64,000 nucleotides of DNA from NCBI RefSeq assembly GCF_001677435.1, contig NZ_CP016268.1, forward strand, positions 1,911,001-1,975,000, read 5' to 3'. The notes below the pieces were generated by a model. It did not search any database, had not been told where the DNA came from, and was given only the letters and a program-made list of their open reading frames with translations. The DNA is from Woeseia oceani. GTDB taxonomy: Bacteria; Pseudomonadota; Gammaproteobacteria; Steroidobacterales; Woeseiaceae. This document shows, piece after piece, positions 1 through 64,000 of the stretch. Positions within the stretch are counted from its first letter, which is position 1, and every line of letters starts with the position of its first letter. The position numbers and the translations under genes were made by a program.

Positions 1-1
1 T

Positions 2-865
2 CCGCGGGAAGACCGGCGATCAGTGGCGGACCTGGAGAACATGCGAATTCGAACGCCGGCCGGTGACGAGATTCCGTTTGCTGATGTTGCGGAGATCGAG
101 TTCGGGCAAGGCTATTCCAGTATCAACCGGCAGAATCGCAAGCGTGTTGTGTCTGTATCAGCGGACGTTGATCCGGATCTTGTCGAGCCTGGCGTGATGA
201 TTCAGGAAATTTCCACAGACTATATGCCGGGTCTGGTCTCACGGCACGCCGGAGTAAGCTTCGAACTGGACGGCGCCAGCCGCGAGGAAGTGGAGCTTGG
301 ACAGAGTCTGGCCAAGGCTTCCGCAGCGGCCCTGTTCCTGATCTTCGCATTGATTGCGATACCGCTGCGTTCCTATAGCCAGCCATTGATCATCATGTCG
401 GTCATTCCGTTCGGCTTGGTGGGCGCTGTGATCGGGCATATCCTGCTCGATACAGCGATCAGCATGTTCTCCGTGTTTGGCCTGGTTGCTCTGGCGGGTG
501 TGGTGGTCAATGACAGTCTGATCATGATCGACTTTGTGAATTCGGCCAGGAAAGAAGGGCATTCTGCGCGCGACGCGGTCATTCAGTCCGGAACCCAGCG
601 TTTCAGGGCCATCGTGCTGACATCTCTGACGACTGCATTCGGTTTGATGCCGATTATCTTCGAGCGCAGCGTGCAGGCGCAGTTTGTTATTCCGATGGCA
701 ATATCGTTGAGTTTCGGCATATTGTTCGCCACCGTTATCACGCTGTTTCTGGTTCCGGCCTTGTACCTTGCGCAGATCGATCTGCGACGCGGGGCACGTT
801 ACCTGATCGATCTCTTGCTTGGTCGCGAACAGCCGCCGACCACGCCGTCGACAGCAGCGCGATAA
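2..865 (+). CDS. RND efflux pump inner-membrane permease, C-terminal part
   Basis: This is the C-terminal end of a resistance-nodulation-division transporter; the reading frame is open to the left edge, so the gene begins outside the window. About 287 residues remain: the end of the periplasmic porter domain and the last group of membrane helices. Visible family features are the helix ending in GVVVNDSLIMIDFVN and the following SGTQRFRAIVLTSLTTAFGLMP loop, both typical of AcrB/MexF-like proteins (hydrophobe/amphiphile exporters) in the inner membrane. Such pumps work by proton antiport with a periplasmic adaptor and an outer-membrane channel, whose genes are probably just upstream. The family is certain, the substrate unknown. 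A GTG at 23 lies inside the gene and is not the start. Confidence 0.9.
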   Translation, partial: PREDRRSVADLENMRIRTPAGDEIPFADVAEIEFGQGYSSINRQNRKRVVSVSADVDPDLVEPGVMIQEISTDYMPGLVSRHAGVSFELDGASREEVELGQSLAKASAAALFLIFALIAIPLRSYSQPLIIMSVIPFGLVGAVIGHILLDTAISMFSVFGLVALAGVVVNDSLIMIDFVNSARKEGHSARDAVIQSGTQRFRAIVLTSLTTAFGLMPIIFERSVQAQFVIPMAISLSFGILFATVITLFLVPALYLAQIDLRRGARYLIDLLLGREQPPTTPSTAAR

Positions 866-1010
866 ACCGGCGGGCGCGACCGTCAGGGGTTGCCGAACAC
901 CGTTCGTCCGGCCTGCATTCATGGTGCCATCGTTGGTCGCTGCCGGGCCATCGCCCGTTCCTGCTGCCGGTCCGCCGCACCATCATCAAACGTGGTACCG
1001 ACGTCGCAAC

Positions 1011-1607
1011 TCAGAACACCATCTGCAGCAAGGCCCGGAACGCGGCAGGGTCAATGACAGCGACGAAGACCAGCCCGCTCAGTGCGCCACACAAGTGGGC
1101 GTCGTGATTGATCCGTCCGTGTGCCTGCTTTCCTGCCCACCATGACCAGGCGACGTACAGGACCGCGAAAACGACCGCGGGTATCGGGATCGGTAGCGGG
1201 AAAATAATGAGCGTGTGCGCAGGGTAATAAACGATATAGGCGAATAAAACGGCCGACACGGCACCGGATGCACCGAGAGTAGCGTAGTGCTGATTATTTT
1301 TGTGTTTGAAATAGCTGCAGGAATGACTGAGAACCAGGCCGACAACATACAACACAAGAAAACGGGCCGTGCCCAGCGTCCTTTCCAGTGGAAAAGCGAA
1401 GAAATAGAAAGTCACCATATTGAACAGCAAGTGCCCGAGATCGGCGTGGACGAAACCACTGGTGATGATGGTTTGGTATTGTTTCGCCCGCAGGAACCAG
1501 TAGGGGCGAAACAGACCTTTCTCAATAATGGCCGGAACTCGGTAGAGTCCGAGCAGGCTCACAGCAACAGTCAGGGCCAGAATGCTGGCTGCAGCGGGTT
1601 CATTCAT
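1011..1607 (-). CDS. Rhomboid family intramembrane serine protease
   Basis: A 198-residue membrane protein with the rhomboid catalytic pattern. It has HADLGHLLFN near residues 54-63 (the conserved His/Asn of helix 2), the GASGA motif with the nucleophile at Ser114, and an AHLCGALSG motif that places the partner His at residue 171. About six hydrophobic segments match the bacterial rhomboid core. Rhomboids cut transmembrane substrates within the inner membrane; the substrate here cannot be told. The ATG is preceded by AGGA at 6 bases. The gene converges on the RND permease and diverges from the prolyl oligopeptidase. All catalytic residues are present, so activity is expected. Confidence 0.9.
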   Translation of the reverse strand: MNEPAAASILALTVAVSLLGLYRVPAIIEKGLFRPYWFLRAKQYQTIITSGFVHADLGHLLFNMVTFYFFAFPLERTLGTARFLVLYVVGLVLSHSCSYFKHKNNQHYATLGASGAVSAVLFAYIVYYPAHTLIIFPLPIPIPAVVFAVLYVAWSWWAGKQAHGRINHDAHLCGALSGLVFVAVIDPAAFRALLQMVF

Positions 1608-1880
1608 GTCGGTTCCTGTTGTTAGGGAAGGGCAAGCCTAATGCAGCGGGTCGCGTGCTGGAAGTACCGCTTTCCGGATTCAAGGGATTGTAGCGTCACA
1701 CTGTGCACCGTAGACTGCGGCGGCGCGACAGCGCGTGGCTGCTGCATGCGGCAGTAGTGCGGCAATGTCGCGAGCATAAAATCAACCTGTAGTTCGCGTT
1801 TCGCTCACTTGATGTGTGTGTTGATGCGGCTGGATTGCAACGAACCACCTTTGAAGATCAGGAACCCAGCGAGTCATATT

Positions 1881-3983
1881 GTGAAATACCCGGCCACCTT
1901 GAAATGCGATCAGACAGACTTCTTGCACGGCACTCGGGTTGCAGACCCTTATCGTTGGCTGGAGGGTGATGTACGTGAACATGCCGATGTTGCGAAATGG
2001 GTGCAGGAACAGAATGAATTAAGCGATTCATACTTACAGGGTATCGCTGAACGCGAGACCATCGCCAACCGGCTGCGGGCGCTGTGGAATTACCCGCGTT
2101 ATGGTTTGCCGGTGAAAAAGGGCGGGCGGTACTTCTTCGAATACAACACGGGTCTGCTGAATCAAAATCAGATCCATGTGCAGGACGATCTGCACTCGGA
2201 TCCGGTATTGCTTCTGGATCCGAACACGCTTTCTGAGGATGGCACGATTGCCGTCGCGTCGTGGTATCCCAGTCCGGACGGGCGGTATCTGGCCGTCTTG
2301 CTGCAAGACGGCGGTACAGACTGGCGGATGGCGCGAATTCTGGATACGCGCTGCGGAGAATTTCTCGACGATACACTGCATTGGCTGAAATTCACGGGTC
2401 TTGCCTGGCATCCGGCTGGCCGTGGCTTCTACTACAGCCGCTACCCGGCGCCGGGTAGCAGTGAAACATTTCAGTCACTCAATACGAATCATGCCCTCTA
2501 TTTTCACGCAGTTGGTGAGCCACAGGAACAGGATCGGTGTATCTATTCGCGTCCGGATCATCCGGACTGGGGCTATGCCGCTGAGGTCAGCGACGATGAG
2601 CGGTATCTGCTCATTACAGTCTGGAAAGGTACCGACAGCCGTTTTCAGCTGGTGTTGCAAGACCTAAAGGACCCGTCCTCACAACCGACAATGCTGGTCG
2701 AAGGATTCGAACACGATTTTTCGCTGGCTGGCAGCCGTGGGTCCGAGCTGTTCTTTCGCACGACCTTCAAAGCGCCGCGTGGCAGGTTGATTGCCATAGA
2801 CCCGAACCGCCCGGACAGAAGCGAGTGGCGGGAAGTTATCGCAGAGACGAGCAATGTACTGACAGCGGTCAGCTGTGTGGCCGACAAGTTGGTCGTGCAG
2901 TACATGCAGGACGCCAGATCGCTGGTGAGTATTCACGAGCTGAACGGCGGCTTTGTGAGCAACATCGAGTTGCCCGGTATTGGCAGTGCGGTCGGGTTTG
3001 CAGGTGATGCGGAGGCCACAGAGACCTTCTACAGTTACTCAAGTTTCGCAACTCCGGCGACCGTCTTTCGCTTCGATGTCGGCAGCCGGCGTTCATCAGT
3101 GTTCAAACGCCCCAGCGTGGATTTCGACAGTGACGACTACGTTGTACAGCAACGGTTCGTGACTTCGGCAGACGGTACGCAAGTACCGATGTTCGTGGCG
3201 CACCGTAAGGACACCGAACTTGATGGCGCAAACCCAACCGTGCTCTATGGCTACGGCGGATTCAATATTGCGGTAACGCCCGAGTTCTCGATCGCCCGCC
3301 TGGTCTGGATGGAGATGGGCGGGGTCTGGGCTGTTGCCAATATTCGCGGCGGTGGCGAGTACGGCGAGGACTGGCACAAGGCCGGCACCGGGCTGCAGAA
3401 GCAGAATGTCTTTGATGATTTTATTGCAGCGGCGGAAGCGCTCATCGACCTGAAGTACACGAGCCCCGACAAGCTTGCGGTATTCGGTGGCAGCAATGGC
3501 GGGTTGCTGGTTGGCGCAGTGACTAATCAACGGCCCGAGCTGTTTGCCGCGGCCATGCCTGCCGTCGGGGTTATGGACATGCTGCGATTCCACCACTTTA
3601 CGGCCGGGCGTTTCTGGGTCGATGACTATGGTTCTCCGGACGATCCGGAAATGTTTCCGGTATTGCTCCGGTATTCGCCGTATCACAACCTGCGGCCGGG
3701 CACTGACTACCCCGCGGTACTGATAACGACGGCCGATACGGACGATCGGGTAGTGCCGGCACACAGTTTCAAATACGCCGCGGCGCTGCAGGCGGCACAG
3801 GCGGGTGACAAGCCGATCCTGATACGTGTTGAGACGCGGGCCGGCCATGGTGCCGGCACACCCACCGACAAGGTGATCGCAGAATATGCTGATCGTTGGG
3901 GATTCTTGCTGCGGGTGCTGGACTTCCGATTGCCGGAACAGTTTGTAACCGCCGATGGCGACAGCGCAACGGCCGGGCTGTAG
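1881..3983 (+). CDS. Prolyl oligopeptidase family serine peptidase (S9A)
   Basis: A 700-residue S9A peptidase cleaving short proline-containing peptides. The N-terminal half has the beta-propeller character and the C-terminal half is an alpha/beta hydrolase. Counting from the GTG at 1881, the nucleophile is Ser538 in GGSNGG, the acid is Asp621 in TADTDDRV and the base is His656 in RAGHGAG. The spacing is as in known prolyl oligopeptidases. I prefer the GTG because the protein then opens with a KYPAT sequence like other family members. An ATG at 1809 in frame would add 24 residues with no homology feel and no ribosome binding site. There is no signal peptide, so it is probably cytoplasmic. It is one of many peptidases in this window. 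Confidence 0.9.
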   Translation: MKYPATLKCDQTDFLHGTRVADPYRWLEGDVREHADVAKWVQEQNELSDSYLQGIAERETIANRLRALWNYPRYGLPVKKGGRYFFEYNTGLLNQNQIHVQDDLHSDPVLLLDPNTLSEDGTIAVASWYPSPDGRYLAVLLQDGGTDWRMARILDTRCGEFLDDTLHWLKFTGLAWHPAGRGFYYSRYPAPGSSETFQSLNTNHALYFHAVGEPQEQDRCIYSRPDHPDWGYAAEVSDDERYLLITVWKGTDSRFQLVLQDLKDPSSQPTMLVEGFEHDFSLAGSRGSELFFRTTFKAPRGRLIAIDPNRPDRSEWREVIAETSNVLTAVSCVADKLVVQYMQDARSLVSIHELNGGFVSNIELPGIGSAVGFAGDAEATETFYSYSSFATPATVFRFDVGSRRSSVFKRPSVDFDSDDYVVQQRFVTSADGTQVPMFVAHRKDTELDGANPTVLYGYGGFNIAVTPEFSIARLVWMEMGGVWAVANIRGGGEYGEDWHKAGTGLQKQNVFDDFIAAAEALIDLKYTSPDKLAVFGGSNGGLLVGAVTNQRPELFAAAMPAVGVMDMLRFHHFTAGRFWVDDYGSPDDPEMFPVLLRYSPYHNLRPGTDYPAVLITTADTDDRVVPAHSFKYAAALQAAQAGDKPILIRVETRAGHGAGTPTDKVIAEYADRWGFLLRVLDFRLPEQFVTADGDSATAGL

Positions 3984-4208
3984 CTGGGCGTTTCCCGCTG
4001 GTGGCCTGCACCCACGGCGGGCAGTTCGATTGCCATCACGACGAGCCGATTGGTGATGGCCTCCAAGTCCAGCAAGCAAAAAGCGTCTGATTAGCCTGGC
4101 GGACCCGTTGATTGTGTATAGCCATCAGCCGGTATGCAGCGTCTAATGCGGTGCTATTGCCGGGAGCACAGTTTCCCAGCCTGAAACCCGACCAACCTTG
4201 AGCATTTG

Positions 4209-5141
4209 ATGAGCAGCAGTTTCGCCCCAGTGACCGAGACCCCGGAAGCACGGGCCCGCAACGGCGTAATAGCCGCCCTGGCCGCATTCAGCATGTGGGG
4301 CTTCCTGCCGATCTATTTCAAAGTGACGCAGCACGTCCCGGCACTGGAGATATTGGCACACCGCATAGTGTGGGCCGTGCCGTTCGGCGCATTGATCATC
4401 CTGTTACGCCGGCAATGGCCGGAGGTCAGACGTGCGTTTGGGCATCGCCGGACGTTGGCGTTGCTGATCGCCGCCTCGATGTTCATTGCGGTCAACTGGC
4501 TGGTGTATATCTGGGCTGTGCAGCAATCACAGATTTTTCAGGCGAGTCTCGGCTATTACATCAACCCGTTAATGTACGTCGTTATCGGCGTCTTCCTGCT
4601 GGGTGAGACCTTGCGCCGGGTGCAGATTCTGGCTGTCATCCTGGCCACTATTGGTGTTGCTGTGCTGACCTTCAGTGGCGGTCAGTTTCCGTTGATTTCC
4701 ATCGTGCTCGCGACCTCTTTCACGTTTTATGGCGTGATCCGCAAGAAGACCGAAGTGGGTGCGATGCCGGGCCTGTTTATTGAAACAACCCTGCTGTTGC
4801 CGCTGGCGCTGGGCTACGTAATCTATCTCGCCACTGCCGGTACGGCGGTGTTTGCGAACAGCGGTGTTGGTGATTCTTGGTTGCTGGTCCTTGCGGGTCC
4901 GCTCACCGTCCTGCCGTTGCTGTGCTTTGCTCTGGCAGCACGGCGACTGACGTTGTCCACCGTTGGCTTCATGCAGTTTTTGGCGCCGACGCTGCAGTTT
5001 ATTGTCGGCGTTGCTTACGGCGAACGGTTAAGTACGGCACACCTCATCTGTTTTGCGTTTATCTGGTCTGCCGTACTGCTGTTCAGTCTGGATGCATGGC
5101 GCAGCAGCCGGGTGCGCGTACCCGTCGCGCAACCGGGGTAA
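4209..5141 (+). CDS. rarD: RarD-type EamA/DMT family transporter
   Basis: A 310-residue protein with about ten membrane helices, of the drug/metabolite transporter superfamily. The opening (FSMWGFLPIYFK), the motif for helix 3 (NWLVYIWAV) and SLGYYINPLMYV are characteristic of RarD, named from the E. coli protein linked to chloramphenicol sensitivity. The physiological substrate of RarD proteins is not settled. A TTG codon lies immediately before the ATG at 4209, and I take the ATG as start. It stands alone between the peptidase and a convergent exchanger gene. Length and motifs agree with the family throughout. Confidence 0.85.
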   Translation: MSSSFAPVTETPEARARNGVIAALAAFSMWGFLPIYFKVTQHVPALEILAHRIVWAVPFGALIILLRRQWPEVRRAFGHRRTLALLIAASMFIAVNWLVYIWAVQQSQIFQASLGYYINPLMYVVIGVFLLGETLRRVQILAVILATIGVAVLTFSGGQFPLISIVLATSFTFYGVIRKKTEVGAMPGLFIETTLLLPLALGYVIYLATAGTAVFANSGVGDSWLLVLAGPLTVLPLLCFALAARRLTLSTVGFMQFLAPTLQFIVGVAYGERLSTAHLICFAFIWSAVLLFSLDAWRSSRVRVPVAQPG

Positions 5142-5202
5142 GTGGCTGGGCGCCTCATTGGCAAGCTCGCGCACGGCAGTCAGCACAGGTGGGGCATGTT
5201 GG

Positions 5203-6159
5203 TCAATCGCGCATGATGACGTATGCGAGGTACAGCCCGTACAGGGCAACGAACAGAATGCCGTGAGGACGCTGGATGGTGCGCTGCCGGCCGGTCACCA
5301 GCGCGACTATGAGCATGACGCTGGCGCCGGTTACCAGCAGTAAATCGGCATTGTTGACGACCTCGAAGGGCAGTTCGACGATAGCCGAGGTGAACCCCAG
5401 AATCCAAAGCAGATTGAAGATATTGGAGCCGACGACGTTGCCAACGGCTATATCGGTTTCTCCACGGCGCGCGGCTACAGCCGACGCGACCAGCTCCGGT
5501 GCCGAGGTGCCGACAGCGACGACTGTCAGGCCTATCAGTGCATCGTCAACTTCCAGCAATTTCGCAATGCCCAATGCGCCATCTACGACCCACTGGCCGC
5601 CGATGTACAGGCCGACTACGCCCAGCAGGATATAGACGGTGGCGCGCGTCATGCTGAGCTCTGCGCGAATCTCGGTTGCGAAACTGTTGGGTGATCGACT
5701 CATCTTGTAGACGTAGAGCAGGAATAACGCAAAGAACAGCAGGAGGATGCCACCGTCGTAACGACTGATTGTCAACGCCGGGTTGTCAGTGAACAGCGCT
5801 GCATTGGCCAGAAAGCCGACGAGCAAGGCGGCGGTCACGGAGAACGGTATTTCCGATACCACCGTCGAGTCCTTGACCGGCAAAGGCCGGATGATCGCTG
5901 CGACGCCGAGCACGAGGAGGACATTGGCAATGTTACTGCCGATGACATTGCCTATTGCGAGATCCGGATTGTGCCGCAAACCCGAAATAAGGGTGACGAG
6001 AAGCTCCGGCATCGAGGTGCCGAATGAGACGATTGTCAGGCCGACTACCAATGACGAGATACCGTAACGGGTAGCCAGATCGGATGCCCCTTGTACCAGC
6101 CAGTCGGCACTCTTGACGAGTAGCAGCAAGCCAGCAATTAACGTGACGATGTCGAGCAA
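5203..6159 (-). CDS. Calcium/sodium antiporter (YrbG-type CaCA family)
   Basis: A 318-residue inner-membrane exchanger with the two inverted alpha-repeats of the CaCA superfamily. Repeat 1 has GTSMPEL at residues 47-53 followed by GNVIGSNIANVLLVLG; repeat 2 has GTSAPEL at 217-223 followed by GNVVGSNIFNLLWILG. The acidic and polar residues of these motifs bind the transported cations. It probably exports calcium in exchange for sodium. The start is TTG at 6159, supported by a strong AGGAG seven bases upstream; no ATG fits. The gene is monocistronic and converges with rarD. Confidence 0.92.
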   Translation of the reverse strand: MLDIVTLIAGLLLLVKSADWLVQGASDLATRYGISSLVVGLTIVSFGTSMPELLVTLISGLRHNPDLAIGNVIGSNIANVLLVLGVAAIIRPLPVKDSTVVSEIPFSVTAALLVGFLANAALFTDNPALTISRYDGGILLLFFALFLLYVYKMSRSPNSFATEIRAELSMTRATVYILLGVVGLYIGGQWVVDGALGIAKLLEVDDALIGLTVVAVGTSAPELVASAVAARRGETDIAVGNVVGSNIFNLLWILGFTSAIVELPFEVVNNADLLLVTGASVMLIVALVTGRQRTIQRPHGILFVALYGLYLAYVIMRD

Positions 6160-6412
6160 CGGTTAGCTCCTGAAATGTTCTGTTGAGTGGCGGATCATAC
6201 TCGAGCGCATCAAACCCGACAGACGTTTTCCACGACGGGCTGCATAAGGCCGGTCTGCGTTTCGCAGTCCTTACTACCTCGGGACGGCATAACTCTTAAT
6301 TCACTTTCAGCTCGATTCAACGGGCGCGATCCATCATCAGCCACCGCGACGGTCACCATCAATATTGGAGTCAGAAAGGGGCGAGCAGAGTCGTTGCTGG
6401 ATTAGCCGCTGA

Positions 6413-8101
6413 TCATTCGGCGGCGGCACTTGTCATCCGCTCGCGACCGAACTTCTCGCCGAAGAAGTCGCCGGGCAGCCAGGCAGGTTCGGCCGGGTCG
6501 TTGGCCACGGCAAGCCCAATGCGGACGTTGGCCCTGGCGAAACGCAAGACAGAGGGCCAGTCGAACGGCCGGCTCATGTCGTCACTCGGTTGGTGGTAGT
6601 GCGTAGCCAGATGATTGCGGAAGGCTTTTTCTCCGTCGATGTCTTTATCCGTCGACGTAAAGCCGGGTATCAGGTAGACCGACGGCACGCCCTGGCGGAC
6701 GAACGAGTATTGATCACTGCGTATGAAGATGACTTCTTCAGGGATCGGGTCCGGGGTCAGCGCGAAGTTCTCAGCGGCAATGGCTGTGTCGATGGTTGCG
6801 CCCAGCGTCGTGTGTTCTGCGCCGAACGCAATAATGTCGGCAACCGGGTACAGAAACAGCGGCATGTCCAGGTTCACGTTGGCGGTCAGTGCGGAATGCG
6901 GCACGGTCGGGTAGTGCGCAAAGTAGTCGGAGCCCAGCAGTCCGCGTTCCTCGCCAGTCAGGGCGATAAACATGATGGAACGCTTTGGCGGCTGCTCCAT
7001 GGCCGCGAATGCTCGTGCGGCCTCGATCATCAGCGATACACCCATCGCATTGTCGTAGGCGCCATTGTAGATGTCGTCGCCATCGACGGCCGCACCAGTG
7101 CCAACGTGGTCGAGGTGGGCGCTGTACACCACGTACTGGTTTTTGAGCTCAGGGTCGCTGCCGGGCAAGAGGCCGATCACGTTCGGGCTGGTGGTGTGTT
7201 CATGATTGGTCTTGCGGGACAGAGACACTTCCACGCCCAGTGCCGTTGATCGCGATTGCCCTTGTTCGGCGGCATCCAGCGCTTGTTCGAAACTGATAGG
7301 CGTGCTGTCAAAGAGGGCGGTCGCCGCATCTACGCTGAGCGTGGCGGCCCCCAGTAGCTCGGGATTGAAGTCGGCCGCTTCACCCGACAGGTTGACCCAG
7401 GCCATGCCCGGGCGTCGGCCGGCATTCATTTTCAGCCGTTCCCACGGGTACTGCTTCTGGCTTAGACGCGTCTGTAAACTGATCGAGCCGATAGCGCCGC
7501 GCCTGACCATTTCCCGGGCTTTGGTGCGGCTGGATGAGTAGTAAGCCCGTTCGTTGTGGCCGAATGTAGCGGGCGCACCGCTAAACACCGCAATGATCTT
7601 GCCCTCGACATCGACACCATCGTAATCGGAATAGCCGATTTCGGGCGCATGAATGCCGTAGCCTACGTACACCACTTCGCCACGTACAAAAGTCTCATCC
7701 CGTACTTTGTCACCGGCCATCAGAAAGTCTTCTTTCCATTTGAGGCCGGAGTCGCCACTGTCCTGATGCAAGGTAACCGAGGCGCTTTCCACGTCGATGC
7801 GGTTTGTCAGCAGCGGGACTTCCTGAAACCAGGTATTGTCTTCGCCACCTGGCGTAAGCCCCAGCGTTTCGAACTCCTGGGCCACGTAGTCGGCTGCGGT
7901 GAGGTATTCGTCCGTTCCGGTCATTCGTCCCCGCAAGGCGTCGGCAGCGAGAAACTCGACGTGCGCCTGCAGCGCGTCTGTCGTGATAGCGTTGAGTCCT
8001 GCGTCGGCGTTGGCGGGTGCCGCGGCTTGTTCGTTGTCTGGTGTACAGGCGCTGATCAGGCAGAAGGCTAGCAGCGACGACCATCGTATTAGCGTGCTCA
8101 T
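6413..8101 (-). CDS. M28 family zinc aminopeptidase, lipoprotein
   Basis: A 562-residue exported metallopeptidase. The N-terminus is a lipoprotein signal ending in LISAC with the lipidated Cys at residue 19, so I start at the ATG at 8101 rather than at any upstream in-frame codon. The C-terminal half is the M28 domain with all zinc ligands: His329 in SAHLDH, Asp350 in GAYDN, Glu384/Glu385 in GEERG, Asp412 in NLDM and His503 in HYHQPSDD. A PA (protease-associated) insert appears to lie around residues 140-240. It should release N-terminal amino acids from peptides at the cell surface or periplasm. It is divergent from the cupin operon. Confidence 0.92.
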   Translation of the reverse strand: MSTLIRWSSLLAFCLISACTPDNEQAAAPANADAGLNAITTDALQAHVEFLAADALRGRMTGTDEYLTAADYVAQEFETLGLTPGGEDNTWFQEVPLLTNRIDVESASVTLHQDSGDSGLKWKEDFLMAGDKVRDETFVRGEVVYVGYGIHAPEIGYSDYDGVDVEGKIIAVFSGAPATFGHNERAYYSSSRTKAREMVRRGAIGSISLQTRLSQKQYPWERLKMNAGRRPGMAWVNLSGEAADFNPELLGAATLSVDAATALFDSTPISFEQALDAAEQGQSRSTALGVEVSLSRKTNHEHTTSPNVIGLLPGSDPELKNQYVVYSAHLDHVGTGAAVDGDDIYNGAYDNAMGVSLMIEAARAFAAMEQPPKRSIMFIALTGEERGLLGSDYFAHYPTVPHSALTANVNLDMPLFLYPVADIIAFGAEHTTLGATIDTAIAAENFALTPDPIPEEVIFIRSDQYSFVRQGVPSVYLIPGFTSTDKDIDGEKAFRNHLATHYHQPSDDMSRPFDWPSVLRFARANVRIGLAVANDPAEPAWLPGDFFGEKFGRERMTSAAAE

Positions 8102-8246
8102 TGGGCTACCCGTGAAGAAAATGTAGCGCCAGATGCTAGCATTTTTGCCCTGTATGGTAAGTATTCGAAAGGAATTTACCGGGTGAGCCGGGTCGGTGAT
8201 AACGTGCGTAGTGCGGCCGTAGCCGCGCAAATTCAGGAGTCAATCG

Positions 8247-8651
8247 TTGAAAGCAGGAATCATCACGGCATTGGTACTGACCGGCGTCTTGATTTTCGCT
8301 GCCGGTATCAGCATGGGAGCGTCGCTGGGCGATCTGTTGGACCCGGTAAAAGTAGCGCCGCATATATACCGGGTGAAACTGGACAACAGCCGCGTGCGGG
8401 TTCTTGAAGCCACCGTGCGTAATGGTGAACTGCCGCCACTCCATCAACACCCGGACAGGTTGACGGTATTTCTGAATTCCTGCGCATGGCTGGAAACTAC
8501 CGGTAGTGGCGAACGCCGGATGCAGTCGTACACGACCGGCGATGTCGTCTGGGAAGCCGGTATGATGCACGGCGGCGAGCCGGCCAACGTTGTCCACGAT
8601 TGCCGGCAACTGGAAATCGAACTCAAGAATCAGAGCGGGGGAGCGGAATGA
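8247..8651 (+). CDS. Cupin-like small exported protein
   Basis: A 134-residue protein with one N-terminal hydrophobic segment (residues 4-24) and a single small beta-rich domain resembling a cupin. PLHQHPDRL supplies two histidines and GDVVWEAGMMHGGE a later one, in the places where cupins hold a metal. Start is TTG at 8247, chosen because AGGAG lies eight bases upstream. The segment lacks a clear cleavage site, so it may be anchored. It is the first gene of a probable five-gene operon (8247-11212) and overlaps the next gene by ATGA. Function unknown. Confidence 0.7.
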   Translation: MKAGIITALVLTGVLIFAAGISMGASLGDLLDPVKVAPHIYRVKLDNSRVRVLEATVRNGELPPLHQHPDRLTVFLNSCAWLETTGSGERRMQSYTTGDVVWEAGMMHGGEPANVVHDCRQLEIELKNQSGGAE

Positions 8652-9016
8652 AAAAGGCGTTCACATTGCAATACTCACTGGAAACACTGTGCGTGCTACT
8701 GGCGCTGCTCAGCGGCATCGCCGTCTTGCATCAGTTCATTATCGGCAAGCACTTCATTATTCCCACCGTCATTCTCATCGTGCCGATCATTACCGGCAAT
8801 ATTGCACGCTTCGGCTACCGAGACTATCGCTGGGCGAAACACCTCGCGTTCTGGATTGGTGTGTTACTGACGGCACATTGGTTTTTCGCACTGTTTTATG
8901 CGCAAACGCTGCGGGCGATGTTGGGCGCCGCGTTTGAACCGGTCGCAGGTACAATTACGTTATTACTGGCGTATCTGACCGTCCAGTATTTCCGTCGAAA
9001 CGATTTGTCAGTCTGA
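8648..9016 (+). CDS. Four-helix membrane protein of unknown function
   Basis: A 122-residue, very hydrophobic protein with four predicted membrane segments and short connecting loops (for example FGYRDYRWAKH). I do not recognise the family. The ATG overlaps the stop of the preceding cupin-like gene (ATGA), so the two are probably translated together, suggesting a partnership at the inner membrane. A GGGGGAGCGG stretch in the end of the upstream gene serves as ribosome binding site. An in-frame upstream start at 8600 would run deep into the cupin gene and is unlikely. Confidence 0.7.
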   Translation: MKKAFTLQYSLETLCVLLALLSGIAVLHQFIIGKHFIIPTVILIVPIITGNIARFGYRDYRWAKHLAFWIGVLLTAHWFFALFYAQTLRAMLGAAFEPVAGTITLLLAYLTVQYFRRNDLSV

Positions 9017-9029
9017 GCCGGAGCCCGAT

Positions 9030-9536
9030 ATGAGTATTTCTGTATACGACCAGACGATCGGCGTCATGTCCCGAATGCTATTGAATCTCGACGCGATCAT
9101 CGGCAAAGCGGAAGCGTATGCCGAGCAAGACAAGATTGATCCGAACGTCTTGCTGCAGGCAAGACTGTATCCGACCATGTTGAATCTAATCGCGCAGGTC
9201 AGAATCGCGACCGATATCGGCAAGGGCGCAGCGGCCCGCTTGTCGGGCAGCGAAGTGCCTGTGTGGGAAGACAAGGAAGTCACCTTTGCAGATCTGCATG
9301 CCCGCATTGGGCAAGCACTGGACTATTTCGCCGGTTTCAAGCCGGAGCAATTTGATGGCGCGGAGGAACGCGCAATCAGCTTGAAAATCGGTGGACAGGC
9401 TCTCGAGTTTACCGGTCAGTCGTACGTCCTTGGTTTCGTCTTGCCTAACTTCTATTTTCACGTTACGACGGCCTACAACATCCTGCGACACAATGGCCTC
9501 GATATTGGCAAGCGTGACTTTCTTGGAGCACGCTGA
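9030..9536 (+). CDS. DUF1993 family protein
   Basis: A 168-residue soluble protein recognisable as DUF1993. It begins with YDQTIGVMSRML, has the ARLYPTMLNLIAQVRIATD helix and ends with a LPNFYFHVTTAYNILRHNG segment, all typical of the family. The fold is expected to be a DinB-like four-helix bundle, but no reaction is established. It follows the membrane protein by 13 bases and has GGAG six bases before its ATG, so it belongs to the same operon as the following glutathione S-transferase. Confidence 0.85.
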   Translation: MSISVYDQTIGVMSRMLLNLDAIIGKAEAYAEQDKIDPNVLLQARLYPTMLNLIAQVRIATDIGKGAAARLSGSEVPVWEDKEVTFADLHARIGQALDYFAGFKPEQFDGAEERAISLKIGGQALEFTGQSYVLGFVLPNFYFHVTTAYNILRHNGLDIGKRDFLGAR

Positions 9537-9554
9537 ACGAACGGAGCAACATCA

Positions 9555-10226
9555 ATGGTCGTCTTGCATCACCTGGAGAATTCCCGCTCGCAACGCATCC
9601 TGTGGTTGCTTGAAGAACTGCGCGCAGCCTACGAGCTGAAAACGTATCGCCGTGATCCGGAGACATCACTCGCGCCGCCTGAGTTGCTGGCCATCCATCC
9701 ACTGGGAAAAGCACCGGTGATTACCCATGAGGATCAGGCAATAGCGGAGTCCGGGGCGATCATTGAATACCTGCTTGATCAGTTTGATAGTGCGGGCATC
9801 CTGCAACCGGCGAGATCAACGGCGGCGTATCAGCAGTACCGTTACTGGATGCATTTCGCGGAAGGCAGCTTTATGCCACTGATGGTGATGTCACTGATCT
9901 TCAAGCGGCTGGAGAATGCCAGGATGCCGTTCTTCGCGAAACCCATCGCCAGGAAATTGGTCGGAAAAGTTCGTCAGGCCTACCTGCAGCCAAACACCAA
10001 ACGGGCACTGGATTTCATGGAGTCGACATTGGCCGCGAATGAATGGTTTGGCGGCAGGGAGTTTTCGGCCGCTGATATTCAAATGAGTTTTCCCGTAGAA
10101 GCCGCGGCAGTTCGCGCCGGACTTGATGACTATCCTGCATTGCAGGGCTTTCTGGATCGGATACACGCGCGTCCGGCATACCGACGGGCACTGGAACGGG
10201 GCGGCGAGTTGACGCTGATGCGCTAG
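9555..10226 (+). CDS. Glutathione S-transferase
   Basis: A 223-residue cytosolic GST. The N-terminal thioredoxin-like domain (residues 1-80) carries the SRSQRILWLLEEL helix, the cis-proline segment GKAPVI and the ESGAIIEYL glutathione-binding motif. The all-helical C-terminal domain follows, with SAADIQMSFP near residue 175. The family conjugates or reduces with glutathione; the substrate is not predictable. The ATG has GGAG eight bases upstream. It lies 18 bases after DUF1993 and 26 before the SDR gene, hinting that the operon deals with a reactive or lipophilic compound. Confidence 0.9.
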   Translation: MVVLHHLENSRSQRILWLLEELRAAYELKTYRRDPETSLAPPELLAIHPLGKAPVITHEDQAIAESGAIIEYLLDQFDSAGILQPARSTAAYQQYRYWMHFAEGSFMPLMVMSLIFKRLENARMPFFAKPIARKLVGKVRQAYLQPNTKRALDFMESTLAANEWFGGREFSAADIQMSFPVEAAAVRAGLDDYPALQGFLDRIHARPAYRRALERGGELTLMR

Positions 10227-10252
10227 CTTCAGGTCGTTGCACAGGAGTTGCT

Positions 10253-11212
10253 ATGAAGCTCAAACACACAATCACGTTATTGGTATGGCTGTTGTTCAGT
10301 GTGTCCGCCAACGCTGAACCGGAAGCGCCACAAAAAGCAATCCTGGTGACAGGTGCCAGTTCCGGTATTGGTTTGAACATTACCAGGCGGCTGGCCGCCG
10401 ACGGCTATTTTGTCTACGCCGGCGCGCGCAAGGATCAGGACCTGGCCGACTTGAACGAGATGCACAACGTTCAGGCGGTGCGGCTGGATGTGACTTACCC
10501 GGAACATATCGACGCGGCGGTTGCGAGTATCAGCGATGCGGGGCGTGGCCTGTACGGCGTGGTCAATAACGCCGGTGTCGCCGTGATGGGGCCGCTGATC
10601 GAGACCGACGTAGAGGAACTGGAATGGGTGTTTGACGTAAACGTCTACGGCCCGTATCGGGTCACCAAAGCTTTCGCGCCATTGTTGCTTGAATCCGGCG
10701 GCCGGGTGGTCAATATCACGTCCATTTCAGGCATTCTCAGCGGCGCATTTCTTGGTCACTACAGCATGAGCAAGCACGCACTCGAGGCTTACACCGACGC
10801 GTTGGCGAATGAAATGCAGCCGTTGGGAGTCAGTGTCAGCGCCATAGAACCCGGTAACTACAATTCCAATATTGGTGAGACTATTCGCAACCGGCTGGAA
10901 GATGGCAAGTTTGACCTCGAGGCATCCTTATTCAAGGATCGCCTGCAGTTCCTGAACGGGGCTGTGAATGACCGGTCCCGGTACCGGGAACCGGATGCGG
11001 TATCGGCTGCGGTAGCGCACGCATTGTTTGCTACGCACCCAAAACGGCGCTATATGGTGACGGCTACCAAGAGGGAAGCGGAAATCACCATTCAAAAAGC
11101 CATCGAAGAGGTGGTCCAGCTCAATCAAGATCACGCGCACAGTTTTGATCGTGAGCAACTGCTGCAAATGCTGGATGCAGCACTGCAGCGGGCGCGCCTC
11201 GAACAGAACTGA
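10253..11212 (+). CDS. Exported short-chain dehydrogenase/reductase
   Basis: A 319-residue classical SDR. The Rossmann motif TGASSGIG is at residues 33-40, NNAG at 105-108, and the active site has Ser157/159, Tyr170 and Lys174 (YSMSK). What is odd is the first 21 residues: a basic start, a hydrophobic core (LLVWLLFSV) and a SANA-E cleavage-like site. This is a convincing Sec signal on a family that is normally cytoplasmic because it needs NAD(P). The start has AGGAG five bases upstream. It is the last gene of the five-gene operon and ends just before a terminator. A membrane anchor facing the cytoplasm is the alternative reading. Confidence 0.88.
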   Translation: MKLKHTITLLVWLLFSVSANAEPEAPQKAILVTGASSGIGLNITRRLAADGYFVYAGARKDQDLADLNEMHNVQAVRLDVTYPEHIDAAVASISDAGRGLYGVVNNAGVAVMGPLIETDVEELEWVFDVNVYGPYRVTKAFAPLLLESGGRVVNITSISGILSGAFLGHYSMSKHALEAYTDALANEMQPLGVSVSAIEPGNYNSNIGETIRNRLEDGKFDLEASLFKDRLQFLNGAVNDRSRYREPDAVSAAVAHALFATHPKRRYMVTATKREAEITIQKAIEEVVQLNQDHAHSFDREQLLQMLDAALQRARLEQN

Positions 11213-11227
11213 ACGCATTTCGCAGGC

Positions 11228-11255
11228 AAAAAAACGCCCGCGTATAGCGGGCGTT
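11228..11255 (-). terminator. Rho-independent terminator between SDR operon and fusA
   Basis: A perfect 9-bp stem (11233-11241 with 11247-11255) encloses a 5-base loop and is flanked on its left by seven adenines. Read on the minus strand this is a hairpin followed by seven uridines, ideal for ending the EF-G transcript, which stops coding at 11277. On the plus strand the hairpin is followed only by CTTGTTG, so it may also slow the SDR operon transcript. Confidence 0.9.
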
Positions 11256-11276
11256 CTTGTTGCGCTGTCGCCAGAC

Positions 11277-13361
11277 TTATTTTCTGGCTTTGCGTTCTTT
11301 CGTCTCTTTGACAACCGCTTCCGCAACGTTCGCGGGACAGGCGGCGTAATGATCAAATTCCATAGAGAACTGACCGCGACCCGAGGTCATGGTCCGCAGG
11401 TGACCAATGTAGCCAAACATCTCTGCCAGCGGTGCCTGCGCCTTGACCCGAACGCCGGTGGGGCCAGTGTCCTGCGACTTGATCATGCCGCGACGACGAT
11501 TGAGGTCGCCGATAACGTCGCCCACGTGCTCGTCCGGTGTAAAGACGTCAATCTTCATGATCGGCTCCAGAAGCTGTGGGCCGGCTTTCGGTATCGACTG
11601 ACGGTAGGCAGCACGGGTAGCCAGTTCAAACGCCATGGCGGATGAGTCAACGGCGTGATACGAACCGTCCAGCAAGATGAAGCGAACATCCAGCATCGGG
11701 AAGCCGGCGAGGGTACCTTCGGACAGACAAGCACCGAATGCTTTCTCAATGGCGCTCCAGTACTCGCGTGGCACGTTACCGCCGGTGACCCTGGACTCGA
11801 ACTCATAGCCAGCATTGGTTTCCGCCGGCTCAATCAGGTAATCGATCTTACCGAACTGGCCGGAGCCGCCTGTCTGCTTCTTATGGGTGTAGGAGTCCTC
11901 AACCGACTTGGTGATCGTTTCGCGATAGGCCACCTGCGGCTTGCCAACTTCAACTTCGACGTGATGCGTACGACGCAGAATATCGACCTTGATGTCGAGG
12001 TGCAGTTCGCCCATGCCCATCATGATGGTTTCGCCGGAGTCTTCGTCGGTCATGATGCGGAACGACGGGTCTTCCTGGACCATCTTGTTGAGCGCGACGC
12101 CCATTTTCTCGTTACCTGCTTTGTCTTTCGGCGCAATCGCGATTGAAATCACGGGATCCGGGAACACCATCGGCTCCAGCGTTGCTGGATTGTTTGGATC
12201 GGCAAGCGTGTGGCCCGTCTGGGTGTTCTTCATGCCGAGCAGGGCGATGATGTCACCGGCCTGTGCTGACTCGAGCTCTGTCCGTGAGTTAGCGTGCATC
12301 TCGACGATACGGCCGATGCGTTCGGTCTTGCCTGTGAAGGTGTTAAGTACCGTGTCGCCTTTCTTGATCTTGCCTGAATAGATGCGGGTGAAGGTCAGGG
12401 CGCCGTAACGGTCGTCCATGATCTTAAACGCGAGAGCACGCAACGGCTTGTTGACGTCCACGATGGCGTGGCCGCCGGTTTCGTTGCCTTCCAGGTCGAT
12501 TTCCGGCTGAGGATCAACCTCGGTCGGGTTCGGCAGGTAATCAACAACTGCATTAAGAACGTTCTGTACACCTTTGTTTTTAAAGGAAGAACCGCAGTAG
12601 GTCGGGAAGAAGTCGAGGCCGATGGTGCCTTTGCGGATACAGCGCTTGAGATCCGCAACAGAAGGCTCCTCGCCTTCGAGATACTTCTCCAGCAACGCGT
12701 CGTCCTGTTCGAGGGCGGTTTCGATCAATTTCTCACGCCATTCATCAACCTGCGCCTGCATGTCCGCGGGCACGTCCTGCTCGGTGTACGCCGTGGGGTC
12801 ACCCGAGTCATCCCAGATCCAGGCTTTGCGGGTCAGGAGGTCAACGACACCCTTGAAGTTTTCTTCGATACCGATCGGCAGGACCATAACCAGCGGATTG
12901 GCCGCAAGCACGTCTTTGACCTGCTGCACGACTCGCATGAAGTCCGCGCCGATGCGATCCAGCTTGTTGACGTAAATGATGCGCGCAACGCCGGCGTCGT
13001 TGGCATACCGCCAGTTGGTCTCGGACTGAGGCTCAACACCGCCCGATCCGCAGAATACGCCGATACCGCCGTCCAGTACTTTCAGTGAACGGTAGACCTC
13101 GATGGTGAAATCCACGTGTCCCGGCGTATCGATGACGTTCAGGCGATGACCATTCCACTCACAGCTCGTGGCAGCCGACTGAATCGTGATACCACGTTCC
13201 TGTTCCTGCTCCATGAAGTCGGTGGTTGCGGCGCCATCGTGCACCTCACCGGTTTTGTGGATCTTGCCGGTCAGTTTAAGGATGCGTTCCGTCGTGGTTG
13301 TTTTGCCGGCGTCGACGTGGGCGAAGATGCCGATGTTGCGGTAGATGTTGAGATCTCTCAT
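11277..13361 (-). CDS. fusA: Elongation factor G (stand-alone copy)
   Basis: A 694-residue translational GTPase. It has the P-loop [13 protein letters not shown], switch [21 protein letters not shown] and [10 protein letters not shown], then domains II to V including the GGSGQFGK and PNPTEVDP regions. EF-G drives translocation and, with RRF, ribosome recycling. The gene is not in the usual str operon with rpsL, rpsG and tuf; its neighbours are an SDR and a protease. The DFMEQEQ form (rather than DWMEQEQ) also suggests a second EF-G paralogue, as in pseudomonads where duties are split. Whether another copy exists cannot be seen here. The start lacks a good Shine-Dalgarno sequence. Confidence 0.93.
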
Positions 13362-13630
13362 GTCAGTACTTTTTTAGTCGTCAAATTGTAAGGACCACTC
13401 GCAGCAACGGCCCGGCCCGGCAGAGTGTGTTCACACTGCCTGGCACTTGTCGGGAGGCCAGTTTGTCGCCATGGGCGGCTTGCATGTTCGGCGCCGAAGA
13501 GGGGCTGGTTCGCCAGCCCGCGCAACTGCTGTGGGGCCAAATCGGCCGTCGGGCGCGGATAATATCAGCCACATGGCACTATAACCACTGGAAAATATGC
13601 GGGCAGCCCTGTCTTTATGGCCGGGAGCGT

Positions 13631-14314
13631 TCAGCGACGCAGGATCGCCAGCCAGCGGGCCATGTTGAGCAGGCTCATCAGGGAGGCGGCAACGTAGGTG
13701 AGCGCGGCTGCCGTCAGCAGCCGCCGGGCATGCGGCTGGTCTACGCTCTTCAGAATGGACTCCCGCTGCAGCAAGGGCAAGGCGCGACCGAAGCTGGCAT
13801 CAAATTCCGTCGGTAATGTGACCAGGTGGACCAGGATACTGGTCGCGAGCGTCATCAGTCCGCCCAGGAACAGCAGAATGCCGAGCGTGGGCGCGCGAGT
13901 CAGGGCCCCGAGAAACGGCGATACCATCAGCACCAGTGCGCCGACCCGCTCGACGGGCTGCATGATCCGCACGAGCCGCCCACGCCAGCGGAGCGGGCGG
14001 TAGCCCTCGGCATCCTGGATGGCGTGCCCCACTTCGTGAGCGGCGACCGTGATGGCAGTTAAAGAACGCCCGTCAAACTTGTCGTCCGTCAGCCGCACTG
14101 CTTTCGCGGCGGGATCGTAGTGGTCTCCGTCCTTGGTGCGCTCAACGGCTACGGCCTGCAGGCCGGATAAATCGAGCAGGTGGCGCGCAAGTTGAGCGCC
14201 ACTGCCGCTATAGCGATTGGCTGGCGTCGAATAGCGCGACAACACGCGCTTGACCCATATGCCCGGGCCGAAGACCAGTGCGAGTAACAGCAGAGCGAGG
14301 ATGAGGAAAATCAT
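13631..14314 (-). CDS. YugP-type zinc metallopeptidase, membrane protein
   Basis: A 227-residue protein of the neutral zinc metallopeptidase family that includes Bacillus YugP. The HEVGH zinc motif is at residues 93-97 with the expected AAHEVGHAIQDA context. A hydrophobic N-terminal helix and two to three C-terminal helices embed it in the inner membrane. Its cellular substrate is unknown. The gene stands alone, upstream of fusA on the same strand but separated by about 270 bases in which I find no further gene. Confidence 0.88.
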   Translation of the reverse strand: MIFLILALLLLALVFGPGIWVKRVLSRYSTPANRYSGSGAQLARHLLDLSGLQAVAVERTKDGDHYDPAAKAVRLTDDKFDGRSLTAITVAAHEVGHAIQDAEGYRPLRWRGRLVRIMQPVERVGALVLMVSPFLGALTRAPTLGILLFLGGLMTLATSILVHLVTLPTEFDASFGRALPLLQRESILKSVDQPHARRLLTAAALTYVAASLMSLLNMARWLAILRR

Positions 14315-14709
14315 GGCGGGCGATTGTAGCCCACGCGAGCGTTGTCGGCGGCCGCAATCGGCTTCCCTGACGGCCTCAATAAATACCTCCGGCCGGCAAT
14401 GGCGGGCCGGGGTTACCAGGTCATGCCGCCGTTGCCTCCCGGTGTGCTTGCCCCGGGACCTCGACGGTGGAATACCTGGAGTGTCAGCGGACTATGTCAA
14501 ACGGCTGTCGCCATTCACCGAATTTTCGTCCAAATGTGACCAAATTTTTCAGTGTCCGGCGGTGGTACGCGATAGCTGCAGGCTGATGAACACTGGCCAT
14601 GCCTTGAAAATGCCGTTGTCCGCGGGCCAGGAGCAAACTGGCACAAGCATTGCAACACTATCGAGCATTGCGGGACCGCGAAAAATTCAGAACAGGGGAA
14701 TTCGAAACG
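14315..14709. other. Intergenic region with possible sigma-54 promoter
   Basis: A 395-base stretch between the YugP gene and a small gene on the plus strand. I see no convincing coding region. It contains an AT-rich block at about 14520-14550 with a repeated CCAAAT and, near its right end, a sequence matching a -24/-12 promoter (listed separately). Confidence 0.6.
14639..14654 (+). promoter_or_regulatory. Candidate sigma-54 (-24/-12) promoter
   Basis: TGGCACAAGCATTGCA matches the sigma-54 consensus TGGCAC-N5-TTGCA, with exactly ten bases between the GG (14640-14641) and the GC (14652-14653). Transcription would begin near 14665, giving a leader of about 45 bases before the ATG at 14710. No activator-binding site is proven. 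Confidence 0.55.
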
Positions 14710-14946
14710 ATGTCTGCACAATTAATTCAGGACTGGACCGAAAGTCAGGTACTTCTGAAGTTTGGTACGCACAAGGAAGTGAAGTACAAAGTTTACAAAC
14801 ACGGTGAAAAGCATTTTCAGGAAATCCGTGACCTCGACGATGCGCCGATTCATACATTGGAATTGCCACCCGGGCTGGCGATGGAGGCCAACAGCTACGA
14901 GGTACTGTTGCGTTACGTGTTGCTGGACGTTGTGCAACCGCGCTAG
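14710..14946 (+). CDS. Small hypothetical protein (78 aa)
   Basis: A 78-residue soluble protein that I do not recognise. It mixes charged beta-like stretches (VKYKVYKHGEKHF) with a short hydrophobic end (YEVLLRYVLLDVV) and has no signal or membrane segment. The ATG at 14710 is preceded by AGGGGA about ten bases upstream. Upstream lies a well-matched sigma-54-type promoter, so expression may respond to nitrogen, motility or envelope signals through an enhancer-binding protein. The next gene is 78 bases further and may be separate. Confidence 0.65.
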   Translation: MSAQLIQDWTESQVLLKFGTHKEVKYKVYKHGEKHFQEIRDLDDAPIHTLELPPGLAMEANSYEVLLRYVLLDVVQPR

Positions 14947-15024
14947 TTGTTAGATCGTCACCACATTGCCGGGGTGCAACGGACGCGCTAGGGTGTAGGC
15001 CGTTTACGGCTTCCGGACGGACCT

Positions 15025-16398
15025 ATGGCAACCATTGGCGCGGCGTTGAACGCCTTTTCATCGTTCATGTGGGGCACTCCGCTGGTCGTCTTGCTGGTCG
15101 GCGGCGGTATTTTTTTCGTCCTGCATTCCCGGGGGCTGCCGTACCGTTATTTTCGCCATGGTTTCCAGATCATCACCGGGCGCTACGACAATGATTCCGG
15201 CGACCAGGGCGACATCTCGCATTTCAAAGCCCTCGCCACCGCACTGTCGGGGACTCTGGGTCTCGGCAATATAACCGGCGTTGCCGTCGCCATCACTGTC
15301 GGCGGCCCCGGTGCCGTGTTCTGGATGTGGATTACCGCGATCATTGGCATTGCGACCAAGTTTTACACTGCGTCGCTCGCCGTCATGTTTCGCGGCCGCG
15401 ATGATGCGGGCCACTTGCAGGGTGGGCCCATGTACGTCATTCGCGAAGGCCTGGGACGCCGCTGGATGCCGCTGGCCTGGTTGTTCTGCATTGCCGCTTT
15501 GTTCGGTACCTTGCCCATATTCCAGATCAATCAACTGGTGCAGATCATTCGCGATGTGGTTGCCGTGCCCGCGGGTCTCACCCTTGCCGATGATCACCTC
15601 GCATTTGACCTGCTGCTTGGTTTGATTTTCAGCGCGCTGGTATTCGCTGTCATCGTCGGGCGTATTCAGCGGATAGCGAACGTGACCAGCCGGGTGGTTC
15701 CGTTCATGGTGGTTTTCTATTTCGTGTTGACCGCAATATTGCTTGTGCAGAATGCGTCGGAAATTCCCGGCGCTCTGTCGTTGATTGTCAGCGATGCGTT
15801 CAGTGGTCAATCGGTGGCCGGCGGCGCGATCGGTACGGTCATTCTGATAGGCGTGCAGCGCGGTGCATTCTCCAACGAAGCAGGTATAGGCACCGAATCG
15901 CTGGCACACGGTGCTGCGCGTACCAATGAACCCATTCGTGAAGGCCTCGTTGCCATGATCGGGCCGTTCGTTGACACATTGATCGTGTGCACGTGCACGG
16001 CCCTTGCCATTCTGGTCACGGGTGCATGGCAATCTGATGCCGTGGGCGTCACGATGACCAGCAATGCCTTTGAAACAGCCTTTCCGGGATTCGGCGGTTT
16101 GCTGCTGGTGGTCATGGTTTTCTTCCTGAGTATCAGCACGGTGCTGACCTTCAGCTACTACGGCGGCAAGTGCGCGGGTTTCTTGTTCGGGACCCGCTAC
16201 GAGCGCTGGTATATCGGCTTCTACACGGTGTTGATTATCGTGGGCGCGGCCGCTTCGTTACGTGCTGTGATCGGCCTGATTGACGGCATGTACGCCACGA
16301 TGGCTATCCCGACCATGGTCTCGAGTCTCCTGCTGGCGCCGAAAGTCAGGGTAGCGGCAAAGGACTATTTCGCACGTCTTAAAGCCAGCGGCGGCTAG
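15025..16398 (+). CDS. Alanine/glycine:cation symporter (AGCS family)
   Basis: A 457-residue inner-membrane amino-acid carrier of the AGCS family, which imports alanine or glycine with sodium or protons. Family marks are SGTLGLGNITGVAVAI near residue 80, GGPGAVFWMW, the GGPMYVIREGLG motif near residue 135 and RGAFSNEAGIGTESLAHGAA near residue 280. About ten to eleven hydrophobic helices are present. Its place among several peptidase genes fits uptake of released amino acids. The C-terminus is complete. Confidence 0.92.
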   Translation: MATIGAALNAFSSFMWGTPLVVLLVGGGIFFVLHSRGLPYRYFRHGFQIITGRYDNDSGDQGDISHFKALATALSGTLGLGNITGVAVAITVGGPGAVFWMWITAIIGIATKFYTASLAVMFRGRDDAGHLQGGPMYVIREGLGRRWMPLAWLFCIAALFGTLPIFQINQLVQIIRDVVAVPAGLTLADDHLAFDLLLGLIFSALVFAVIVGRIQRIANVTSRVVPFMVVFYFVLTAILLVQNASEIPGALSLIVSDAFSGQSVAGGAIGTVILIGVQRGAFSNEAGIGTESLAHGAARTNEPIREGLVAMIGPFVDTLIVCTCTALAILVTGAWQSDAVGVTMTSNAFETAFPGFGGLLLVVMVFFLSISTVLTFSYYGGKCAGFLFGTRYERWYIGFYTVLIIVGAAASLRAVIGLIDGMYATMAIPTMVSSLLLAPKVRVAAKDYFARLKASGG

Positions 16399-16504
16399 CC
16401 TTATCGGTTGCCATTGAAACGGCGCGATGCTGCGCGCTTCTCTGTATTATTTCTGCCATGGCATCGCCATCCGGCGAGCGCCTATTGTCTTTAGGGAGTC
16501 GTCG

Positions 16505-18046
16505 ATGAATGAGCGAAAGATGTACTTGCCCATTGCCGCCGTGGTGGCGGTGCTGGTCCTGTCAATGCCTGCCGCTTTCGCTGCAGAAACGGCGGACCCG
16601 AAAGTGGCCGAGCCGATCCCGGAGCCGCGTAGTTTCGTGACCGAACACCGTGGCGAATTCAATGGCGTATCCGTGCGTTATACGGCGACCGCTGGCGAAA
16701 CCTACTTGCGTGATGAAGACGGCAAACCCAAAGCGTCCATTTTTACCTTTGCTTATGTGCGAACAGATGCGGCGGGACCACGACCGGTCACGTTTGTCTG
16801 GAACGGTGGCCCCGGTTCGGCCTCGTTATGGCTGCACATGGGCACGTTCGGTCCGAAGCGCGTGGTTGTGCCAAGTGACGCGAAAAATGCCGGTCTGCCG
16901 CCGTATCCGGTGCAGGACGCTACCGAGACCCTGCTTGACGTGACTGACCTGGTCTTTGTTGACCCTGTAGGAACTGGCTATTCGCGGGCGTTGGGAGAAC
17001 ACGAAGGCAAAGAGTTCTGGGGGCTGAACGAAGATGCGTTGTCGATGGCCGAGTTTATCCGCACCTGGGTGACCGAGAATCAACGCTGGAACGCGCCGCG
17101 TTTCTTGCTTGGTGAGAGTTTCGGCACAACCCGCGCAGCGGCGGTGGCCGAAATTCTGGAAACGGATTTCATGCTGCGTTTGAACGGCCTGATATTCGTC
17201 TCGCAGGCGCTCGACTACGCGGGCTCTACGCCGTACGTTCGCGACAATCTCATTTCGCACATAACTTATTTGCCGACGATGGCGGCGACCGCGTGGTACC
17301 ACAACAAAGTTGCGCCGAGGCCCGCATCGATGGAGTCCTTCGTCGCGGAAGCCAGAGCGTTTGCGAGCAATCAGCTGCTGCCGGCGCTCTTCAAAGGCAA
17401 TGCATTGCCCGCCAGCGAACGTGCGGAGATCGTGCGTGGCTTGCAGCGTTACACGGGTTTGTCCAGCGAGTACATCGAGCGTTCGAATCTGCGTATCCAG
17501 GGTTTTCGGTTCGCCAAAGAGTTACTGCGCGAGGAGGGTCATGCGGTAGGTTTGCTCGACGCCCGTTATACCCAGGATCAACTGGATGACCTTGCGGCAG
17601 AGCCTTCCGGCGATGCGGCTGACGGCGCTATCTCGGCGGCTTTCAAGGCTGCGTTGATGCAGTACCTGCGCAGCGACCTGAACGTGGACTGGGATCGCCT
17701 GTACCTGGCCCCGGCGGATAGCAATTTGAACAAGGAATGGCGCTGGAGAACGGCACCTGAGGGCGAAGCCTGGGAACCCTGGCCGGTCAACACGGCGCAT
17801 AATTTGTCGCGAGCCTTGCGGGCGAATCCGGAGTTACGGGTATTGGTGGCGTCGGGCTACTTCGATCTGGTGACCCCGTTCTTCGATGCGGAATTCACCC
17901 TGAATCGCCACGATATCGAGGCCTCCCGAGTCGATTATCGATACTACGAAGGCGGTCACATGATGTACGTGAACGAACCATCGAGGACCCGGCTCCTCGA
18001 CGACACCCGGCAATTCATCCTGCAGCAACTCAGGACAGCGAGATGA
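16505..18046 (+). CDS. Secreted serine carboxypeptidase (S10 family)
   Basis: A 513-residue carboxypeptidase with a cleavable signal (hydrophobic core to about residue 26, AFA-AE). The triad is Ser205 in GESFG, Asp454 in GYFDLVTP and His485 in EGGHMMY; the WNGGPGSAS oxyanion segment lies at residues 99-107. S10 enzymes remove C-terminal residues, often at acid pH. The ATG at 16505 is preceded by AGGGAG and starts the signal peptide cleanly, so I discard a longer in-frame opening at 16427. The stop overlaps the next start by ATGA. Confidence 0.93.
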   Translation: MNERKMYLPIAAVVAVLVLSMPAAFAAETADPKVAEPIPEPRSFVTEHRGEFNGVSVRYTATAGETYLRDEDGKPKASIFTFAYVRTDAAGPRPVTFVWNGGPGSASLWLHMGTFGPKRVVVPSDAKNAGLPPYPVQDATETLLDVTDLVFVDPVGTGYSRALGEHEGKEFWGLNEDALSMAEFIRTWVTENQRWNAPRFLLGESFGTTRAAAVAEILETDFMLRLNGLIFVSQALDYAGSTPYVRDNLISHITYLPTMAATAWYHNKVAPRPASMESFVAEARAFASNQLLPALFKGNALPASERAEIVRGLQRYTGLSSEYIERSNLRIQGFRFAKELLREEGHAVGLLDARYTQDQLDDLAAEPSGDAADGAISAAFKAALMQYLRSDLNVDWDRLYLAPADSNLNKEWRWRTAPEGEAWEPWPVNTAHNLSRALRANPELRVLVASGYFDLVTPFFDAEFTLNRHDIEASRVDYRYYEGGHMMYVNEPSRTRLLDDTRQFILQQLRTAR

Positions 18047-19182
18047 CCGAAAGCCAAAAGACCGCCACGCGGATCGCGCAGGGGCTGCATTACGTTGATA
18101 AGCAGACAGGCAGTGTGATTCCGCCGATACAGCCGTCAACAACGTTTGCGCGCGACGCCGACTACCAGCTCATCGCGGACAATCACAGTTATGCGCGCGA
18201 TCAGAACCCGACGTTTCTTCCCGCTGAGGCGATGCTCTGTGAACTGGAAGGCGGCAGCGACGCGTTGCTGTTCAGCTCGGGCATGGCCGCGGCTATGGCG
18301 GTCGCGCAAACATTGCGCCCGGGCGACCACATCGTAGCGCCAAAGGTCATGTACTGGGGTCTGCGCAACTGGCTGGGTACGTTCTGTTCGCAATGGGGTA
18401 TCGAGCTGGAACTGTTCGATGCCAACGATCCGCGCGGGCTGGATAAAGCGGTACAAGCCGGCAAGACCAAACTGGTCTGGATCGAGTCTCCGTGCAATCC
18501 GACCTGGGACGTTATTGATATTGCGGCGTCTGCGCGTATTGCACATGCGGCCGGCGCGCGTCTCGCGGTGGATTCAACCGTGGCGACACCGGTCCTGACC
18601 CGGCCTTTGCAGCTGGGTGCCGACATTGTCATGCATTCGGCAACCAAGTACCTGAACGGACACGGCGACGTGGTGGCCGGTGCGCTGATCACCGCACGCA
18701 AGGATGAGCATTGGGATGCTATCCGGCGGGTGCGCGCGGACGGTGGTGCGATACTCGGCAGTTTCGAGGCGTGGCTGCTGCAACGCGGTATGCGCACCTT
18801 GTTCCTGCGCGTGCGGGAGGCCAGTCGTTCGGCATTGGCTGTTGCGCAGCACTTTTCCGGTCACCCGAAATTGCTGGGTGTACTTTACCCGGGGCTGCCA
18901 GCACACGCGGGTCACGCTGTGGCCAGCGAACAGATGTCCGGTGGCTACGGTGGCATGTTGTCGTTGCGAGTGACCGGCGGTGCAGCGGCGGCGCTTGAGG
19001 TCGCACGTCGGTGCCAGGTGTTTATTCGTGCGACCTCGTTGGGCGGTGTGGAGAGCCTGATCGAGCACCGCTATTCCATCGAAGGGCCGGACAGCCCGAT
19101 TCCGGCTGACTTGCTGCGCTTGTCGATCGGCATCGAAGATACAGATGATCTGATTCGCGATCTGGAGCAGGCGCTGGCCTGA
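18043..19182 (+). CDS. Cys/Met metabolism PLP-dependent enzyme (cystathionine gamma-synthase/lyase type)
   Basis: A 379-residue fold-type I PLP enzyme of the trans-sulfuration family. Lys202 in HSATKYLNGHGD forms the Schiff base, Asp177 in AVDST holds the pyridine nitrogen, and SSGMAAAMA near residue 80 binds phosphate. The usual YGGTYRLF segment is replaced here by MYWGLRNWL, so the exact reaction (gamma-synthase, gamma-lyase or sulfhydrylase) is open. It is translationally coupled to the S10 peptidase, which is an unusual pairing. A role in using sulfur amino acids from peptides is a possible link. Confidence 0.88.
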   Translation: MTESQKTATRIAQGLHYVDKQTGSVIPPIQPSTTFARDADYQLIADNHSYARDQNPTFLPAEAMLCELEGGSDALLFSSGMAAAMAVAQTLRPGDHIVAPKVMYWGLRNWLGTFCSQWGIELELFDANDPRGLDKAVQAGKTKLVWIESPCNPTWDVIDIAASARIAHAAGARLAVDSTVATPVLTRPLQLGADIVMHSATKYLNGHGDVVAGALITARKDEHWDAIRRVRADGGAILGSFEAWLLQRGMRTLFLRVREASRSALAVAQHFSGHPKLLGVLYPGLPAHAGHAVASEQMSGGYGGMLSLRVTGGAAAALEVARRCQVFIRATSLGGVESLIEHRYSIEGPDSPIPADLLRLSIGIEDTDDLIRDLEQALA

Positions 19183-19208
19183 GATAGTTCTGATAAACGG
19201 GCAAAGGG

Positions 19209-19235
19209 TGTCGAAATCGCGCTGTTCCGTCCGTC
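19209..19235 (+). promoter_or_regulatory. Candidate ECF42-type promoter
   Basis: TGTCGA at 19209-19214 is followed after 13 and 17 bases by CGTC (19228-19231 and 19232-19235). As I recall, promoters of ECF42 sigma factors have TGTCGA near -35 and a CGTC-like -10. Its place just upstream of the YCII-sigma pair suggests autoregulation. The consensus is from memory and was not checked. Confidence 0.5.
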
Positions 19236-19286
19236 ATGGCCTTGAACGCGAACCGCATTGGTGAGCGCTAAACGGGAGATACCAAC

Positions 19287-19640
19287 GTGCAATACTTGCT
19301 TTTGATCTATGCAGCTGCAGACAGCGGCGAGCCGCAACCCGGCAGCAAGGAATGGGATGCCTATATTGCAGGCTACGAGTCATTAAGTAATGAAGCCGCT
19401 GAGAAAGGCGCGATGCTGGGCGGTAACGGACTGCAGGATGTCGATACGGCAACGACAGTACGGGTGCGTGGCGGCAAAGTTGAAACGACGGACGGGCCGT
19501 TTGCCGAAACCCGTGAAGTTCTTGGTGGCTATTACCTGATGGAATGCAAAGACCTTGACGAAGCCATCGCGTATGCGGCGAAGATTCCGGGCGCCAGGTA
19601 TGGCTCGGTTGAAATTCGACCCATCATGCAATTTGACTGA
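19287..19640 (+). CDS. YCII/DGPF-domain protein
   Basis: A 117-residue YCII-related protein. It contains the TTDGPFAETREVLGGYYLMEC signature that gives the DGPF family its name, and it starts at GTG with GGGAG eight bases upstream. DGPF genes are the standard neighbours of ECF42 sigma factors and are thought to be their main targets. YCII proteins have a ferredoxin-like fold and possible enzymatic activity, but their substrate here is unknown. Ten bases separate it from the sigma factor. Confidence 0.9.
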   Translation: MQYLLLIYAAADSGEPQPGSKEWDAYIAGYESLSNEAAEKGAMLGGNGLQDVDTATTVRVRGGKVETTDGPFAETREVLGGYYLMECKDLDEAIAYAAKIPGARYGSVEIRPIMQFD

Positions 19641-19650
19641 ACGGCCGGAA

Positions 19651-20931
19651 ATGCAAGCGTCTGCTCACACGGTCACCGCTCTCGTGCGAGACCAGTGGGG
19701 GCGGGCGCTGGCAACGCTGGTCAGCGATTTCGGCGATTTGTCGCTGGCGGAAGATGCACTGCAGGATGCGTTCATGGCGGCTTTGCAGCGCTGGCCACAG
19801 GACGGACAACCACGCAGTCCCCTGGCCTGGTTGCTGACTGTCGCCCGTCGGCGCGCTATCGATCATTTGCGCCATGAGCAGCAGAAAATTGCCAAGCAAA
19901 CCGAGCTCGGCATTCTCGCCGACCAGCGCGAAGTCTTCCCGGCGGTGGAGGAGGAAGAGTTGATTCCGGATGAACGTCTGCGCCTGATTTTCACTTGCTG
20001 TCATCCCGCATTGCGACCGTCCGCGCAGGTTGCTCTGACGCTCAAGACGCTGTGCGGTTTTCGAACCTCAGAACTGGCGCGGGCATTCCTGAGCGCCGAA
20101 ACGACGATGGGGCAGCGTATCGTGCGCGCCAAACGCAAGATTCGTGATGCGGGAATTCCGTACCGGGTACCGGACCCGGAGCAATTGCCTGAAAGGCTCC
20201 ACAGCGTGCTTGCCGTTATCTACCTCATTTTCAACGAGAGCTGGTCAGCAACCGGTGGTGATCAGCTCATTCGCCAGGCTCTCTACGCCGAAGCCCTGAA
20301 TCTGGTTGGCCTGTTGCAGCAACTAATGCGGCCCGACAGCGAAGTGCTGGGATTGCACGCATTGATGTTGTTGCACGGTTCGCGCAGTAAGGCGCGACTG
20401 GAGTCTGGTAACGAGCTGGTCACGCTTGAAGAACAGGACCGGTGCTTGTGGGACAGGGCGATGATCGATGCTGGCCAGCGGCTGATTGTCGAAGCGGCCG
20501 CGCTGGGACCGCCTGGGCCGTATTTGTTGCAGGCGATGATCAGTGCCGTGCACGCCGAGGCAGCCAGCTTCGAAGAAACGGATTGGGGACAAATACGTGA
20601 TCTGTACGGTTTGTTGTATACGGCGCAACCGTCACTGGTGATCAAGCTGAACGCAGCGGTTGCGCGTTATTTCGCTGGCGAGACGACAGCCGCCGTCGCT
20701 ATCTTCGATGAACTCGAGCAGGAACCCTCGCTCGCACGCTATCAACCGTTGTACGCAGCCCGTGCGGAGCTGTGCCGGAAAGCGGGGGAGTTCAGCAAGG
20801 CCCGGGACTATGCCTTGCGTGCACTGGCGCTCTGCCAGAACGATACAGAATGCCGATACCTCCAAAAACGCCTGCGGCAGATCGACGCTGCCGCAGGCGC
20901 GGTGGAATCAATGCCGGAAGGCAGGCGGTAA
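19651..20931 (+). CDS. ECF sigma factor, ECF42-like, with TPR-type C-terminal extension
   Basis: A 426-residue extracytoplasmic-function sigma factor. Region 2 is at about residues 10-80 (LAEDALQDAF) and region 4 at about 105-165, with DERLRLIFTCCHPAL typical of ECF42. A DUF6596-type segment (VLAVIYLIFNESW) follows near residue 185 and a helical TPR-like tail ends the protein. No anti-sigma gene is adjacent, as expected for this group, where the C-terminal extension is thought to control activity. I start at the ATG at 19651, since the longer opening would overlap the YCII gene. The last 24 bases overlap the convergent amidohydrolase gene. Confidence 0.9.
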   Translation: MQASAHTVTALVRDQWGRALATLVSDFGDLSLAEDALQDAFMAALQRWPQDGQPRSPLAWLLTVARRRAIDHLRHEQQKIAKQTELGILADQREVFPAVEEEELIPDERLRLIFTCCHPALRPSAQVALTLKTLCGFRTSELARAFLSAETTMGQRIVRAKRKIRDAGIPYRVPDPEQLPERLHSVLAVIYLIFNESWSATGGDQLIRQALYAEALNLVGLLQQLMRPDSEVLGLHALMLLHGSRSKARLESGNELVTLEEQDRCLWDRAMIDAGQRLIVEAAALGPPGPYLLQAMISAVHAEAASFEETDWGQIRDLYGLLYTAQPSLVIKLNAAVARYFAGETTAAVAIFDELEQEPSLARYQPLYAARAELCRKAGEFSKARDYALRALALCQNDTECRYLQKRLRQIDAAAGAVESMPEGRR

Positions 20932-22209
20932 CTGGCTGGCCGATTTCAGGTAACGGTCGCGCAGCAAGGTTTGCCGGCTTTGCATCGGTATCTGCTCGCC
21001 TTTGATGTACACCTGCTCGGGATAGCTGCTTAGCTCCAGCGGGTCGTCGGCCCAGATAACGATGTCGGCATCCTTGCCTGCGACGATGCTTCCGCTGCGG
21101 TCGGCAACGCCGTAAAACTCGGCCGGCGTAAGTGTGAGCGCGCGCAACGCTGTTTCCCAGGTCAAGCCGTTAGCGACCGCAATGCCTGCGGCCTGCGTGA
21201 TGTTTCTGGCATTGTGGTTTTGCACGCTGCTGCCACCAAAGGCGACAGGCACGCCGGCATCCGCCAACAGTGCCGCTGAATCCAGACGGGCATTGAGTTT
21301 GTCAAAACTGCCGGGCAAATTGTTAATGGAGTCAAGTATTACGCCTACGCCCGCATCGGCAAGTTGCTTGGCGACCATCCAGGCCTCCGTTCCACCTGCG
21401 ATCAACAATTGCAGGCGGTACTCTGCCGCCATGCTAAGCAGCACTTCAATATCGCTCGCCCGATCGACGTGCACGATCAACGGCAGGGTCCCTTCGATGA
21501 CCGCTTGCAATGCTTCCAGATCCGACTGGCTAAGCGCATAGGCACGCCGGCTGCCACGTTCGTAATCGTCTTTATGGCCGGCGTAATCCAGCGCGTCGTT
21601 CAGTGCTTGCCGGAGTTGCAGCAAGGCTGTTGCTCTGGAGCCGCCAGCCAGGCTGCTGCCCCCTTCGCCCAGGTGCACGACCATTGCGGCCTGGCGACGT
21701 ACTATTGAATCGGCTTCGTCGCCGAGTTGAACGATCGCGCCGAGGCCGGAAAAAATATGACTGAACTGTCCGGCCTCATCCGGCCCACCGGCACCCGTGG
21801 GCATGATGGCTGCACGAGTGATGCCTTCGATACGGTTGATGGCGATCAACGTAGAACGGCGGTTGTAAGCATCGGCAACATCAAACGCTGCGCTGAACTG
21901 CTCGCCTCGCTGGATGAAGTCCACGGTGCCACTCACGGCGTTCACTTCCGTCAGACCCAGTTGGCCCATGGCGGAAAACAGGCCAGGGGTAACAATCTTG
22001 CCGCTGGCGTCCACGACCGTTGCTCCGGACGGCGGCGCTAGGTTGTTGCCAACGGCTGCAATAACGCCGTCTTCGATGATCACCGTGGCGTTTTCCAGGG
22101 TGCCGCGATCGCTCACCGTATGCACGCGTGCGCCAGTAATGGCGATCGTTTCCGCCTGCAGGTGGATGGGCAACAGGGCAATCAGAAAGAGTGCGATGCG
22201 ATGCTTCAT
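20908..22209 (-). CDS. Degenerate amidohydrolase-family secreted protein
   Basis: A 433-residue protein of the amidohydrolase superfamily with a signal peptide (cleavage near LQA-ET, residue 19). The imidazolonepropionase-like beta sandwich is present at both ends (GARVHTV..., GKDADIVIW). The strand that should end in the metal motif HxH reads TPGLFSAMGQLG (residues 74-85), so both histidines are lost. The usual late Asp is also absent (VAFGGSS). A binding or partner role is likelier than catalysis. The start has GCAGGAGGTG and overlaps the preceding intact amidohydrolase by 4 bases, so a heteromer is plausible. Confidence 0.88.
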   Translation of the reverse strand: MKHRIALFLIALLPIHLQAETIAITGARVHTVSDRGTLENATVIIEDGVIAAVGNNLAPPSGATVVDASGKIVTPGLFSAMGQLGLTEVNAVSGTVDFIQRGEQFSAAFDVADAYNRRSTLIAINRIEGITRAAIMPTGAGGPDEAGQFSHIFSGLGAIVQLGDEADSIVRRQAAMVVHLGEGGSSLAGGSRATALLQLRQALNDALDYAGHKDDYERGSRRAYALSQSDLEALQAVIEGTLPLIVHVDRASDIEVLLSMAAEYRLQLLIAGGTEAWMVAKQLADAGVGVILDSINNLPGSFDKLNARLDSAALLADAGVPVAFGGSSVQNHNARNITQAAGIAVANGLTWETALRALTLTPAEFYGVADRSGSIVAGKDADIVIWADDPLELSSYPEQVYIKGEQIPMQSRQTLLRDRYLKSASQLPPAFRH

Positions 22210-23585
22210 TCGGCACCTCCTGCGACGGCTGCGGTGCCAAGGCTGAAATCAGTCAAGGGATTTTTCTCCGGTCGCTGGCGGTCGTAAACCAACGCGCCGT
22301 CGATGTAAACACGCTCCACGGTTGTGTAAACGCTGAACGGGTTGCCGCTCCAGACCGTTATGTCGGCCATCTTGTCGGCTTCGAGCGTACCGGTCTGATC
22401 CAGAATGCCGAGCGCTTGTGCGGCGTTCGCCGTTATCCAGCGGATAGCACGCTCCGGAGGAATCTCGATGCCGGCTTTGGCAGCGGCACCCATGACCTTG
22501 GCGCTCTCCTGGTTCAGCCGTTGAATTCCCAGATCGTCGTCGGAATGAATAACCGCGCAGGCGTCTGCATTGTCGATGATCGCGGCGTTCTCGCGAATAC
22601 CGTCATAGGCTTCCATCTTGAAGCCCCACCAGTCTGCCCAGACTGCGGCACAAACGTTATTCTCGGCCAGCAGGTCGGGAATCTTGTAGGCCTCGACGGC
22701 ATGATGAAACGCCGTGATCTGGTAATCGAATTCCTTGGCAATTTCGAGCATGACCGCCATTTCGTCGGCGCGGTAGCAATGGTTGTGAATCAGTATTTCA
22801 CCATCCAGCACGCCCGCGAGGGTTTCGAGTTTGAGGTCACGATCCGGCGCTTCACCTTCACCCTTTGCGGCTTTTTGCTGTTTGTCCCGGTACTGGCTTG
22901 CCGCGATCCAGGCACTGCGGTAGCCCGCGACATTACCCATGCGGGTCGATGGCGGCATACCGCGCCCGCCGTATACCCGTTTTGGGTTTTCGCCACAGGC
23001 CATCTTCAGGCCGTACGGCGCGCCGGGAAACTTCATGTCCATCACTGATGTCCCCGGCACGTTCTTCAGTGTGACACCGCGGCCGCCGAACAGGTTCGCA
23101 GAACCCGGCAGGATCTGCAGCGAGGTAATGCCGCCGGCCAAGGCCGCAACAAAGCCCGGGTCCTGTGGCCAGACACTGTGTTCTGCCCAGACTTCCGCCG
23201 TATTGGCGGCCGTTGCTTCGTTGCCATCGGAGTGCGCGTCCACTCCCGGGCTGGGATAAACACCCAGATGAGAATGCACATCGATAATGCCGGGCGTGAT
23301 CCACAGGCCACTGGCATCAACGCGTTCGACATCGGGCGCCTTGAGGTCCTGGCCCACCGCCGCGATGCGGCCGTTCTGCAGCAGCACGTCGGCATTGTCG
23401 AGGCGTTCGCCGGTGCCGGTCAGCACCGTCGCGCCGCTCAGTAAGGTGCTTGTCGCTGGCAGGGCCTGGTAGCGACTGCCATAGGCCTCGCCGGAATTGG
23501 TGGCGGGCTCGTCGCTGCTACGGTCATTGCAGGCGCTAAGCGATGCCGCTGCACACAACATCAGAAAGGGTAGGCGTGTTCTCAT
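22206..23585 (-). CDS. Amidohydrolase, lipoprotein
   Basis: A 459-residue exported amidohydrolase. A lipobox ASLSAC places the lipidated Cys at residue 19, so I start at the ATG at 23585. The metal motif HSH (His104 and His106 in IDVHSHLG) and the later HNHCYRADE and HSDDD segments are intact, so unlike its tandem partner this protein should be an active hydrolase of cyclic or peptide amide bonds. The reaction cannot be named more closely. It is the first gene of a two-gene operon and diverges from the soxCD-like pair. Confidence 0.9.
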   Translation of the reverse strand: MRTRLPFLMLCAAASLSACNDRSSDEPATNSGEAYGSRYQALPATSTLLSGATVLTGTGERLDNADVLLQNGRIAAVGQDLKAPDVERVDASGLWITPGIIDVHSHLGVYPSPGVDAHSDGNEATAANTAEVWAEHSVWPQDPGFVAALAGGITSLQILPGSANLFGGRGVTLKNVPGTSVMDMKFPGAPYGLKMACGENPKRVYGGRGMPPSTRMGNVAGYRSAWIAASQYRDKQQKAAKGEGEAPDRDLKLETLAGVLDGEILIHNHCYRADEMAVMLEIAKEFDYQITAFHHAVEAYKIPDLLAENNVCAAVWADWWGFKMEAYDGIRENAAIIDNADACAVIHSDDDLGIQRLNQESAKVMGAAAKAGIEIPPERAIRWITANAAQALGILDQTGTLEADKMADITVWSGNPFSVYTTVERVYIDGALVYDRQRPEKNPLTDFSLGTAAVAGGAE

Positions 23586-23783
23586 CAATGACTCCGTGGG
23601 CAAAACTTGTCTTGACCGACGATAACGACCGCCGGTGCCTGGCAAGAGCGTTATTGCTGGGTATGTGGCAGAGTGAATTCAGGTGGAGCAGAATGGCTTC
23701 AGGGTCAAGGCTATCAAAATGCCTGCGCAGCGAACAGTGGCCTGCGCGCGGTGCAAGACCAGGCGAATTATCGGGGGAATTCT

Positions 23784-25043
23784 ATGCAAGACTCAAAACC
23801 AGGTGAGGATTACGTAGCCGGCAATGGCTTGCTGGATCGGCGGCTTTTTCTTCGGGCCGGTGTCGGTGCCAGTGCAGGTCTGCTCTGTGCCCACGCTGTC
23901 GGCCAGGAGCGCGAGCCGTGGACAAGGCACCCCGGGGCACCGATGGCTGACAGTGGTGCGCCGGCGAAACATACCGCCCACATCAAACGGCTCGGCATTA
24001 GTTCTCAGGCGGGTACAACGGGTACCGGAGTATCCCGCACACCACTGGAGCACCTGGACGGAATCATCACACCCAGTCGCCTGCATTTTGAGCGCCATCA
24101 CAGTGGCATTCCCGATATCGATCCGGCACGGCATCGCCTTTACATCACCGGTCTTGTCAAACGGCCTTTGTCGTTTAGTCTCGAATCTCTGCTGCGATAC
24201 CCAGCGGTCTCCAGAATTCAGTTCCTGGAATGTTCGGGCAACAGTGGCGGGATGCTCGCTCCGGAGCCGCGCGATGCCAGTTGCGGCGAATTGCACGGCT
24301 TGGTATCGGCAAGCGAATGGGGTGGCGTACCGTTGTCTGTGCTGCTGGAAGAGGCGGGCGTTAGCAAGAACGCATCCTGGGTAGTCGCAGATGGAGCGGA
24401 CGCGGCCATGATGAGTCGCAGCGTTCCCCTGCGAAAAATCATGGACGATGCGATTGTTGCTTTGTATCAAAACGGGGAACCGTTGCGGCCGGGGAACGGT
24501 TATCCGATGCGGCTGTTCCTCCCGGGATGGGAGGGCAATATGTGTGTCAAATGGCTGCGCAATGTGCAGGTGACCGCGGCACCGGCCATGACTAAAGATG
24601 AGACATCGCGGTATTCAGACCTCGCGGACAATGGCCGGGCAACCCTGTTCAGTTATCCGATGGGTGTCAAATCGCTGATTACCAGCCCGTCTCCGGGATT
24701 GGCCATGGGGCCCGCCGGGATCTATCAGGTAAAAGGCCTTGCCTGGTCGGGAAGCGGACGCATCAGGCGGGTTGAGGTCTCCGCGGATGGCGGCAAGAGC
24801 TGGGCGGATGCGGCGCTGGATGACAGTGTGCTGCCGATGAACCTGACGCGCTTTCGCAGCGCATGGCACTGGAACGGAGAGCCTGCTGTGATACTCAGCC
24901 GGGCAACCGACGAGCACGGGGAGGTCCAGCCGACCCGGGAGCAGGTTCTGGCCGGCAGGGCCAGCAATTCGTTCTATCACTACAACGGAATTCAGGCCTG
25001 GGCCATCGATCGTCAGGGATGGGTGCGCAATGTCTACGCGTAA
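23784..25043 (+). CDS. soxC: Sulfite/sulfane dehydrogenase molybdenum subunit (SoxC-like)
   Basis: A 419-residue molybdopterin protein of the sulfite oxidase family. A twin-arginine signal (DRRLFLRAG, residues 18-26) sends it to the periplasm. The molybdenum ligand is Cys150 in FLECSGNSGG, and the C-terminal dimerisation domain has RRVEVSADGGKSW. In known systems SoxC with SoxD oxidises sulfane sulfur bound to SoxYZ. Start: ATG at 23784 with GGGGGA upstream. The last 14 bases overlap the cytochrome gene. No soxXYZAB genes are near, so a stand-alone sulfite dehydrogenase is the alternative. Confidence 0.9.
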   Translation: MQDSKPGEDYVAGNGLLDRRLFLRAGVGASAGLLCAHAVGQEREPWTRHPGAPMADSGAPAKHTAHIKRLGISSQAGTTGTGVSRTPLEHLDGIITPSRLHFERHHSGIPDIDPARHRLYITGLVKRPLSFSLESLLRYPAVSRIQFLECSGNSGGMLAPEPRDASCGELHGLVSASEWGGVPLSVLLEEAGVSKNASWVVADGADAAMMSRSVPLRKIMDDAIVALYQNGEPLRPGNGYPMRLFLPGWEGNMCVKWLRNVQVTAAPAMTKDETSRYSDLADNGRATLFSYPMGVKSLITSPSPGLAMGPAGIYQVKGLAWSGSGRIRRVEVSADGGKSWADAALDDSVLPMNLTRFRSAWHWNGEPAVILSRATDEHGEVQPTREQVLAGRASNSFYHYNGIQAWAIDRQGWVRNVYA

Positions 25044-25548
25044 CTGTTTGCGGCTTGCATGCCTGTTGCCGGTACTCGCATTTGCCGACAACGAATCGCC
25101 GCAGCTGGGCGAGGAATTGTCCGCCGCAGAGGCCGACGCAGTGAGTTTCACTGTTATGCCGGACGGTGCCGGGTTGCCGGCAGGTGCCGGGACCGTGGCC
25201 ACGGGCGAAAAAATTTACCTGCAGCAGTGCGTCGCGTGCCACGGTGTCAACGGTGAGGGCGGTCCGAATGACCGTCTGGCCGGTGGCCATGGCAGCCTGC
25301 AATCGAACCTCCCGGTCAAGACCATCGGTAGCTATTGGCCCTTTGCCACAACACTGTTCGATTACGTTCGGCGGGCCATGCCGTATACCGCGCCAGGCAG
25401 TCTGGACGACGATGAAGTGTACGCAGTGACCGCCTACCTGCTGCACCTGAACGGGGTCATCGACGGCAACGCGGTTATGAACGCGCAGAGCCTGCCGCTC
25501 GTCAAGATGCCGAACAGGGACAATTTTGACTGGGCCTGGCAACCCTGA
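25030..25548 (+). CDS. Periplasmic cytochrome c, SoxD-like electron acceptor
   Basis: A 172-residue monohaem cytochrome c partnering the molybdenum subunit. After a short signal peptide (to about residue 19) the haem site CVACH is at residues 67-71 and the likely distal ligand is in RRAMPYTAPGSL. Electrons from sulfite or sulfane oxidation would pass through it to the respiratory chain. It overlaps soxC by 14 bases and is therefore co-expressed. It is shorter than classical two-domain SoxD and corresponds to the one-domain sulfite dehydrogenase cytochrome type. Confidence 0.88.
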   Translation: MSTRNCLRLACLLPVLAFADNESPQLGEELSAAEADAVSFTVMPDGAGLPAGAGTVATGEKIYLQQCVACHGVNGEGGPNDRLAGGHGSLQSNLPVKTIGSYWPFATTLFDYVRRAMPYTAPGSLDDDEVYAVTAYLLHLNGVIDGNAVMNAQSLPLVKMPNRDNFDWAWQP

Positions 25549-25566
25549 TGAACCTGTACTGACGCC

Positions 25567-26037
25567 GTGTCACGGGCACTGAGCACGTGGCGAAAGCTCT
25601 CCGGCACAACTGTCGGTCGCTGGTTGTTCACCCGTGCCGTGTGTTTCAAGGCCCCGTACTTTGCGTCGATATCCCCGATGTTTCTTGAGTTGGAGACCGG
25701 TCGGGCAGTAGTGCGGCTCAGGAACCGCCGGAAAGTTCAGAACCATCTGGGTACGGTCCACGCTATTGCGATGGCGAACCTTGCGGAACTGGCAGCGGGT
25801 ACGATGATGGAGGCGAGCATTCCCGCCGACCAGCGCTGGATACCGCGAGGAATGACAATTGAATACCTCGCGCGCGCCGCAAGCGACCTCACTGCAATCG
25901 CCACTTTGCCTGCCGTAGTTTATGGGCCGGCTCAGGATGTCGATGTCAGTATTTCCGTCCGCGATGATCAGGACCAAGAAGTCTCTCGGGCGGTCGTGCC
26001 CATGTACGTGTCGCCGCGTTCAGCCGGCCGCAGGTAG
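25567..26037 (+). CDS. DUF4442 hotdog-fold protein
   Basis: A 156-residue protein matching DUF4442, a branch of the hotdog-fold thioesterase superfamily. The helix with NHLGTVHAIAMANLAELA and the central strand region (GMTIEYLARAASDL) are characteristic. An acyl-CoA or acyl-ACP thioesterase role is possible but unproven. The start GTG at 25567 has only a weak ribosome binding site. It lies 18 bases behind the cytochrome, perhaps by chance. Confidence 0.8.
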   Translation: MSRALSTWRKLSGTTVGRWLFTRAVCFKAPYFASISPMFLELETGRAVVRLRNRRKVQNHLGTVHAIAMANLAELAAGTMMEASIPADQRWIPRGMTIEYLARAASDLTAIATLPAVVYGPAQDVDVSISVRDDQDQEVSRAVVPMYVSPRSAGRR

Positions 26038-26169
26038 CCTTGTCAGCTAGGCGGTATCTGGGCCGAAACGGTTGTTTTTTAACTGGCGAAATGAGAACTG
26101 TTCGGATAAATTGCGGACGGCATTTTGTTAAGTTTCCCTCACCGCAGGCCCGACCATAAACGCACGAGA

Positions 26170-26454
26170 ATGAACCCAGAAGTCGTACTCACTGAAGACG
26201 AACTACCCGCCGAGGTCGTCACCGCAATCAAGCAAGGTCGCAAGGTCGTCGCGATCAATTTGCTCATGGAAACCACCGGCATAGGCATGGCCAATGCCAA
26301 AGTGCTGGTTGATCGGGCATCCGTACGGCTGAATCCGAAGCCGCCCCGGCAGACGTTTATGAAAGACTACAATCCGATGAACCGCCGGCTGATTAGCATG
26401 GCGCTCACATTGTTCGCCGTATTCCTCGTCTACACGTTCTACTTCAACGACTGA
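26170..26454 (+). CDS. Small membrane protein with L7/L12 C-terminal-like motif
   Basis: A 94-residue protein. Residues 13-52 (AIKQGRKVVAINLLMETTGIGMANAKVLVD) resemble the helix-loop-helix of the ribosomal L7/L12 C-terminal domain, where the TGLGLKEAK loop contacts translation factors. A hydrophobic helix near residues 73-90 then anchors the C-terminus in the membrane. The likely topology puts the L12-like part in the cytoplasm. I know proteins of this type only as uncharacterised. The ATG has no strong ribosome binding site, and the gene is flanked by unrelated ones. Confidence 0.7.
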   Translation: MNPEVVLTEDELPAEVVTAIKQGRKVVAINLLMETTGIGMANAKVLVDRASVRLNPKPPRQTFMKDYNPMNRRLISMALTLFAVFLVYTFYFND

Positions 26455-26505
26455 CGCAGCGTCCGTCGATCTGCGGCCAGTGCCGGTCGGGGACTCTGCC
26501 AGCGC

Positions 26506-28236
26506 TCAGTTGATCGGTTGATTGTCAGGCCAGCCGACCCAGCCAGGGCCACGTACTACCCGTCCGGGCGTTGCCCCGGTGTGCTCGCCGTCTTTCAGTA
26601 CCTGCACACCGTTTACAAACACGTGCTCGACGCCCGTCGCGTACTGGTGGGGCTCTTCGAAGGTGGCGTGGTCCGTGAATTCGGCGGGATCGAAAATCAC
26701 AACGTCGGCATAGTAGTCGGCTTTCAGGCGGCCGCGACCGCGGATGTTGGTGTTGAAAGCGGGTAGCGAGGTCATGCGGCGTACGGCTTCTTCTATTGGC
26801 ATCAGGCTTTCTTCCCTGACGAACCGGCTGATGACCCGCGCAAAAGTGCCATAGGCGCGTGGATGAGGGCTCGAATTCAGAAAGACACCTTCGGCCGCCA
26901 ATGCGCCGGCATCCGAGCCAAAACTTACCCACGGTTTGGCTGCTTTTCTGCTGACGTTGAACTCGGACATCAAGGTGAACGCAGCGTCTACGCGGCTGTC
27001 ATCCTCAATGACAAGGTCAATGGCGGTTGCCGCTGGGTCCTGTTGCCGCTCGTCGGCCACTTCCTGCAAGGTCTTGCCGATTAACGGTCGCAGTGTTTCA
27101 TTGCGAAACCCGAGCAGTCGAATATTTTCGGGCCCGGCCTGCACGTAAAAGTTTTCCCAGTCGTCGCTGTCGTCGTGCATCTCGGCGATGACGCGTTCGC
27201 GAATCTGCGGGTCCTTGAGGCGTTCGACCCATGCGTCATGACCACCGGCTTGAACCCATAACGGCATGGTTGCATCGAGTCCGGTTGCTCCGGCGTTGTA
27301 GGTGTACATGTTGGCTGAAATTCGCAGGCCGGCAGCACGAGCAGCTTCAATCATATTGAAGACATTCTCGAGCTTGAACCAATTGTTCTTGCCGGAGGCC
27401 TTGAGATGATAGATCTCGGCCGGTGCGCCGCTCAGGCTCGATATCTTGATCAACTCCTGCACCGCTTCTTCGAGCCGATTACCTTCACTGCGGATATGCG
27501 AGATATAGCTACCGTCGTATTCAGCCGCGGCAGAGGCCAGCGCCACCAGTTCATTGGTATCTGCGAAATTGTCCGGTGCATAAATTAGTGACGAGCCAAC
27601 CCCGATAGCGCCTTCCCGCATGGCTGCCCGAACCAGTTCCTGCATGCGCGCAAGTTCTTCGGCCGTCGCACGGCGGTCATCGTAGCCAACCTCGTGAACG
27701 CGTACTGTGCCGGCGCCGATGTAGGACGCGACGTTCACTGAAACACCGCGGTTTTCCAGGTGCTCCAGGTATTCGCCGAGCGTGGTCCAGTTCACGTCAT
27801 AACGGATGTCGCCCTGGCGTTCCTGCAGTTCGGCTTTCATGCGCGAATTGAGCGGGCCCATTGACCCGCCTTCACCCATGATCTCGAGGGTTACGCCCTG
27901 ATGAATGTCGCTGAGGGCGCGACCGTCTTCGAGCAGTGATTCCGTTGCCCAGGAGAGCATGTTGATGAAGCCCGGTGCGACAGCCATACCGGCTGCATCA
28001 ACTTCCTCGACACCTGTAGCGACGCCGAGGTCGCCCAGGGCCGCGATACGGTCGCCATTGATGGCAACGTCGCCGCGGTAGGGAGCGGCGCCGCTGCCGT
28101 CGTAGATCATGCCGTTGCGGATGATCAGGTCATAAGCAACGGTATCGGCAGCAGGTGCCTGTTCTTTTGAGCAGGCGCCGAGCATGAAAAGCGCTGCGAG
28201 CGCTGTGACCACGATTCGCCAGGATAAAATCTGCAT
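26506..28236 (-). CDS. D-aminoacylase-like amidohydrolase, lipoprotein
   Basis: A 576-residue exported protein of the N-acyl-D-amino-acid deacylase type. The lipobox MLGAC gives Cys22; the ATG at 28236 follows GGAG by seven bases. Later metal ligands are recognisable (SHIRSEG, IYHLKASG, FGSDAGA). The early HxH reads PGFINMLSWA instead, and the usual Cys region reads GEGGSMGP. Active D-aminoacylases need mainly the second metal site, so activity is possible with an altered centre. It may release D-amino acids from peptidoglycan or modified peptides. It sits downstream of the M19 dipeptidase on the same strand. Confidence 0.88.
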   Translation of the reverse strand: MQILSWRIVVTALAALFMLGACSKEQAPAADTVAYDLIIRNGMIYDGSGAAPYRGDVAINGDRIAALGDLGVATGVEEVDAAGMAVAPGFINMLSWATESLLEDGRALSDIHQGVTLEIMGEGGSMGPLNSRMKAELQERQGDIRYDVNWTTLGEYLEHLENRGVSVNVASYIGAGTVRVHEVGYDDRRATAEELARMQELVRAAMREGAIGVGSSLIYAPDNFADTNELVALASAAAEYDGSYISHIRSEGNRLEEAVQELIKISSLSGAPAEIYHLKASGKNNWFKLENVFNMIEAARAAGLRISANMYTYNAGATGLDATMPLWVQAGGHDAWVERLKDPQIRERVIAEMHDDSDDWENFYVQAGPENIRLLGFRNETLRPLIGKTLQEVADERQQDPAATAIDLVIEDDSRVDAAFTLMSEFNVSRKAAKPWVSFGSDAGALAAEGVFLNSSPHPRAYGTFARVISRFVREESLMPIEEAVRRMTSLPAFNTNIRGRGRLKADYYADVVIFDPAEFTDHATFEEPHQYATGVEHVFVNGVQVLKDGEHTGATPGRVVRGPGWVGWPDNQPIN

Positions 28237-28269
28237 CGGCAACTCCGCCTGAATGAATAAATGGAAATG

Positions 28270-29520
28270 CTACCTGCCAGCGCCAGCTTCAATTTCACGC
28301 CAGACTCGCATCAGGTTTCCACCGAGTATCTTTACCACGTCCTCTTCGCTATAGCCTCTGGCCAACAGGCCGGCGACCAGGTTCGGGTAACTGGACACAT
28401 CCTTGAGTCCAATGGGCAAGCTGTCCCCAACGCCGTCGTAGTCCGAGCCGATACCGACATTGTCCGTACCGCCAGTCAGCTTCACAACGTGGTCGAAGTG
28501 GTCCAGCGTCTGATCCAGTGTGGCGAACGGGTAGGGTCCGTGCTCGGCAACGAACTCGGCGCGGAATGCTTCCCGCTCTTCATCCGACGCTTCGCCACCG
28601 CGTGCTTCAAGCCATTCGCGATAAGCTGCACCGCGTTTGTCGCCATAGTCACGTGCGGCCTGGCTTATGAACGCCGAGCCGAAATTGATCATGATAAGGC
28701 CGTTGTTTTCGCCGAGGCGCACGATCATTTCGTCGGACATATTGCGTTCCCAACCCGGCGTGAAATGCCTTGCCGATGAATGCGAAGCAATGACCGGCAC
28801 GCTGGTTATTTCCATGACGTCCCAAAATGCCTCGTCGGATACGTGACTGATGTCGACCATGATTCCCAGGCGATTCATTTCACGTACGACTTCTTCGCCG
28901 AACGGACTCAGGCCACCCCATTGTTTGTTGTCGTCGTAAGATGAATCCGAGATGTGGTTCGACAAGCCGTGAGCGAGGGTGATGTAGCGAATACCGCGGT
29001 CGTAAAAATACTGCACATTGCCGAGATCGCCTTCGATGGGTGAGCCGTTTTCCATGCCTAGCGGCAAGGAGATCAGTCCTTGGGCAAATTGCGCTTCAAC
29101 GTCATCGGGAGATCGCGCAATCGCGAATTTGTCCGGCGACTGCTTGACCAGGCTTTCGACCAGATCAATCAGGCCTTCAGCGACTTCTTTCGAACGCCCT
29201 TCGGCCTCGAGTCGGGCGGGGGTGTAAATCGACATGAAGGGGACGTTCAGGCCTCCAGCCACGGCTCGTGGGTAATCGAAATCCCCTGTTTCGGTCGCCT
29301 GGCTGACATCCGCGGGCTCTTCTTCCAGCCGGTAGGGCACGTCGATGTGCGTATCGATGATCAGATTGTCCTGGGCAATACGATTGGCTGCAGCTTCGGT
29401 CGTTTCGCTCGCGACCTGTGCTGCGGGCGCGGATTCGGCGGCGGGTGGAGTGGCGCTGTCGGGTCCGCAGGCTGTCATTGACAAGGCGGTAGCGCTCAAG
29501 AGCATCATGCGAAAGGTCAT
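28270..29520 (-). CDS. Membrane dipeptidase, M19 family, lipoprotein
   Basis: A 416-residue renal-dipeptidase-like zinc enzyme. A lipobox LSMTAC puts the lipidated Cys at residue 18, and GGAGGA precedes the ATG at 29520. The zinc centre starts with DTHID (His58, Asp60) and continues with the ENG segment, ASHSSARHF and GSDYDGVGD. M19 enzymes cut dipeptides, often accepting a D-residue at the C-terminal side. That complements the D-aminoacylase-like protein encoded 33 bases downstream, so the two probably form an operon for peptides with D-amino acids. Confidence 0.92.
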   Translation of the reverse strand: MTFRMMLLSATALSMTACGPDSATPPAAESAPAAQVASETTEAAANRIAQDNLIIDTHIDVPYRLEEEPADVSQATETGDFDYPRAVAGGLNVPFMSIYTPARLEAEGRSKEVAEGLIDLVESLVKQSPDKFAIARSPDDVEAQFAQGLISLPLGMENGSPIEGDLGNVQYFYDRGIRYITLAHGLSNHISDSSYDDNKQWGGLSPFGEEVVREMNRLGIMVDISHVSDEAFWDVMEITSVPVIASHSSARHFTPGWERNMSDEMIVRLGENNGLIMINFGSAFISQAARDYGDKRGAAYREWLEARGGEASDEEREAFRAEFVAEHGPYPFATLDQTLDHFDHVVKLTGGTDNVGIGSDYDGVGDSLPIGLKDVSSYPNLVAGLLARGYSEEDVVKILGGNLMRVWREIEAGAGR

Positions 29521-29728
29521 GTGTTTCCTCCATTCTCGTTGTTGTTTGCCGCATCCGGGCAGCGCAGAGTATAGGCAAAAGCGCCTCACGATTGGCGAAT
29601 ATCCGGCGACTGTCGGGGGCGGGTATCCACCCGGGGCCGGCATCGGCTGTCCCGGCAGCGGGATTGAGTGTAATATCCCGTAAACAACAATAAAATAGTG
29701 ATAAGTTATGGGAAAGGCCGGTAAGCGA

Positions 29729-29738
29729 CAGTATACTG
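29729..29738. promoter_or_regulatory. Palindrome over the likely hipB -10 element
   Basis: CAGTATACTG is a perfect 10-bp palindrome overlapping TATACT (29732-29737), a good -10 hexamer. No matching -35 is visible. The first ATG of hipB is only eight bases downstream of the hexamer, so the site could be an autoregulatory operator. Confidence 0.45.
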
Positions 29739-29744
29739 GTGATT

Positions 29745-30080
29745 ATGAACTTTTCGTCTATGAACAACACGGACATTCTTGCCGAACTGGGGCGTCGGCT
29801 GCGGCAGCGTCGGCTGAATGTCAACCTGACCCAGGAAGCCCTGGCGGCGCACGCCGGTGTTTCATTGAACACGTTGCGCAATGCCGAACTCGGACGCAAC
29901 AGTTCCCTGGATACGTTGATCAACCTGTTGCGTTCTCTGAATGCCCTTGGGCAGTTGCAGCAATTGTTGCCGGATGAGGGACCAAGCCCGGTAGAACTGG
30001 CACGACGTGACGGGCGAACCCGGCAACGCGCTTCAACTCAGGCAGCAACGCAGGCTGACGAGGAAGAGTGGCAATGGTAA
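29745..30080 (+). CDS. hipB: HipB-like XRE-family antitoxin
   Basis: A 111-residue helix-turn-helix protein. The XRE domain spans about residues 8-70 (LGRRLRQRRLNVNLTQEALAAHAGVS), and a short polar tail follows. With HipA it should form the antitoxin that binds the operator and neutralises the kinase. The start could be ATG at 29745, GTG at 29739 or ATG at 29760. None has a Shine-Dalgarno sequence, which with the nearby TATACT suggests a leaderless message. It overlaps hipA by 7 bases. Confidence 0.85.
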   Translation: MNFSSMNNTDILAELGRRLRQRRLNVNLTQEALAAHAGVSLNTLRNAELGRNSSLDTLINLLRSLNALGQLQQLLPDEGPSPVELARRDGRTRQRASTQAATQADEEEWQW

Positions 30081-31375
30081 CGGTCGACGTTGCCGAAGTG
30101 CGTCTGTGGGGCCGGGCGATTGGTGCGGTGTATTGGGATGACGAGGCCGGGCTTGCCGCTTTCGAATACACGCCGGCATTCCAAAAGAGCGGCATCGAGT
30201 TGTCACCGCTGATGATGCCATTAGGATCACGTGTCTACCGTTTTCCAGAGCTCGCCAGGAGTTCTTTCAAGGGACTTCCCGGCCTGCTCGCTGATTCTCT
30301 GCCGGATGATTTTGGCAATGCAATTATCGATCAATGGCTGGTGCGCGAAGGTCGCGACAAGGCGAGCTTCAACCCGGTCGAACGGCTTTGCTATATCGGC
30401 AGGCGTGGTATGGGCGCGCTCGAATTTCGCCCGGCAACACGCACGACACCGAAGGGCTCGGTCCCCTTGGAGGTTGAGCACCTGGTTGAGCTGGCGCAGC
30501 ACATTCTTGATCTCCGTGACGGCCTGCGCATCAGACTGAAAGGCGGTGCTGCCGACTACACGGAAGCGCTGGACGACATTCTGCGCGTAGGTACGTCTGC
30601 TGGCGGCGCTCGTGCCAAAGCAGTAATTGCGTGGAATCCGGCGAGCGGGGAAATTCGTTCCGGCCAGCTGAACGCGCCGGAAGGTTTCGAATACTGGATT
30701 CTCAAGTTTGATGGTGTTGAGAATCGCGAGCGCGGTGTCCGCGATCCGCAGGGCTATGGCCGTATCGAATATGCGTACTATCTGATGGCTGTTGCGGCCG
30801 GGATCACGATGAGCGAATGCCGGCTCCTCGAAGAAAACGGCCGCAGTCATTTCATGACGCGGCGGTTCGACCGCAACACCGCTGGCGAAAAGGTCCATAT
30901 GCAATCGCTCTACGCGCTGGCGCACCTGGACAATCAACTGCCCGGGGCGCACAGCTATGAGCAGGCATTTCAGGTAATGCAGACGCTCAGGATGGCAGCA
31001 CCAGACATTAGTGAGCAGTTTCGCCGCATGGTGTTCAACGTGGTGGCGCGCAATCAGGACGATCACACCAAAAACATTGCCTACCTGATGGACAAAAAGG
31101 GTCGTTGGCGCTTGTCTCCGGCATTCGACATGATCTACGCGTGGAATCCGGAGGGTGCCTGGACCCGCGCTCACCAGATGAGCGTTAATGGCCAGCGCGA
31201 CCGGATTACTCTCGCTGACATAAGCGCAGTCGCGGAGAAATATTCGGTACGTAATTCGCAGCAAATAGTCGAACAGGTACTAACGGCGTGTGCCGACTGG
31301 CCGACCTACGCAGCAGATGCCGGCGTCGATAGTCCTGCCAGTAAACGGATTGGCGCCAGTTTCCGCACATTCTGA
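30074..31375 (+). CDS. hipA: HipA-family serine/threonine kinase toxin
   Basis: A 433-residue HipA toxin. The N-terminal couple_hipA region is followed by the phosphorylatable loop GTSAGGARAK (Ser175), the ATP-binding Lys211 in WILKFD, the catalytic loop QDDHTKN (Asp329) and the metal Asp352 in PAFDM. In E. coli HipA inactivates glutamyl-tRNA synthetase by phosphorylation and causes growth arrest. All key residues are kept, so it is likely active. ATG at 30074 follows GAGGAAGAG; a GTG six bases earlier is less likely. It forms a toxin-antitoxin operon with hipB. Confidence 0.93.
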   Translation: MVTVDVAEVRLWGRAIGAVYWDDEAGLAAFEYTPAFQKSGIELSPLMMPLGSRVYRFPELARSSFKGLPGLLADSLPDDFGNAIIDQWLVREGRDKASFNPVERLCYIGRRGMGALEFRPATRTTPKGSVPLEVEHLVELAQHILDLRDGLRIRLKGGAADYTEALDDILRVGTSAGGARAKAVIAWNPASGEIRSGQLNAPEGFEYWILKFDGVENRERGVRDPQGYGRIEYAYYLMAVAAGITMSECRLLEENGRSHFMTRRFDRNTAGEKVHMQSLYALAHLDNQLPGAHSYEQAFQVMQTLRMAAPDISEQFRRMVFNVVARNQDDHTKNIAYLMDKKGRWRLSPAFDMIYAWNPEGAWTRAHQMSVNGQRDRITLADISAVAEKYSVRNSQQIVEQVLTACADWPTYAADAGVDSPASKRIGASFRTF

Positions 31376-31388
31376 TGCCACAAAAAAA

Positions 31389-31407
31389 GCCCCGCCAGTG
31401 GCGGGGC
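31389..31407. terminator. GC-rich hairpin after hipA
   Basis: An 8-bp perfect stem (31389-31396 with 31400-31407) with a 3-base loop stands 14 bases after the hipA stop. The seven adenines before it would form a U-tract only on the minus strand, where no gene is transcribed towards it. It may still block or stabilise the hipBA transcript. Confidence 0.5.
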
Positions 31408-31627
31408 AGTGTGGCGCCGTGGGGCGGGCGCTATTGGCAGAGCCGGTATCGCGGAGAGTCCTTGGGGCGGGACGTTGTTCTCTGCGGTTGGGGTTACCCG
31501 GCCCAGCGGAATAAGCATCAGTGAAAGAATGAACGTGATGGCGTCAATTCTGTAAGCGTGTGTTTCAATTCGTAACTGTGGCCTGAATATTGCGGTTGCC
31601 GCCGGTCGAACCGGGTATTATCGGATC

Positions 31628-32323
31628 ATGAAAAGCCTGCTGCTCATAGACGACGACGAACGGCATTCAAAGTTGCTACGCGACTATCTGCAGCGCTTTG
31701 ATATTGAACTGGATTGTGCCTACGATGCTGACGAAGGCTTGAAACTCCTGCAATCCAGAGATTACGACCTGCTGTTGCTGGACGTGATGCTGCCTGGGCG
31801 CGATGGTTTCGATATTTGCCGGGAGGTCCGCAAGAGTGACTCCATCCCCATCATTATGCTGACTGCTCGAGGCGATGTTATCGACAGGGTTTCAGGCCTG
31901 GAGCTCGGTGCGGATGACTATATAGCCAAGCCGTTTGAACCACGCGAGCTGGTTGCGAGAATCCAGAGCATCTTGCGACGAGCCACCGCGAACACCGGCG
32001 GCCAACAGCAATTGGTGTTCGACGGAATAACCATCGATCAGGAAGCCAGAACAGTTCGTGTTGATGGTGATGAGGTCGAGTTGACGTCCATGGAATACGA
32101 GTTGCTGGTCTTGTTGGCCAGCAATGCGGGCAAGAAGATATCGCGCGATGAAATACTCTCCAACTTGCGTGGGATCGACGCCGCGATTCTGACCCGCTCG
32201 GTCGATATCATGATCAGTAGACTGCGCAGCAAGTTGCGTGATCCCGGCAAACCTGCGCGTTTTATTCAGACTATCTGGGGGCGCGGCTACCTGTTCGTCG
32301 GCAGAGTGGCGAAGAATGCTTAG
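31628..32323 (+). CDS. OmpR-family response regulator
   Basis: A 231-residue response regulator. The receiver domain has the acidic pocket DDD at residues 8-10, the phosphorylated Asp52 and Lys101 in KPFEP. The C-terminal winged helix is of the OmpR/PhoB type (residues 135-228, ending WGRGYLF). The sequence is closest in feel to CpxR. The ATG has only GGA nearby, and a TATTAT hexamer ends seven bases before it, so the message could be leaderless. It overlaps the sensor gene by 8 bases. Confidence 0.92.
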   Translation: MKSLLLIDDDERHSKLLRDYLQRFDIELDCAYDADEGLKLLQSRDYDLLLLDVMLPGRDGFDICREVRKSDSIPIIMLTARGDVIDRVSGLELGADDYIAKPFEPRELVARIQSILRRATANTGGQQQLVFDGITIDQEARTVRVDGDEVELTSMEYELLVLLASNAGKKISRDEILSNLRGIDAAILTRSVDIMISRLRSKLRDPGKPARFIQTIWGRGYLFVGRVAKNA

Positions 32324-33662
32324 ACGCCTGGCGCGTTCTTTGTCGTTCCGGTTGTTGGGGATCTTCTTTGTTCTGGCTGCCTCTTTTGTGTTCTTCGCCG
32401 TGCTTGCAGTTGGTTGGGTTTACGATACGGACGAAGTTCGCGAGCTCGTTGGCGGCCACTTGTCGCTGCACATCGATTACGTTCTTGATGACATCGGTGA
32501 TCCTCCGCGAATCGAACGCGCGATCAGCATCACCCGCAAGGTGCCTGTCGACATACGCATTACCGGGCCGGAAATCGACTGGGCATCAGACCCCGCCTTT
32601 CCCAAAGAGTCGGAATTAACCTTCGACCGTGGTGCCGTTCTGAGTGACCCGGCGAATCGTTTGCTGGGACAACTGCGGGATGCAGAGTTCGCGGAGTTGG
32701 ATGGGCACCGCTTCCTGCGCATTCGACGCGGTGAAAATGCCGTGATTGTTTCGTCACCGCGTATAGCGGACGAGGTCCAGACCCGCAGCCTGATGCCGAT
32801 AATTGTTGGCGTTGGCGTGTCCTTGGTTGTGCTCGCCTATTTTGCCGTTCGCTGGTTGTTTCGCCCGATCAGTACTATTCGGCGCGGTGCAGCACGTATT
32901 GGCCAGGGCCGGTTTGACGAACGGATTGAGAACGTGCGGAAGGATCAGCTCGGTGATCTGGCTGAAGATATCAATAACATGGCGGCCGACGTCCGCGGCA
33001 TGCTTGATGCGAAACGGCAGCTCTTGCTGGGTATCAGTCACGAACTGCGAACGCCACTATCGCGAATGCGCCTTGCTGTTGAGTTGCTCGCCGATCAGGA
33101 GGGCGGGGCAACCGATGCGGACGGCATGCGTGCCGATATAGTCGAAATGGAGAAGATCATTGTCACTCTCCTGGAGGCAGAGCACCTGAACAGCCGGCAT
33201 GCGGCATTGCATCTTGAAGAATGCGATATCAACGTTGTGATTCAACAATTGCTCGATGACTTTTTCACCCGCGATAAAGGCCGTATCAGAGTTTCCTACT
33301 CGGGTATGTCCCGCCCCGTGCGCATAGACGAAGCGCGCGTCGTGTTGCTGTTGAAGAACCTGCTAAGCAATGCGTTGCGGTATTCCGACGAAAGCGCCGG
33401 TGCAATCGAGGTTTCGGTGGAGGTTCGTAGTGATTCAGTGGTAATTCGTGTTCAGGACCGGGGTCCGGGAATACCCGAAGAACAGCGGGACTTTATTGGC
33501 GAGCCTTTCTTTCGCGGCGATCCGTCGCGAACCCGGCATACGGGTGGCAGTGGTCTCGGTTTGTACCTTGCGACATTGGTCGCGCGTGCGCACGGCGGTC
33601 GGCTCACGCTTGACCGGGAGTACGTGGCAGGAGCAGCCTTTGTAGTCACACTGCCGGGCTGA
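32316..33662 (+). CDS. Sensor histidine kinase
   Basis: A 448-residue membrane sensor kinase, partner of the response regulator that it overlaps. Helix 1 is at residues 13-34, a periplasmic sensing region at about 35-158, helix 2 at 160-180, HAMP at 181-233, then HisKA with His242 in GISHELRTP. The ATPase domain has the N box NLLSNALRYS, G1 DRGPGIPEE and G2 TGGSGLGLYLA. The layout is that of CpxA/EnvZ-type kinases sensing envelope signals. The signal is unknown. Confidence 0.92.
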   Translation: MLRRLARSLSFRLLGIFFVLAASFVFFAVLAVGWVYDTDEVRELVGGHLSLHIDYVLDDIGDPPRIERAISITRKVPVDIRITGPEIDWASDPAFPKESELTFDRGAVLSDPANRLLGQLRDAEFAELDGHRFLRIRRGENAVIVSSPRIADEVQTRSLMPIIVGVGVSLVVLAYFAVRWLFRPISTIRRGAARIGQGRFDERIENVRKDQLGDLAEDINNMAADVRGMLDAKRQLLLGISHELRTPLSRMRLAVELLADQEGGATDADGMRADIVEMEKIIVTLLEAEHLNSRHAALHLEECDINVVIQQLLDDFFTRDKGRIRVSYSGMSRPVRIDEARVVLLLKNLLSNALRYSDESAGAIEVSVEVRSDSVVIRVQDRGPGIPEEQRDFIGEPFFRGDPSRTRHTGGSGLGLYLATLVARAHGGRLTLDREYVAGAAFVVTLPG

Positions 33663-33668
33663 TTGTTG

Positions 33669-35159
33669 TCAAGTGCAGCGCCGCCGTTCGCGGCCGAATT
33701 GCAGGACTGCGTTTACCAGTGCCTCGAAATCCGCGCGTGTGCTGCGGTGATTGCAAATCGCGACCCGCAATGAAAAGCGTTCCCGCAGAACGGTCGATGA
33801 TGGCGCCGCAATGCCATCTTCATGCAGCCGCATTAAAATCTCCTGGTTCAAAGCATTCAGTTTGTCGTTGTCATACGTTGCGTCGAAATAGCGAAAATTG
33901 ACGATGTTCATCGCGGTAGGTGCGAGCAACTGCAACTCGCTATGGCGGTTGATCAGCGCCTCCAGGTAGCGCGCCTGTAGCACGTTCTGCGAAATTTGCT
34001 GTGCGTAACGGTCGGCGCCCTCACTTTTCAACGCCATCCAGGCGCGAAGGGCAACGAATGAACGCGACAACTGCACACCAAATTCTGAGAAATTCAGCGG
34101 GCCGGCGGCAAGGCCGCGATCCAGTTTCCGGAGGTAAGTTGGCAGGGAGGAAAAGGTGTTGCGGTGCAATTTCTCATCCCGTATCAGCACACCGCCACAG
34201 TTGTACTGCACGTACAGCCATTTGTGCAGATCGAATGCGACAGAGTCGGCGCGCTCGAGTCCTTCGGCCATGGACGCATAGGCGGGGCTCATCCGAATGA
34301 ACGCACCGAATGCGCCATCGACATGCAGCCAGAGGTTTTCTTGCTCCGCGATATCCGCGAGTTCCGGCAGTGGATCGGTGGCGCCGGTATTGACTGTGCC
34401 AGCATTGCCGATGATGCAGGCGGGCCGGTGTCCGGCCGCCTGGTCGTCGTGAATGGCGCGTTCGAGTGCGTTGAGATCGATAGTGTAGTCGTCGAGAACC
34501 GGCAGGGTTCGCAAGGATTCCTTACCAAGTCCCAGTAACTCGATGGCCTTCGCAATGCTCGAGTGTGCCTCGCTTGAAGCGTAGTAAATTAACCGCGGGT
34601 GTTCCTGAATATCGATACCTGCAGTGCGAACGTCGTAGTTTGCTCTCGCATTGCGGGCCACGGCCAGTCCGACAAGGTTCGCCATGGAGCCGCCGCTGAC
34701 CAGCAAGCCGCTCGCGGTTGTAGGGTAGTCGAGCAATTCCTTGAGCCAGTTGATGACCTGCAATTCAACGTGAGACGACGCGGCCTCGTCAAAGCCGAGC
34801 GAGCAGGAGTTCATCGTTGAGATGACCATGTCGGCTATCAATTGATTGGCTGTGCCGGTGCCCCCCACCCAGCTCCAGAAGCGGGGGTGAATGTTGCCGG
34901 TTGGGTACGGCAGGATGTGCTCACGTATCTGTTCGTACACGCCGGCCGCACCGTGGCCCGCGCGCGGCACGGGTTCTTTGAAGTGTGCGCTGCTGGCAGC
35001 TGGCAAAGGCTGCCAGACAGGACGCGTGGCGACGTTCTGCAGGTAGTCAGTAAGGTCGTCTACAGCGTTGTGCGCCAACGCACGGAAGTCTTCCCAGTCA
35101 GCGGGATCGAGTGAGGTTTCCACGGCGGTGTACGGGTTCTGGCCAGATTCTGCGTTCAT
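33669..35159 (-). CDS. Group II pyridoxal-dependent decarboxylase (aromatic-L-amino-acid type)
   Basis: A 496-residue PLP decarboxylase. Lys313 in DLHKWLYV binds PLP, Asp281 in HVDGAFGA contacts the ring nitrogen, and NAGTVNTGATDPL binds the cofactor region. Related enzymes decarboxylate tyrosine, tryptophan, DOPA or glutamate and aspartate; the substrate is not evident. No signal peptide is present. The gene converges on the histidine kinase with 6 bases between stops and is divergent from the SPFH cluster. Confidence 0.9.
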   Translation of the reverse strand: MNAESGQNPYTAVETSLDPADWEDFRALAHNAVDDLTDYLQNVATRPVWQPLPAASSAHFKEPVPRAGHGAAGVYEQIREHILPYPTGNIHPRFWSWVGGTGTANQLIADMVISTMNSCSLGFDEAASSHVELQVINWLKELLDYPTTASGLLVSGGSMANLVGLAVARNARANYDVRTAGIDIQEHPRLIYYASSEAHSSIAKAIELLGLGKESLRTLPVLDDYTIDLNALERAIHDDQAAGHRPACIIGNAGTVNTGATDPLPELADIAEQENLWLHVDGAFGAFIRMSPAYASMAEGLERADSVAFDLHKWLYVQYNCGGVLIRDEKLHRNTFSSLPTYLRKLDRGLAAGPLNFSEFGVQLSRSFVALRAWMALKSEGADRYAQQISQNVLQARYLEALINRHSELQLLAPTAMNIVNFRYFDATYDNDKLNALNQEILMRLHEDGIAAPSSTVLRERFSLRVAICNHRSTRADFEALVNAVLQFGRERRRCT

Positions 35160-35328
35160 GCTTGATGCTCGGTGGCGAACCAGCTTGAAGTATCAACGAG
35201 CTGCTGCCGTACGCAATACACAAAGCATGCGCCGCCACTCTTGAACAGATCTGGAGGAGCAGGGGCTCCGCTGTCGCGATGCGGCGGGTTTCGACCGGCT
35301 TACGTCGCGGTGCCGATCCTGATAATCA

Positions 35329-35358
35329 TTGACAAACGCGCAGGACTGATATCATAAT
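35329..35358 (+). promoter_or_regulatory. Promoter of the SPFH cluster
   Basis: TTGACA (35329-35334) matches the -35 consensus exactly, and CATAAT (35353-35358) follows after 18 bases as a five-of-six -10. AGGAG and the ATG of the SPFH gene lie downstream. It is among the clearest sigma-70 promoters in the window and it overlaps the operator listed next. Confidence 0.75.
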
Positions 35359-35364
35359 GATATC
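35348..35364. promoter_or_regulatory. Inverted-repeat operator over the -10 of the SPFH promoter
   Basis: GATATCA-TAA-TGATATC is a perfect 7-bp inverted repeat with a 3-base spacer. It covers the -10 hexamer, so a bound protein would block the polymerase. The ribbon-helix-helix protein encoded two genes on is a possible ligand; this is inference. Confidence 0.6.
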
Positions 35365-35388
35365 GAAATAATGTGATAGGAGACGTTC

Positions 35389-36258
35389 ATGAATCGTGAA
35401 ATCGTTCGTCAGGCCCGCTCCGGTTATGTGATGCTGGTGGTGCTCGCACTGGCACAAATCGCCACGTTCTACGGCTTGTTCTCGGCCGTCACGGCGCAGT
35501 CGCTGGTCGCTTGCCTGTTCGCGGCCTTGTCCATTCTGGTCGTGCTCGTGTGCTGGGTGGGCTTTTTCATGGTGCATCCGAACGAGGCCAAGGTTCTGCA
35601 GTTATTCGGTAAGTACTCCGGAACCGTACGCGACTCAGGTCTCCGCTGGGCAAACCCGTTCTACGCCAAAAGCCGCGTGTCGACGCGCGTACGCAATTTC
35701 GAAAGCGGCAAACTGAAGGTCAACGATTCGCAGGGTAGCCCGATCGAAATTGCGGCGGTGGTCGTCTGGAAAGTGGTCGACACCGCCGAGGCGATGTTTG
35801 AAGTGGATGACTACGAAGAGTTTGTTCACATCCAAAGCGAATCGGCGCTTCGTGACCTGTCAACCTCCTACCCCTACGAACCGCACGAGGGCGAGGGCCT
35901 GGCACTACGCAGCGACCCACAGGAAGTCGCAAATGCACTGCGCGGTGAAATTCAGAGCCGCCTCGAACAAGCCGGTGTTGCAGTGATTGAGGCTCGTATC
36001 AGCCATTTGGCGTACGCCCCGGAAATTGCTCACGCGATGCTGCGACGGCAGCAGGCGTCGGCCATCATTGCTGCCAGAACACAAATAGTCGCGGGTGCGG
36101 TAGGGATGGTCGACATGGCTCTTGAGCAACTGGACGCCAAGCAGATCGTTAATCTCGATGACGAGCGCAAGGCGGCCATGGTCAGCAATCTGCTGGTCGT
36201 GCTGTGCAGTGAAGAGAATGCCCAGCCGGTTCTGAACACCGGGTCACTTTATACGTGA
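35389..36258 (+). CDS. SPFH/Band 7 domain membrane protein
   Basis: A 289-residue protein with two N-terminal helices (residues 13-35 and 39-60) and an SPFH (stomatin/prohibitin/flotillin/HflK) domain from about residue 62. Marks are [26 protein letters not shown] and a coiled helical tail near 200-250. Such proteins form membrane scaffolds or microdomains and often regulate proteases. The ATG is preceded by AGGAG. The gene heads a small cluster under a strong operator-controlled promoter, so it is probably induced under some stress. Confidence 0.9.
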
Positions 36259-36297
36259 CATGGATATCGTAAACCTTACGTCAGCGGTGTTACTGCA

Positions 36298-36474
36298 ATG
36301 AGTTCGCGCAAAGCGTTTGCATTGCGTATCGATGAAAAGATACTTGAGGCGATGCAACGATGGGCGAACGATGATTTGCGTAGCCTCAATGCCCAGATTG
36401 AGTTTGTATTACGGGAGTCGCTGCGCAAGCAAGGCCGCCTTCCGAAGCCGGATAGCAACACCAAAGCGGATTGA
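36298..36474 (+). CDS. Arc-like ribbon-helix-helix DNA-binding protein
   Basis: A 58-residue protein. KAFALRIDEKILEAM gives the beta strand and first helix, and SLNAQIEFVLRESLRKQGRLP the second helix of an Arc/MetJ-type ribbon-helix-helix fold. Such proteins are usually dimeric repressors, and the palindrome ahead of the SPFH gene is an obvious candidate site. The ATG overlaps the end of a 13-codon open frame (36260-36301) by ATGA, which might couple its translation to the SPFH gene. A clear ribosome binding site is absent. Confidence 0.8.
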   Translation: MSSRKAFALRIDEKILEAMQRWANDDLRSLNAQIEFVLRESLRKQGRLPKPDSNTKAD

Positions 36475-36496
36475 TGGCTAGTGGTAGGATGCCAAC

Positions 36497-36649
36497 ATGA
36501 ACCTGCTCTCATTGATCATCATTTTTCTCGCTCTGCTAATTTGCGGCGCCATCGCGTTCATAGCCTGGGAGCTTACTGCCGACGGTAAAAGGAAGGCAGA
36601 TAGCAAACGGGGCGCCAATGGCACCCCGTCTGAGCAGAACCGCGACTGA
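36497..36649 (+). CDS. Small single-helix membrane protein (50 aa)
   Basis: A 50-residue protein starting MNLLSLIIIFLALLICGA, with one strong membrane helix (residues 3-24) and a short, charged, hydrophilic tail. AGGA eight bases before the ATG and its place 22 bases after the ribbon-helix-helix gene support it as real, though short. It may be the third member of the SPFH operon and could act as a partner of the SPFH scaffold. Not recognised as a family. Confidence 0.6.
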   Translation: MNLLSLIIIFLALLICGAIAFIAWELTADGKRKADSKRGANGTPSEQNRD

Positions 36650-36666
36650 ACACAAGGCGGTTTATC

Positions 36667-38382
36667 TCACTGGTTTCGCTGCCGATTGCCACGCTCACTC
36701 TGTGACCGGTTGCTACGCGCCGGTTTGGCGCTGTTGCTTCTTTGCGGCTGGCTTTGTCGCTGGACCGGTTGCGCGCGCGGCTGTGGATTCTGCCGCTGCA
36801 CTGGTTGCGCCCGCTGACGGGGCGCTTGGGCTCTGCTGGAACTGCGGGATGTTTCAGCCCGTGCCGGGCCACTCGGCCGCTCTCGACGAGTAACGTCCGG
36901 GCGCGATGTTGAGCGAGTTACGGCGTTTCTTTCACTTTGTGTACGTGAACGGACCAACGGGGCCGGGGTCGCCGTATTGCGCTGTCGTACCACTGAACGT
37001 TGGCTTTCCCGGGCCGCTACATTCCTGCGCTGCGCAATTGCCGAATTGCTGTTGCGCCTTTCAGTCGTTGCGGATCCACGATTTTCGCGTGGAGCAGCTG
37101 ACGGTCGACGGGTGTCACCGGACTGTGTCGCCGGGGACTGTCGGCGGACAGTCTGGTCGCCGTTTCGAATACGCGCATTGTCGGCTGGGCTGCGGGAGCG
37201 GAAGCGAATTGCGCTGTCTTCGCTGCTGCGACGGGTAGCCGGATTGCTTGTTCGACGTTCAACAAGATCCGCGCGCCGGTTGCTAGCACGCGTGCCCGGA
37301 TCGCGCCTGGCCGCCTGCGTATTGTTCCGGCGTTGTGGCTGGTTTGCCTGCGCAGCTTGCTCACGCCGTGCATAACCATCGCTACTCGAGCTGCGGCGGC
37401 GATCTGAGTAGTAACGGGTTCGCGACTCATAATGGCCAGGCCGCGCGCCACCGCGGTGACGGGGTCGCCAATAGTCACCATGCCGGTTGCGGTAGCCACT
37501 GTTGCTGTGGCTGTTGCGCCCGTAATAGGTATGGAAGACCTGGATGCTGGGACGCCGCCAATAATAACGGTCGTAGTAATTCCAGCCGTAGTAAGGGTGA
37601 CCATGGTAACTATGGTGCTGGACGTGCAGATAGTGGCTGGACCAGCCTATCTGAAAAGCGGTGGTTACGCCCCAAAACGCACCGGAATTGAAGTGGTAGC
37701 CTGCCGGGTAAGGGTAGTAGTAGACCGGGTAGGCGCGTGGGTAATAGTAATAAGCGCGTACCGGCTGCCGCAGCACAACGACCTCCGGTTCGTAGTACGG
37801 AACGTAAATGACATCGTCATCAACCGGCTCGATCTCGATGGTGGTGCCGGTGCGGGTCACACGCTGACGGTCGTCCGACTGGAGGTTGCCCGCGGCGTAT
37901 GCGCGGTCGCGAAACGCTTCGACAGCGGCAACGACGTCATTTTGTTGTGCAACGACGGCCTCGCCAAGACGCCAGGTCCAGTCGAGATCGTCACTCATCA
38001 TTTCGACGACTTCAGGGTAATTGAGCAGCGCGACCACAGAGTCATCCCAGCTGTCGTCCGGCTTCAGGCTGCTGTCATTTTCAAGGTCATCGAGAAAACG
38101 GGCGGCCTGCACTATTTCCAGCGGGTATGTCGAGGCCGGCAGAACAACCGCCAGCAAGTCGTCAGGGTACAAGGCGATCGGGCCGACCAGGGTCTCTAAC
38201 TCTTCCTGCGAGAGCGTTGCTGCGACAGATTCATTGCCCGAATCGTCACTGTAGACCGTGCCGATCGGATTGCCATCGTCGTCCACTGGCGTTTGTGCGC
38301 AGGCCAGGCCGGCCGCGAACAGCAGGCAGGACAGCGCTATCAGTCGCAGTGGCAGTGATTGAGTAATCGTTTGGCTAGTCAT
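36667..38382 (-). CDS. DUF3300 exported protein with long basic low-complexity tail
   Basis: A 571-residue secreted protein. After a signal peptide (cleavage near ACA-QT, about residue 29) the DUF3300 domain runs to about residue 290, with ETLVGPIALYPDDLLAVVLPAS and VPYYEPEVV segments. A Tyr/His-rich stretch follows (YYYYPRAYPVYYYPYP). The last 250 residues are Arg/Ser/Gln-rich and disordered, with RAQPVQRQ appearing twice near the end (a third, looser copy between). Start: ATG at 38382 after GGAG. Function unknown; the tail could bind nucleic acid or acidic polymers outside the cytoplasm. Confidence 0.88.
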   Translation of the reverse strand: MTSQTITQSLPLRLIALSCLLFAAGLACAQTPVDDDGNPIGTVYSDDSGNESVAATLSQEELETLVGPIALYPDDLLAVVLPASTYPLEIVQAARFLDDLENDSSLKPDDSWDDSVVALLNYPEVVEMMSDDLDWTWRLGEAVVAQQNDVVAAVEAFRDRAYAAGNLQSDDRQRVTRTGTTIEIEPVDDDVIYVPYYEPEVVVLRQPVRAYYYYPRAYPVYYYPYPAGYHFNSGAFWGVTTAFQIGWSSHYLHVQHHSYHGHPYYGWNYYDRYYWRRPSIQVFHTYYGRNSHSNSGYRNRHGDYWRPRHRGGARPGHYESRTRYYSDRRRSSSSDGYARREQAAQANQPQRRNNTQAARRDPGTRASNRRADLVERRTSNPATRRSSEDSAIRFRSRSPADNARIRNGDQTVRRQSPATQSGDTRRPSAAPRENRGSATTERRNSNSAIAQRRNVAARESQRSVVRQRNTATPAPLVRSRTQSERNAVTRSTSRPDVTRRERPSGPARAETSRSSSRAQAPRQRAQPVQRQNPQPRAQPVQRQSQPQRSNSAKPARSNRSQSERGNRQRNQ

Positions 38383-38516
38383 CGCGTTCTCCATGTGGAG
38401 CACAGGCGCAGCTCCGAATGTAGCGCAAAGTGTACTGGCGCGAACCTGAACGCGGCCTTAACCGGCGGTTGTGAGCTAAGTCATTGTTTCCATGAGCCAG
38501 AGGTCCGTCATCCGCG

Positions 38517-39971
38517 TCAGGCCGCCCGCAGACTTGCGCGCACTTCGCTGCCCAGCCAGCGTATCGATGTTTCGATGGCCTCGGACCATGGATGCCCAAA
38601 ACTCAATCGGACGAAATTCCGGTAGCGGGTCCGCGGTGAGAAAATCAATCCAGGGGCGATACTGATTCCCTGCGCGACTGCACGGTCAAACAGCTCCTCT
38701 GAATCGACAGTACGTGGCAGCTCCAGCCACAATACGGAACCGCCGACCGGTTGCGACGTTCGGGTTTCCGCCGGAAAGTACTCGGCGATAAGTGCTGCCA
38801 TCCGTTCGGCATTGCATTGCAGTACCGGCCGCAAAGCCTTCAGGTAGCGATCGTAGTCGCCACTGGCCAGAAACTCGCTCAAGGTCAGTTGTTGCAGTAG
38901 CCCGGACGAGCATGAGAACGAGCGTTTCAGGCGCTCGATCTCTGCCGTGTAGCGGCCGGCGAGCAACCATCCAATGCGATACCCGGGCGCGGCCGTTTTG
39001 GAGAATGAGCCGCAGGTCAGTACCCGGCCCTGGCGGGAATGGAATTCTGCGGGCTTGGGGCGAAAACCATCGAAACGAAGATCGCCGTAAACATCGTCCT
39101 CGATCAATGTGATGTGGTGACGCTCGATCATGTGCACGAGTTCCCGGCGATGATCGTCAGGCATGGTGACCCCCAGCGGATTGCTTAGAGTCGTCGCAAA
39201 TATGCAGGCCTTGACCGAATGTGCACTGAGCGTTTTCTCGAGCGCTTCGAGCTGCACACCTTCCTTGGGGCAGGTCTCCACTTCGATCGCCAACATCCCG
39301 AGACTGTCAATCAGCTCCAGCAGGCCGTGATAGCAAGGCGATTCGACGGCTATCACATCGCCCGGTTCGGCGACGGCTTTCAGTGCGAGCAGCAGCGCTT
39401 CCTGACCGCCGTTCGTAATACAGATTTCGTCGGTGTTGACGTCGCTGCCGATTGTGTCGAGGTAACGATAGGCGATCTGCCGGCGCAGGCCGGGGTCACC
39501 CAGCGTATGGGCGTAACTCAGAACACGACCGTCAGTCCTTGCCATGACCCGTTTCATCGTGCGATTGAGACTTTTCGCGGCCGGTCGGGCCATGGTTGGG
39601 TTGGCGATACCGAGTGGCACAAGCCGGGTGCTGTACAGGCCGTCAAACACCCGTTCAATCAGCGAACGGCAGGCCACGGGGGTGGGCTTTGCCGCTGGCC
39701 GGAACGCGGGGCTCGGCCGGACGAGTTCGTTGGCCGCACGGGCGCGGACGTAAAAGCCAGACTGCGGTCGCGACTGCACCCGGCGCTGACGCTCGAGTTC
39801 TATGTAGGCCTGGCGGACGGTCGGTACACTCACGCCGATCTGCTCGCTCATGCGTCGCAGTGACGGTAATCGGTCGCCTGGACGCAGGGTTCCGGTTTCG
39901 ATTTTATCGGTGATCAGGTCGATAACCTGACGGTAAAGAAAGTCCCCGTTCTGCTTGTCGACCGCGAGCAT
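38517..39971 (-). CDS. MocR-type GntR/aminotransferase transcriptional regulator
   Basis: A 484-residue MocR-family protein. The N-terminal GntR winged helix is at about residues 8-78 (LRPGDRLPSLRRMSEQIGVS), then a linker, then an aminotransferase fold-I domain from about 110. The PLP-binding lysine lies in GSFSKTAAPGYRIGW. Such proteins sense PLP adducts of an amino acid or amine. It is divergent from a small gene and an EamA exporter, the usual arrangement in which MocR controls a neighbour exporter. Confidence 0.9.
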   Translation of the reverse strand: MLAVDKQNGDFLYRQVIDLITDKIETGTLRPGDRLPSLRRMSEQIGVSVPTVRQAYIELERQRRVQSRPQSGFYVRARAANELVRPSPAFRPAAKPTPVACRSLIERVFDGLYSTRLVPLGIANPTMARPAAKSLNRTMKRVMARTDGRVLSYAHTLGDPGLRRQIAYRYLDTIGSDVNTDEICITNGGQEALLLALKAVAEPGDVIAVESPCYHGLLELIDSLGMLAIEVETCPKEGVQLEALEKTLSAHSVKACIFATTLSNPLGVTMPDDHRRELVHMIERHHITLIEDDVYGDLRFDGFRPKPAEFHSRQGRVLTCGSFSKTAAPGYRIGWLLAGRYTAEIERLKRSFSCSSGLLQQLTLSEFLASGDYDRYLKALRPVLQCNAERMAALIAEYFPAETRTSQPVGGSVLWLELPRTVDSEELFDRAVAQGISIAPGLIFSPRTRYRNFVRLSFGHPWSEAIETSIRWLGSEVRASLRAA

Positions 39972-40007
39972 TACTGTTCACCTGACATTTTAGAAAAACT
40001 GCATCTG

Positions 40008-40032
40008 TTATAGCTTCACCCGCAGCTTATAG
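40008..40032. promoter_or_regulatory. TTATAG direct repeat in the MocR intergenic region
   Basis: TTATAG occurs at 40008-40013 and again at 40027-40032, so the period is 19 bases, close to two helical turns. MocR regulators are known to bind direct repeats. It lies between the divergent regulator and its neighbours, within reach of both promoters. Confidence 0.4.
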
Positions 40033-40072
40033 TCAAGCACGGTCTGGCCCCGCCGGGGCGAGGAGAACTTGA

Positions 40073-40264
40073 ATGAACACAACGGTGTGCAACTGCGAGC
40101 AAGCGGCCATGGTGGCGAAGCTGGGCACCTTTCAACGGATTTCGTGGCGACAGGCACTGCGTGGCTTGCTGTCGCCGGCGATCCGGATGCACCGGTATCG
40201 CGAATTTAACGCTCGCCTGTTGCGGGATGCCTATTGCAAACTGGACGGCTGCGACAAGCCTTAA
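40073..40264 (+). CDS. Small hypothetical protein (63 aa)
   Basis: A 63-residue basic protein with four cysteines (CNC near the start and CKLDGC near the end). AGGAG lies eight bases before the ATG, which makes it a real gene in spite of its size. The end RYREFNARLLRDAY has a faint likeness to DUF1127 proteins but the rest does not match, so I do not name it. It sits 12 bases before the EamA gene and is probably co-transcribed with it under MocR control. Confidence 0.65.
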   Translation: MNTTVCNCEQAAMVAKLGTFQRISWRQALRGLLSPAIRMHRYREFNARLLRDAYCKLDGCDKP

Positions 40265-40276
40265 CGGAAACATCGG

Positions 40277-41224
40277 GTGAACAACACTTTACTGTACACA
40301 CTGACAGTCCTTATCTGGGGCTCGACCTGGCTTGCCATCGAGTTCCAGCTCGGTGTGGTGGCAACAGAAGTGTCCGTCTTTTACCGCTATGTCCTGGCCT
40401 CCGGGTTGCTGTTCGCGTGGTGTTACCGTGGGCGCAAACGTCTGCGATTCGGTGCTGCGGCACACCTGCGATTCATGTTGCTGGGCCTGCTGATGTTCAG
40501 CCTTAATTACGTACTTGCGTACCGCGCGCAGGTGTTTGTGACGTCTGCATTTGCGGCCATCGTGTTCTCGACCATGCTGTGGATGAACATGATCAACGCG
40601 CGGCTGTTTTTCGGCGCGAGGAGCGACTGGCGAGCGATCGGTGGCTCCTTGCTGGGTATCGCCGGCATTGTCGTGATCTTCTATCCGCAGATAGAGGCCC
40701 TCAGTCTCAACGACGCGACAGTCTACGGTACGCTCATCGCGTTGCTTGGTGCGTTGCTCGCTTCGTTCGGCAATATGGTGTCCCAGGATGCGCAAAGTCG
40801 CGGCCTGCCGATTTTGCAGTCGAACGCCTGGGGCATGGCATACGGCGCTCTGTTTACAGGGCTGATCGCATTGAGCATGGACAGTGGGTTTGTCTTTGAC
40901 TGGCGTCCCGCGTACCTGGTATCGCTTATTTACCTGGCCGTGATTGGCTCGATAGTCGCGTTTGGTGCTTACCTGACGTTGCTGGGAAGAATAGGCGCAC
41001 ACAAGGCGGGCTATGCCACCGTCTTGTTCCCGGTGGTTGCGCTAACGTTGTCAGTCTTGTTCGAGGGCCTGAACATCAGTGCCAGTCTGTTGACAGGTAC
41101 GCTGCTGGTATTGGCCGGCAATGTCTTCGTATTGCGCGCGAGAAAAAGGCCTGCGGCACCGGATTCGTCGGCGCCGCCACTGACAGCGCCGCAATCACGG
41201 GCACCGAAACCGCCACTGATCTGA
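40277..41224 (+). CDS. EamA/DMT family transporter
   Basis: A 315-residue exporter with ten membrane helices in two EamA repeats. Marks are LIWGSTWLAIEFQLG in helix 1 and YRYVLASGLLF. The start is GTG at 40277, 12 bases after the small gene. As neighbour of a MocR regulator it probably exports the amino acid or amine that the regulator senses. The C-terminus is a short Pro/Ala-rich tail. Another EamA-like gene, rarD, is at 4.2 kb, but they are not closely similar. Confidence 0.88.
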   Translation: MNNTLLYTLTVLIWGSTWLAIEFQLGVVATEVSVFYRYVLASGLLFAWCYRGRKRLRFGAAAHLRFMLLGLLMFSLNYVLAYRAQVFVTSAFAAIVFSTMLWMNMINARLFFGARSDWRAIGGSLLGIAGIVVIFYPQIEALSLNDATVYGTLIALLGALLASFGNMVSQDAQSRGLPILQSNAWGMAYGALFTGLIALSMDSGFVFDWRPAYLVSLIYLAVIGSIVAFGAYLTLLGRIGAHKAGYATVLFPVVALTLSVLFEGLNISASLLTGTLLVLAGNVFVLRARKRPAAPDSSAPPLTAPQSRAPKPPLI

Positions 41225-41226
41225 GC

Positions 41227-41685
41227 CTATTTGTCGTTGCCACCGTGCCAGGCGACGAAGCGCCAGCCGTTGTCTGAACGCACGAGGATGTCGCTGTAAC
41301 GCCCACTACTGAACTCGACATCACCGCCTTTGACTTTATTTGCGGCAGTGTAAAGGTAATGCACCACGGCCATATCACCGTGGATGACGATCGCCTGCGG
41401 GTATAACTCGAACTCAAGCAGCTCGGATTGTCTCGAGTTGAATTCATTCCACAGGCGGGTTGACGCTTTGTTGCGAGGAGCCGGCGAGTCCGTTGGCCAG
41501 CCGACAAAATCGGCAGACAACAATTCATCGACCCAATCCTTGTCGCCGCGCTTCTCGGCACGCCACTGCTGTTCAACCATTGCCCACACCGCAACTTCAT
41601 CATCGCTGCTCTGGGCTTCCGCCGGTAATGCAGCGAACAGCAGAAGGGTATACAGCAGGGCGCTAAGCTTGTACGTGGTATGCAT
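41227..41685 (-). CDS. Secreted NTF2-like (DUF4440) protein
   Basis: A 152-residue protein: signal peptide (cleavage near AEA-QS, residue 24), then an NTF2-like cone-shaped domain with VWAMVEQQWRAEKRGDKDWVDELLSADFVGW and AVVHYLYTAANKV. Such domains bind small ligands or act as simple enzymes; no function is known. AGAGGAT precedes the ATG at 41685. It converges on the EamA gene with two bases between stops. Confidence 0.8.
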   Translation of the reverse strand: MHTTYKLSALLYTLLLFAALPAEAQSSDDEVAVWAMVEQQWRAEKRGDKDWVDELLSADFVGWPTDSPAPRNKASTRLWNEFNSRQSELLEFELYPQAIVIHGDMAVVHYLYTAANKVKGGDVEFSSGRYSDILVRSDNGWRFVAWHGGNDK

Positions 41686-41740
41686 CACACGATCCTCTTG
41701 ACGGAACTCGGGAGCCTGAGCCGAGTGTAGTCGCATTTGC

Positions 41741-42358
41741 TCAGCGGACCAAATAGGGCGCTTTGTGGCGGAGTGTTGCCTGCAAGGCTGACAACAGCGT
41801 GGCCACCTCGGTCGAAAACGTCGACGGTCCGTAAATGGTTTGCAATTCATGCGCTGACAGGTAATCCGGATGGTGGAGCTCAACAATGCTTGCGTACCTG
41901 TAGTCCTGACCGTCGCGCGATACTACGAAATCATAGGTATGCAGGGCTATGTCTTTCGGCTCCGGCAGTTTCATCAGTGCACCGACGGTTGTGTCGTGGG
42001 CTGCCAGATCGAATGGTCCTATGTACGTGCCGGACTTGCGAATGGCCCAGCCAGCGTTGCGAAACGTTGCCCCGATCGAGCCGCCGGCCACGATCGTTCG
42101 ATGCGGCTCCAGTAGCGCGTCTGGCAGATCGTCAGCGTAACGAACCACGGCCATTGTGCGGGTGACCGGGCCACTGTCATCAGTGCTTTCGAGGCTGCTC
42201 ATGCGCCACTGCTCGTCCTGATACATGACCCGGACGAAGTAGTTGCCGAACCGGGATTCGATACGTTCGCTGTTCAACAAGGGCGGAGCGGTAGAACAAC
42301 TGGTGAGCAGCAGGCTGGTTGTCAGTACGGCAAGCATGCCAATACGCCGGTCTTTCAT
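41741..42358 (-). CDS. Hypothetical lipoprotein
   Basis: A 205-residue lipoprotein with lipobox LTSC near residue 18, then a soluble domain of mixed strands and helices (SRFGNYFVRVMYQDEQWRMSSLES). Not recognised. I chose the ATG at 42358 because it begins the lipoprotein signal; longer in-frame starts up to 42478 would bury it. It is divergent from the zinc-ribbon gene of the queCE operon. Confidence 0.75.
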   Translation of the reverse strand: MKDRRIGMLAVLTTSLLLTSCSTAPPLLNSERIESRFGNYFVRVMYQDEQWRMSSLESTDDSGPVTRTMAVVRYADDLPDALLEPHRTIVAGGSIGATFRNAGWAIRKSGTYIGPFDLAAHDTTVGALMKLPEPKDIALHTYDFVVSRDGQDYRYASIVELHHPDYLSAHELQTIYGPSTFSTEVATLLSALQATLRHKAPYLVR

Positions 42359-42497
42359 ATGCAGCAGGCTTCCGGAGGGTGACTGGATTTTCATGGGCGC
42401 AACTTTACCTTGCTTTGCGCTTTGTTGCCGCCCGTCATGGCTCATCACCGGGCTGGTGCGGGTATACTTGCCGGACATTTGATCCGCGAGCGACAGA

Positions 42498-42860
42498 ATG
42501 ACCGATATTCTCCAGTGTTATCGCTGTGGCGCTGCGCTTGAGGCGCTGAGCCTGCCGTTGTCGCGTCAGGACCAGTGTCCGTCGTGCGGGCACTATGTGC
42601 ATGTTTGCAGGATGTGCCAGCACTTCGACCGGGGTGTCGCTCGCCAGTGCCGCGAAGACGATGCCGAGGAAGTGATGAACAAAGTGAACGCGAACTTCTG
42701 CGACTGGTTTGCGCCGGCACCGGGTCGGTACGTCGCGGCCGACACTGATCCGGCGGCGAGCGCGAACGCGGCTTTGGACTCGTTGTTTGGCGATGGTTCG
42801 CTGTCGAATGAAGAACACGACCCGGCCCGCCAGGCTGCCGAAGACCTCTTCCGGAAATAA
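42498..42860 (+). CDS. Zinc-ribbon protein, first gene of queCE operon
   Basis: A 120-residue protein with CYRCG (residues 7-11) and CPSCG (27-31), a classic zinc ribbon, followed by CRMCQHF and a further Cys (ARQCRED). The C-terminal part is acidic and low in structure. Function unknown, but it lies 5 bases before queC and is therefore likely co-expressed with 7-deazaguanine synthesis. A regulatory or chaperone role is a guess. Confidence 0.75.
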   Translation: MTDILQCYRCGAALEALSLPLSRQDQCPSCGHYVHVCRMCQHFDRGVARQCREDDAEEVMNKVNANFCDWFAPAPGRYVAADTDPAASANAALDSLFGDGSLSNEEHDPARQAAEDLFRK

Positions 42861-42865
42861 CGATC

Positions 42866-43549
42866 GTGGCTCTGGAAAACGAATTCAAGCGCGAGCATGC
42901 CCTGGTTGTTTTGTCGGGTGGGCAGGACTCGACTACCTGCCTCTACTGGGCGTTGGCGCGATTCGGCGAGGTTCAGTGCATCTCCTTTGACTATGGTCAG
43001 CGGCACAGGATCGAATTGCAGTGTGCTGAACGTATCGCCGCCAGGGCGGGGGTACCGCAGGTGCTTATTCCCATGAATACATTGGCTGCACTGGGCGGCA
43101 ATTCGCTGACAGACTCGAGTATCGCCGTTGGTGCTGAGGCAGAGCCGGAGACGGGCTTGCCAAATTCGTTTGTGCCCGGTCGAAACCTGCTGTTCCTGAC
43201 CGCGGCGGCGGCTTTTGCCTGGCAACGGGGGATCCATCACCTGGTTACGGGCGTTGCCCAGACGGACTACAGCGGTTATCCGGATTGCCGCGAAGAAACC
43301 ATTGCGGCATTGCAGTCAGCGCTGCGACTGGGCATGGAAACCGAGGTCACAATCCACACGCCGTTGATGCACTTGTCCAAGAAGGAAACGGTTCTGCTTG
43401 CCAGAGACGAAGGTGCGCTGGAGGCTATGGCGGATACCCATACTTGCTACAACGGTGTTCGTCCTCCCTGCGGGGAGTGTCCGGCCTGCATTTTGCGTGC
43501 CCGCGGTTTCGCTGAGGCGGGTATCGCTGACCCGCTAGTCGCGTCGTGA
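42866..43549 (+). CDS. queC: 7-cyano-7-deazaguanine synthase QueC
   Basis: A 227-residue ATP-dependent enzyme that turns 7-carboxy-7-deazaguanine into preQ0, a precursor of queuosine in tRNA. The PP-loop SGGQDSTT (residues 17-24) binds ATP, and four cysteines in CYNGVRPPCGECPAC near the C-terminus hold zinc. The start is GTG at 42866. It overlaps queE by 4 bases. The order queC-queE with a zinc-ribbon gene in front makes a compact biosynthetic operon. Confidence 0.95.
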   Translation: MALENEFKREHALVVLSGGQDSTTCLYWALARFGEVQCISFDYGQRHRIELQCAERIAARAGVPQVLIPMNTLAALGGNSLTDSSIAVGAEAEPETGLPNSFVPGRNLLFLTAAAAFAWQRGIHHLVTGVAQTDYSGYPDCREETIAALQSALRLGMETEVTIHTPLMHLSKKETVLLARDEGALEAMADTHTCYNGVRPPCGECPACILRARGFAEAGIADPLVAS

Positions 43550-44187
43550 CGTATTCGGTCAAAGAACTGTTTTTCACCTTGCAGGGTGAAGGTGCGCATG
43601 CCGGACGGGCCGCAGTCTTTCTTCGTTTTGCGGGCTGCAATTTGTGGTCTGGACGGGAAAAAGATCGCGAACGCGCCGTGTGCCGGTTTTGTGATACCGA
43701 TTTCGTTGGCACCGACGGTGAAGGTGGTGGCAAATTTGTCGATGCGGATACTTTGGGCGATGCCGTCATGCGCTGTTGGCCGACGGACGCCGGTGGCCAG
43801 CGCTACGTGGTCTGTACTGGCGGGGAACCGATGCTGCAACTGGATGTTGCGGCGATAGACGCGTTACACGCCAGGGGATTCGAAGTCGGCGTGGAAACCA
43901 ACGGTACCTTGCCGGTGCCGAAACAGGTTGACTGGATTTGCGTCAGTCCCAAAGCGGGAGCGACTGTGGTGCAAACGCGTGGCAACGAACTGAAACTGGT
44001 ATACCCGCAAGCAGAATTGTCAGCTCAACCCGATCAATTTGAGAAGATGGCGTTTGAACATTTCTATCTGCAGCCCATGGACAGTCCTGAACGCGCCGCC
44101 AATACGCGCCTGGCAACGGAGTATTGTCTACGCAATCCGCGGTGGAAACTGAGTCTGCAGACGCACAAAATCATTGGTATACCGTGA
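43546..44187 (+). CDS. queE: 7-carboxy-7-deazaguanine synthase QueE
   Basis: A 213-residue radical SAM enzyme that makes 7-carboxy-7-deazaguanine for queuosine synthesis. Its cluster cysteines are Cys31, Cys46 and Cys49: a CX14CX2C spacing rather than the usual CX3CX2C, as in the E. coli-type QueE branch. TLQGEGAHAGRAAVFLRFAGC at the start and VCTGGEP further on complete the radical SAM pattern. GTG start, overlapping queC. Confidence 0.95.
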   Translation: MTYSVKELFFTLQGEGAHAGRAAVFLRFAGCNLWSGREKDRERAVCRFCDTDFVGTDGEGGGKFVDADTLGDAVMRCWPTDAGGQRYVVCTGGEPMLQLDVAAIDALHARGFEVGVETNGTLPVPKQVDWICVSPKAGATVVQTRGNELKLVYPQAELSAQPDQFEKMAFEHFYLQPMDSPERAANTRLATEYCLRNPRWKLSLQTHKIIGIP

Positions 44188-44200
44188 GGCCTGTTTGCAA

Positions 44201-44611
44201 ATGCTGAACCACCGGGTCGTCAGTCGCATAGTGGCAATTGGCTTCGGGCTGTTGCTTGCCATGTATTCTTACCAGCGAATTACTGACCCCTTGCCGAAAG
44301 AACAAAGGCGGCAGGAAGAGCAGGTGGTCATGGCCGCACGGGAGATACTGCTGTCCTATGTCGGCAGGGAACGCACCGTGGATCTCGTCGACCCGGTAGC
44401 GCCAGATCGCAAGGTCGGCAAAGTCTATATCTATCCGACTGACGACGGCTGGCAAGTATCCGGGCACTACCGCCGCGACAACGAAATGCGTTGGCACCCC
44501 TGGCTGATGACATTGAACAAGCAACATGGATTAATCGCACTGGATGTCCAGGACAGCTCGCCCGATCTGGTTTCCATTGCAGCCGTCGACCCGGTTTTCA
44601 CGACGAAATAG
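44201..44611 (+). CDS. Hypothetical membrane-anchored protein
   Basis: A 136-residue protein with one N-terminal hydrophobic helix (residues 9-22) and a soluble remainder, probably periplasmic. I do not recognise it. It begins 14 bases after queE and might belong to that operon, although its topology suggests no role in queuosine synthesis. The ATG at 44201 has no strong ribosome binding site. Confidence 0.65.
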   Translation: MLNHRVVSRIVAIGFGLLLAMYSYQRITDPLPKEQRRQEEQVVMAAREILLSYVGRERTVDLVDPVAPDRKVGKVYIYPTDDGWQVSGHYRRDNEMRWHPWLMTLNKQHGLIALDVQDSSPDLVSIAAVDPVFTTK

Positions 44612-44645
44612 TTCCGGCCAGGCCCTGACCGCAAAAAAAATTGGC

Positions 44646-44661
44646 AAACGTTACAACGTTT
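44646..44661. promoter_or_regulatory. AACGTT-type palindrome before the efflux operon
   Basis: AAACGTT-AC-AACGTTT is a perfect 7-bp inverted repeat with a 2-base spacer, 80 bases before the adaptor's start. It follows a run of eight adenines (44634-44641). It is a candidate operator for the export operon. Confidence 0.4.
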
Positions 44662-44739
44662 TTGCGCCTACGTGCATCTCATTGGCAAACCGAATGAATG
44701 CAGTCATAGCGAATCATCCGCTACGTAGAGGGAACGACT

Positions 44740-46017
44740 CTGAAAATCGCCGATACCTCTGGGCAGGACGTTGCCATAGAACGTGGCCGTAGCCTGCGAA
44801 CACCGCTGCTTGGCGGTGCTGTTTTATTTGCGCTGCTGGCGCTTGCCTGGATAGCCGTACCGGTTGTTGAGCGCTGGGCCAATGCCACGGTAACCGTGCC
44901 GGCGGATCGATTGCGAATTGCACAAGTGGACCGGGGAACATTGGTGCGCGATGTGTCAGTGCAGGGCCGGGTGGTCGCCGCTGTCCGGCCGACCTTGTAC
45001 GCGCCCGCCGCCGGCACAATCACGCTCGCGGTCAATGCGGGCGTTGCCGTCGAAAAAGGCCAGATTCTGGCACGAATCGACAGCCCTGAACTGACCAGCG
45101 AGCTCGATCAAGCTCGCTCCACGCTTGAACAACAAACGGTTGAACTCGAACGTCAACGTATCGAATCCCGGCAGCAGCGCCTCGAAAAACAAAAGGAAGC
45201 CGATCTGGCTAACGTTCGACTCGTAGCCGCAAACCGTGAGAAGCGGCGAGCGGACGCGGCCAATGCGGTGGGTGTCATAGCCGTCCTGGACTTTGAGAAA
45301 GCACAGGATGACCTGCGTAACGCTGAACTGGCGCATCAGCATGCCGTGGCTGACGCCAATCTGTTTGCCGAACGAATCGCTTTCGAACTGCGGGCGGCAG
45401 AACTCGCTCTGGCCCGACAAAAATTGCGGGTCGATGAGTTGCAACGGCAGGTAGACGGACTGGTCATTCAATCACCCGTTAGTGGTGTCGTGGGCGATTT
45501 GCTGGTCGAACAGAAAGCAGCAGTGGCTCGGGATACGCCGGTAATGGCTGTTGTTGACCTGTCGCAGTTCGAAGTCGAAGCCCTGGTACCGGAAAGCTAC
45601 GCGGATGATCTTGCGCCAGGTATCAGTGCAGAAATTGTGGCGGGCAATTCTCGTTATTCGGCAACCGTCGTCGCCGTGTCACCCGAGATTATTGGCAATC
45701 AGGTTAGCAGTCGACTGCGTTTCAGCGACGGGATGCCACCCAATATTCGGCAAAACCAGCAGCTAACAACCCGCATTTTGCTTCAGGAACTGGATGGCGT
45801 GCTGATGTTGGCGCGTGGCCAGTTCCTGGACAGCGGCGCCGGGCGTATTGCCTACGTACTTGATGGCAATGGTTTGGCTGAGCGCCGTTCCATTGAACTG
45901 GGTGCGCGCAGCCTCGGCGCTGTGCAGGTCGTTAGCGGGCTGTCCGAAGGCGACCGCGTCATTATTTCCAGTATCGATCAATTCAGGGGCGCCGAGATCG
46001 TCCAGATTACCGACTGA
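44740..46017 (+). CDS. Periplasmic adaptor (HlyD/RND-type) of MacAB-like export system
   Basis: A 425-residue membrane-fusion protein. A helix near residues 27-45 anchors it. The biotinyl-lipoyl-like halves (GTITLAVNAGVAVEKGQILARIDSP and VIQSPVSGVVGDLLVEQ) flank a long coiled coil (about residues 120-220), followed by a beta-barrel region. The frame has no ATG, GTG or TTG between its last stop (44707) and GTG 44896, yet the anchor and N-terminus lie before 44896. CTG at 44740 stands behind AGAGGGA at a normal distance and gives MKIADTSG, so I take CTG as start. It is first in an operon with an ABC ATPase and two permeases. Confidence 0.8.
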   Translation: MKIADTSGQDVAIERGRSLRTPLLGGAVLFALLALAWIAVPVVERWANATVTVPADRLRIAQVDRGTLVRDVSVQGRVVAAVRPTLYAPAAGTITLAVNAGVAVEKGQILARIDSPELTSELDQARSTLEQQTVELERQRIESRQQRLEKQKEADLANVRLVAANREKRRADAANAVGVIAVLDFEKAQDDLRNAELAHQHAVADANLFAERIAFELRAAELALARQKLRVDELQRQVDGLVIQSPVSGVVGDLLVEQKAAVARDTPVMAVVDLSQFEVEALVPESYADDLAPGISAEIVAGNSRYSATVVAVSPEIIGNQVSSRLRFSDGMPPNIRQNQQLTTRILLQELDGVLMLARGQFLDSGAGRIAYVLDGNGLAERRSIELGARSLGAVQVVSGLSEGDRVIISSIDQFRGAEIVQITD

Positions 46018-46041
46018 GCCAGCACGTACAGGAGTAGCGAA

Positions 46042-46743
46042 ATGCTGAGCATGAAAAACCTATCCAGAATTTACCGCACCGACACCGTGGAAACGCACGC
46101 GCTCAGGGACTTCTCGCTTGAAGTAGGCGAAGGGGAGTTCGTCTCGGTTACCGGCCCGTCCGGTTCCGGTAAGTCCACGTTCCTCAATATCGCCGGATTG
46201 CTGGAGGAATACACGGACGGTTCTTATGAACTCGACGGCCGCAATGTAGCCACGCTTAACGACCGGGAGCGGTCACGGCTCAGGAACGAGAAGATCGGTT
46301 TTATTTTTCAAAGTTTCAACCTGATTCCGGAGCTGGATGTCTTTGACAACGTGGATGTTCCGCTGCGCTACCGTGGTTTCACTGCGTCGGAGCGTGCGCG
46401 TCGAATCGAAAAAGTGCTCGATACGGTCGGTCTGGCATCGCGGCGCAAGCACTTGCCGTCGCAATTGTCCGGCGGGCAACAGCAACGCGTCGCCATCGCC
46501 CGGGCGCTTGCCGGTGAGCCGCGCTTTCTGCTTGCCGACGAACCCACCGGCAATCTGGATTCCAGGATGGCAGACAGTGTGATGGATCTGCTGTGTGACA
46601 TTCACAGCAAAGGGACAACCATCATCATGGTGACCCACGAGCCGACGCTGGCGACCCGCGCGGAACGCAATATTTTTGTGCGTGACGGTCAGATTTGCGT
46701 TGGTGAGTTGCCCCTTGAACTGGCCGCCGCAGCAAGCGCCTGA
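46042..46743 (+). CDS. ABC transporter ATP-binding protein (MacB/LolD type)
   Basis: A 233-residue ABC ATPase. Walker A is GPSGSGKST at residues 38-46, the signature LSGGQQQR and Walker B LLADEPTGNLDS follow, with HEPTLATRAE containing the H-loop. Such MacB/LolD-type ATPases drive FtsX-like permeases that act mechanically across the envelope. The ATG is preceded by AGGAG. It lies 24 bases after the adaptor and 9 before the first permease, so all four genes belong to one operon. Confidence 0.93.
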   Translation: MLSMKNLSRIYRTDTVETHALRDFSLEVGEGEFVSVTGPSGSGKSTFLNIAGLLEEYTDGSYELDGRNVATLNDRERSRLRNEKIGFIFQSFNLIPELDVFDNVDVPLRYRGFTASERARRIEKVLDTVGLASRRKHLPSQLSGGQQQRVAIARALAGEPRFLLADEPTGNLDSRMADSVMDLLCDIHSKGTTIIMVTHEPTLATRAERNIFVRDGQICVGELPLELAAAASA

Positions 46744-46752
46744 GGTATCGCA

Positions 46753-48072
46753 ATGTTTGCCTATTATCTGAAGCTTGGCGTACTGAGCATACGCAAGAAT
46801 CCAATTCTGAGCGGGTTGATGGTAGCGGCCATCGCTGTGGGCATCGGGGCTTGCATGAGCATGGTGACCATCTACTACATCATGAGCGGCAATCCGATTC
46901 CGCAGAAATCGTCGCAACTGTTCTACGTCCAGCTTGATAGCTGGGGACCGGATGAGCCGGCCAACGAACCGAACGAGCCGCCCGATCAGGTTACGTACCT
47001 GGACGCGACAGCACTGCTTGCAGCAGCTAAAGCACGGCGTCAGGTTATCAGTTACTCGTCGAGTCGAATTGTCGAGCCGACCGACGACGACGCACTGCCT
47101 TTCAGTATCCCGTCACGCAGTACCAGCCGCGAATTTTTTGCCATGTTCGATGTGCCTTTCCTGTACGGCAGCGGTTGGGACCAGGGTGCAGATGATGGTC
47201 GCGAGTTTGTTGTTGTGCTGTCCCGCGAACTGAACGAAAAGCTGTTCGGCGGTGAAGACTCAACAGGCCGCCAGGTGCGCCTGAACGGCGAGTTGTACCG
47301 GGTTACCGGTGTTATCGATGACTGGTCACCGGTACCGAAGTTCTATGACGTGACCGTTGGTGCGTTTAACGATGCGGAATCACTGTTCCTGCCATTCAGC
47401 ACCAGCGTCGCTAATGAGATGTACAACAATGGCAACACCAATTGCTGGAAACCGATTCCCGACGGCGGCTGGCCAGCCTTCCTCAATTCGGAATGCGCCT
47501 GGATGCAGATGTGGGTTGAACTCCATGGTTCGGAGGAGTACGCCGAATATACGGATTTTCTGAACGCCTACGTGGAATCCCAAAAGGCGGTAGGTCGCTT
47601 CCCGCGACCGCTTAACAATCGGCTGCGCAGCGTAACTGAACACTTGCAGTATCAAGAGGTGGTGGATGAAAGCGTCCGCATACTGTTGGTGTTGGCGGTG
47701 CTGTTTCTGCTTGTTTGCCTGCTTAACACTATTGGACTGTTGTTGGCGAAGGTGCTGCGACGGTCGGGCGATATAGGCCTGCGTCGCGCCCTTGGCGCTT
47801 CACGGCGCACGGTGTTTACCCAGTACATCGTGGAAGCCAGTCTTATCGGTGTTAGCGGCGGTGTGCTGGGGGTGGGACTGACCTGGCTTGGTTTGCAGGG
47901 CATACGCAATCTGTATTCAGGTTTGGACTTCATTGGGAAGCTGGTGGTTATGGACTGGGTCATGGTCCTGGCCGCCGTTACTCTCGCAGTATTGTCATCA
48001 CTGGCGGCGGCGTTTTACCCGACGTGGAAAGCGTGCGCGATTCAGCCCGCCAGTCAGTTAAAAACGCTGTGA
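46753..48072 (+). CDS. FtsX-like ABC permease 1
   Basis: A 439-residue permease of the MacB/FtsX type. Helix 1 is at about residues 18-40, a large periplasmic domain extends to about 310, and helices 2-4 are at the C-terminus (LLVLAVLFLLVCLLNTIG, the GDIGLRRALGASRRTVF coupling motif). It joins permease 2 in a heterodimer driven by the ATPase. Its periplasmic domain is distinct from that of permease 2, which fits an asymmetrical pair. Confidence 0.9.
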   Translation: MFAYYLKLGVLSIRKNPILSGLMVAAIAVGIGACMSMVTIYYIMSGNPIPQKSSQLFYVQLDSWGPDEPANEPNEPPDQVTYLDATALLAAAKARRQVISYSSSRIVEPTDDDALPFSIPSRSTSREFFAMFDVPFLYGSGWDQGADDGREFVVVLSRELNEKLFGGEDSTGRQVRLNGELYRVTGVIDDWSPVPKFYDVTVGAFNDAESLFLPFSTSVANEMYNNGNTNCWKPIPDGGWPAFLNSECAWMQMWVELHGSEEYAEYTDFLNAYVESQKAVGRFPRPLNNRLRSVTEHLQYQEVVDESVRILLVLAVLFLLVCLLNTIGLLLAKVLRRSGDIGLRRALGASRRTVFTQYIVEASLIGVSGGVLGVGLTWLGLQGIRNLYSGLDFIGKLVVMDWVMVLAAVTLAVLSSLAAAFYPTWKACAIQPASQLKTL

Positions 48073-48106
48073 TCAGGCAGCCCGGATCAGCGTTGGAGAA
48101 TAAGTC

Positions 48107-49318
48107 ATGAACATAGGACCGATCTGGCGCGCATTGATGCGCAGCAAGTCAAGCTACATTCTGATCGCTTTGCAGATTGCGGTAACGATGGCGATCATCG
48201 TCAATGCGATTGCGATCATTCAGGAGCGTTCACGGCTGATGTCACGGCCCTCCGGCGTCGATGAAGATAATATCTTCTACATTTCGAGCCATGCTTTCGG
48301 TAAGGACGTCAATTATCGGTCATTAATTGAGAATGACCTTCGCGATCTGCGTGCGTTGCCGGGCGTGGTCAATGCGATCAGCACCAACTCGGTACCGCTG
48401 CGCGGTGGCGGCTGGTCCATGGCTTTGTCCCGAGAGCCCGGCCTTTCCAGCGACGGGAGTAGTGTTGCGCTCTATTTTACCGACCAGAACGGTATAGAAA
48501 CACTGGGCGTGAATCTGGTTGAAGGCCGCAATTTCCGTGAGGACGAGATAGTCTGGAGTGATCCGCAAAGCAACCGGCTGCCCGCGCAGGGAATCATCAC
48601 GCGTGCAATGGCTGACACGTTGTTCCCGGATGAGAGGGGCAGCGTCGTTGGCAAAACGGTGTACATCAACGAAAACGACCCGGTGCAGATCATTGGGATT
48701 GTCGAGCGCTTGCAGGCGCCTTGGAACGGTTGGGATGGAGTGGAGCGCTCAATCCTGATGCCAATGATTCGGCAGGACCCTTACGTACGGTACGTCATTC
48801 GCGTAGAGCCGGGCTTGCTCGATTCGATGATGCCCAGAGTCGAGGAAATGCTGGCCACAAGCAACCGGAGTCGAATCGTGGAAAGAATGCGCACGATGAA
48901 CGAGACCCGCCGCCGCAGTTATCTCGGTGATTCAGCGTTGGTGACCCTGCTGTCGTTTACCGCGCTCCTGCTGACGGGAATAACCGGCCTCGGAATCGTG
49001 GGTCTTGCGAGTTTCAATGTGAGCCGGCGGACCCGGCAGATCGGAACCCGCCGTGCGCTGGGCGCAACCCGTGGCTCTATCCTGGCTTATTTCATGCTGG
49101 AAAATTTTCTGGTCAGTTCCGTTGGGATCGCGGCGGGTGCAGTGTTAAGCGTGGCGCTGAATGTCTGGATGGTGCAAGCGTTCGAACTTACCCGCATTTC
49201 CTGGTACCTGATACCGGCGGCCATGCTGATGCTCTGGCTCGTCGGCCAGATAGCGGCGGCGGGGCCGGCGCGCCGGGCCAGCCTGGTACCGCCTGCCGTA
49301 GCCACCCGGGCGGTTTGA
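48107..49318 (+). CDS. FtsX-like ABC permease 2
   Basis: A 403-residue second FtsX-type permease: helix 1 near residues 15-35, a periplasmic domain with the MacB-PCD pattern, and C-terminal helices with GLASFNVSRRTRQIGTRRALGATRGSILAYF. The two permeases are only moderately alike, so a heterodimer is expected. The operon resembles MacAB-type exporters but with ATPase and two permeases as separate proteins; export of a peptide, lipid or toxin is possible. Confidence 0.9.
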   Translation: MNIGPIWRALMRSKSSYILIALQIAVTMAIIVNAIAIIQERSRLMSRPSGVDEDNIFYISSHAFGKDVNYRSLIENDLRDLRALPGVVNAISTNSVPLRGGGWSMALSREPGLSSDGSSVALYFTDQNGIETLGVNLVEGRNFREDEIVWSDPQSNRLPAQGIITRAMADTLFPDERGSVVGKTVYINENDPVQIIGIVERLQAPWNGWDGVERSILMPMIRQDPYVRYVIRVEPGLLDSMMPRVEEMLATSNRSRIVERMRTMNETRRRSYLGDSALVTLLSFTALLLTGITGLGIVGLASFNVSRRTRQIGTRRALGATRGSILAYFMLENFLVSSVGIAAGAVLSVALNVWMVQAFELTRISWYLIPAAMLMLWLVGQIAAAGPARRASLVPPAVATRAV

Positions 49319-49325
49319 TGCGCCC

Positions 49326-50180
49326 TCAGGCGTCGCCGAGCAGGGCGGCGCCTGTTTCTTTTGCCGCCCGTTCATCTTCCTGTTGCCACTGCACTACGTT
49401 CAATTCAATGAAGACGAACGCGACCAGCCAGAGAAAAGCATCCCAGAAGTCGACAAAGTCGCCTTTGAAGCCCCAGTAAACAGCCGCCAGAAACAGCAAA
49501 CTGTACATGACGTATTTGGCGCAGTTACTCAGTGTTTGAATACGTCCGTGCAGGCGTTCGCGGGTCTGCAGCTGCACGTCCATTTCAAGTACAGCCACGA
49601 CCCCAAGCCAGACACCGGCATTGATGACGTCGACCCAGGCGAGGCGGAGGATTTCCCGGTAACCGTCGGTGTCGACCAAGGCATTCATGCCATAAAAACG
49701 CACGAATTGATTGCTGCTGGTGAACGACTCGCAGGTGCCGGCCGTGATCATTTCGTACTGGTCGAGATCGGTGGCGTAGGCCCAATTCTGCACGGCGGAT
49801 GCACACAGATCGGTAACTGCCGTGAACGGGGTGACCTGCATCAGAAAGAGCAACTTGGTCACATAACCGAAAAACGCGTAGCAAATAACCGCGTAACACA
49901 GCACTCGCAACAGTTGCAGTACCCAGCCGACGAAGCGGGTGATATGACGATCTTCAAGGACGTAGGTTTCGAGCTCAAACATGAGCAGCAGCACGACCCA
50001 GGCGGCCGTGTCGATCGTTGCCGCAAAGCCTTCGATGATATCCGCGAACGCTATTCCGTCACCGAAGCGCAGTGCAGAGGCCGCCCATTCTTCGTTGAAG
50101 AATAGCCAGACGTTGAGCGTCAGCAGTCCGTAGACCGTGTACTTGAAGGCTCTAAACAGTTTTGACTGGCCGGCTACCAA
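49326..50180 (-). CDS. Multi-spanning membrane protein of unknown function
   Basis: A 284-residue protein with about six hydrophobic segments and short charged loops; two are flanked by acidic residues (ELETYVLEDRHITRF). The loop before residue 175 has several cysteines, so it may lie outside the cytoplasm. I do not recognise the family. Start is TTG at 50180, with GGGAAC about 12 bases upstream and no better choice. It converges on the permease operon with 7 bases between stops. Confidence 0.75.
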   Translation of the reverse strand: MVAGQSKLFRAFKYTVYGLLTLNVWLFFNEEWAASALRFGDGIAFADIIEGFAATIDTAAWVVLLLMFELETYVLEDRHITRFVGWVLQLLRVLCYAVICYAFFGYVTKLLFLMQVTPFTAVTDLCASAVQNWAYATDLDQYEMITAGTCESFTSSNQFVRFYGMNALVDTDGYREILRLAWVDVINAGVWLGVVAVLEMDVQLQTRERLHGRIQTLSNCAKYVMYSLLFLAAVYWGFKGDFVDFWDAFLWLVAFVFIELNVVQWQQEDERAAKETGAALLGDA

Positions 50181-50263
50181 ACGAGATACGTTCCCAGGAG
50201 GGGCAAGACTGGCGCTGATTGTGCCAGTTCGGCTGTTCTGTCTCCACTGAAAATGGCCTTCAC

Positions 50264-51403
50264 TTAAGTATCCGCCTCATCTTGTTCGGCGCCCGCATAG
50301 TAGATCCATACGTTTTCCTCGCCGGTTAGCAGTTCGATGTATTTGGGGTGCACGAACAGCGTTTCGCGGCCGGATTTGAGTTCGCGGAGCACGCCTATGT
50401 CGCACAACTGCTTCAGGTACACCGACGCCGTTTGCCGTTTCGCAACCTTGGCGGATACCAGGGAGCCAATGCGGCAATACGGTTGCTTGAAGAGCTCCAG
50501 GACGAGTTCCCAGGAATAAATCTTGGGCAGTTTCAACTGCACGTACTCCGCGGTGTGTTGCATCAGCTCACGGATAGCTTTGATCTTGTCTGTGGTCCAG
50601 ACGCAGGTTTCTTCGACCCCTTTGAGCATGAACAGGATCCACGCCTCCCAGGCCTGATCGCGGGTGACTTCCAGCAACAACCGGTAATAGTCGCTCTTGT
50701 GGCGAATAATGTAGCGGCTGAGATAGAGAATAGGGGAATCGAGCAATCCCTGTTCGACGAGGAACAGGATGTTCATTATTCGCCCCGTGCGGCCATTGCC
50801 GTCCGCAAAAGGATGAATGGCCTCAAACTGGTAGTGCTGCACGGCCATCCTGACCAGTGGGTCAATGTCTTCAGCGCGATGCATGAAGTCTTGCCAGTTG
50901 TCGAGCAGCGCTTGCAGACGCTTCTGGCCTTCCGGTGGCGTATAGATGACCTCGCCGCTGGCCCGGTTCTTCAGCGTTAGACCAGAATCTGCACGAAGAT
51001 CAAGCTCTATGTCTTTGATAGTACTGCAGATATGTATAGCCATATCTGTCGATAACATGCGCCGCTGGACCATCTTCGAGCCTTCGTATAGCGCTGAACG
51101 GTAACGCAGTGCTTCTTTCGTGGCGGCGTCTGCCTTGTCTTCAGCGATATCGGCAAACTCGAACAGTTTGTCGGTGGTGGTGACAATATTCTCGATTTCG
51201 GAGCTGGCTCGCGCTTCGAGCAAGGGCAGTGCATTGACCAGTACGGCCGAATTGGGGATTAACTCGGCTGCTTGCTTCAGCTCGGCGAGGGCCACTCTGG
51301 CGTCGATACAGCGCTTGAGTATGGGAGTGGATTCGATCTGCCCGACCATGGGCGGCAGGGGTGGCAAGTCGTTGTACGGTTTGGCCGGATCGAACTGCGA
51401 CAT
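50264..51403 (-). CDS. Fic family AMP-transferase (class II)
   Basis: A 379-residue Fic protein. The catalytic motif is HPFADGNGRTGR with His197. The N-terminal inhibitory helix carries SSEIEN (residues 67-72), matching [S/T]xxxE[G/N], so the enzyme is a self-inhibited class II Fic that transfers AMP to a protein hydroxyl. A winged-helix-like C-terminus (residues 290-375) may bind DNA or partners. ATG 51403 follows GGAG. The upstream region has a nested inverted repeat, suggesting tight control. A longer in-frame extension beyond 51403 would read through the repeat. Confidence 0.92.
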   Translation of the reverse strand: MSQFDPAKPYNDLPPLPPMVGQIESTPILKRCIDARVALAELKQAAELIPNSAVLVNALPLLEARASSEIENIVTTTDKLFEFADIAEDKADAATKEALRYRSALYEGSKMVQRRMLSTDMAIHICSTIKDIELDLRADSGLTLKNRASGEVIYTPPEGQKRLQALLDNWQDFMHRAEDIDPLVRMAVQHYQFEAIHPFADGNGRTGRIMNILFLVEQGLLDSPILYLSRYIIRHKSDYYRLLLEVTRDQAWEAWILFMLKGVEETCVWTTDKIKAIRELMQHTAEYVQLKLPKIYSWELVLELFKQPYCRIGSLVSAKVAKRQTASVYLKQLCDIGVLRELKSGRETLFVHPKYIELLTGEENVWIYYAGAEQDEADT

Positions 51404-51483
51404 GCGGGTCTCCGCGAGTCCGGGCGAGGCTCGGACAGCTATTGGTCGATAAAAGGTCGGGTCGTCGACATATTCGTTCCGAA

Positions 51484-51570
51484 TGTCGATGCGATCGACC
51501 TGTGAGGTAAACGTGTCGAAATTGTCATAAAATTTCGACACGAATGCAGTATAGGTTGATCGCATCGACA
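51484..51570. repeat. Nested symmetrical inverted repeat upstream of fic
   Basis: The outer arms 51484-51501 and 51553-51570 pair over 18 bp with one mismatch. The inner arms 51512-51523 and 51531-51542 pair perfectly over 12 bp with a 7-base loop. The unpaired blocks are 10 bases on each side, so the whole is centred at 51527. Each outer arm is itself a short palindrome of GTCGAT-GCG-ATCGAC type. On the minus strand TATACT (51548-51553) lies between outer and inner right arms, so these may be operators at the fic promoter. Confidence 0.85.
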
Positions 51571-51636
51571 CATCCGTGACCCAGTCGACGGCCAGCGGCA
51601 CCCGCAGCAGGCCGCCGTGCCCCGGTTGCATTATGT

Positions 51637-52941
51637 CTAATCGCCGGGGTGGGCTGCGGCGTAGTCCATGCTGAAGCCAACCAGTGCACGCACGCCGGTG
51701 ATCAGGGCGCCTTCGTAGGCATCGAATTTGGGCGAATGATTGGGCGAGGCCTGACCTGCGGCGACCCCGGGCTGGTTGACGCCCAGCATCAGGTACAAGC
51801 CCGGAATGCGTTTCTGAAAGAGTGAATAGTCTTCCGCGCCGGTAATGGGCGGGTGCTCGAGTACCTTCGATGGGCCGGCGGCCCATTCGAGCGTGGGCAT
51901 CATGGTCCGCAGCAACACGGGGTCATTACTGGTCACCGGGGCATAGCCGTCGATCGTAATCTCCGCGGTGCCTCCGGCGGCTTCAGTGATGCTGGTGACA
52001 GTGCGCCGCAGTTTTGCATGCAGTTCTTCGCGTACCCCTTCGTCGAACGTGCGGATAGTGCCGGCCATGGTGACTTCGTCGGGGATGATATTGCCGCGCA
52101 CGCCACCGTGGATAGAGCCGATCGTGATGACCGCCGGGCCGCGGGTAATGTCCAGCTGCCGCCCGGGTATGGCTTGCAGAGCGGTCATCACCTGTGCCGC
52201 GATGTAAACAGGGTCTACCCCTGCCCACGGCGCCGAGCCGTGGGTCTGTTGTCCTTTAATGGTGATTTCCAGGTTGTCCGCTGCGGCCATGAACCCGGCC
52301 GAGCGGTAGTTGAGCGTTCCAGTCGTGATTGGCCAGGCGTGCAAGCCGAAGATGGCAACCGGAGCGTCCGGGCCGTCAAGTACGCCTTCCTTGATCATGA
52401 GGGCCGCGCCACCTTCTTCTCCGGCCGGTGCACCTTCTTCGGCTGGCTGGAATATGAATTTGACGGTGCCGGCCAACTGCTCGCGGTGTTTGGCCAGTAC
52501 GGAGGCTGCGCCCATTAACATCGCGACGTGGGTGTCATGACCGCAGGCATGCATGACCGGGACATCCTGGCCGTTGAATTCACCGCGCGCCTTGGAGGCG
52601 AACGGGAGTCCGGTTTGTTCCTGTACCGGCAAGCCGTCCATGTCGGCGCGCAACGCAATGACCGGACCGGGTTTGCCGCCGCGGAGAATGCCGACTACCC
52701 CGGTGTGCGCCACACCGGTCGTGACGCTATCGAAATTCAGGGCACGCAAATGCTCGGCGACGATTCCCGCTGTACGGAACTCCCGGTTGGACAGTTCCGG
52801 GTGCTCGTGCAGGTCCCGGCGCCACGCGATCACTTGTGGCTCGATTTCAGCCAGTGAAGCTTCGAGCTGCGGTTTGGCATCCTGAGCCAGAGCACCAAAC
52901 GCAAGTCCACAAAACACGGTAACGGTCGTCAGTCGTAGCAT
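51637..52941 (-). CDS. M20 family amidohydrolase/peptidase, secreted
   Basis: A 434-residue zinc hydrolase of the IAA-amino-acid hydrolase/hippuricase branch of M20. A signal peptide ends near ALA-QD (residue 20). HACGHDTHVAM holds the first metal, and PAEEGA and GAEDYS the others. These enzymes split N-acyl or conjugated amino acids. I start at the ATG at 52941, behind GGAGG; a TTG five codons earlier lies in the ribosome binding site. It lies upstream of fic on the same strand, separated by the inverted-repeat region. Confidence 0.92.
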   Translation of the reverse strand: MLRLTTVTVFCGLAFGALAQDAKPQLEASLAEIEPQVIAWRRDLHEHPELSNREFRTAGIVAEHLRALNFDSVTTGVAHTGVVGILRGGKPGPVIALRADMDGLPVQEQTGLPFASKARGEFNGQDVPVMHACGHDTHVAMLMGAASVLAKHREQLAGTVKFIFQPAEEGAPAGEEGGAALMIKEGVLDGPDAPVAIFGLHAWPITTGTLNYRSAGFMAAADNLEITIKGQQTHGSAPWAGVDPVYIAAQVMTALQAIPGRQLDITRGPAVITIGSIHGGVRGNIIPDEVTMAGTIRTFDEGVREELHAKLRRTVTSITEAAGGTAEITIDGYAPVTSNDPVLLRTMMPTLEWAAGPSKVLEHPPITGAEDYSLFQKRIPGLYLMLGVNQPGVAAGQASPNHSPKFDAYEGALITGVRALVGFSMDYAAAHPGD

Positions 52942-53269
52942 GGCATGCCTCCGCAAGAGCCAGATGTGGCGTCACTATAGCAGTCGTCGGGTACCGCGTA
53001 GAGCTTGGACTCCGTGCCAGCAGGTCGAGCATGGCCCGTGCCGTCTGGCAACGATCAGGCAACGACGCGGCCCGGCAAATTCGGGATTGGATTCGAGGTA
53101 AAGCATTCGTGGTCCAGGCGACGCAAGCAACGGTGAACTGCACGTCACTGCGATGATGCCAAGGGCTTTGAGGTTCGCCCGTCCAGCTTTTTAGTGCTGT
53201 TGGTGCGGGTAGTGGTTCGCCTGCATTTGGCGCTGGCCGGGACTGTACTGGCGAGAGTTCCGGGGTGGC
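52942..53269. other. Intergenic region without recognisable gene
   Basis: A 328-base stretch between the M20 peptidase gene and arfB, both on the minus strand. I find no convincing open frame, hairpin terminator or promoter. Small frames here overlap the flanking genes and look accidental. Confidence 0.55.
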
Positions 53270-53698
53270 TTAGTCGTCGTGCACCGGGCCCCGGGTCTGT
53301 TTGACTTTCCCGCGGTGTACTTTTTCGTTGATTCGTTGCTGAACGGCGCGCCTACTGGGCCGCGTAGGTTTGCGGGGTCTGGGCGTGTGCAATAACGGCA
53401 ACAGGAGCTCACGCAAGCGTTCCATTGCTTCGCGGCGATTCTGTTCCTGCGTGCGATGGCGCTGTGCCTTGATAACGATCACGCCGTCCTTGCCGACCCG
53501 TTGATCCGAAATCTGCAGCAAGCGTTCTTTCAATTTGTCGGGCAATGCGGCCGACAGCTGCGAGTCAAACCGCAAGTGAATGGCGCTGGACACTTTATTG
53601 ACGTTTTGCCCGCCAGAGCCTTGCGCACGGATCGCGTTCATTTCCAGTTCGCTTAGTGGAATAACAATCTCTGGCGTTATCTCTAACGGCCCCGTCAT
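53270..53698 (-). CDS. arfB: Alternative ribosome-rescue factor ArfB (YaeJ)
   Basis: A 142-residue peptidyl-tRNA hydrolase that frees ribosomes stalled without a stop codon. GGQ at residues 29-31 (QGSGGQNVNK) is the catalytic loop, and the basic tail (RPRKPTRPSRRAVQQRINEKVHRGK) enters the empty mRNA channel. The ATG at 53698 overlaps the stop of the PHP gene by ATGA, so the two are translated in turn. Confidence 0.93.
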   Translation of the reverse strand: MTGPLEITPEIVIPLSELEMNAIRAQGSGGQNVNKVSSAIHLRFDSQLSAALPDKLKERLLQISDQRVGKDGVIVIKAQRHRTQEQNRREAMERLRELLLPLLHTPRPRKPTRPSRRAVQQRINEKVHRGKVKQTRGPVHDD

Positions 53699-54513
53699 TG
53701 CCACAGATCCCAGACCGGTTGGCAGGTGTCGGGCAAGGCCGCGAACCGACCCAATTCCGCCCAACGGGCGTCCGCTCGATGAAAATCGGAACCGACGGAG
53801 GCGTGCAGGTCAAAGTCGTTGCAGAGGCTGGATAATTTTCGGGTTACGGTGGGTTCCTGGCTTCCCGACACGACTTCGATGGAGGCCCCGTCTGCGTCTG
53901 CGAAGTCGGCAACGAGCTCCTGCAACTTGCTTTGAGTCAGGCGGTAATGCGCGGGGTGGGCAAGGACGGCGATACCGCCGGCATTGTTGATCCAGCCCAC
54001 CACTTCGTCAAAGGGCGCCCAGGTCTGCTTAACGTCTCCGGCCTTGCCGGCCCCGAGGTACTTTTTGAACGCTTCGCGAATGTTCTTGACTTTGCCCGTG
54101 GCAACGAGGTGACGGGCGAAATGCGGGCGACCGATGTTGCTGCCGCCGGCAAGGGCAGTGACAGCGGGAAGCGGGTCTTCGATGCCCAACTTCATCAGTC
54201 GTTCGGCAATGGTTTGTGCACGCTCAACTCGCACCTGTTGCTGCTGTGCAATCGCCTGAGTGAGGGTGGGGTGGTCCAGTCCGATGTTCAGCCCGACGAT
54301 ATGCACACCGATCTTTCGCCAACGGCTGGAAAATTCGATCCCCGGTATAAGCGAAAGCCCTTCCGGAACTTCGAGGTCAGTATAGCCGGCCACCGTATCG
54401 TGATCCGTGATCGCAATGTGGGTAAGCCCCTGGTCAGTGGCGCGTAACAGCAGTTCGGCGGGCGACAGTTCACCGTCCGATGCAGTCGTGTGAGTATGCA
54501 GGTCGAAGCGCAT
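53695..54513 (-). CDS. PHP-domain phosphoesterase (YciV/RnmAB type)
   Basis: A 272-residue polymerase-and-histidinol-phosphatase domain protein. DLHTHTTASDG at the N-terminus and ITDHD (residues 40-44) give the first metal ligands. Relatives of E. coli YciV remove phosphate from 3',5'-nucleotides or act as 5'-3' exonucleases. It starts with ATG 54513; an upstream in-frame start at 54549 would add 12 residues. Coupled to arfB. Both enzymes handle RNA-linked problems, so the operon makes sense. Confidence 0.88.
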   Translation of the reverse strand: MRFDLHTHTTASDGELSPAELLLRATDQGLTHIAITDHDTVAGYTDLEVPEGLSLIPGIEFSSRWRKIGVHIVGLNIGLDHPTLTQAIAQQQQVRVERAQTIAERLMKLGIEDPLPAVTALAGGSNIGRPHFARHLVATGKVKNIREAFKKYLGAGKAGDVKQTWAPFDEVVGWINNAGGIAVLAHPAHYRLTQSKLQELVADFADADGASIEVVSGSQEPTVTRKLSSLCNDFDLHASVGSDFHRADARWAELGRFAALPDTCQPVWDLWQ

Positions 54514-54671
54514 ATTGTTTCTATCGTAATGACTGAAGCAGACCGTCACTTCAGCACAGCAACTACGGACACCGCAACAATTCTCGTGATCCTTCGTGAC
54601 CTCGCGCAGGAAATGTGAGAACGTCGCGGCGCGCGGATGATTTCTGAACGAGCCTGGCCGGTCACATTCTC

Positions 54672-55862
54672 ATGTCTACTCGAAACCTTACAGTTCTTTT
54701 CTTTTGCCAGCTGATTTCGGCCACAGGTTCAATCGTACTGGTCACCCTCGGCGGTATTATTGGCTCGTCACTGAGCAGTAATCCGGCGCTTGCAACCTTG
54801 CCGGTTTCGATGATGGTCGTCAGTGTTGCCGCGACTACGATACCCGCGAGTCTGCTCATGCGGCGCATCGGGCGTCGCGCCGGTTTCGCCATGGCGTCGG
54901 TGTCCGCGGGCGCTTCCGTGCTTATGGCGGCGCATGCATTGCAGACGGTCAGTTTCGGCTGGTTCATCGTTTCGGCATCAGTGTTCGGAATCAACATGGC
55001 TTTTTCACAGCAATACCGCTACGCCGCCGCGGAAAGCGTCGCCCCACGTTATGCCGGGCGGGCAATTTCGTTGGTGTTGCTCGGTGCGATTGGTGGCGCA
55101 TTTGTAGGGCCGGAGCTGGTGTCACGTGGTGCGGCCTGGGGTGATACTCCCTACGTAGGTACGTTGCTTAGCCTCGCGGTGCTGTACGTTGTGCAGGCGT
55201 TGCTGTTCAGTTTGTTGCAGCCGCTCAGGGGAGAGAGTGCAGGCAGCGTGGCTGGTGCAGGACGGCCGCTTGCGGCGATAGTCCGGCAGCCTTTGTTCAT
55301 CGCTTCCGTGCTTTGTGGCACGGCGGCGTACGGCGTGATGACGCTTATCATGACGGCGACCCCACTCAGTATGCACATCAACGACGGGTATGCGCTCGAT
55401 GAAACCGCGCGCGTCATTCGGAGTCACGTTATAGCGATGTACTTGCCGTCGCTGGTGTCCGGCTTTCTGCTGGAACGCTTTGGCACGATTCGCCTGATGG
55501 CTGTCGGCGCTGTTGCCTTGCTGGGGGCATGCCTGGTGGGGCTTCAGGGCCATAGCATGCTGCACTATTGGTGGGCTTTGGTACTGCTGGGCGTCGGTTG
55601 GAATTTTCTCTACGTCGGTGGCACAACCATGCTGACACTTACGTACAGTCTGGACGAACGCTTCCGCGCGCAGGCAGTGAATGAGTTCAGTGTCTTTGGT
55701 ACTTCAGCCACGGCTTCCTTGCTGGCGGGCACGGTGATCCATCTTTATGGCTGGCACACGTTGGTGTTGCTGCCACTGCCATTGCTGGCAGTGACCTTGA
55801 TCAGTTTGTATTTTGTCCGGGGCAACAGCCTGTTGCGCAAGGTGGCTCCGCAAGCAGCCTAG
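54672..55862 (+). CDS. Major facilitator superfamily transporter
   Basis: A 396-residue MFS protein with twelve hydrophobic segments and the cytoplasmic RRIGRRAG loop between helices 2 and 3. The opening NLTVLFFCQLISATGSIVLVTLGG and repeated small residues suit a drug or metabolite exporter of the type annotated YcaD/Bcr-like, but I cannot name the substrate. Start ATG lacks an obvious ribosome binding site. It is divergent from the PHP gene. Confidence 0.88.
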   Translation: MSTRNLTVLFFCQLISATGSIVLVTLGGIIGSSLSSNPALATLPVSMMVVSVAATTIPASLLMRRIGRRAGFAMASVSAGASVLMAAHALQTVSFGWFIVSASVFGINMAFSQQYRYAAAESVAPRYAGRAISLVLLGAIGGAFVGPELVSRGAAWGDTPYVGTLLSLAVLYVVQALLFSLLQPLRGESAGSVAGAGRPLAAIVRQPLFIASVLCGTAAYGVMTLIMTATPLSMHINDGYALDETARVIRSHVIAMYLPSLVSGFLLERFGTIRLMAVGAVALLGACLVGLQGHSMLHYWWALVLLGVGWNFLYVGGTTMLTLTYSLDERFRAQAVNEFSVFGTSATASLLAGTVIHLYGWHTLVLLPLPLLAVTLISLYFVRGNSLLRKVAPQAA

Positions 55863-55965
55863 TCCGGCGACTATCGGGCCGGCACCGGTCGGGTTCAGGG
55901 CAGACGGGAAACGTTCCAGGCGCAAGAACCCCAGGCCGAGCCCCGTTACCCGCTGATGCGCGCGC

Positions 55966-56628
55966 TCAGAAGAAGTTGAAGTGGAGTCCGAGCGAAACGA
56001 CCGGCCATGCCTTGAAGTCTTCGCCCTCGCTTTGCAGTTCCTGGCGTTCGCTTTCAAGCCGGTCCTGAAACGTAGGGTCGTCAGCAAGTGTGCCGGTTGA
56101 GGTCAGGGTAACTGTGGGTTCACCTTGCCAGAGGACGCCAAGATCAAGATTCAGGCCGATGCGATTGGCCAGTTCGAAATCGAATCCAAGTCCGAGGTAG
56201 GGCGATACGCTGTCAAACGAGCTGGTGCTGCGCAGCTGGCCGACTTCGTCGCCGCTGAACGTCTGTCCTCCGATAATAAAGCTGTCCGCTTCACGGCTGG
56301 CCATGACCAGCTGATTGTTGTTGCTGAAGGCGCCGACTGACAAACGCATTGGACTCAGCGGGAAGCGGAGATTTGCGGTTGCATAGACAGTATCAAGTTC
56401 GAGTGTTGCGTCATATGCAATGCCGGCTTGCGCGCCATCGTCGTCGAAATCAAACCGATTCAATCCTGCGCGTAAGTCCATCCATGGAATGGGCTGCCAA
56501 CGTGCTTCCACGCCCAGTCCGAGCGTTCCCGCTTTGACGCCGAACCAGAGGTTGTCGTTGGCGGAAGCGGAGGAACCCGCGAAAAGCAGGGCTGCTGCTG
56601 CGAGAACGGTTGCGTAGCGAGGTTTCAT
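55966..56628 (-). CDS. Outer-membrane beta-barrel protein
   Basis: A 220-residue protein with a signal peptide (cleavage near ASA-ND, residue 23). The rest alternates polar and hydrophobic residues in strand-long stretches, and the C-terminus ends in aromatic Phe (SLGLHFNFF), the recognition signal for BAM assembly. I do not recognise it closely; the general form is OmpW/autotransporter-barrel-like. The gene stands alone, converging on the MFS gene. Confidence 0.82.
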   Translation of the reverse strand: MKPRYATVLAAAALLFAGSSASANDNLWFGVKAGTLGLGVEARWQPIPWMDLRAGLNRFDFDDDGAQAGIAYDATLELDTVYATANLRFPLSPMRLSVGAFSNNNQLVMASREADSFIIGGQTFSGDEVGQLRSTSSFDSVSPYLGLGFDFELANRIGLNLDLGVLWQGEPTVTLTSTGTLADDPTFQDRLESERQELQSEGEDFKAWPVVSLGLHFNFF

Positions 56629-56880
56629 ATCAGTATCCGGTGTGTTGAGTTGGCGACGAATAAGTCAGAGGAAAAGCCTAAACGTGGCTCACCTTGGGAA
56701 CTGTGAGCCGGTTCACAGGCAAGGCAGGAAAACCCGGGAAGTTGCGGGTTTCCCGGTATTTCCGTGATTTTCGTCGAGAAACAGCGGCAGACCGTGGTGA
56801 ATGCGCGGAACTATGCTGACTGGGCGCAGGACGCGCATTTACAGTCATTCTGACTATTCATCGATAAGGAGATTGATGCT

Positions 56881-57072
56881 ATGCGTACTTTAACTACAGC
56901 AGAGGTTTGCACCGTTGCAGGTGGCACAGGAACGTGCACGCCAGAGAGCTCGGGTAATGATCTCATGGGCGTAACCAATTCCGGCGGGGTTGGTCGTGAT
57001 CTGATCAATATCTACGAGGGAGCGGTCGCTGCGGTCTCTCATGTGATTGAGAGAGTTGCGAACGCGTTCTAG
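56881..57072 (+). CDS. Bacteriocin-like double-glycine leader peptide
   Basis: A 63-residue precursor peptide. MRTLTTAEVCTVAGG at residues 1-15 has the form of the short double-glycine leaders of class II bacteriocins (MRELTxxEhxxVSGG). The remaining 48 residues are Gly-rich with a helical amphipathic end (GAVAAVSHVIERVANAF) and hold Cys19. AAGGAG lies ten bases before the ATG. The next gene, convergent with an 11-base gap, encodes a CPBP protease, a family that includes bacteriocin immunity proteins. No peptidase-containing ABC exporter is in this window. The call is structural, not proven. Confidence 0.6.
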   Translation: MRTLTTAEVCTVAGGTGTCTPESSGNDLMGVTNSGGVGRDLINIYEGAVAAVSHVIERVANAF

Positions 57073-57083
57073 AGGCTCGACGT

Positions 57084-57944
57084 TTAGTCGTCGGGTGCAT
57101 GCCCGGCGACTTTCGAACGGACCAGCAGGATGCTGGCCAGTAATGCCAGGATTCCAATGGAAAGGGCTGCGATTCCGGTCAATAAAGTTGCGGGCGTTTG
57201 CGTTGTAGGTTGCCAAACATAGTGCATACAGAGCCAATCAAGAGCGATCAGGCTATTGAACGTCGCGTGCACAATAAGGGCCCCCCAAAGGCTACCTGTG
57301 TTCAGAACATAAACTGCAGCGAAGAGTCCGAAGACGAAAGCGAAAGGGATGGATTGCCATACATGGAGCAAAGCAAAAAGCGTGGCAGTCGCGACGATGG
57401 CAACCCAGCGTCCGTGCGGCGAAAGCCAGTGCAGTAGCCAGCCGCGAAAAATTGCTTCTTCGATCAAGGGCGTGAGCAGTGCAAGTACGAGGAAATGCAG
57501 CGCAAGTGTTGACGTTCCGGGGCAACTAAACCAAATGTGCGCTGTTTCATTAAGGTGTTCTACCGCGGCTTTCGGCAGGCTGGCAGTGGCAGCGACTAAC
57601 ATGCCGCTCCAGTAGGTGACCCGAAGCGCTATTCCCAGCAAAATGCTTGTCCCAATGATTCGTAAGCTGAGATCTTTGGGGCGCAATTTTTGAAGAATAA
57701 CTTGCCCATGGTCACGCAGAACTGGGGCGAGTACGAATAACAAGATAGGGAGCACAATCAGGTAGCTGAGGTCTTTTGAATTCGAAATGCCATTAGATTC
57801 AAACTGACCTTGCAGCCACGATCGCAAGCAGAGCGCGCATACCTCCGCAAGAAGCACCAACGAAATTAATGAGCCCGTTCGATTGTTTGCCAATGGCGAT
57901 TCGGGTGGCATCAAGTAACTCGTATTCCTGACACAGCCTCTCAT
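57084..57944 (-). CDS. CPBP family intramembrane metalloprotease (Abi type)
   Basis: A CPBP-type membrane protease of about 286 residues. The EExxxR motif is EEAIFR (residues 162-167 from the ATG at 57944), and HVW and VHATFN supply the downstream metal ligands. The family includes eukaryotic CAAX prenyl proteases and bacterial immunity proteins. Several starts are possible (TTG 57971, ATG 57944, ATG 57911) with no ribosome binding site to choose between them. The gene is visibly AT-richer than its neighbours, a mark of transfer. It is tail to tail with the peptide gene. Confidence 0.85.
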   Translation of the reverse strand: MRGCVRNTSYLMPPESPLANNRTGSLISLVLLAEVCALCLRSWLQGQFESNGISNSKDLSYLIVLPILLFVLAPVLRDHGQVILQKLRPKDLSLRIIGTSILLGIALRVTYWSGMLVAATASLPKAAVEHLNETAHIWFSCPGTSTLALHFLVLALLTPLIEEAIFRGWLLHWLSPHGRWVAIVATATLFALLHVWQSIPFAFVFGLFAAVYVLNTGSLWGALIVHATFNSLIALDWLCMHYVWQPTTQTPATLLTGIAALSIGILALLASILLVRSKVAGHAPDD

Positions 57945-58046
57945 TTTTTTGGAAAGGCTTTGCAGCCGCAATCGGTGAAAATTGCTTAAAAGGACAGTAA
58001 TAGATATCGCGGTCTCTTCAGATCGGAGTTACCGAACGGCAGACGT

Positions 58047-59234
58047 CTAGCTGGACCGGGGGGTGTGGCTTTGCCGCGCCAATTTGATCGAATAAGGCGG
58101 GTGCATATTCACTTTGCGTAGATCTCCCTGCACGTGCGGGAGTGCCAGCAGGCGCGGGTTCATGATCCGAAACCAAAGCCACGGCACATAGGCCAGCAGG
58201 TAGGCACCGAAATAACCGGTCGGCAAGGTGGGCAGGTCGGGGTAGTGTCGCAGTGACTGGTAGCGGCGGAGCGGGTGAGTATGGTGGTCCGAGTGTCGTT
58301 CCAGGTGAAACAGCGACAGGTTGCTCAGAAGGTAGTTGCTGTTCCAGGAGTGATGCGGCTGGCAACGTTCCAGGCGACCACTGGTGTCGCGGCTGCGTAG
58401 CAGTCCGTAGTGTTCTATGTAATTGGCGCTGGTCAGTTGCCAATACGCAAACGCATTGTGAATGAGCAGGAACGGCAATAGCGACAGGCCGAAGTACATC
58501 ACGATGGAGCCCTGTAGCAGGGCCGTCAGCAGGAAGGACTGCAGAATCTGATTGGACCAATGCCAGACCGGCCGGTTTCTCAATGCCAACCGCTCCCGTT
58601 CAATGGCCCACGCCCGCCGCATCGCGCCGGGAATCTCTCTCATTGCAAAGCGGTAAATGTTCTCGCCCATGCGTGAACTGGCGCAGTCCTCCGGTGTGGC
58701 CACGGCGATGTGATGCCCGCGATTGTGATCGATCGTGAAGTGTCCATAGGCAGGCAAAGCCAGTGCGAGACGTGACAGGCCGCGTTCCAGGCGGCTGCGC
58801 TTGTGGCCCAGTTCATGCCCTGTATTTATGGCAAGACCCGCCGTCATCCCCGCAACCACCGCGAGCGCGAAATAACCGAATGCCGAAAGTGCGGCGTTGG
58901 CTGCCCACCACGCGGTCCCGAACAGGCTGGCGACGTGCATCGCGACGGCGCCGTAGGTCAGGTACTTGTAGTAATGATCGCGTTCAAGGGCCATGACGAC
59001 GGCTTCGGGCGGGTTGTTCTGGTCTTCACCGATGATCGCATCAAGGACGCTTAATCCTGCGAATGTGATCGCAAGTGGCAGAAGCAGCCAGTATTCGGTG
59101 CCGGTCAGCGCATGCATGCCTATGCCAAGCAACGGTTGCAGCGGGTAGAGGACTGACAGCGCCCAGAGCCAGCGTTTGCCGTCGCGGTAGTGCACCACGG
59201 TGCCGTCGGCGGCGGTTGCCGTGTAGGTAGTCAC
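58047..59234 (-). CDS. alkB: Alkane 1-monooxygenase AlkB
   Basis: A 395-residue membrane di-iron hydroxylase. The three histidine boxes and the marker motif are HELGHK (140-145), HNRGHH (170-175), NYIEHYG (271-277) and LERHSDHH (311-318). Six transmembrane helices are expected. It hydroxylates the end carbon of medium-chain alkanes using electrons from rubredoxin. The start is GTG at 59234, preceded by GGAG nine bases upstream, and gives the usual length. No rubredoxin or regulator gene is adjacent, so electrons must come from elsewhere in the genome. Confidence 0.93.
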   Translation of the reverse strand: MTTYTATAADGTVVHYRDGKRWLWALSVLYPLQPLLGIGMHALTGTEYWLLLPLAITFAGLSVLDAIIGEDQNNPPEAVVMALERDHYYKYLTYGAVAMHVASLFGTAWWAANAALSAFGYFALAVVAGMTAGLAINTGHELGHKRSRLERGLSRLALALPAYGHFTIDHNRGHHIAVATPEDCASSRMGENIYRFAMREIPGAMRRAWAIERERLALRNRPVWHWSNQILQSFLLTALLQGSIVMYFGLSLLPFLLIHNAFAYWQLTSANYIEHYGLLRSRDTSGRLERCQPHHSWNSNYLLSNLSLFHLERHSDHHTHPLRRYQSLRHYPDLPTLPTGYFGAYLLAYVPWLWFRIMNPRLLALPHVQGDLRKVNMHPPYSIKLARQSHTPRSS

Positions 59235-59447
59235 AGGATTGTTCTCCGTCGGGACCAGCAACAACCGATGTCCTGTGGTTCGCGCAGGTCCGGCGTACGC
59301 AAACTGTCGGCCTACTATACAAAGACACTGCGAGGTGATCACGCGGAACTTGAAAACACGCTGTGAAACAAGGTATTACGTTACTGGCATGGAGCTTGCT
59401 GGGTATACAGAGCAATTGCGTTTCTGATTCGAGGAGTTACCAGGAAA

Positions 59448-59963
59448 GTGTCGTACTACCGGGTCGGCCTGCGCCGACTGTGTCGAGCATTGATCGTTGT
59501 CGCCAGTGGCTTGTTCCTTGCTGCATGTGAGCCCCGCGCCAGTGATGCCGGGCCTCCCGCATTGACCGCAATGACGCTGGGCATCCAGGACCCTCGACCG
59601 GTGTCCGAGTATCTGAGTGCCCCCGAATACGCCAATGCCAGTCCGGAATTGGGTGATCGCCTGTTGATGCTGTGCGCGAGCTGCCACAGTTTTGACCCGG
59701 ACCGCGGCCACATGTTGGGTCCCAATCTGTACGGTTTGTTCGGACGCCGGGCCGGGAGTCTCGAGGATTTCGGCTATACCCGTGCGTTGAGCACGGCGGA
59801 ATTCGTCTGGACACCCAGAGCGCTCGACGCCTGGCTGACTTACCCGTCACAGTTTCTGCCCGGCAATGCGATGGCGTTCGGCGGCATCAAAGACCCCGAC
59901 GATCGCAATGCCCTGATCGCCAGTTTGCTGCGGCGAACGTCCGCTGCAACGGAAAATAACTGA
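59448..59963 (+). CDS. Lipoprotein cytochrome c (class I)
   Basis: A 171-residue haem protein with a lipobox LAAC (Cys27), then CASCH at residues 76-80. The LGPNLYGLFGRRAGS segment and the distal-ligand segment PGNAMAFGGI are typical of mitochondrial-like class I cytochrome c. The GTG start follows GAGG and AGGA. It would anchor to the periplasmic face of a membrane and pass electrons to a terminal oxidase. It is divergent from alkB, but nothing ties it to alkane oxidation. Confidence 0.9.
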   Translation: MSYYRVGLRRLCRALIVVASGLFLAACEPRASDAGPPALTAMTLGIQDPRPVSEYLSAPEYANASPELGDRLLMLCASCHSFDPDRGHMLGPNLYGLFGRRAGSLEDFGYTRALSTAEFVWTPRALDAWLTYPSQFLPGNAMAFGGIKDPDDRNALIASLLRRTSAATENN

Positions 59964-60027
59964 ATTCCGGCGTCGGCCGTAGTCAAACAGTATGCAAGCA
60001 AGACCAGAAAGAAACAGGAGTTAGAGA

Positions 60028-60489
60028 ATGGAAAGAGTTGCTCACCACCCCGATTATCGGTCCCGCCCTGATCGACGCACTTTTAACTGGCGAACGGTAG
60101 TCCTGGGTTTCGTACGTTCGCGTCGCCGCAGCAATCGACGCAGCGCCGAGGGTGAGCCGTTGTTCAGTGATTGGCACCACCCGTGGCTGTTCTTTCTCTC
60201 CATTGGCATCATGTTGCTCAGTTCGGCGGATGCATTCATGACCCTGACACTTATTGATTTAGGGGCCAACGAGGCCAATCCGTTGATGCATCGCGCGATG
60301 CAGCAAAGCATGGCGTCATTTGCCGCCATTAAGATGGCCCTGACGGCGTTCGGCGTGCTGGCGCTGGTTTTTCTTGCCCGGGCGAGGCTGCTGAATTTCG
60401 TCAGGGCAGGCGCGGTGCTGACCGTCGTATTCTCAATGTACGCCTGCCTGATTTGCTACGAACTGGTTATGCTCTGGGAAATCCAGTAA
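60028..60489 (+). CDS. DUF5658 membrane protein
   Basis: A 153-residue protein with three hydrophobic segments (residues 52-75, 94-115, 120-145). It matches DUF5658: SSADAFMTLTLIDLGANEANPLM is the hallmark. The N-terminus is arginine-rich and cytoplasmic. No function is known for the family. It sits 64 bases after the cytochrome gene on the same strand. Confidence 0.85.
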   Translation: MERVAHHPDYRSRPDRRTFNWRTVVLGFVRSRRRSNRRSAEGEPLFSDWHHPWLFFLSIGIMLLSSADAFMTLTLIDLGANEANPLMHRAMQQSMASFAAIKMALTAFGVLALVFLARARLLNFVRAGAVLTVVFSMYACLICYELVMLWEIQ

Positions 60490-60630
60490 ATCCTGAAACT
60501 GTGACCTGTGGCCGCTGACCCGGCCGCCAAGGCCGCGATAATCCAAGCGAGTCGCCGGCCGTGTCAGCCTGAAACGGGAACACAGTCCTTTCCGCGTCGA
60601 AGTCTTTGTTGCCGGCGGTTATTTTCGTTC

Positions 60631-60649
60631 CATGCCTAACGGGCATGGG
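60631..60649. other. Hairpin upstream of sucA
   Basis: CCATGCC (60631-60637) pairs with GGCATGG (60643-60649) over 7 bp around a 5-base loop. A run of eight thymines begins 14 bases later (60663-60670). Stem and T-run are too far apart for a standard terminator, so it may be an mRNA leader element or operator of the suc operon. Confidence 0.4.
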
Positions 60650-60732
60650 CTACACTAGCGCCCTTTTTTTTGGACGGCTGCTATGCTGTCCCTCAATGCT
60701 GGCAACGCACTGGTTCGAGGCTCGACCTCCGC

Positions 60733-63615
60733 ATGAGCAATTCCCTGAAAGAGCAATACGCAACTACACCCTTGTTCGGTAGCAATGCTGCCGCCATCGA
60801 AACGCTGTACGAGCAGTATCTGGAGAATCCGGACTCGGTCGCGGCCGGCTGGCGCGACTATTTTCGCGGCATCGCGGACGGTGGTCGGGATACTCCGCAT
60901 TCCCCGATTCGCCAGCGTTTGGCGCTGGACGCCCGCGGCGGCAAGCGCAGTGGCGTCGGCACAGCGGCCAGGAGTGGCACGCTGGACATCGATGCGAGCC
61001 AGAAACAGGCTGCCGTCTCCCGCCTTATTCAGGTCTACAGCCTGCGTGGGCACCAGATTGCCGACATTGATCCGCTTGGCATCATGGAGCGGCACACGCC
61101 CGGCGTGTTGAAGCTCGACTACCTCGGTCTTAACGAGGCCGATATGAACACCGAGTTTTATACCGGGGGGCTGGCTGGAACCGGCAACCGCCGGATGAAG
61201 CTGGCGGATATTCTGGCGCTGCTGAAGCGCATCTACTGCGGCAAGATTGGCGCCGAGTTCGCGCACGTATCGCGTGCACGGGAGCGGCTCTGGCTGCGCC
61301 AACGGTTTGAAGATGGCGTGGTTTCACTGGATTTTGACCAGGAAGAACGGCTCTGGCTACTTGATCAGTTGACAGCCGCAGAAGGCATTGAACGCTACCT
61401 GCATACCCGTTTCGTCGGTCAGAAGCGCTTTTCCCTCGAGGGTGGCGAAAGCCTGATTCCGATGCTGGATCAGTTGATTCAGAAGAGCGGTGAGGCTGGT
61501 GCCAAAGAAATCGTAATCGGCATGGCGCACCGGGGCCGAATCAATGTCCTGGTCAATGTGTTGGGCAAATCGCCGGAAGAATTGTTTGAAGAATTTGAGG
61601 GCAATGTCGACCCGGCCGAAATGAAGGGCTCGGGTGACGTCAAGTACCACAAAGGCTTCTCGGCGGATATGAAGACGCCAGGTGGCAACGTGCACATTGC
61701 ACTGGCGTTTAATCCGTCACACCTGGAAATAGTGAATCCGGTGGTCGAAGGTTCCGTCAGGGCGCGGCAGCAGCGGCGCGGCGATGAGGATCGCAGCCTG
61801 GTTATCCCGATACTGGTACACGGTGATGCCGCATTCGCGGGTCAGGGCGTCGTAACCGAGACGTTCCAGATGTCGCAAACCAATGGTTTCCGTACCGGCG
61901 GCACCATACACATTGTTATTAACAACCAGATCGGCTTTACCACCAGCCGTCCGCAGGACGCCCGTTCGACGACCTATTGCAGCGACGTTGCGAAGATGAT
62001 CGAAGCGCCGATATTCCACGTCAACGGCGACGATCCGGAAGCCGTCATGTTCGTGACCCGGCTGGCGCTCGAGTATCGGCAGAAGTTTCGCAAGGATGTC
62101 GTGATCGACCTGGTGTGCTACCGCCGGCATGGTCACAACGAGGCCGATGAGCCGAGCGCGACGCAACCCGTTATGTACTCCCGCATTCGCGATCACGAGA
62201 GCACCCGCGAACGTTACGCCAAACGTTTGATCAGTGCCGGTGTTATCGATGCCGCCGGTGTTGGCAAAATGCAGGATGACTACCGCGGCCGGCTCGATCG
62301 CGGTGAACCGGTGCCACGTTCGCACCTGGGAATGATCGGTGATGAGTTCACGGTGGATTGGTCACCGTATACGGATGCCGAGTGGGACGATCCGGTGGAT
62401 ACGACGCTTAGCCCGGAGAAAGTCGCCGAACTTTCGAAAAAAATCACAACATTACCCGATGGCTTCGTTTTGCACGGTCGCGTACAACGCATCATCAGTG
62501 AGCGTGAGCGGATGGCTGCTGACGAAGTACCGATGGATTGGGGCTTCGCCGAGACGATGGCTTACGCAGGACTGCTGGACGAAGGATTTGACTGCCGGGT
62601 GACCGGTCAGGATAGCGGTCGCGGCACGTTCTTCCATCGCCACGCGGTGTTGCACAATCAATCGAACCGCCAGGAGTACGTGCCGCTGGAGCATATCTCC
62701 AAACGGAAGGGCGCCTTCCGGGTGATCGATTCATTGTTGTCTGAAGAAGCGGTAATGGGCTTCGAGTACGGTTACGCGACCACCGAACCCAACACGCTGG
62801 TAATCTGGGAAGGCCAGTTCGGTGATTTCTGCAACGGCGCCCAGGTGGTTATTGATCAGTTCATCAGTTCCGGTGAATCGAAGTGGGGTCGCTTGTGCGG
62901 CCTGACCTTGTTCCTGCCGCACGGTTACGAAGGGCAGGGGCCAGAGCATTCTTCCGCACGTCTCGAGCGTTTCCTGCAATTGTGTGCTGAACACAATATG
63001 CAGGTTTGCGTGCCATCGACTCCGGCACAGATGTTCCACATGATTCGCCGGCAGATGCTGCGTCGCTACCGCAAGCCGCTTATTGTCATGACGCCAAAGA
63101 GTCTGCTTCGACACAAGTTGTCGACGTCGTCGTTGCGGCAATTGTCGGAAGGCCGGTTTCACACGATCATTCCGGAACAGGGCGAGATTGCGCCGAAGAA
63201 CACACGGCGTGTCGTGCTATGCAGCGGCAAAGTGTATTACGACCTGCTCGAAGCGCGGGAAGTGCACGGCGTTGACGATGTCGCGTTGGTTCGGATAGAA
63301 CAGCTCTACCCGTTCCCGATTGATGAATACGCGGCGATCATTGAACAGTACGCTGAGGTGCGAGATATTGTTTGGTGTCAGGAAGAGCCGCAAAATCAGG
63401 GCGCCTGGTACCAGATTCGTCATCGTCTGCAGGAATCGCTGAATGACGAACAAACCCTCTATTACGCCGGTCGAGCCAGCGCAGCTGCGCCAGCTTCCGG
63501 TATTTTCAAATTACACATGCAACAACAGCAAGCACTCGTTGAAGCGGCTTTGGACATTAAAATGAAAGCCGCCAAGTCGAAGCAAGCAGCCAAAAAGGCA
63601 CGGAAAAGTAAATGA
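60733..63615 (+). CDS. sucA: 2-oxoglutarate dehydrogenase E1 component
   Basis: A 960-residue thiamine-diphosphate enzyme of the TCA cycle that decarboxylates 2-oxoglutarate and passes the succinyl unit to the lipoyl arm of SucB. The N-terminus has NAAAIETLYEQYLENPDSV, and IGMAHRGRINVLVNVLGK, GDAAFAGQG and RRHGHNEADEP are E1 marks, with the ThDP-binding segment around residues 380-420. I start at ATG 60733 because an upstream in-frame opening at 60670 lies in the leader. It overlaps sucB by ATGA. Confidence 0.97.
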   Translation: MSNSLKEQYATTPLFGSNAAAIETLYEQYLENPDSVAAGWRDYFRGIADGGRDTPHSPIRQRLALDARGGKRSGVGTAARSGTLDIDASQKQAAVSRLIQVYSLRGHQIADIDPLGIMERHTPGVLKLDYLGLNEADMNTEFYTGGLAGTGNRRMKLADILALLKRIYCGKIGAEFAHVSRARERLWLRQRFEDGVVSLDFDQEERLWLLDQLTAAEGIERYLHTRFVGQKRFSLEGGESLIPMLDQLIQKSGEAGAKEIVIGMAHRGRINVLVNVLGKSPEELFEEFEGNVDPAEMKGSGDVKYHKGFSADMKTPGGNVHIALAFNPSHLEIVNPVVEGSVRARQQRRGDEDRSLVIPILVHGDAAFAGQGVVTETFQMSQTNGFRTGGTIHIVINNQIGFTTSRPQDARSTTYCSDVAKMIEAPIFHVNGDDPEAVMFVTRLALEYRQKFRKDVVIDLVCYRRHGHNEADEPSATQPVMYSRIRDHESTRERYAKRLISAGVIDAAGVGKMQDDYRGRLDRGEPVPRSHLGMIGDEFTVDWSPYTDAEWDDPVDTTLSPEKVAELSKKITTLPDGFVLHGRVQRIISERERMAADEVPMDWGFAETMAYAGLLDEGFDCRVTGQDSGRGTFFHRHAVLHNQSNRQEYVPLEHISKRKGAFRVIDSLLSEEAVMGFEYGYATTEPNTLVIWEGQFGDFCNGAQVVIDQFISSGESKWGRLCGLTLFLPHGYEGQGPEHSSARLERFLQLCAEHNMQVCVPSTPAQMFHMIRRQMLRRYRKPLIVMTPKSLLRHKLSTSSLRQLSEGRFHTIIPEQGEIAPKNTRRVVLCSGKVYYDLLEAREVHGVDDVALVRIEQLYPFPIDEYAAIIEQYAEVRDIVWCQEEPQNQGAWYQIRHRLQESLNDEQTLYYAGRASAAAPASGIFKLHMQQQQALVEAALDIKMKAAKSKQAAKKARKSK

Positions 63616-64000
63616 GCATAGAGATCAAGGTACCGCAGTTACCCGAGTCAGTCAGCGACGCAACGCTGGTCGCCTGGCACAAAAAAGTTGGCGATTCTGT
63701 TTCGCGCGACGAAAACCTCGTTGACCTGGAAACAGACAAGGTCGTCCTGGAAGTTCCGGCGCCTGCGTCCGGTATCCTGAAAGAGATCAAGATCAAGGAT
63801 GGCACGACAGTTACCGCAGGTGACTTGCTGGCCGTACTTGAAGAAGGCGATGTGGCTGCAGATAGCAGCAGCGCTGAGAAACCCGCGGCTACCACCCCTG
63901 ATTCAGAGGAAGATGCCAGCGGGCGCGTCGCCAGCTCGGAGCCAGCAGGCAGCAGCGCACACAAGCTGAGCCCGTCTGTCCGCCGTTTGCTCGATGAACA
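63612..64000 (+). CDS. sucB: Dihydrolipoamide succinyltransferase (E2), N-terminal part
   Basis: The first 129 residues of SucB; the gene runs past the right edge. The lipoyl domain (1-78) has Lys43 in ETDKVVLEV for lipoate attachment. A Ser/Ala/Glu-rich linker follows, then the peripheral subunit-binding domain begins with LSPSVRRLLDE. Overlaps sucA by ATGA, which couples E1 and E2 levels. lpd probably lies beyond. Confidence 0.96.
   Translation, partial: MSIEIKVPQLPESVSDATLVAWHKKVGDSVSRDENLVDLETDKVVLEVPAPASGILKEIKIKDGTTVTAGDLLAVLEEGDVAADSSSAEKPAATTPDSEEDASGRVASSEPAGSSAHKLSPSVRRLLDE

Follow-up and report, generated by a model that had tools for sequence, protein, structure and literature searches.

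Many Woeseiaceae pair the gene of a small, probably exported peptide with a CPBP membrane protease gene, most likely as a self-protected weapon against competitors

Genes and sequence features of the locus

The window, the whole stretch of 64,000 nucleotides analysed here, belongs to the Woeseia oceani chromosome (a single contig of 4.06 Mb) and contained a gene for a 63-residue precursor peptide and, tail to tail with it at a distance of 11 bases, a gene for a CPBP (Rce1-like) membrane protein of 295 aa (Table 1). This layout had been recognised in a sequence-only reading of the same DNA, which took the two genes for a possible bacteriocin and its immunity protein, and the ORF coordinates agreed with it. 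The end given earlier for the protease gene, position 57944, is an in-frame ATG, but the reading frame is open from the TTG at 57971.

Table 1. Coordinates of the genes, motifs and signals at the peptide-CPBP locus, numbered from the first base of the window
Feature	Position	Strand	Basis or remark
Inverted repeat GCGC-AGGAC-GCGC upstream of the peptide gene	56824..56836	+	sequence pattern GCGCAGGANGCGC
Shine-Dalgarno AAGGAG	56866..56871	+	sequence; GGAG invariant in 32 aligned leaders
Precursor peptide gene	56881..57072	+	ATG, 63 aa plus stop; profile matches in 51/107 family genomes
Double-glycine leader MRTLTTAEVCTVAGG, residues 1-15	56881..56925	+	column counts, 33 Woeseiaceae peptides
Predicted mature peptide, 48 aa, one Cys	56926..57069	+	net charge -3; C-terminal amphipathic helix
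CPBP (Rce1-like) glutamic intramembrane protease gene	57084..57971	-	start uncertain: TTG 57971 or ATG 57944
Motif 1 EExxxR (E171, E172, R176)	57444..57461	-	all three invariant in the 35-row alignment A3
Motif 2 FxxxH (F199, H203)	57363..57377	-	both invariant in A3
Motif 3 HxxxN (H235, N239)	57255..57269	-	H235 invariant, N239 at least 90% in A3
Cys150, just before the motif 1 helix	57522..57524	-	at least 90% in A3
Cys248, just after the motif 3 helix	57228..57230	-	at least 90% in A3

The window peptide had no match in Pfam or NCBIfam. The double-glycine leader proposed for it was shared by its homologues, since 33/33 aligned Woeseiaceae peptides carried a leader ending in GG or GA, the ending looked for in class II microcins (residue 15 was G in 17 and A in 16). 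R2, L4, E8 and G14 were each present in all 33 peptides and V12 in 32. Leaders of the C39 type have hydrophobic residues at -4, -7 and -12 and a glutamate at -8. Counted from the predicted cut, the window leader has L at -12, E at -8, V at -7 and -4 and GG at -2/-1, a spacing that, judged from the residues, matches the C39/double-glycine pattern.

The predicted mature peptides were acidic, their net charge ranging from -10 to 0 in the aligned rows with a median of -5, and had a median core length of 48 aa with a range of 34-62 among 42 peptides. Exactly one Cys was found in 42/42 aligned mature peptides, so that an internal disulfide is impossible in those peptides; a second, diverged copy in one genome (G066), outside the 42 rows, had two cysteines. 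The window peptide had been described as glycine-rich in its core with an amphipathic end. Glycine was frequent only mid-peptide, while the amphipathic character of the final 25 residues was upheld by a helical moment of 0.53 against a shuffled mean of 0.20, a value reached by 0.1% of 5000 shuffles, and the structure model predicted a single long helix at residues 34-62.

The strongest feature of the peptide was the conserved C-terminal helix YExxVxxxSHxIERVA. Beyond the leader, C19, G30, Y45, E46, V49, S53, H54, E57, R58, V59 and A60 were invariant in the 33 aligned Woeseiaceae peptides, and H54 was replaced by Y in two further family peptides (L046, L158) outside the alignments. When both Woeseiaceae and the second clade described below were considered (42 rows), C19, Y45, V49 and S53 were invariant and E46, H54, I56, E57, R58, V59 and A60 were conserved at 90% or above. 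Profile A1 was built without one of 16 peptides, which was truncated. A4 and A6 exclude L121 (its peptide is identical to that of L120), L123 and L125 (both truncated) and the family peptides known only from genome searches, and A4 further lacks, from the second clade, the peptides of L189 and L191 as well as the one encoded in L190's first cassette; two A4 rows, L182 and L185, have no initiator Met owing to the coordinates used.

The earlier CPBP label was confirmed by a match to the Pfam Rce1-like family (PF02517, E 3.3e-19, 69.4 bits, cut-off 22.4) and by a structure model (mean pLDDT 88) that resembled SpdC (Z 12.8) and Rce1 (Z 11.3) most closely and any further chain at Z 7.0 or less. Foldseek likewise placed the SpdC and Rce1 families at the top for this model, but only at E 0.014-0.025. 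Taken together, Pfam, motifs and modelled fold place the protein in the CPBP/Rce1-like family, with protease activity predicted. Eight matches to named NCBIfam CPBP subfamilies (myxosortase-type MrtA, MrtJ and MrtS, MroQ and others) were all far under their cut-offs, the MroQ model giving 19 bits against a cut-off of 270. Cys150 and Cys248 were present in 23/23 rows of a four-gene comparison and absent from one second-clade CPBP (L126); the positive-inside rule, applied by eye, would place both on the periplasmic side. Alignment A3 does not contain L094 and L101, for which no full CPBP ORF was extracted although tblastn shows CPBP there, and A5 omits these two and L098 (masked stretch).

As the earlier reading had noted, the CPBP gene was AT-richer than its surroundings, with 51.8% GC against 58.0% for the whole window. 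Among four neighbouring genes it also varied most, with a median identity of 37% against 57% for the OMP, 59% for the peptide and 69% for the desaturase-family gene, while the C-terminal part of the peptide reached 72%. This comparison used the 23 of 36 loci in which all four genes were complete, L121 being dropped as a near-duplicate.

The strict inverted repeat GCGCAGGANGCGC occurred 23 times in 937 kb of sequence from 68 sources that overlap in part, each time just upstream of the peptide gene, while a looser inverted-repeat form occurs elsewhere too, including exporter loci. The form GCGC-AGGAN-GCGC began 38-57 nt before the peptide start, and the strict form was present in 20/32 aligned leaders. 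Covariation within the repeat was weak, with two-sided changes in two stem pairs (4 and 2 rows) and mixed controls, and RNAalifold predicted no structure for the peptide 5' leaders. CsrA-type regulators bind small hairpins with GGA in the loop. From its sequence, the repeat may serve as an operator or form a small hairpin of this kind. A search of 55800-58200 for RNA families gave one match, at E 0.83 and far under the gathering score. A separate hairpin at 57081-57119 spanned the intergenic gap and the 3' end of the CPBP gene; the fold of 57060-57125 had -25.1 kcal/mol (z -1.8, 9/200 shuffles as good), and a terminator scan listed nothing at 57081-57119.

Pairing and distribution of the two genes in Woeseiaceae

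In a first survey, peptide homologues were found in 16/60 genomes including that of the window, all within 37 genomes of the same family. Across 107 Woeseiaceae genomes, profile A1 detected the peptide in 51 and profile A5 detected the CPBP in 50, every one of which was a peptide genome; at E up to 1e-20, none of the 56 peptide-less genomes had the CPBP. The linkage that the earlier reading had asked of relatives was found, as the two genes were convergent and adjacent in 49/49 family genomes having both on one contig, so that a membrane protein gene occupied the place of a microcin immunity gene beside the peptide in each. The remaining two peptide genomes were interrupted by contig ends, with peptide and CPBP at two contig ends in G084 and nothing more than part of the peptide at the edge of a contig in G061. 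Of 36 loci examined, 35 were convergent and one (L126, of the second clade described below) co-directional.

The order of the flanking neighbourhood was conserved across the family, which makes this a syntenic chromosomal site, and adjacency alone therefore proves little. A stronger test of the pairing came from empty sites, of which 14 were fetched from peptide-less family genomes. In 7/7 sites where both flanks (the OMP and the desaturase-family gene) were visible, the peptide and the CPBP were both missing; five of these had only 226-476 bp between the flanks, and two (L075, L080) had other genes there. The other seven fetched sites had no OMP match (L081-L086) or ended before the OMP (L078). 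That the two genes are neighbours merely by family-wide synteny, with no joint function, would suit the conserved order of the whole neighbourhood and the gene distances, which carried no pair-specific coevolution: in a mirror-tree test on 23 loci, with partial correlations taken given the desaturase-family gene, the peptide-CPBP value was 0.49 against 0.57 for the OMP-CPBP control, so no pair-specific coevolution was shown. Against it stand the loss of both genes while the flanks stay, the 0/56 count and the second clade, where both families again adjoin each other, in a different orientation and beside an exporter, and we regard this explanation as barely tenable. The peptide-CPBP pair is genuine and not a chance arrangement.

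Neither the peptide nor the CPBP of the window or of a further locus (L162) was matched in plasmids, and viral contigs gave no confirmed peptide relative. Extra leader-only matches in G011 and G032 were the same peptide split by contig ends. In L153 (G066, 2416-3993), two peptide copies flanked one CPBP, the second copy having a diverged core. A rubredoxin-like ORF (CPECGY...CPDC, recognised by eye) adjoined the desaturase-family gene in four pair-less loci (L074, L075, L077, L083), and no such ORF was noticed between the CPBP and the desaturase-family gene in the window.

Exporter genes and the second clade

A class II microcin system includes a C39 peptidase-ABC exporter and an HlyD-type adaptor, and both were found in the window genome. 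The single C39 match there was a 717-aa C39 and ABC transporter protein (3,520,714-3,522,867) preceded by an HlyD-type gene, at a distance of 1.55 Mb from the pair and thus not near the peptide gene as in such systems. A strong C39 match (E < 1e-15) was present in 48/51 peptide genomes and 12/56 others (Fisher p 4e-15, shared ancestry ignored), and among the 91 genomes holding the desaturase-family gene the counts were 44/47 and 5/44 (p 1e-16, ancestry again ignored). The three peptide genomes lacking a strong match were G061, G084 and G091. Seven of the 12 peptide-less genomes with a strong match had no flanking desaturase-family gene in the assembly, so that the pair site may simply be missing from them. 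An HlyD-type gene lay beside the exporter in 15/16 fetched exporter loci, three of which came from peptide-less genomes. We infer that this exporter carries the peptide. One genome with an empty pair site (G003) encoded a different GG-leader peptide, roughly 2 kb away from the exporter.

The second clade was represented first by L126, from a MAG assigned to Burkholderiales by title, where one strand encoded a peptide with a core of the same kind, a CPBP (PF02517, 1.3e-20), an HlyD-type adaptor and a C39 exporter, the last interrupted by the end of the contig. Among 200 relatives of this genome (G494), itself included, 15 gave a match, and 11 of these had a recognisable core such as YENLVDFTSHVIERV, with departures in L182, L189, L190 and L191. 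The CPBP followed the peptide on the same strand in 11/11, the HlyD-type gene was present in 11/11 and the C39 exporter in 9/11, contig ends intervening in the other two; the order peptide, CPBP, HlyD, C39 exporter was thus seen in 9/11 loci, and in this clade the exporter genes do lie near the peptide gene. L190 carried two peptide-CPBP cassettes followed by one HlyD-exporter pair, and because the cassette is doubled and the HlyD-exporter pair is not, the CPBP goes with the peptide rather than with the exporter. Eight second-clade peptides belonged to no NCBIfam family (one match at E 0.2), and against Pfam L126 gave no match and the other seven none or only E 0.11-0.29.

The matches in G500, G542, G552 and G564 were not counted, the core motif being missing. 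At the G500 locus (L194), three peptides had GG leaders that were nearly identical but cores that differed. A CPBP-like match preceded one of them by about 0.7-1 kb, and short HlyD-like matches recurred on the opposite strand. Wider searches used samples drawn evenly from larger groups. Profile A2 gave two true matches (G000, G010) and three marginal ones (E about 0.009, in the leader half) in 369 genomes of the class; of the latter, no GG ORF was seen in G161, and those in G390 and G141 were other GG-leader peptides near ABC exporter genes. Profile A4 gave G000 only in 398 genomes of the phylum, plus two marginal matches without a fitting small ORF.

The sequence-only reading had suggested, as a possible exporter, the FtsX-type operon at 44.7-49.3 kb. 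This operon (44896-49318) does lie in the same window as the peptide and resembles a MacAB exporter, with genes for an HlyD-type adaptor, an ABC ATPase and two MacB/FtsX permeases. It had no C39 match at E up to 1e-8, whereas a GG leader calls for a C39 peptidase, and it is the C39 exporter encoded in trans that tracks the peptide across genomes and sits in the second-clade operon. The window operon is probably not the peptide's exporter, and we give export by this route very little credence.

Comparison with known systems and probable function

The gene order of the second clade is identical to that reported for the microcin S operon of E. coli G3/10, which consists of mcsS, mcsI (CAAX family), mcsA (HlyD) and mcsB (peptidase ABC), and in which cloned mcsI is described as protecting an indicator strain, that is, as immunity (PMC3316575). 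The shared parts are a GG-leader peptide, an adjacent CAAX-family gene, an HlyD adaptor and a peptidase-ABC exporter (PMC3316575); this likeness is one of gene order and described parts. The same source gives microcin S as plasmid-borne, with a 120-aa precursor and cysteines thought to form a disulfide (PMC3316575), whereas here the precursor has 63 aa and one core Cys, the site is chromosomal and the exporter is in trans in Woeseiaceae. McsI has 216 aa and is reported there without predicted transmembrane helices (PMC3316575), in contrast to the 295-aa CPBP with its helical-membrane model. A CAAX protease is also annotated in a bacteriocin cluster of Aliivibrio wodanis (PMC4462113), and with these two precedents, as far as the sources describe them, the earlier view that the combination appears uncommon in Gammaproteobacteria needs amending. 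The earlier bacteriocin and immunity reading fits the experimentally tested microcin S operon and is partly supported, killing and immunity being putative here.

Class IIa microcins such as MccV (cvaC/cvi/cvaAB) are described with a GG/GA leader, a C39 exporter, a membrane fusion protein, an adjacent immunity gene and mostly neutral or anionic peptides (PMC10233263), all of which find a counterpart here, with the CPBP as the putative immunity gene. Their cores of 60-90 aa mostly have very low mutual identity and their exporter genes are close by, according to the same account (PMC10233263), in contrast to the conserved cores of 34-62 aa found here and an exporter 1.55 Mb off in the window genome. 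The pair is not filed as a class II microcin, because the core length (median 48 aa, range 34-62) does not fit the 60-90 aa of ten known members and the single cysteine leaves no possible internal disulfide of the class IIa kind; antibacterial activity and CPBP immunity, as read from sequence, are putative. The CPBP membrane protease beside a GG-leader peptide also recalls the Abi/CPBP immunity proteins of Gram-positive class II bacteriocins, a group reported to be linked with self-immunity (cited in PMC9298176), and differs from them in phylum, in its strongly conserved core peptide and in the two conserved CPBP loop cysteines.

We consider it probable, at better than even odds, that the pair is the cassette of a class II microcin-like bacteriocin system with CPBP immunity and an exporter encoded elsewhere. 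The reading is preferred because the order peptide, CPBP, HlyD, C39 is that of microcin S, and the conserved catalytic motifs of the CPBP, the leader, the pairing, the co-occurring exporter and the high variability of the CPBP are in its favour. The leader, the homology, the pairing, the joint presence and absence of the two genes, the exporter co-occurrence and the complete second-clade operon were observed, and the steps that follow are proposed. The GG leader of the 63-aa precursor would be recognised by the exporter, whose C39 domain would cut after residue 15, and this peptidase-ABC exporter, together with the HlyD-type adaptor also encoded at 3.52 Mb and a TolC-like channel, would release an anionic peptide of 48 aa with one Cys and a C-terminal amphipathic helix. 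The exported peptide would act on the envelope of competitors, and the inner-membrane CPBP would make the producer resistant to its own peptide, either through binding it or through cleaving it. Since the catalytic motifs are intact, the system would offer a clean test of how a CPBP acts, by cleavage or by binding. Several findings point the other way: the mature peptide is strongly conserved, unlike microcin cores, no orphan CPBP was found (0/56, a coarse test with one genome per species) whereas a bacteriocin system might leave orphan immunity genes, the site is syntenic and chromosomal with no plasmid match, each aligned core has one Cys, the mirror-tree gave no pair-specific signal, three peptide genomes had no strong C39, and McsI is reported to lack predicted transmembrane helices, unlike the CPBP model.

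In a rather less likely reading, to which we would give roughly one chance in four, the peptide is an exported signalling or kin-recognition peptide and the CPBP a dedicated processing or sensing protease instead of an immunity protein. It is kept alive by the absence of orphan CPBP genes and by the core, whose conservation across two clades extends to polar residues of the helix, as would be expected if it bound a defined partner; one syntenic site is also kept in about half of the family. CPBP proteases tied to peptide systems are on record in SilX (S. anginosus) and MroQ (S. aureus), which the source assigns in or near signal-peptide processing and not to immunity, proposing a role of SilX with SilCR and suggesting one of MroQ in the agr system (PMC9298176). 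In that source a CAAX protease is tied to peptide signalling with no sign of an immunity role, and no sensitivity is given as resulting from SilX deletion (PMC9298176). Against signalling, we noticed no gene for a kinase, a response regulator or a receptor next to the pair, the flanking genes of relatives having been compared by clustering and those of the four-gene operons by matches to CPBP, HlyD or PCAT references. The tandem peptide-CPBP cassettes on one exporter in L190 fit immunity at least as well.

A more specific proposal, which we hold to be improbable, makes the single-Cys peptide a family-wide contact or kin signal and the CPBP its cognate receptor-protease. The peptide cysteine would engage the CPBP loop cysteines Cys150 and Cys248, and the helix motif YExxVxxxSHxIERVA would dock into the CPBP active site; the second-clade CPBP of L126 has neither loop cysteine. 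We know of no peptide sensing of this receptor-protease type in Gram-negative bacteria.

Woeseiaceae (JTB255) rank with the most abundant bacteria in marine sediments, and a conserved peptide with its partner and exporter in about half of the family would provide a handle on competition or communication in sediment. Searches of the open-licence literature found no paper tying Woeseiaceae to bacteriocins, no occurrence of the peptide core motif in two spellings and no prior description of the peptide-CPBP system of this family. On the microcin-like bacteriocin reading, the Woeseiaceae pair would differ from microcin S-type systems in its short conserved one-Cys core, its fixed site and its exporter in trans, and such a two-gene layout would escape searches that require the peptide beside the exporter.

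Other GG-leader peptides were seen near C39 exporters. Near the exporter of G003, a different GG-leader peptide with a glycine-rich hydrophobic core was observed (L065, 12957-13202, minus strand). In L162, from the class of the window, a GG peptide with a different core, a CPBP-like protein of 231 aa (a weak tblastn match at E 0.002, with motifs by eye), a C39 exporter and an HlyD-like gene lay on one strand (6743-7748, minus), a run that may represent a further family with the same architecture.
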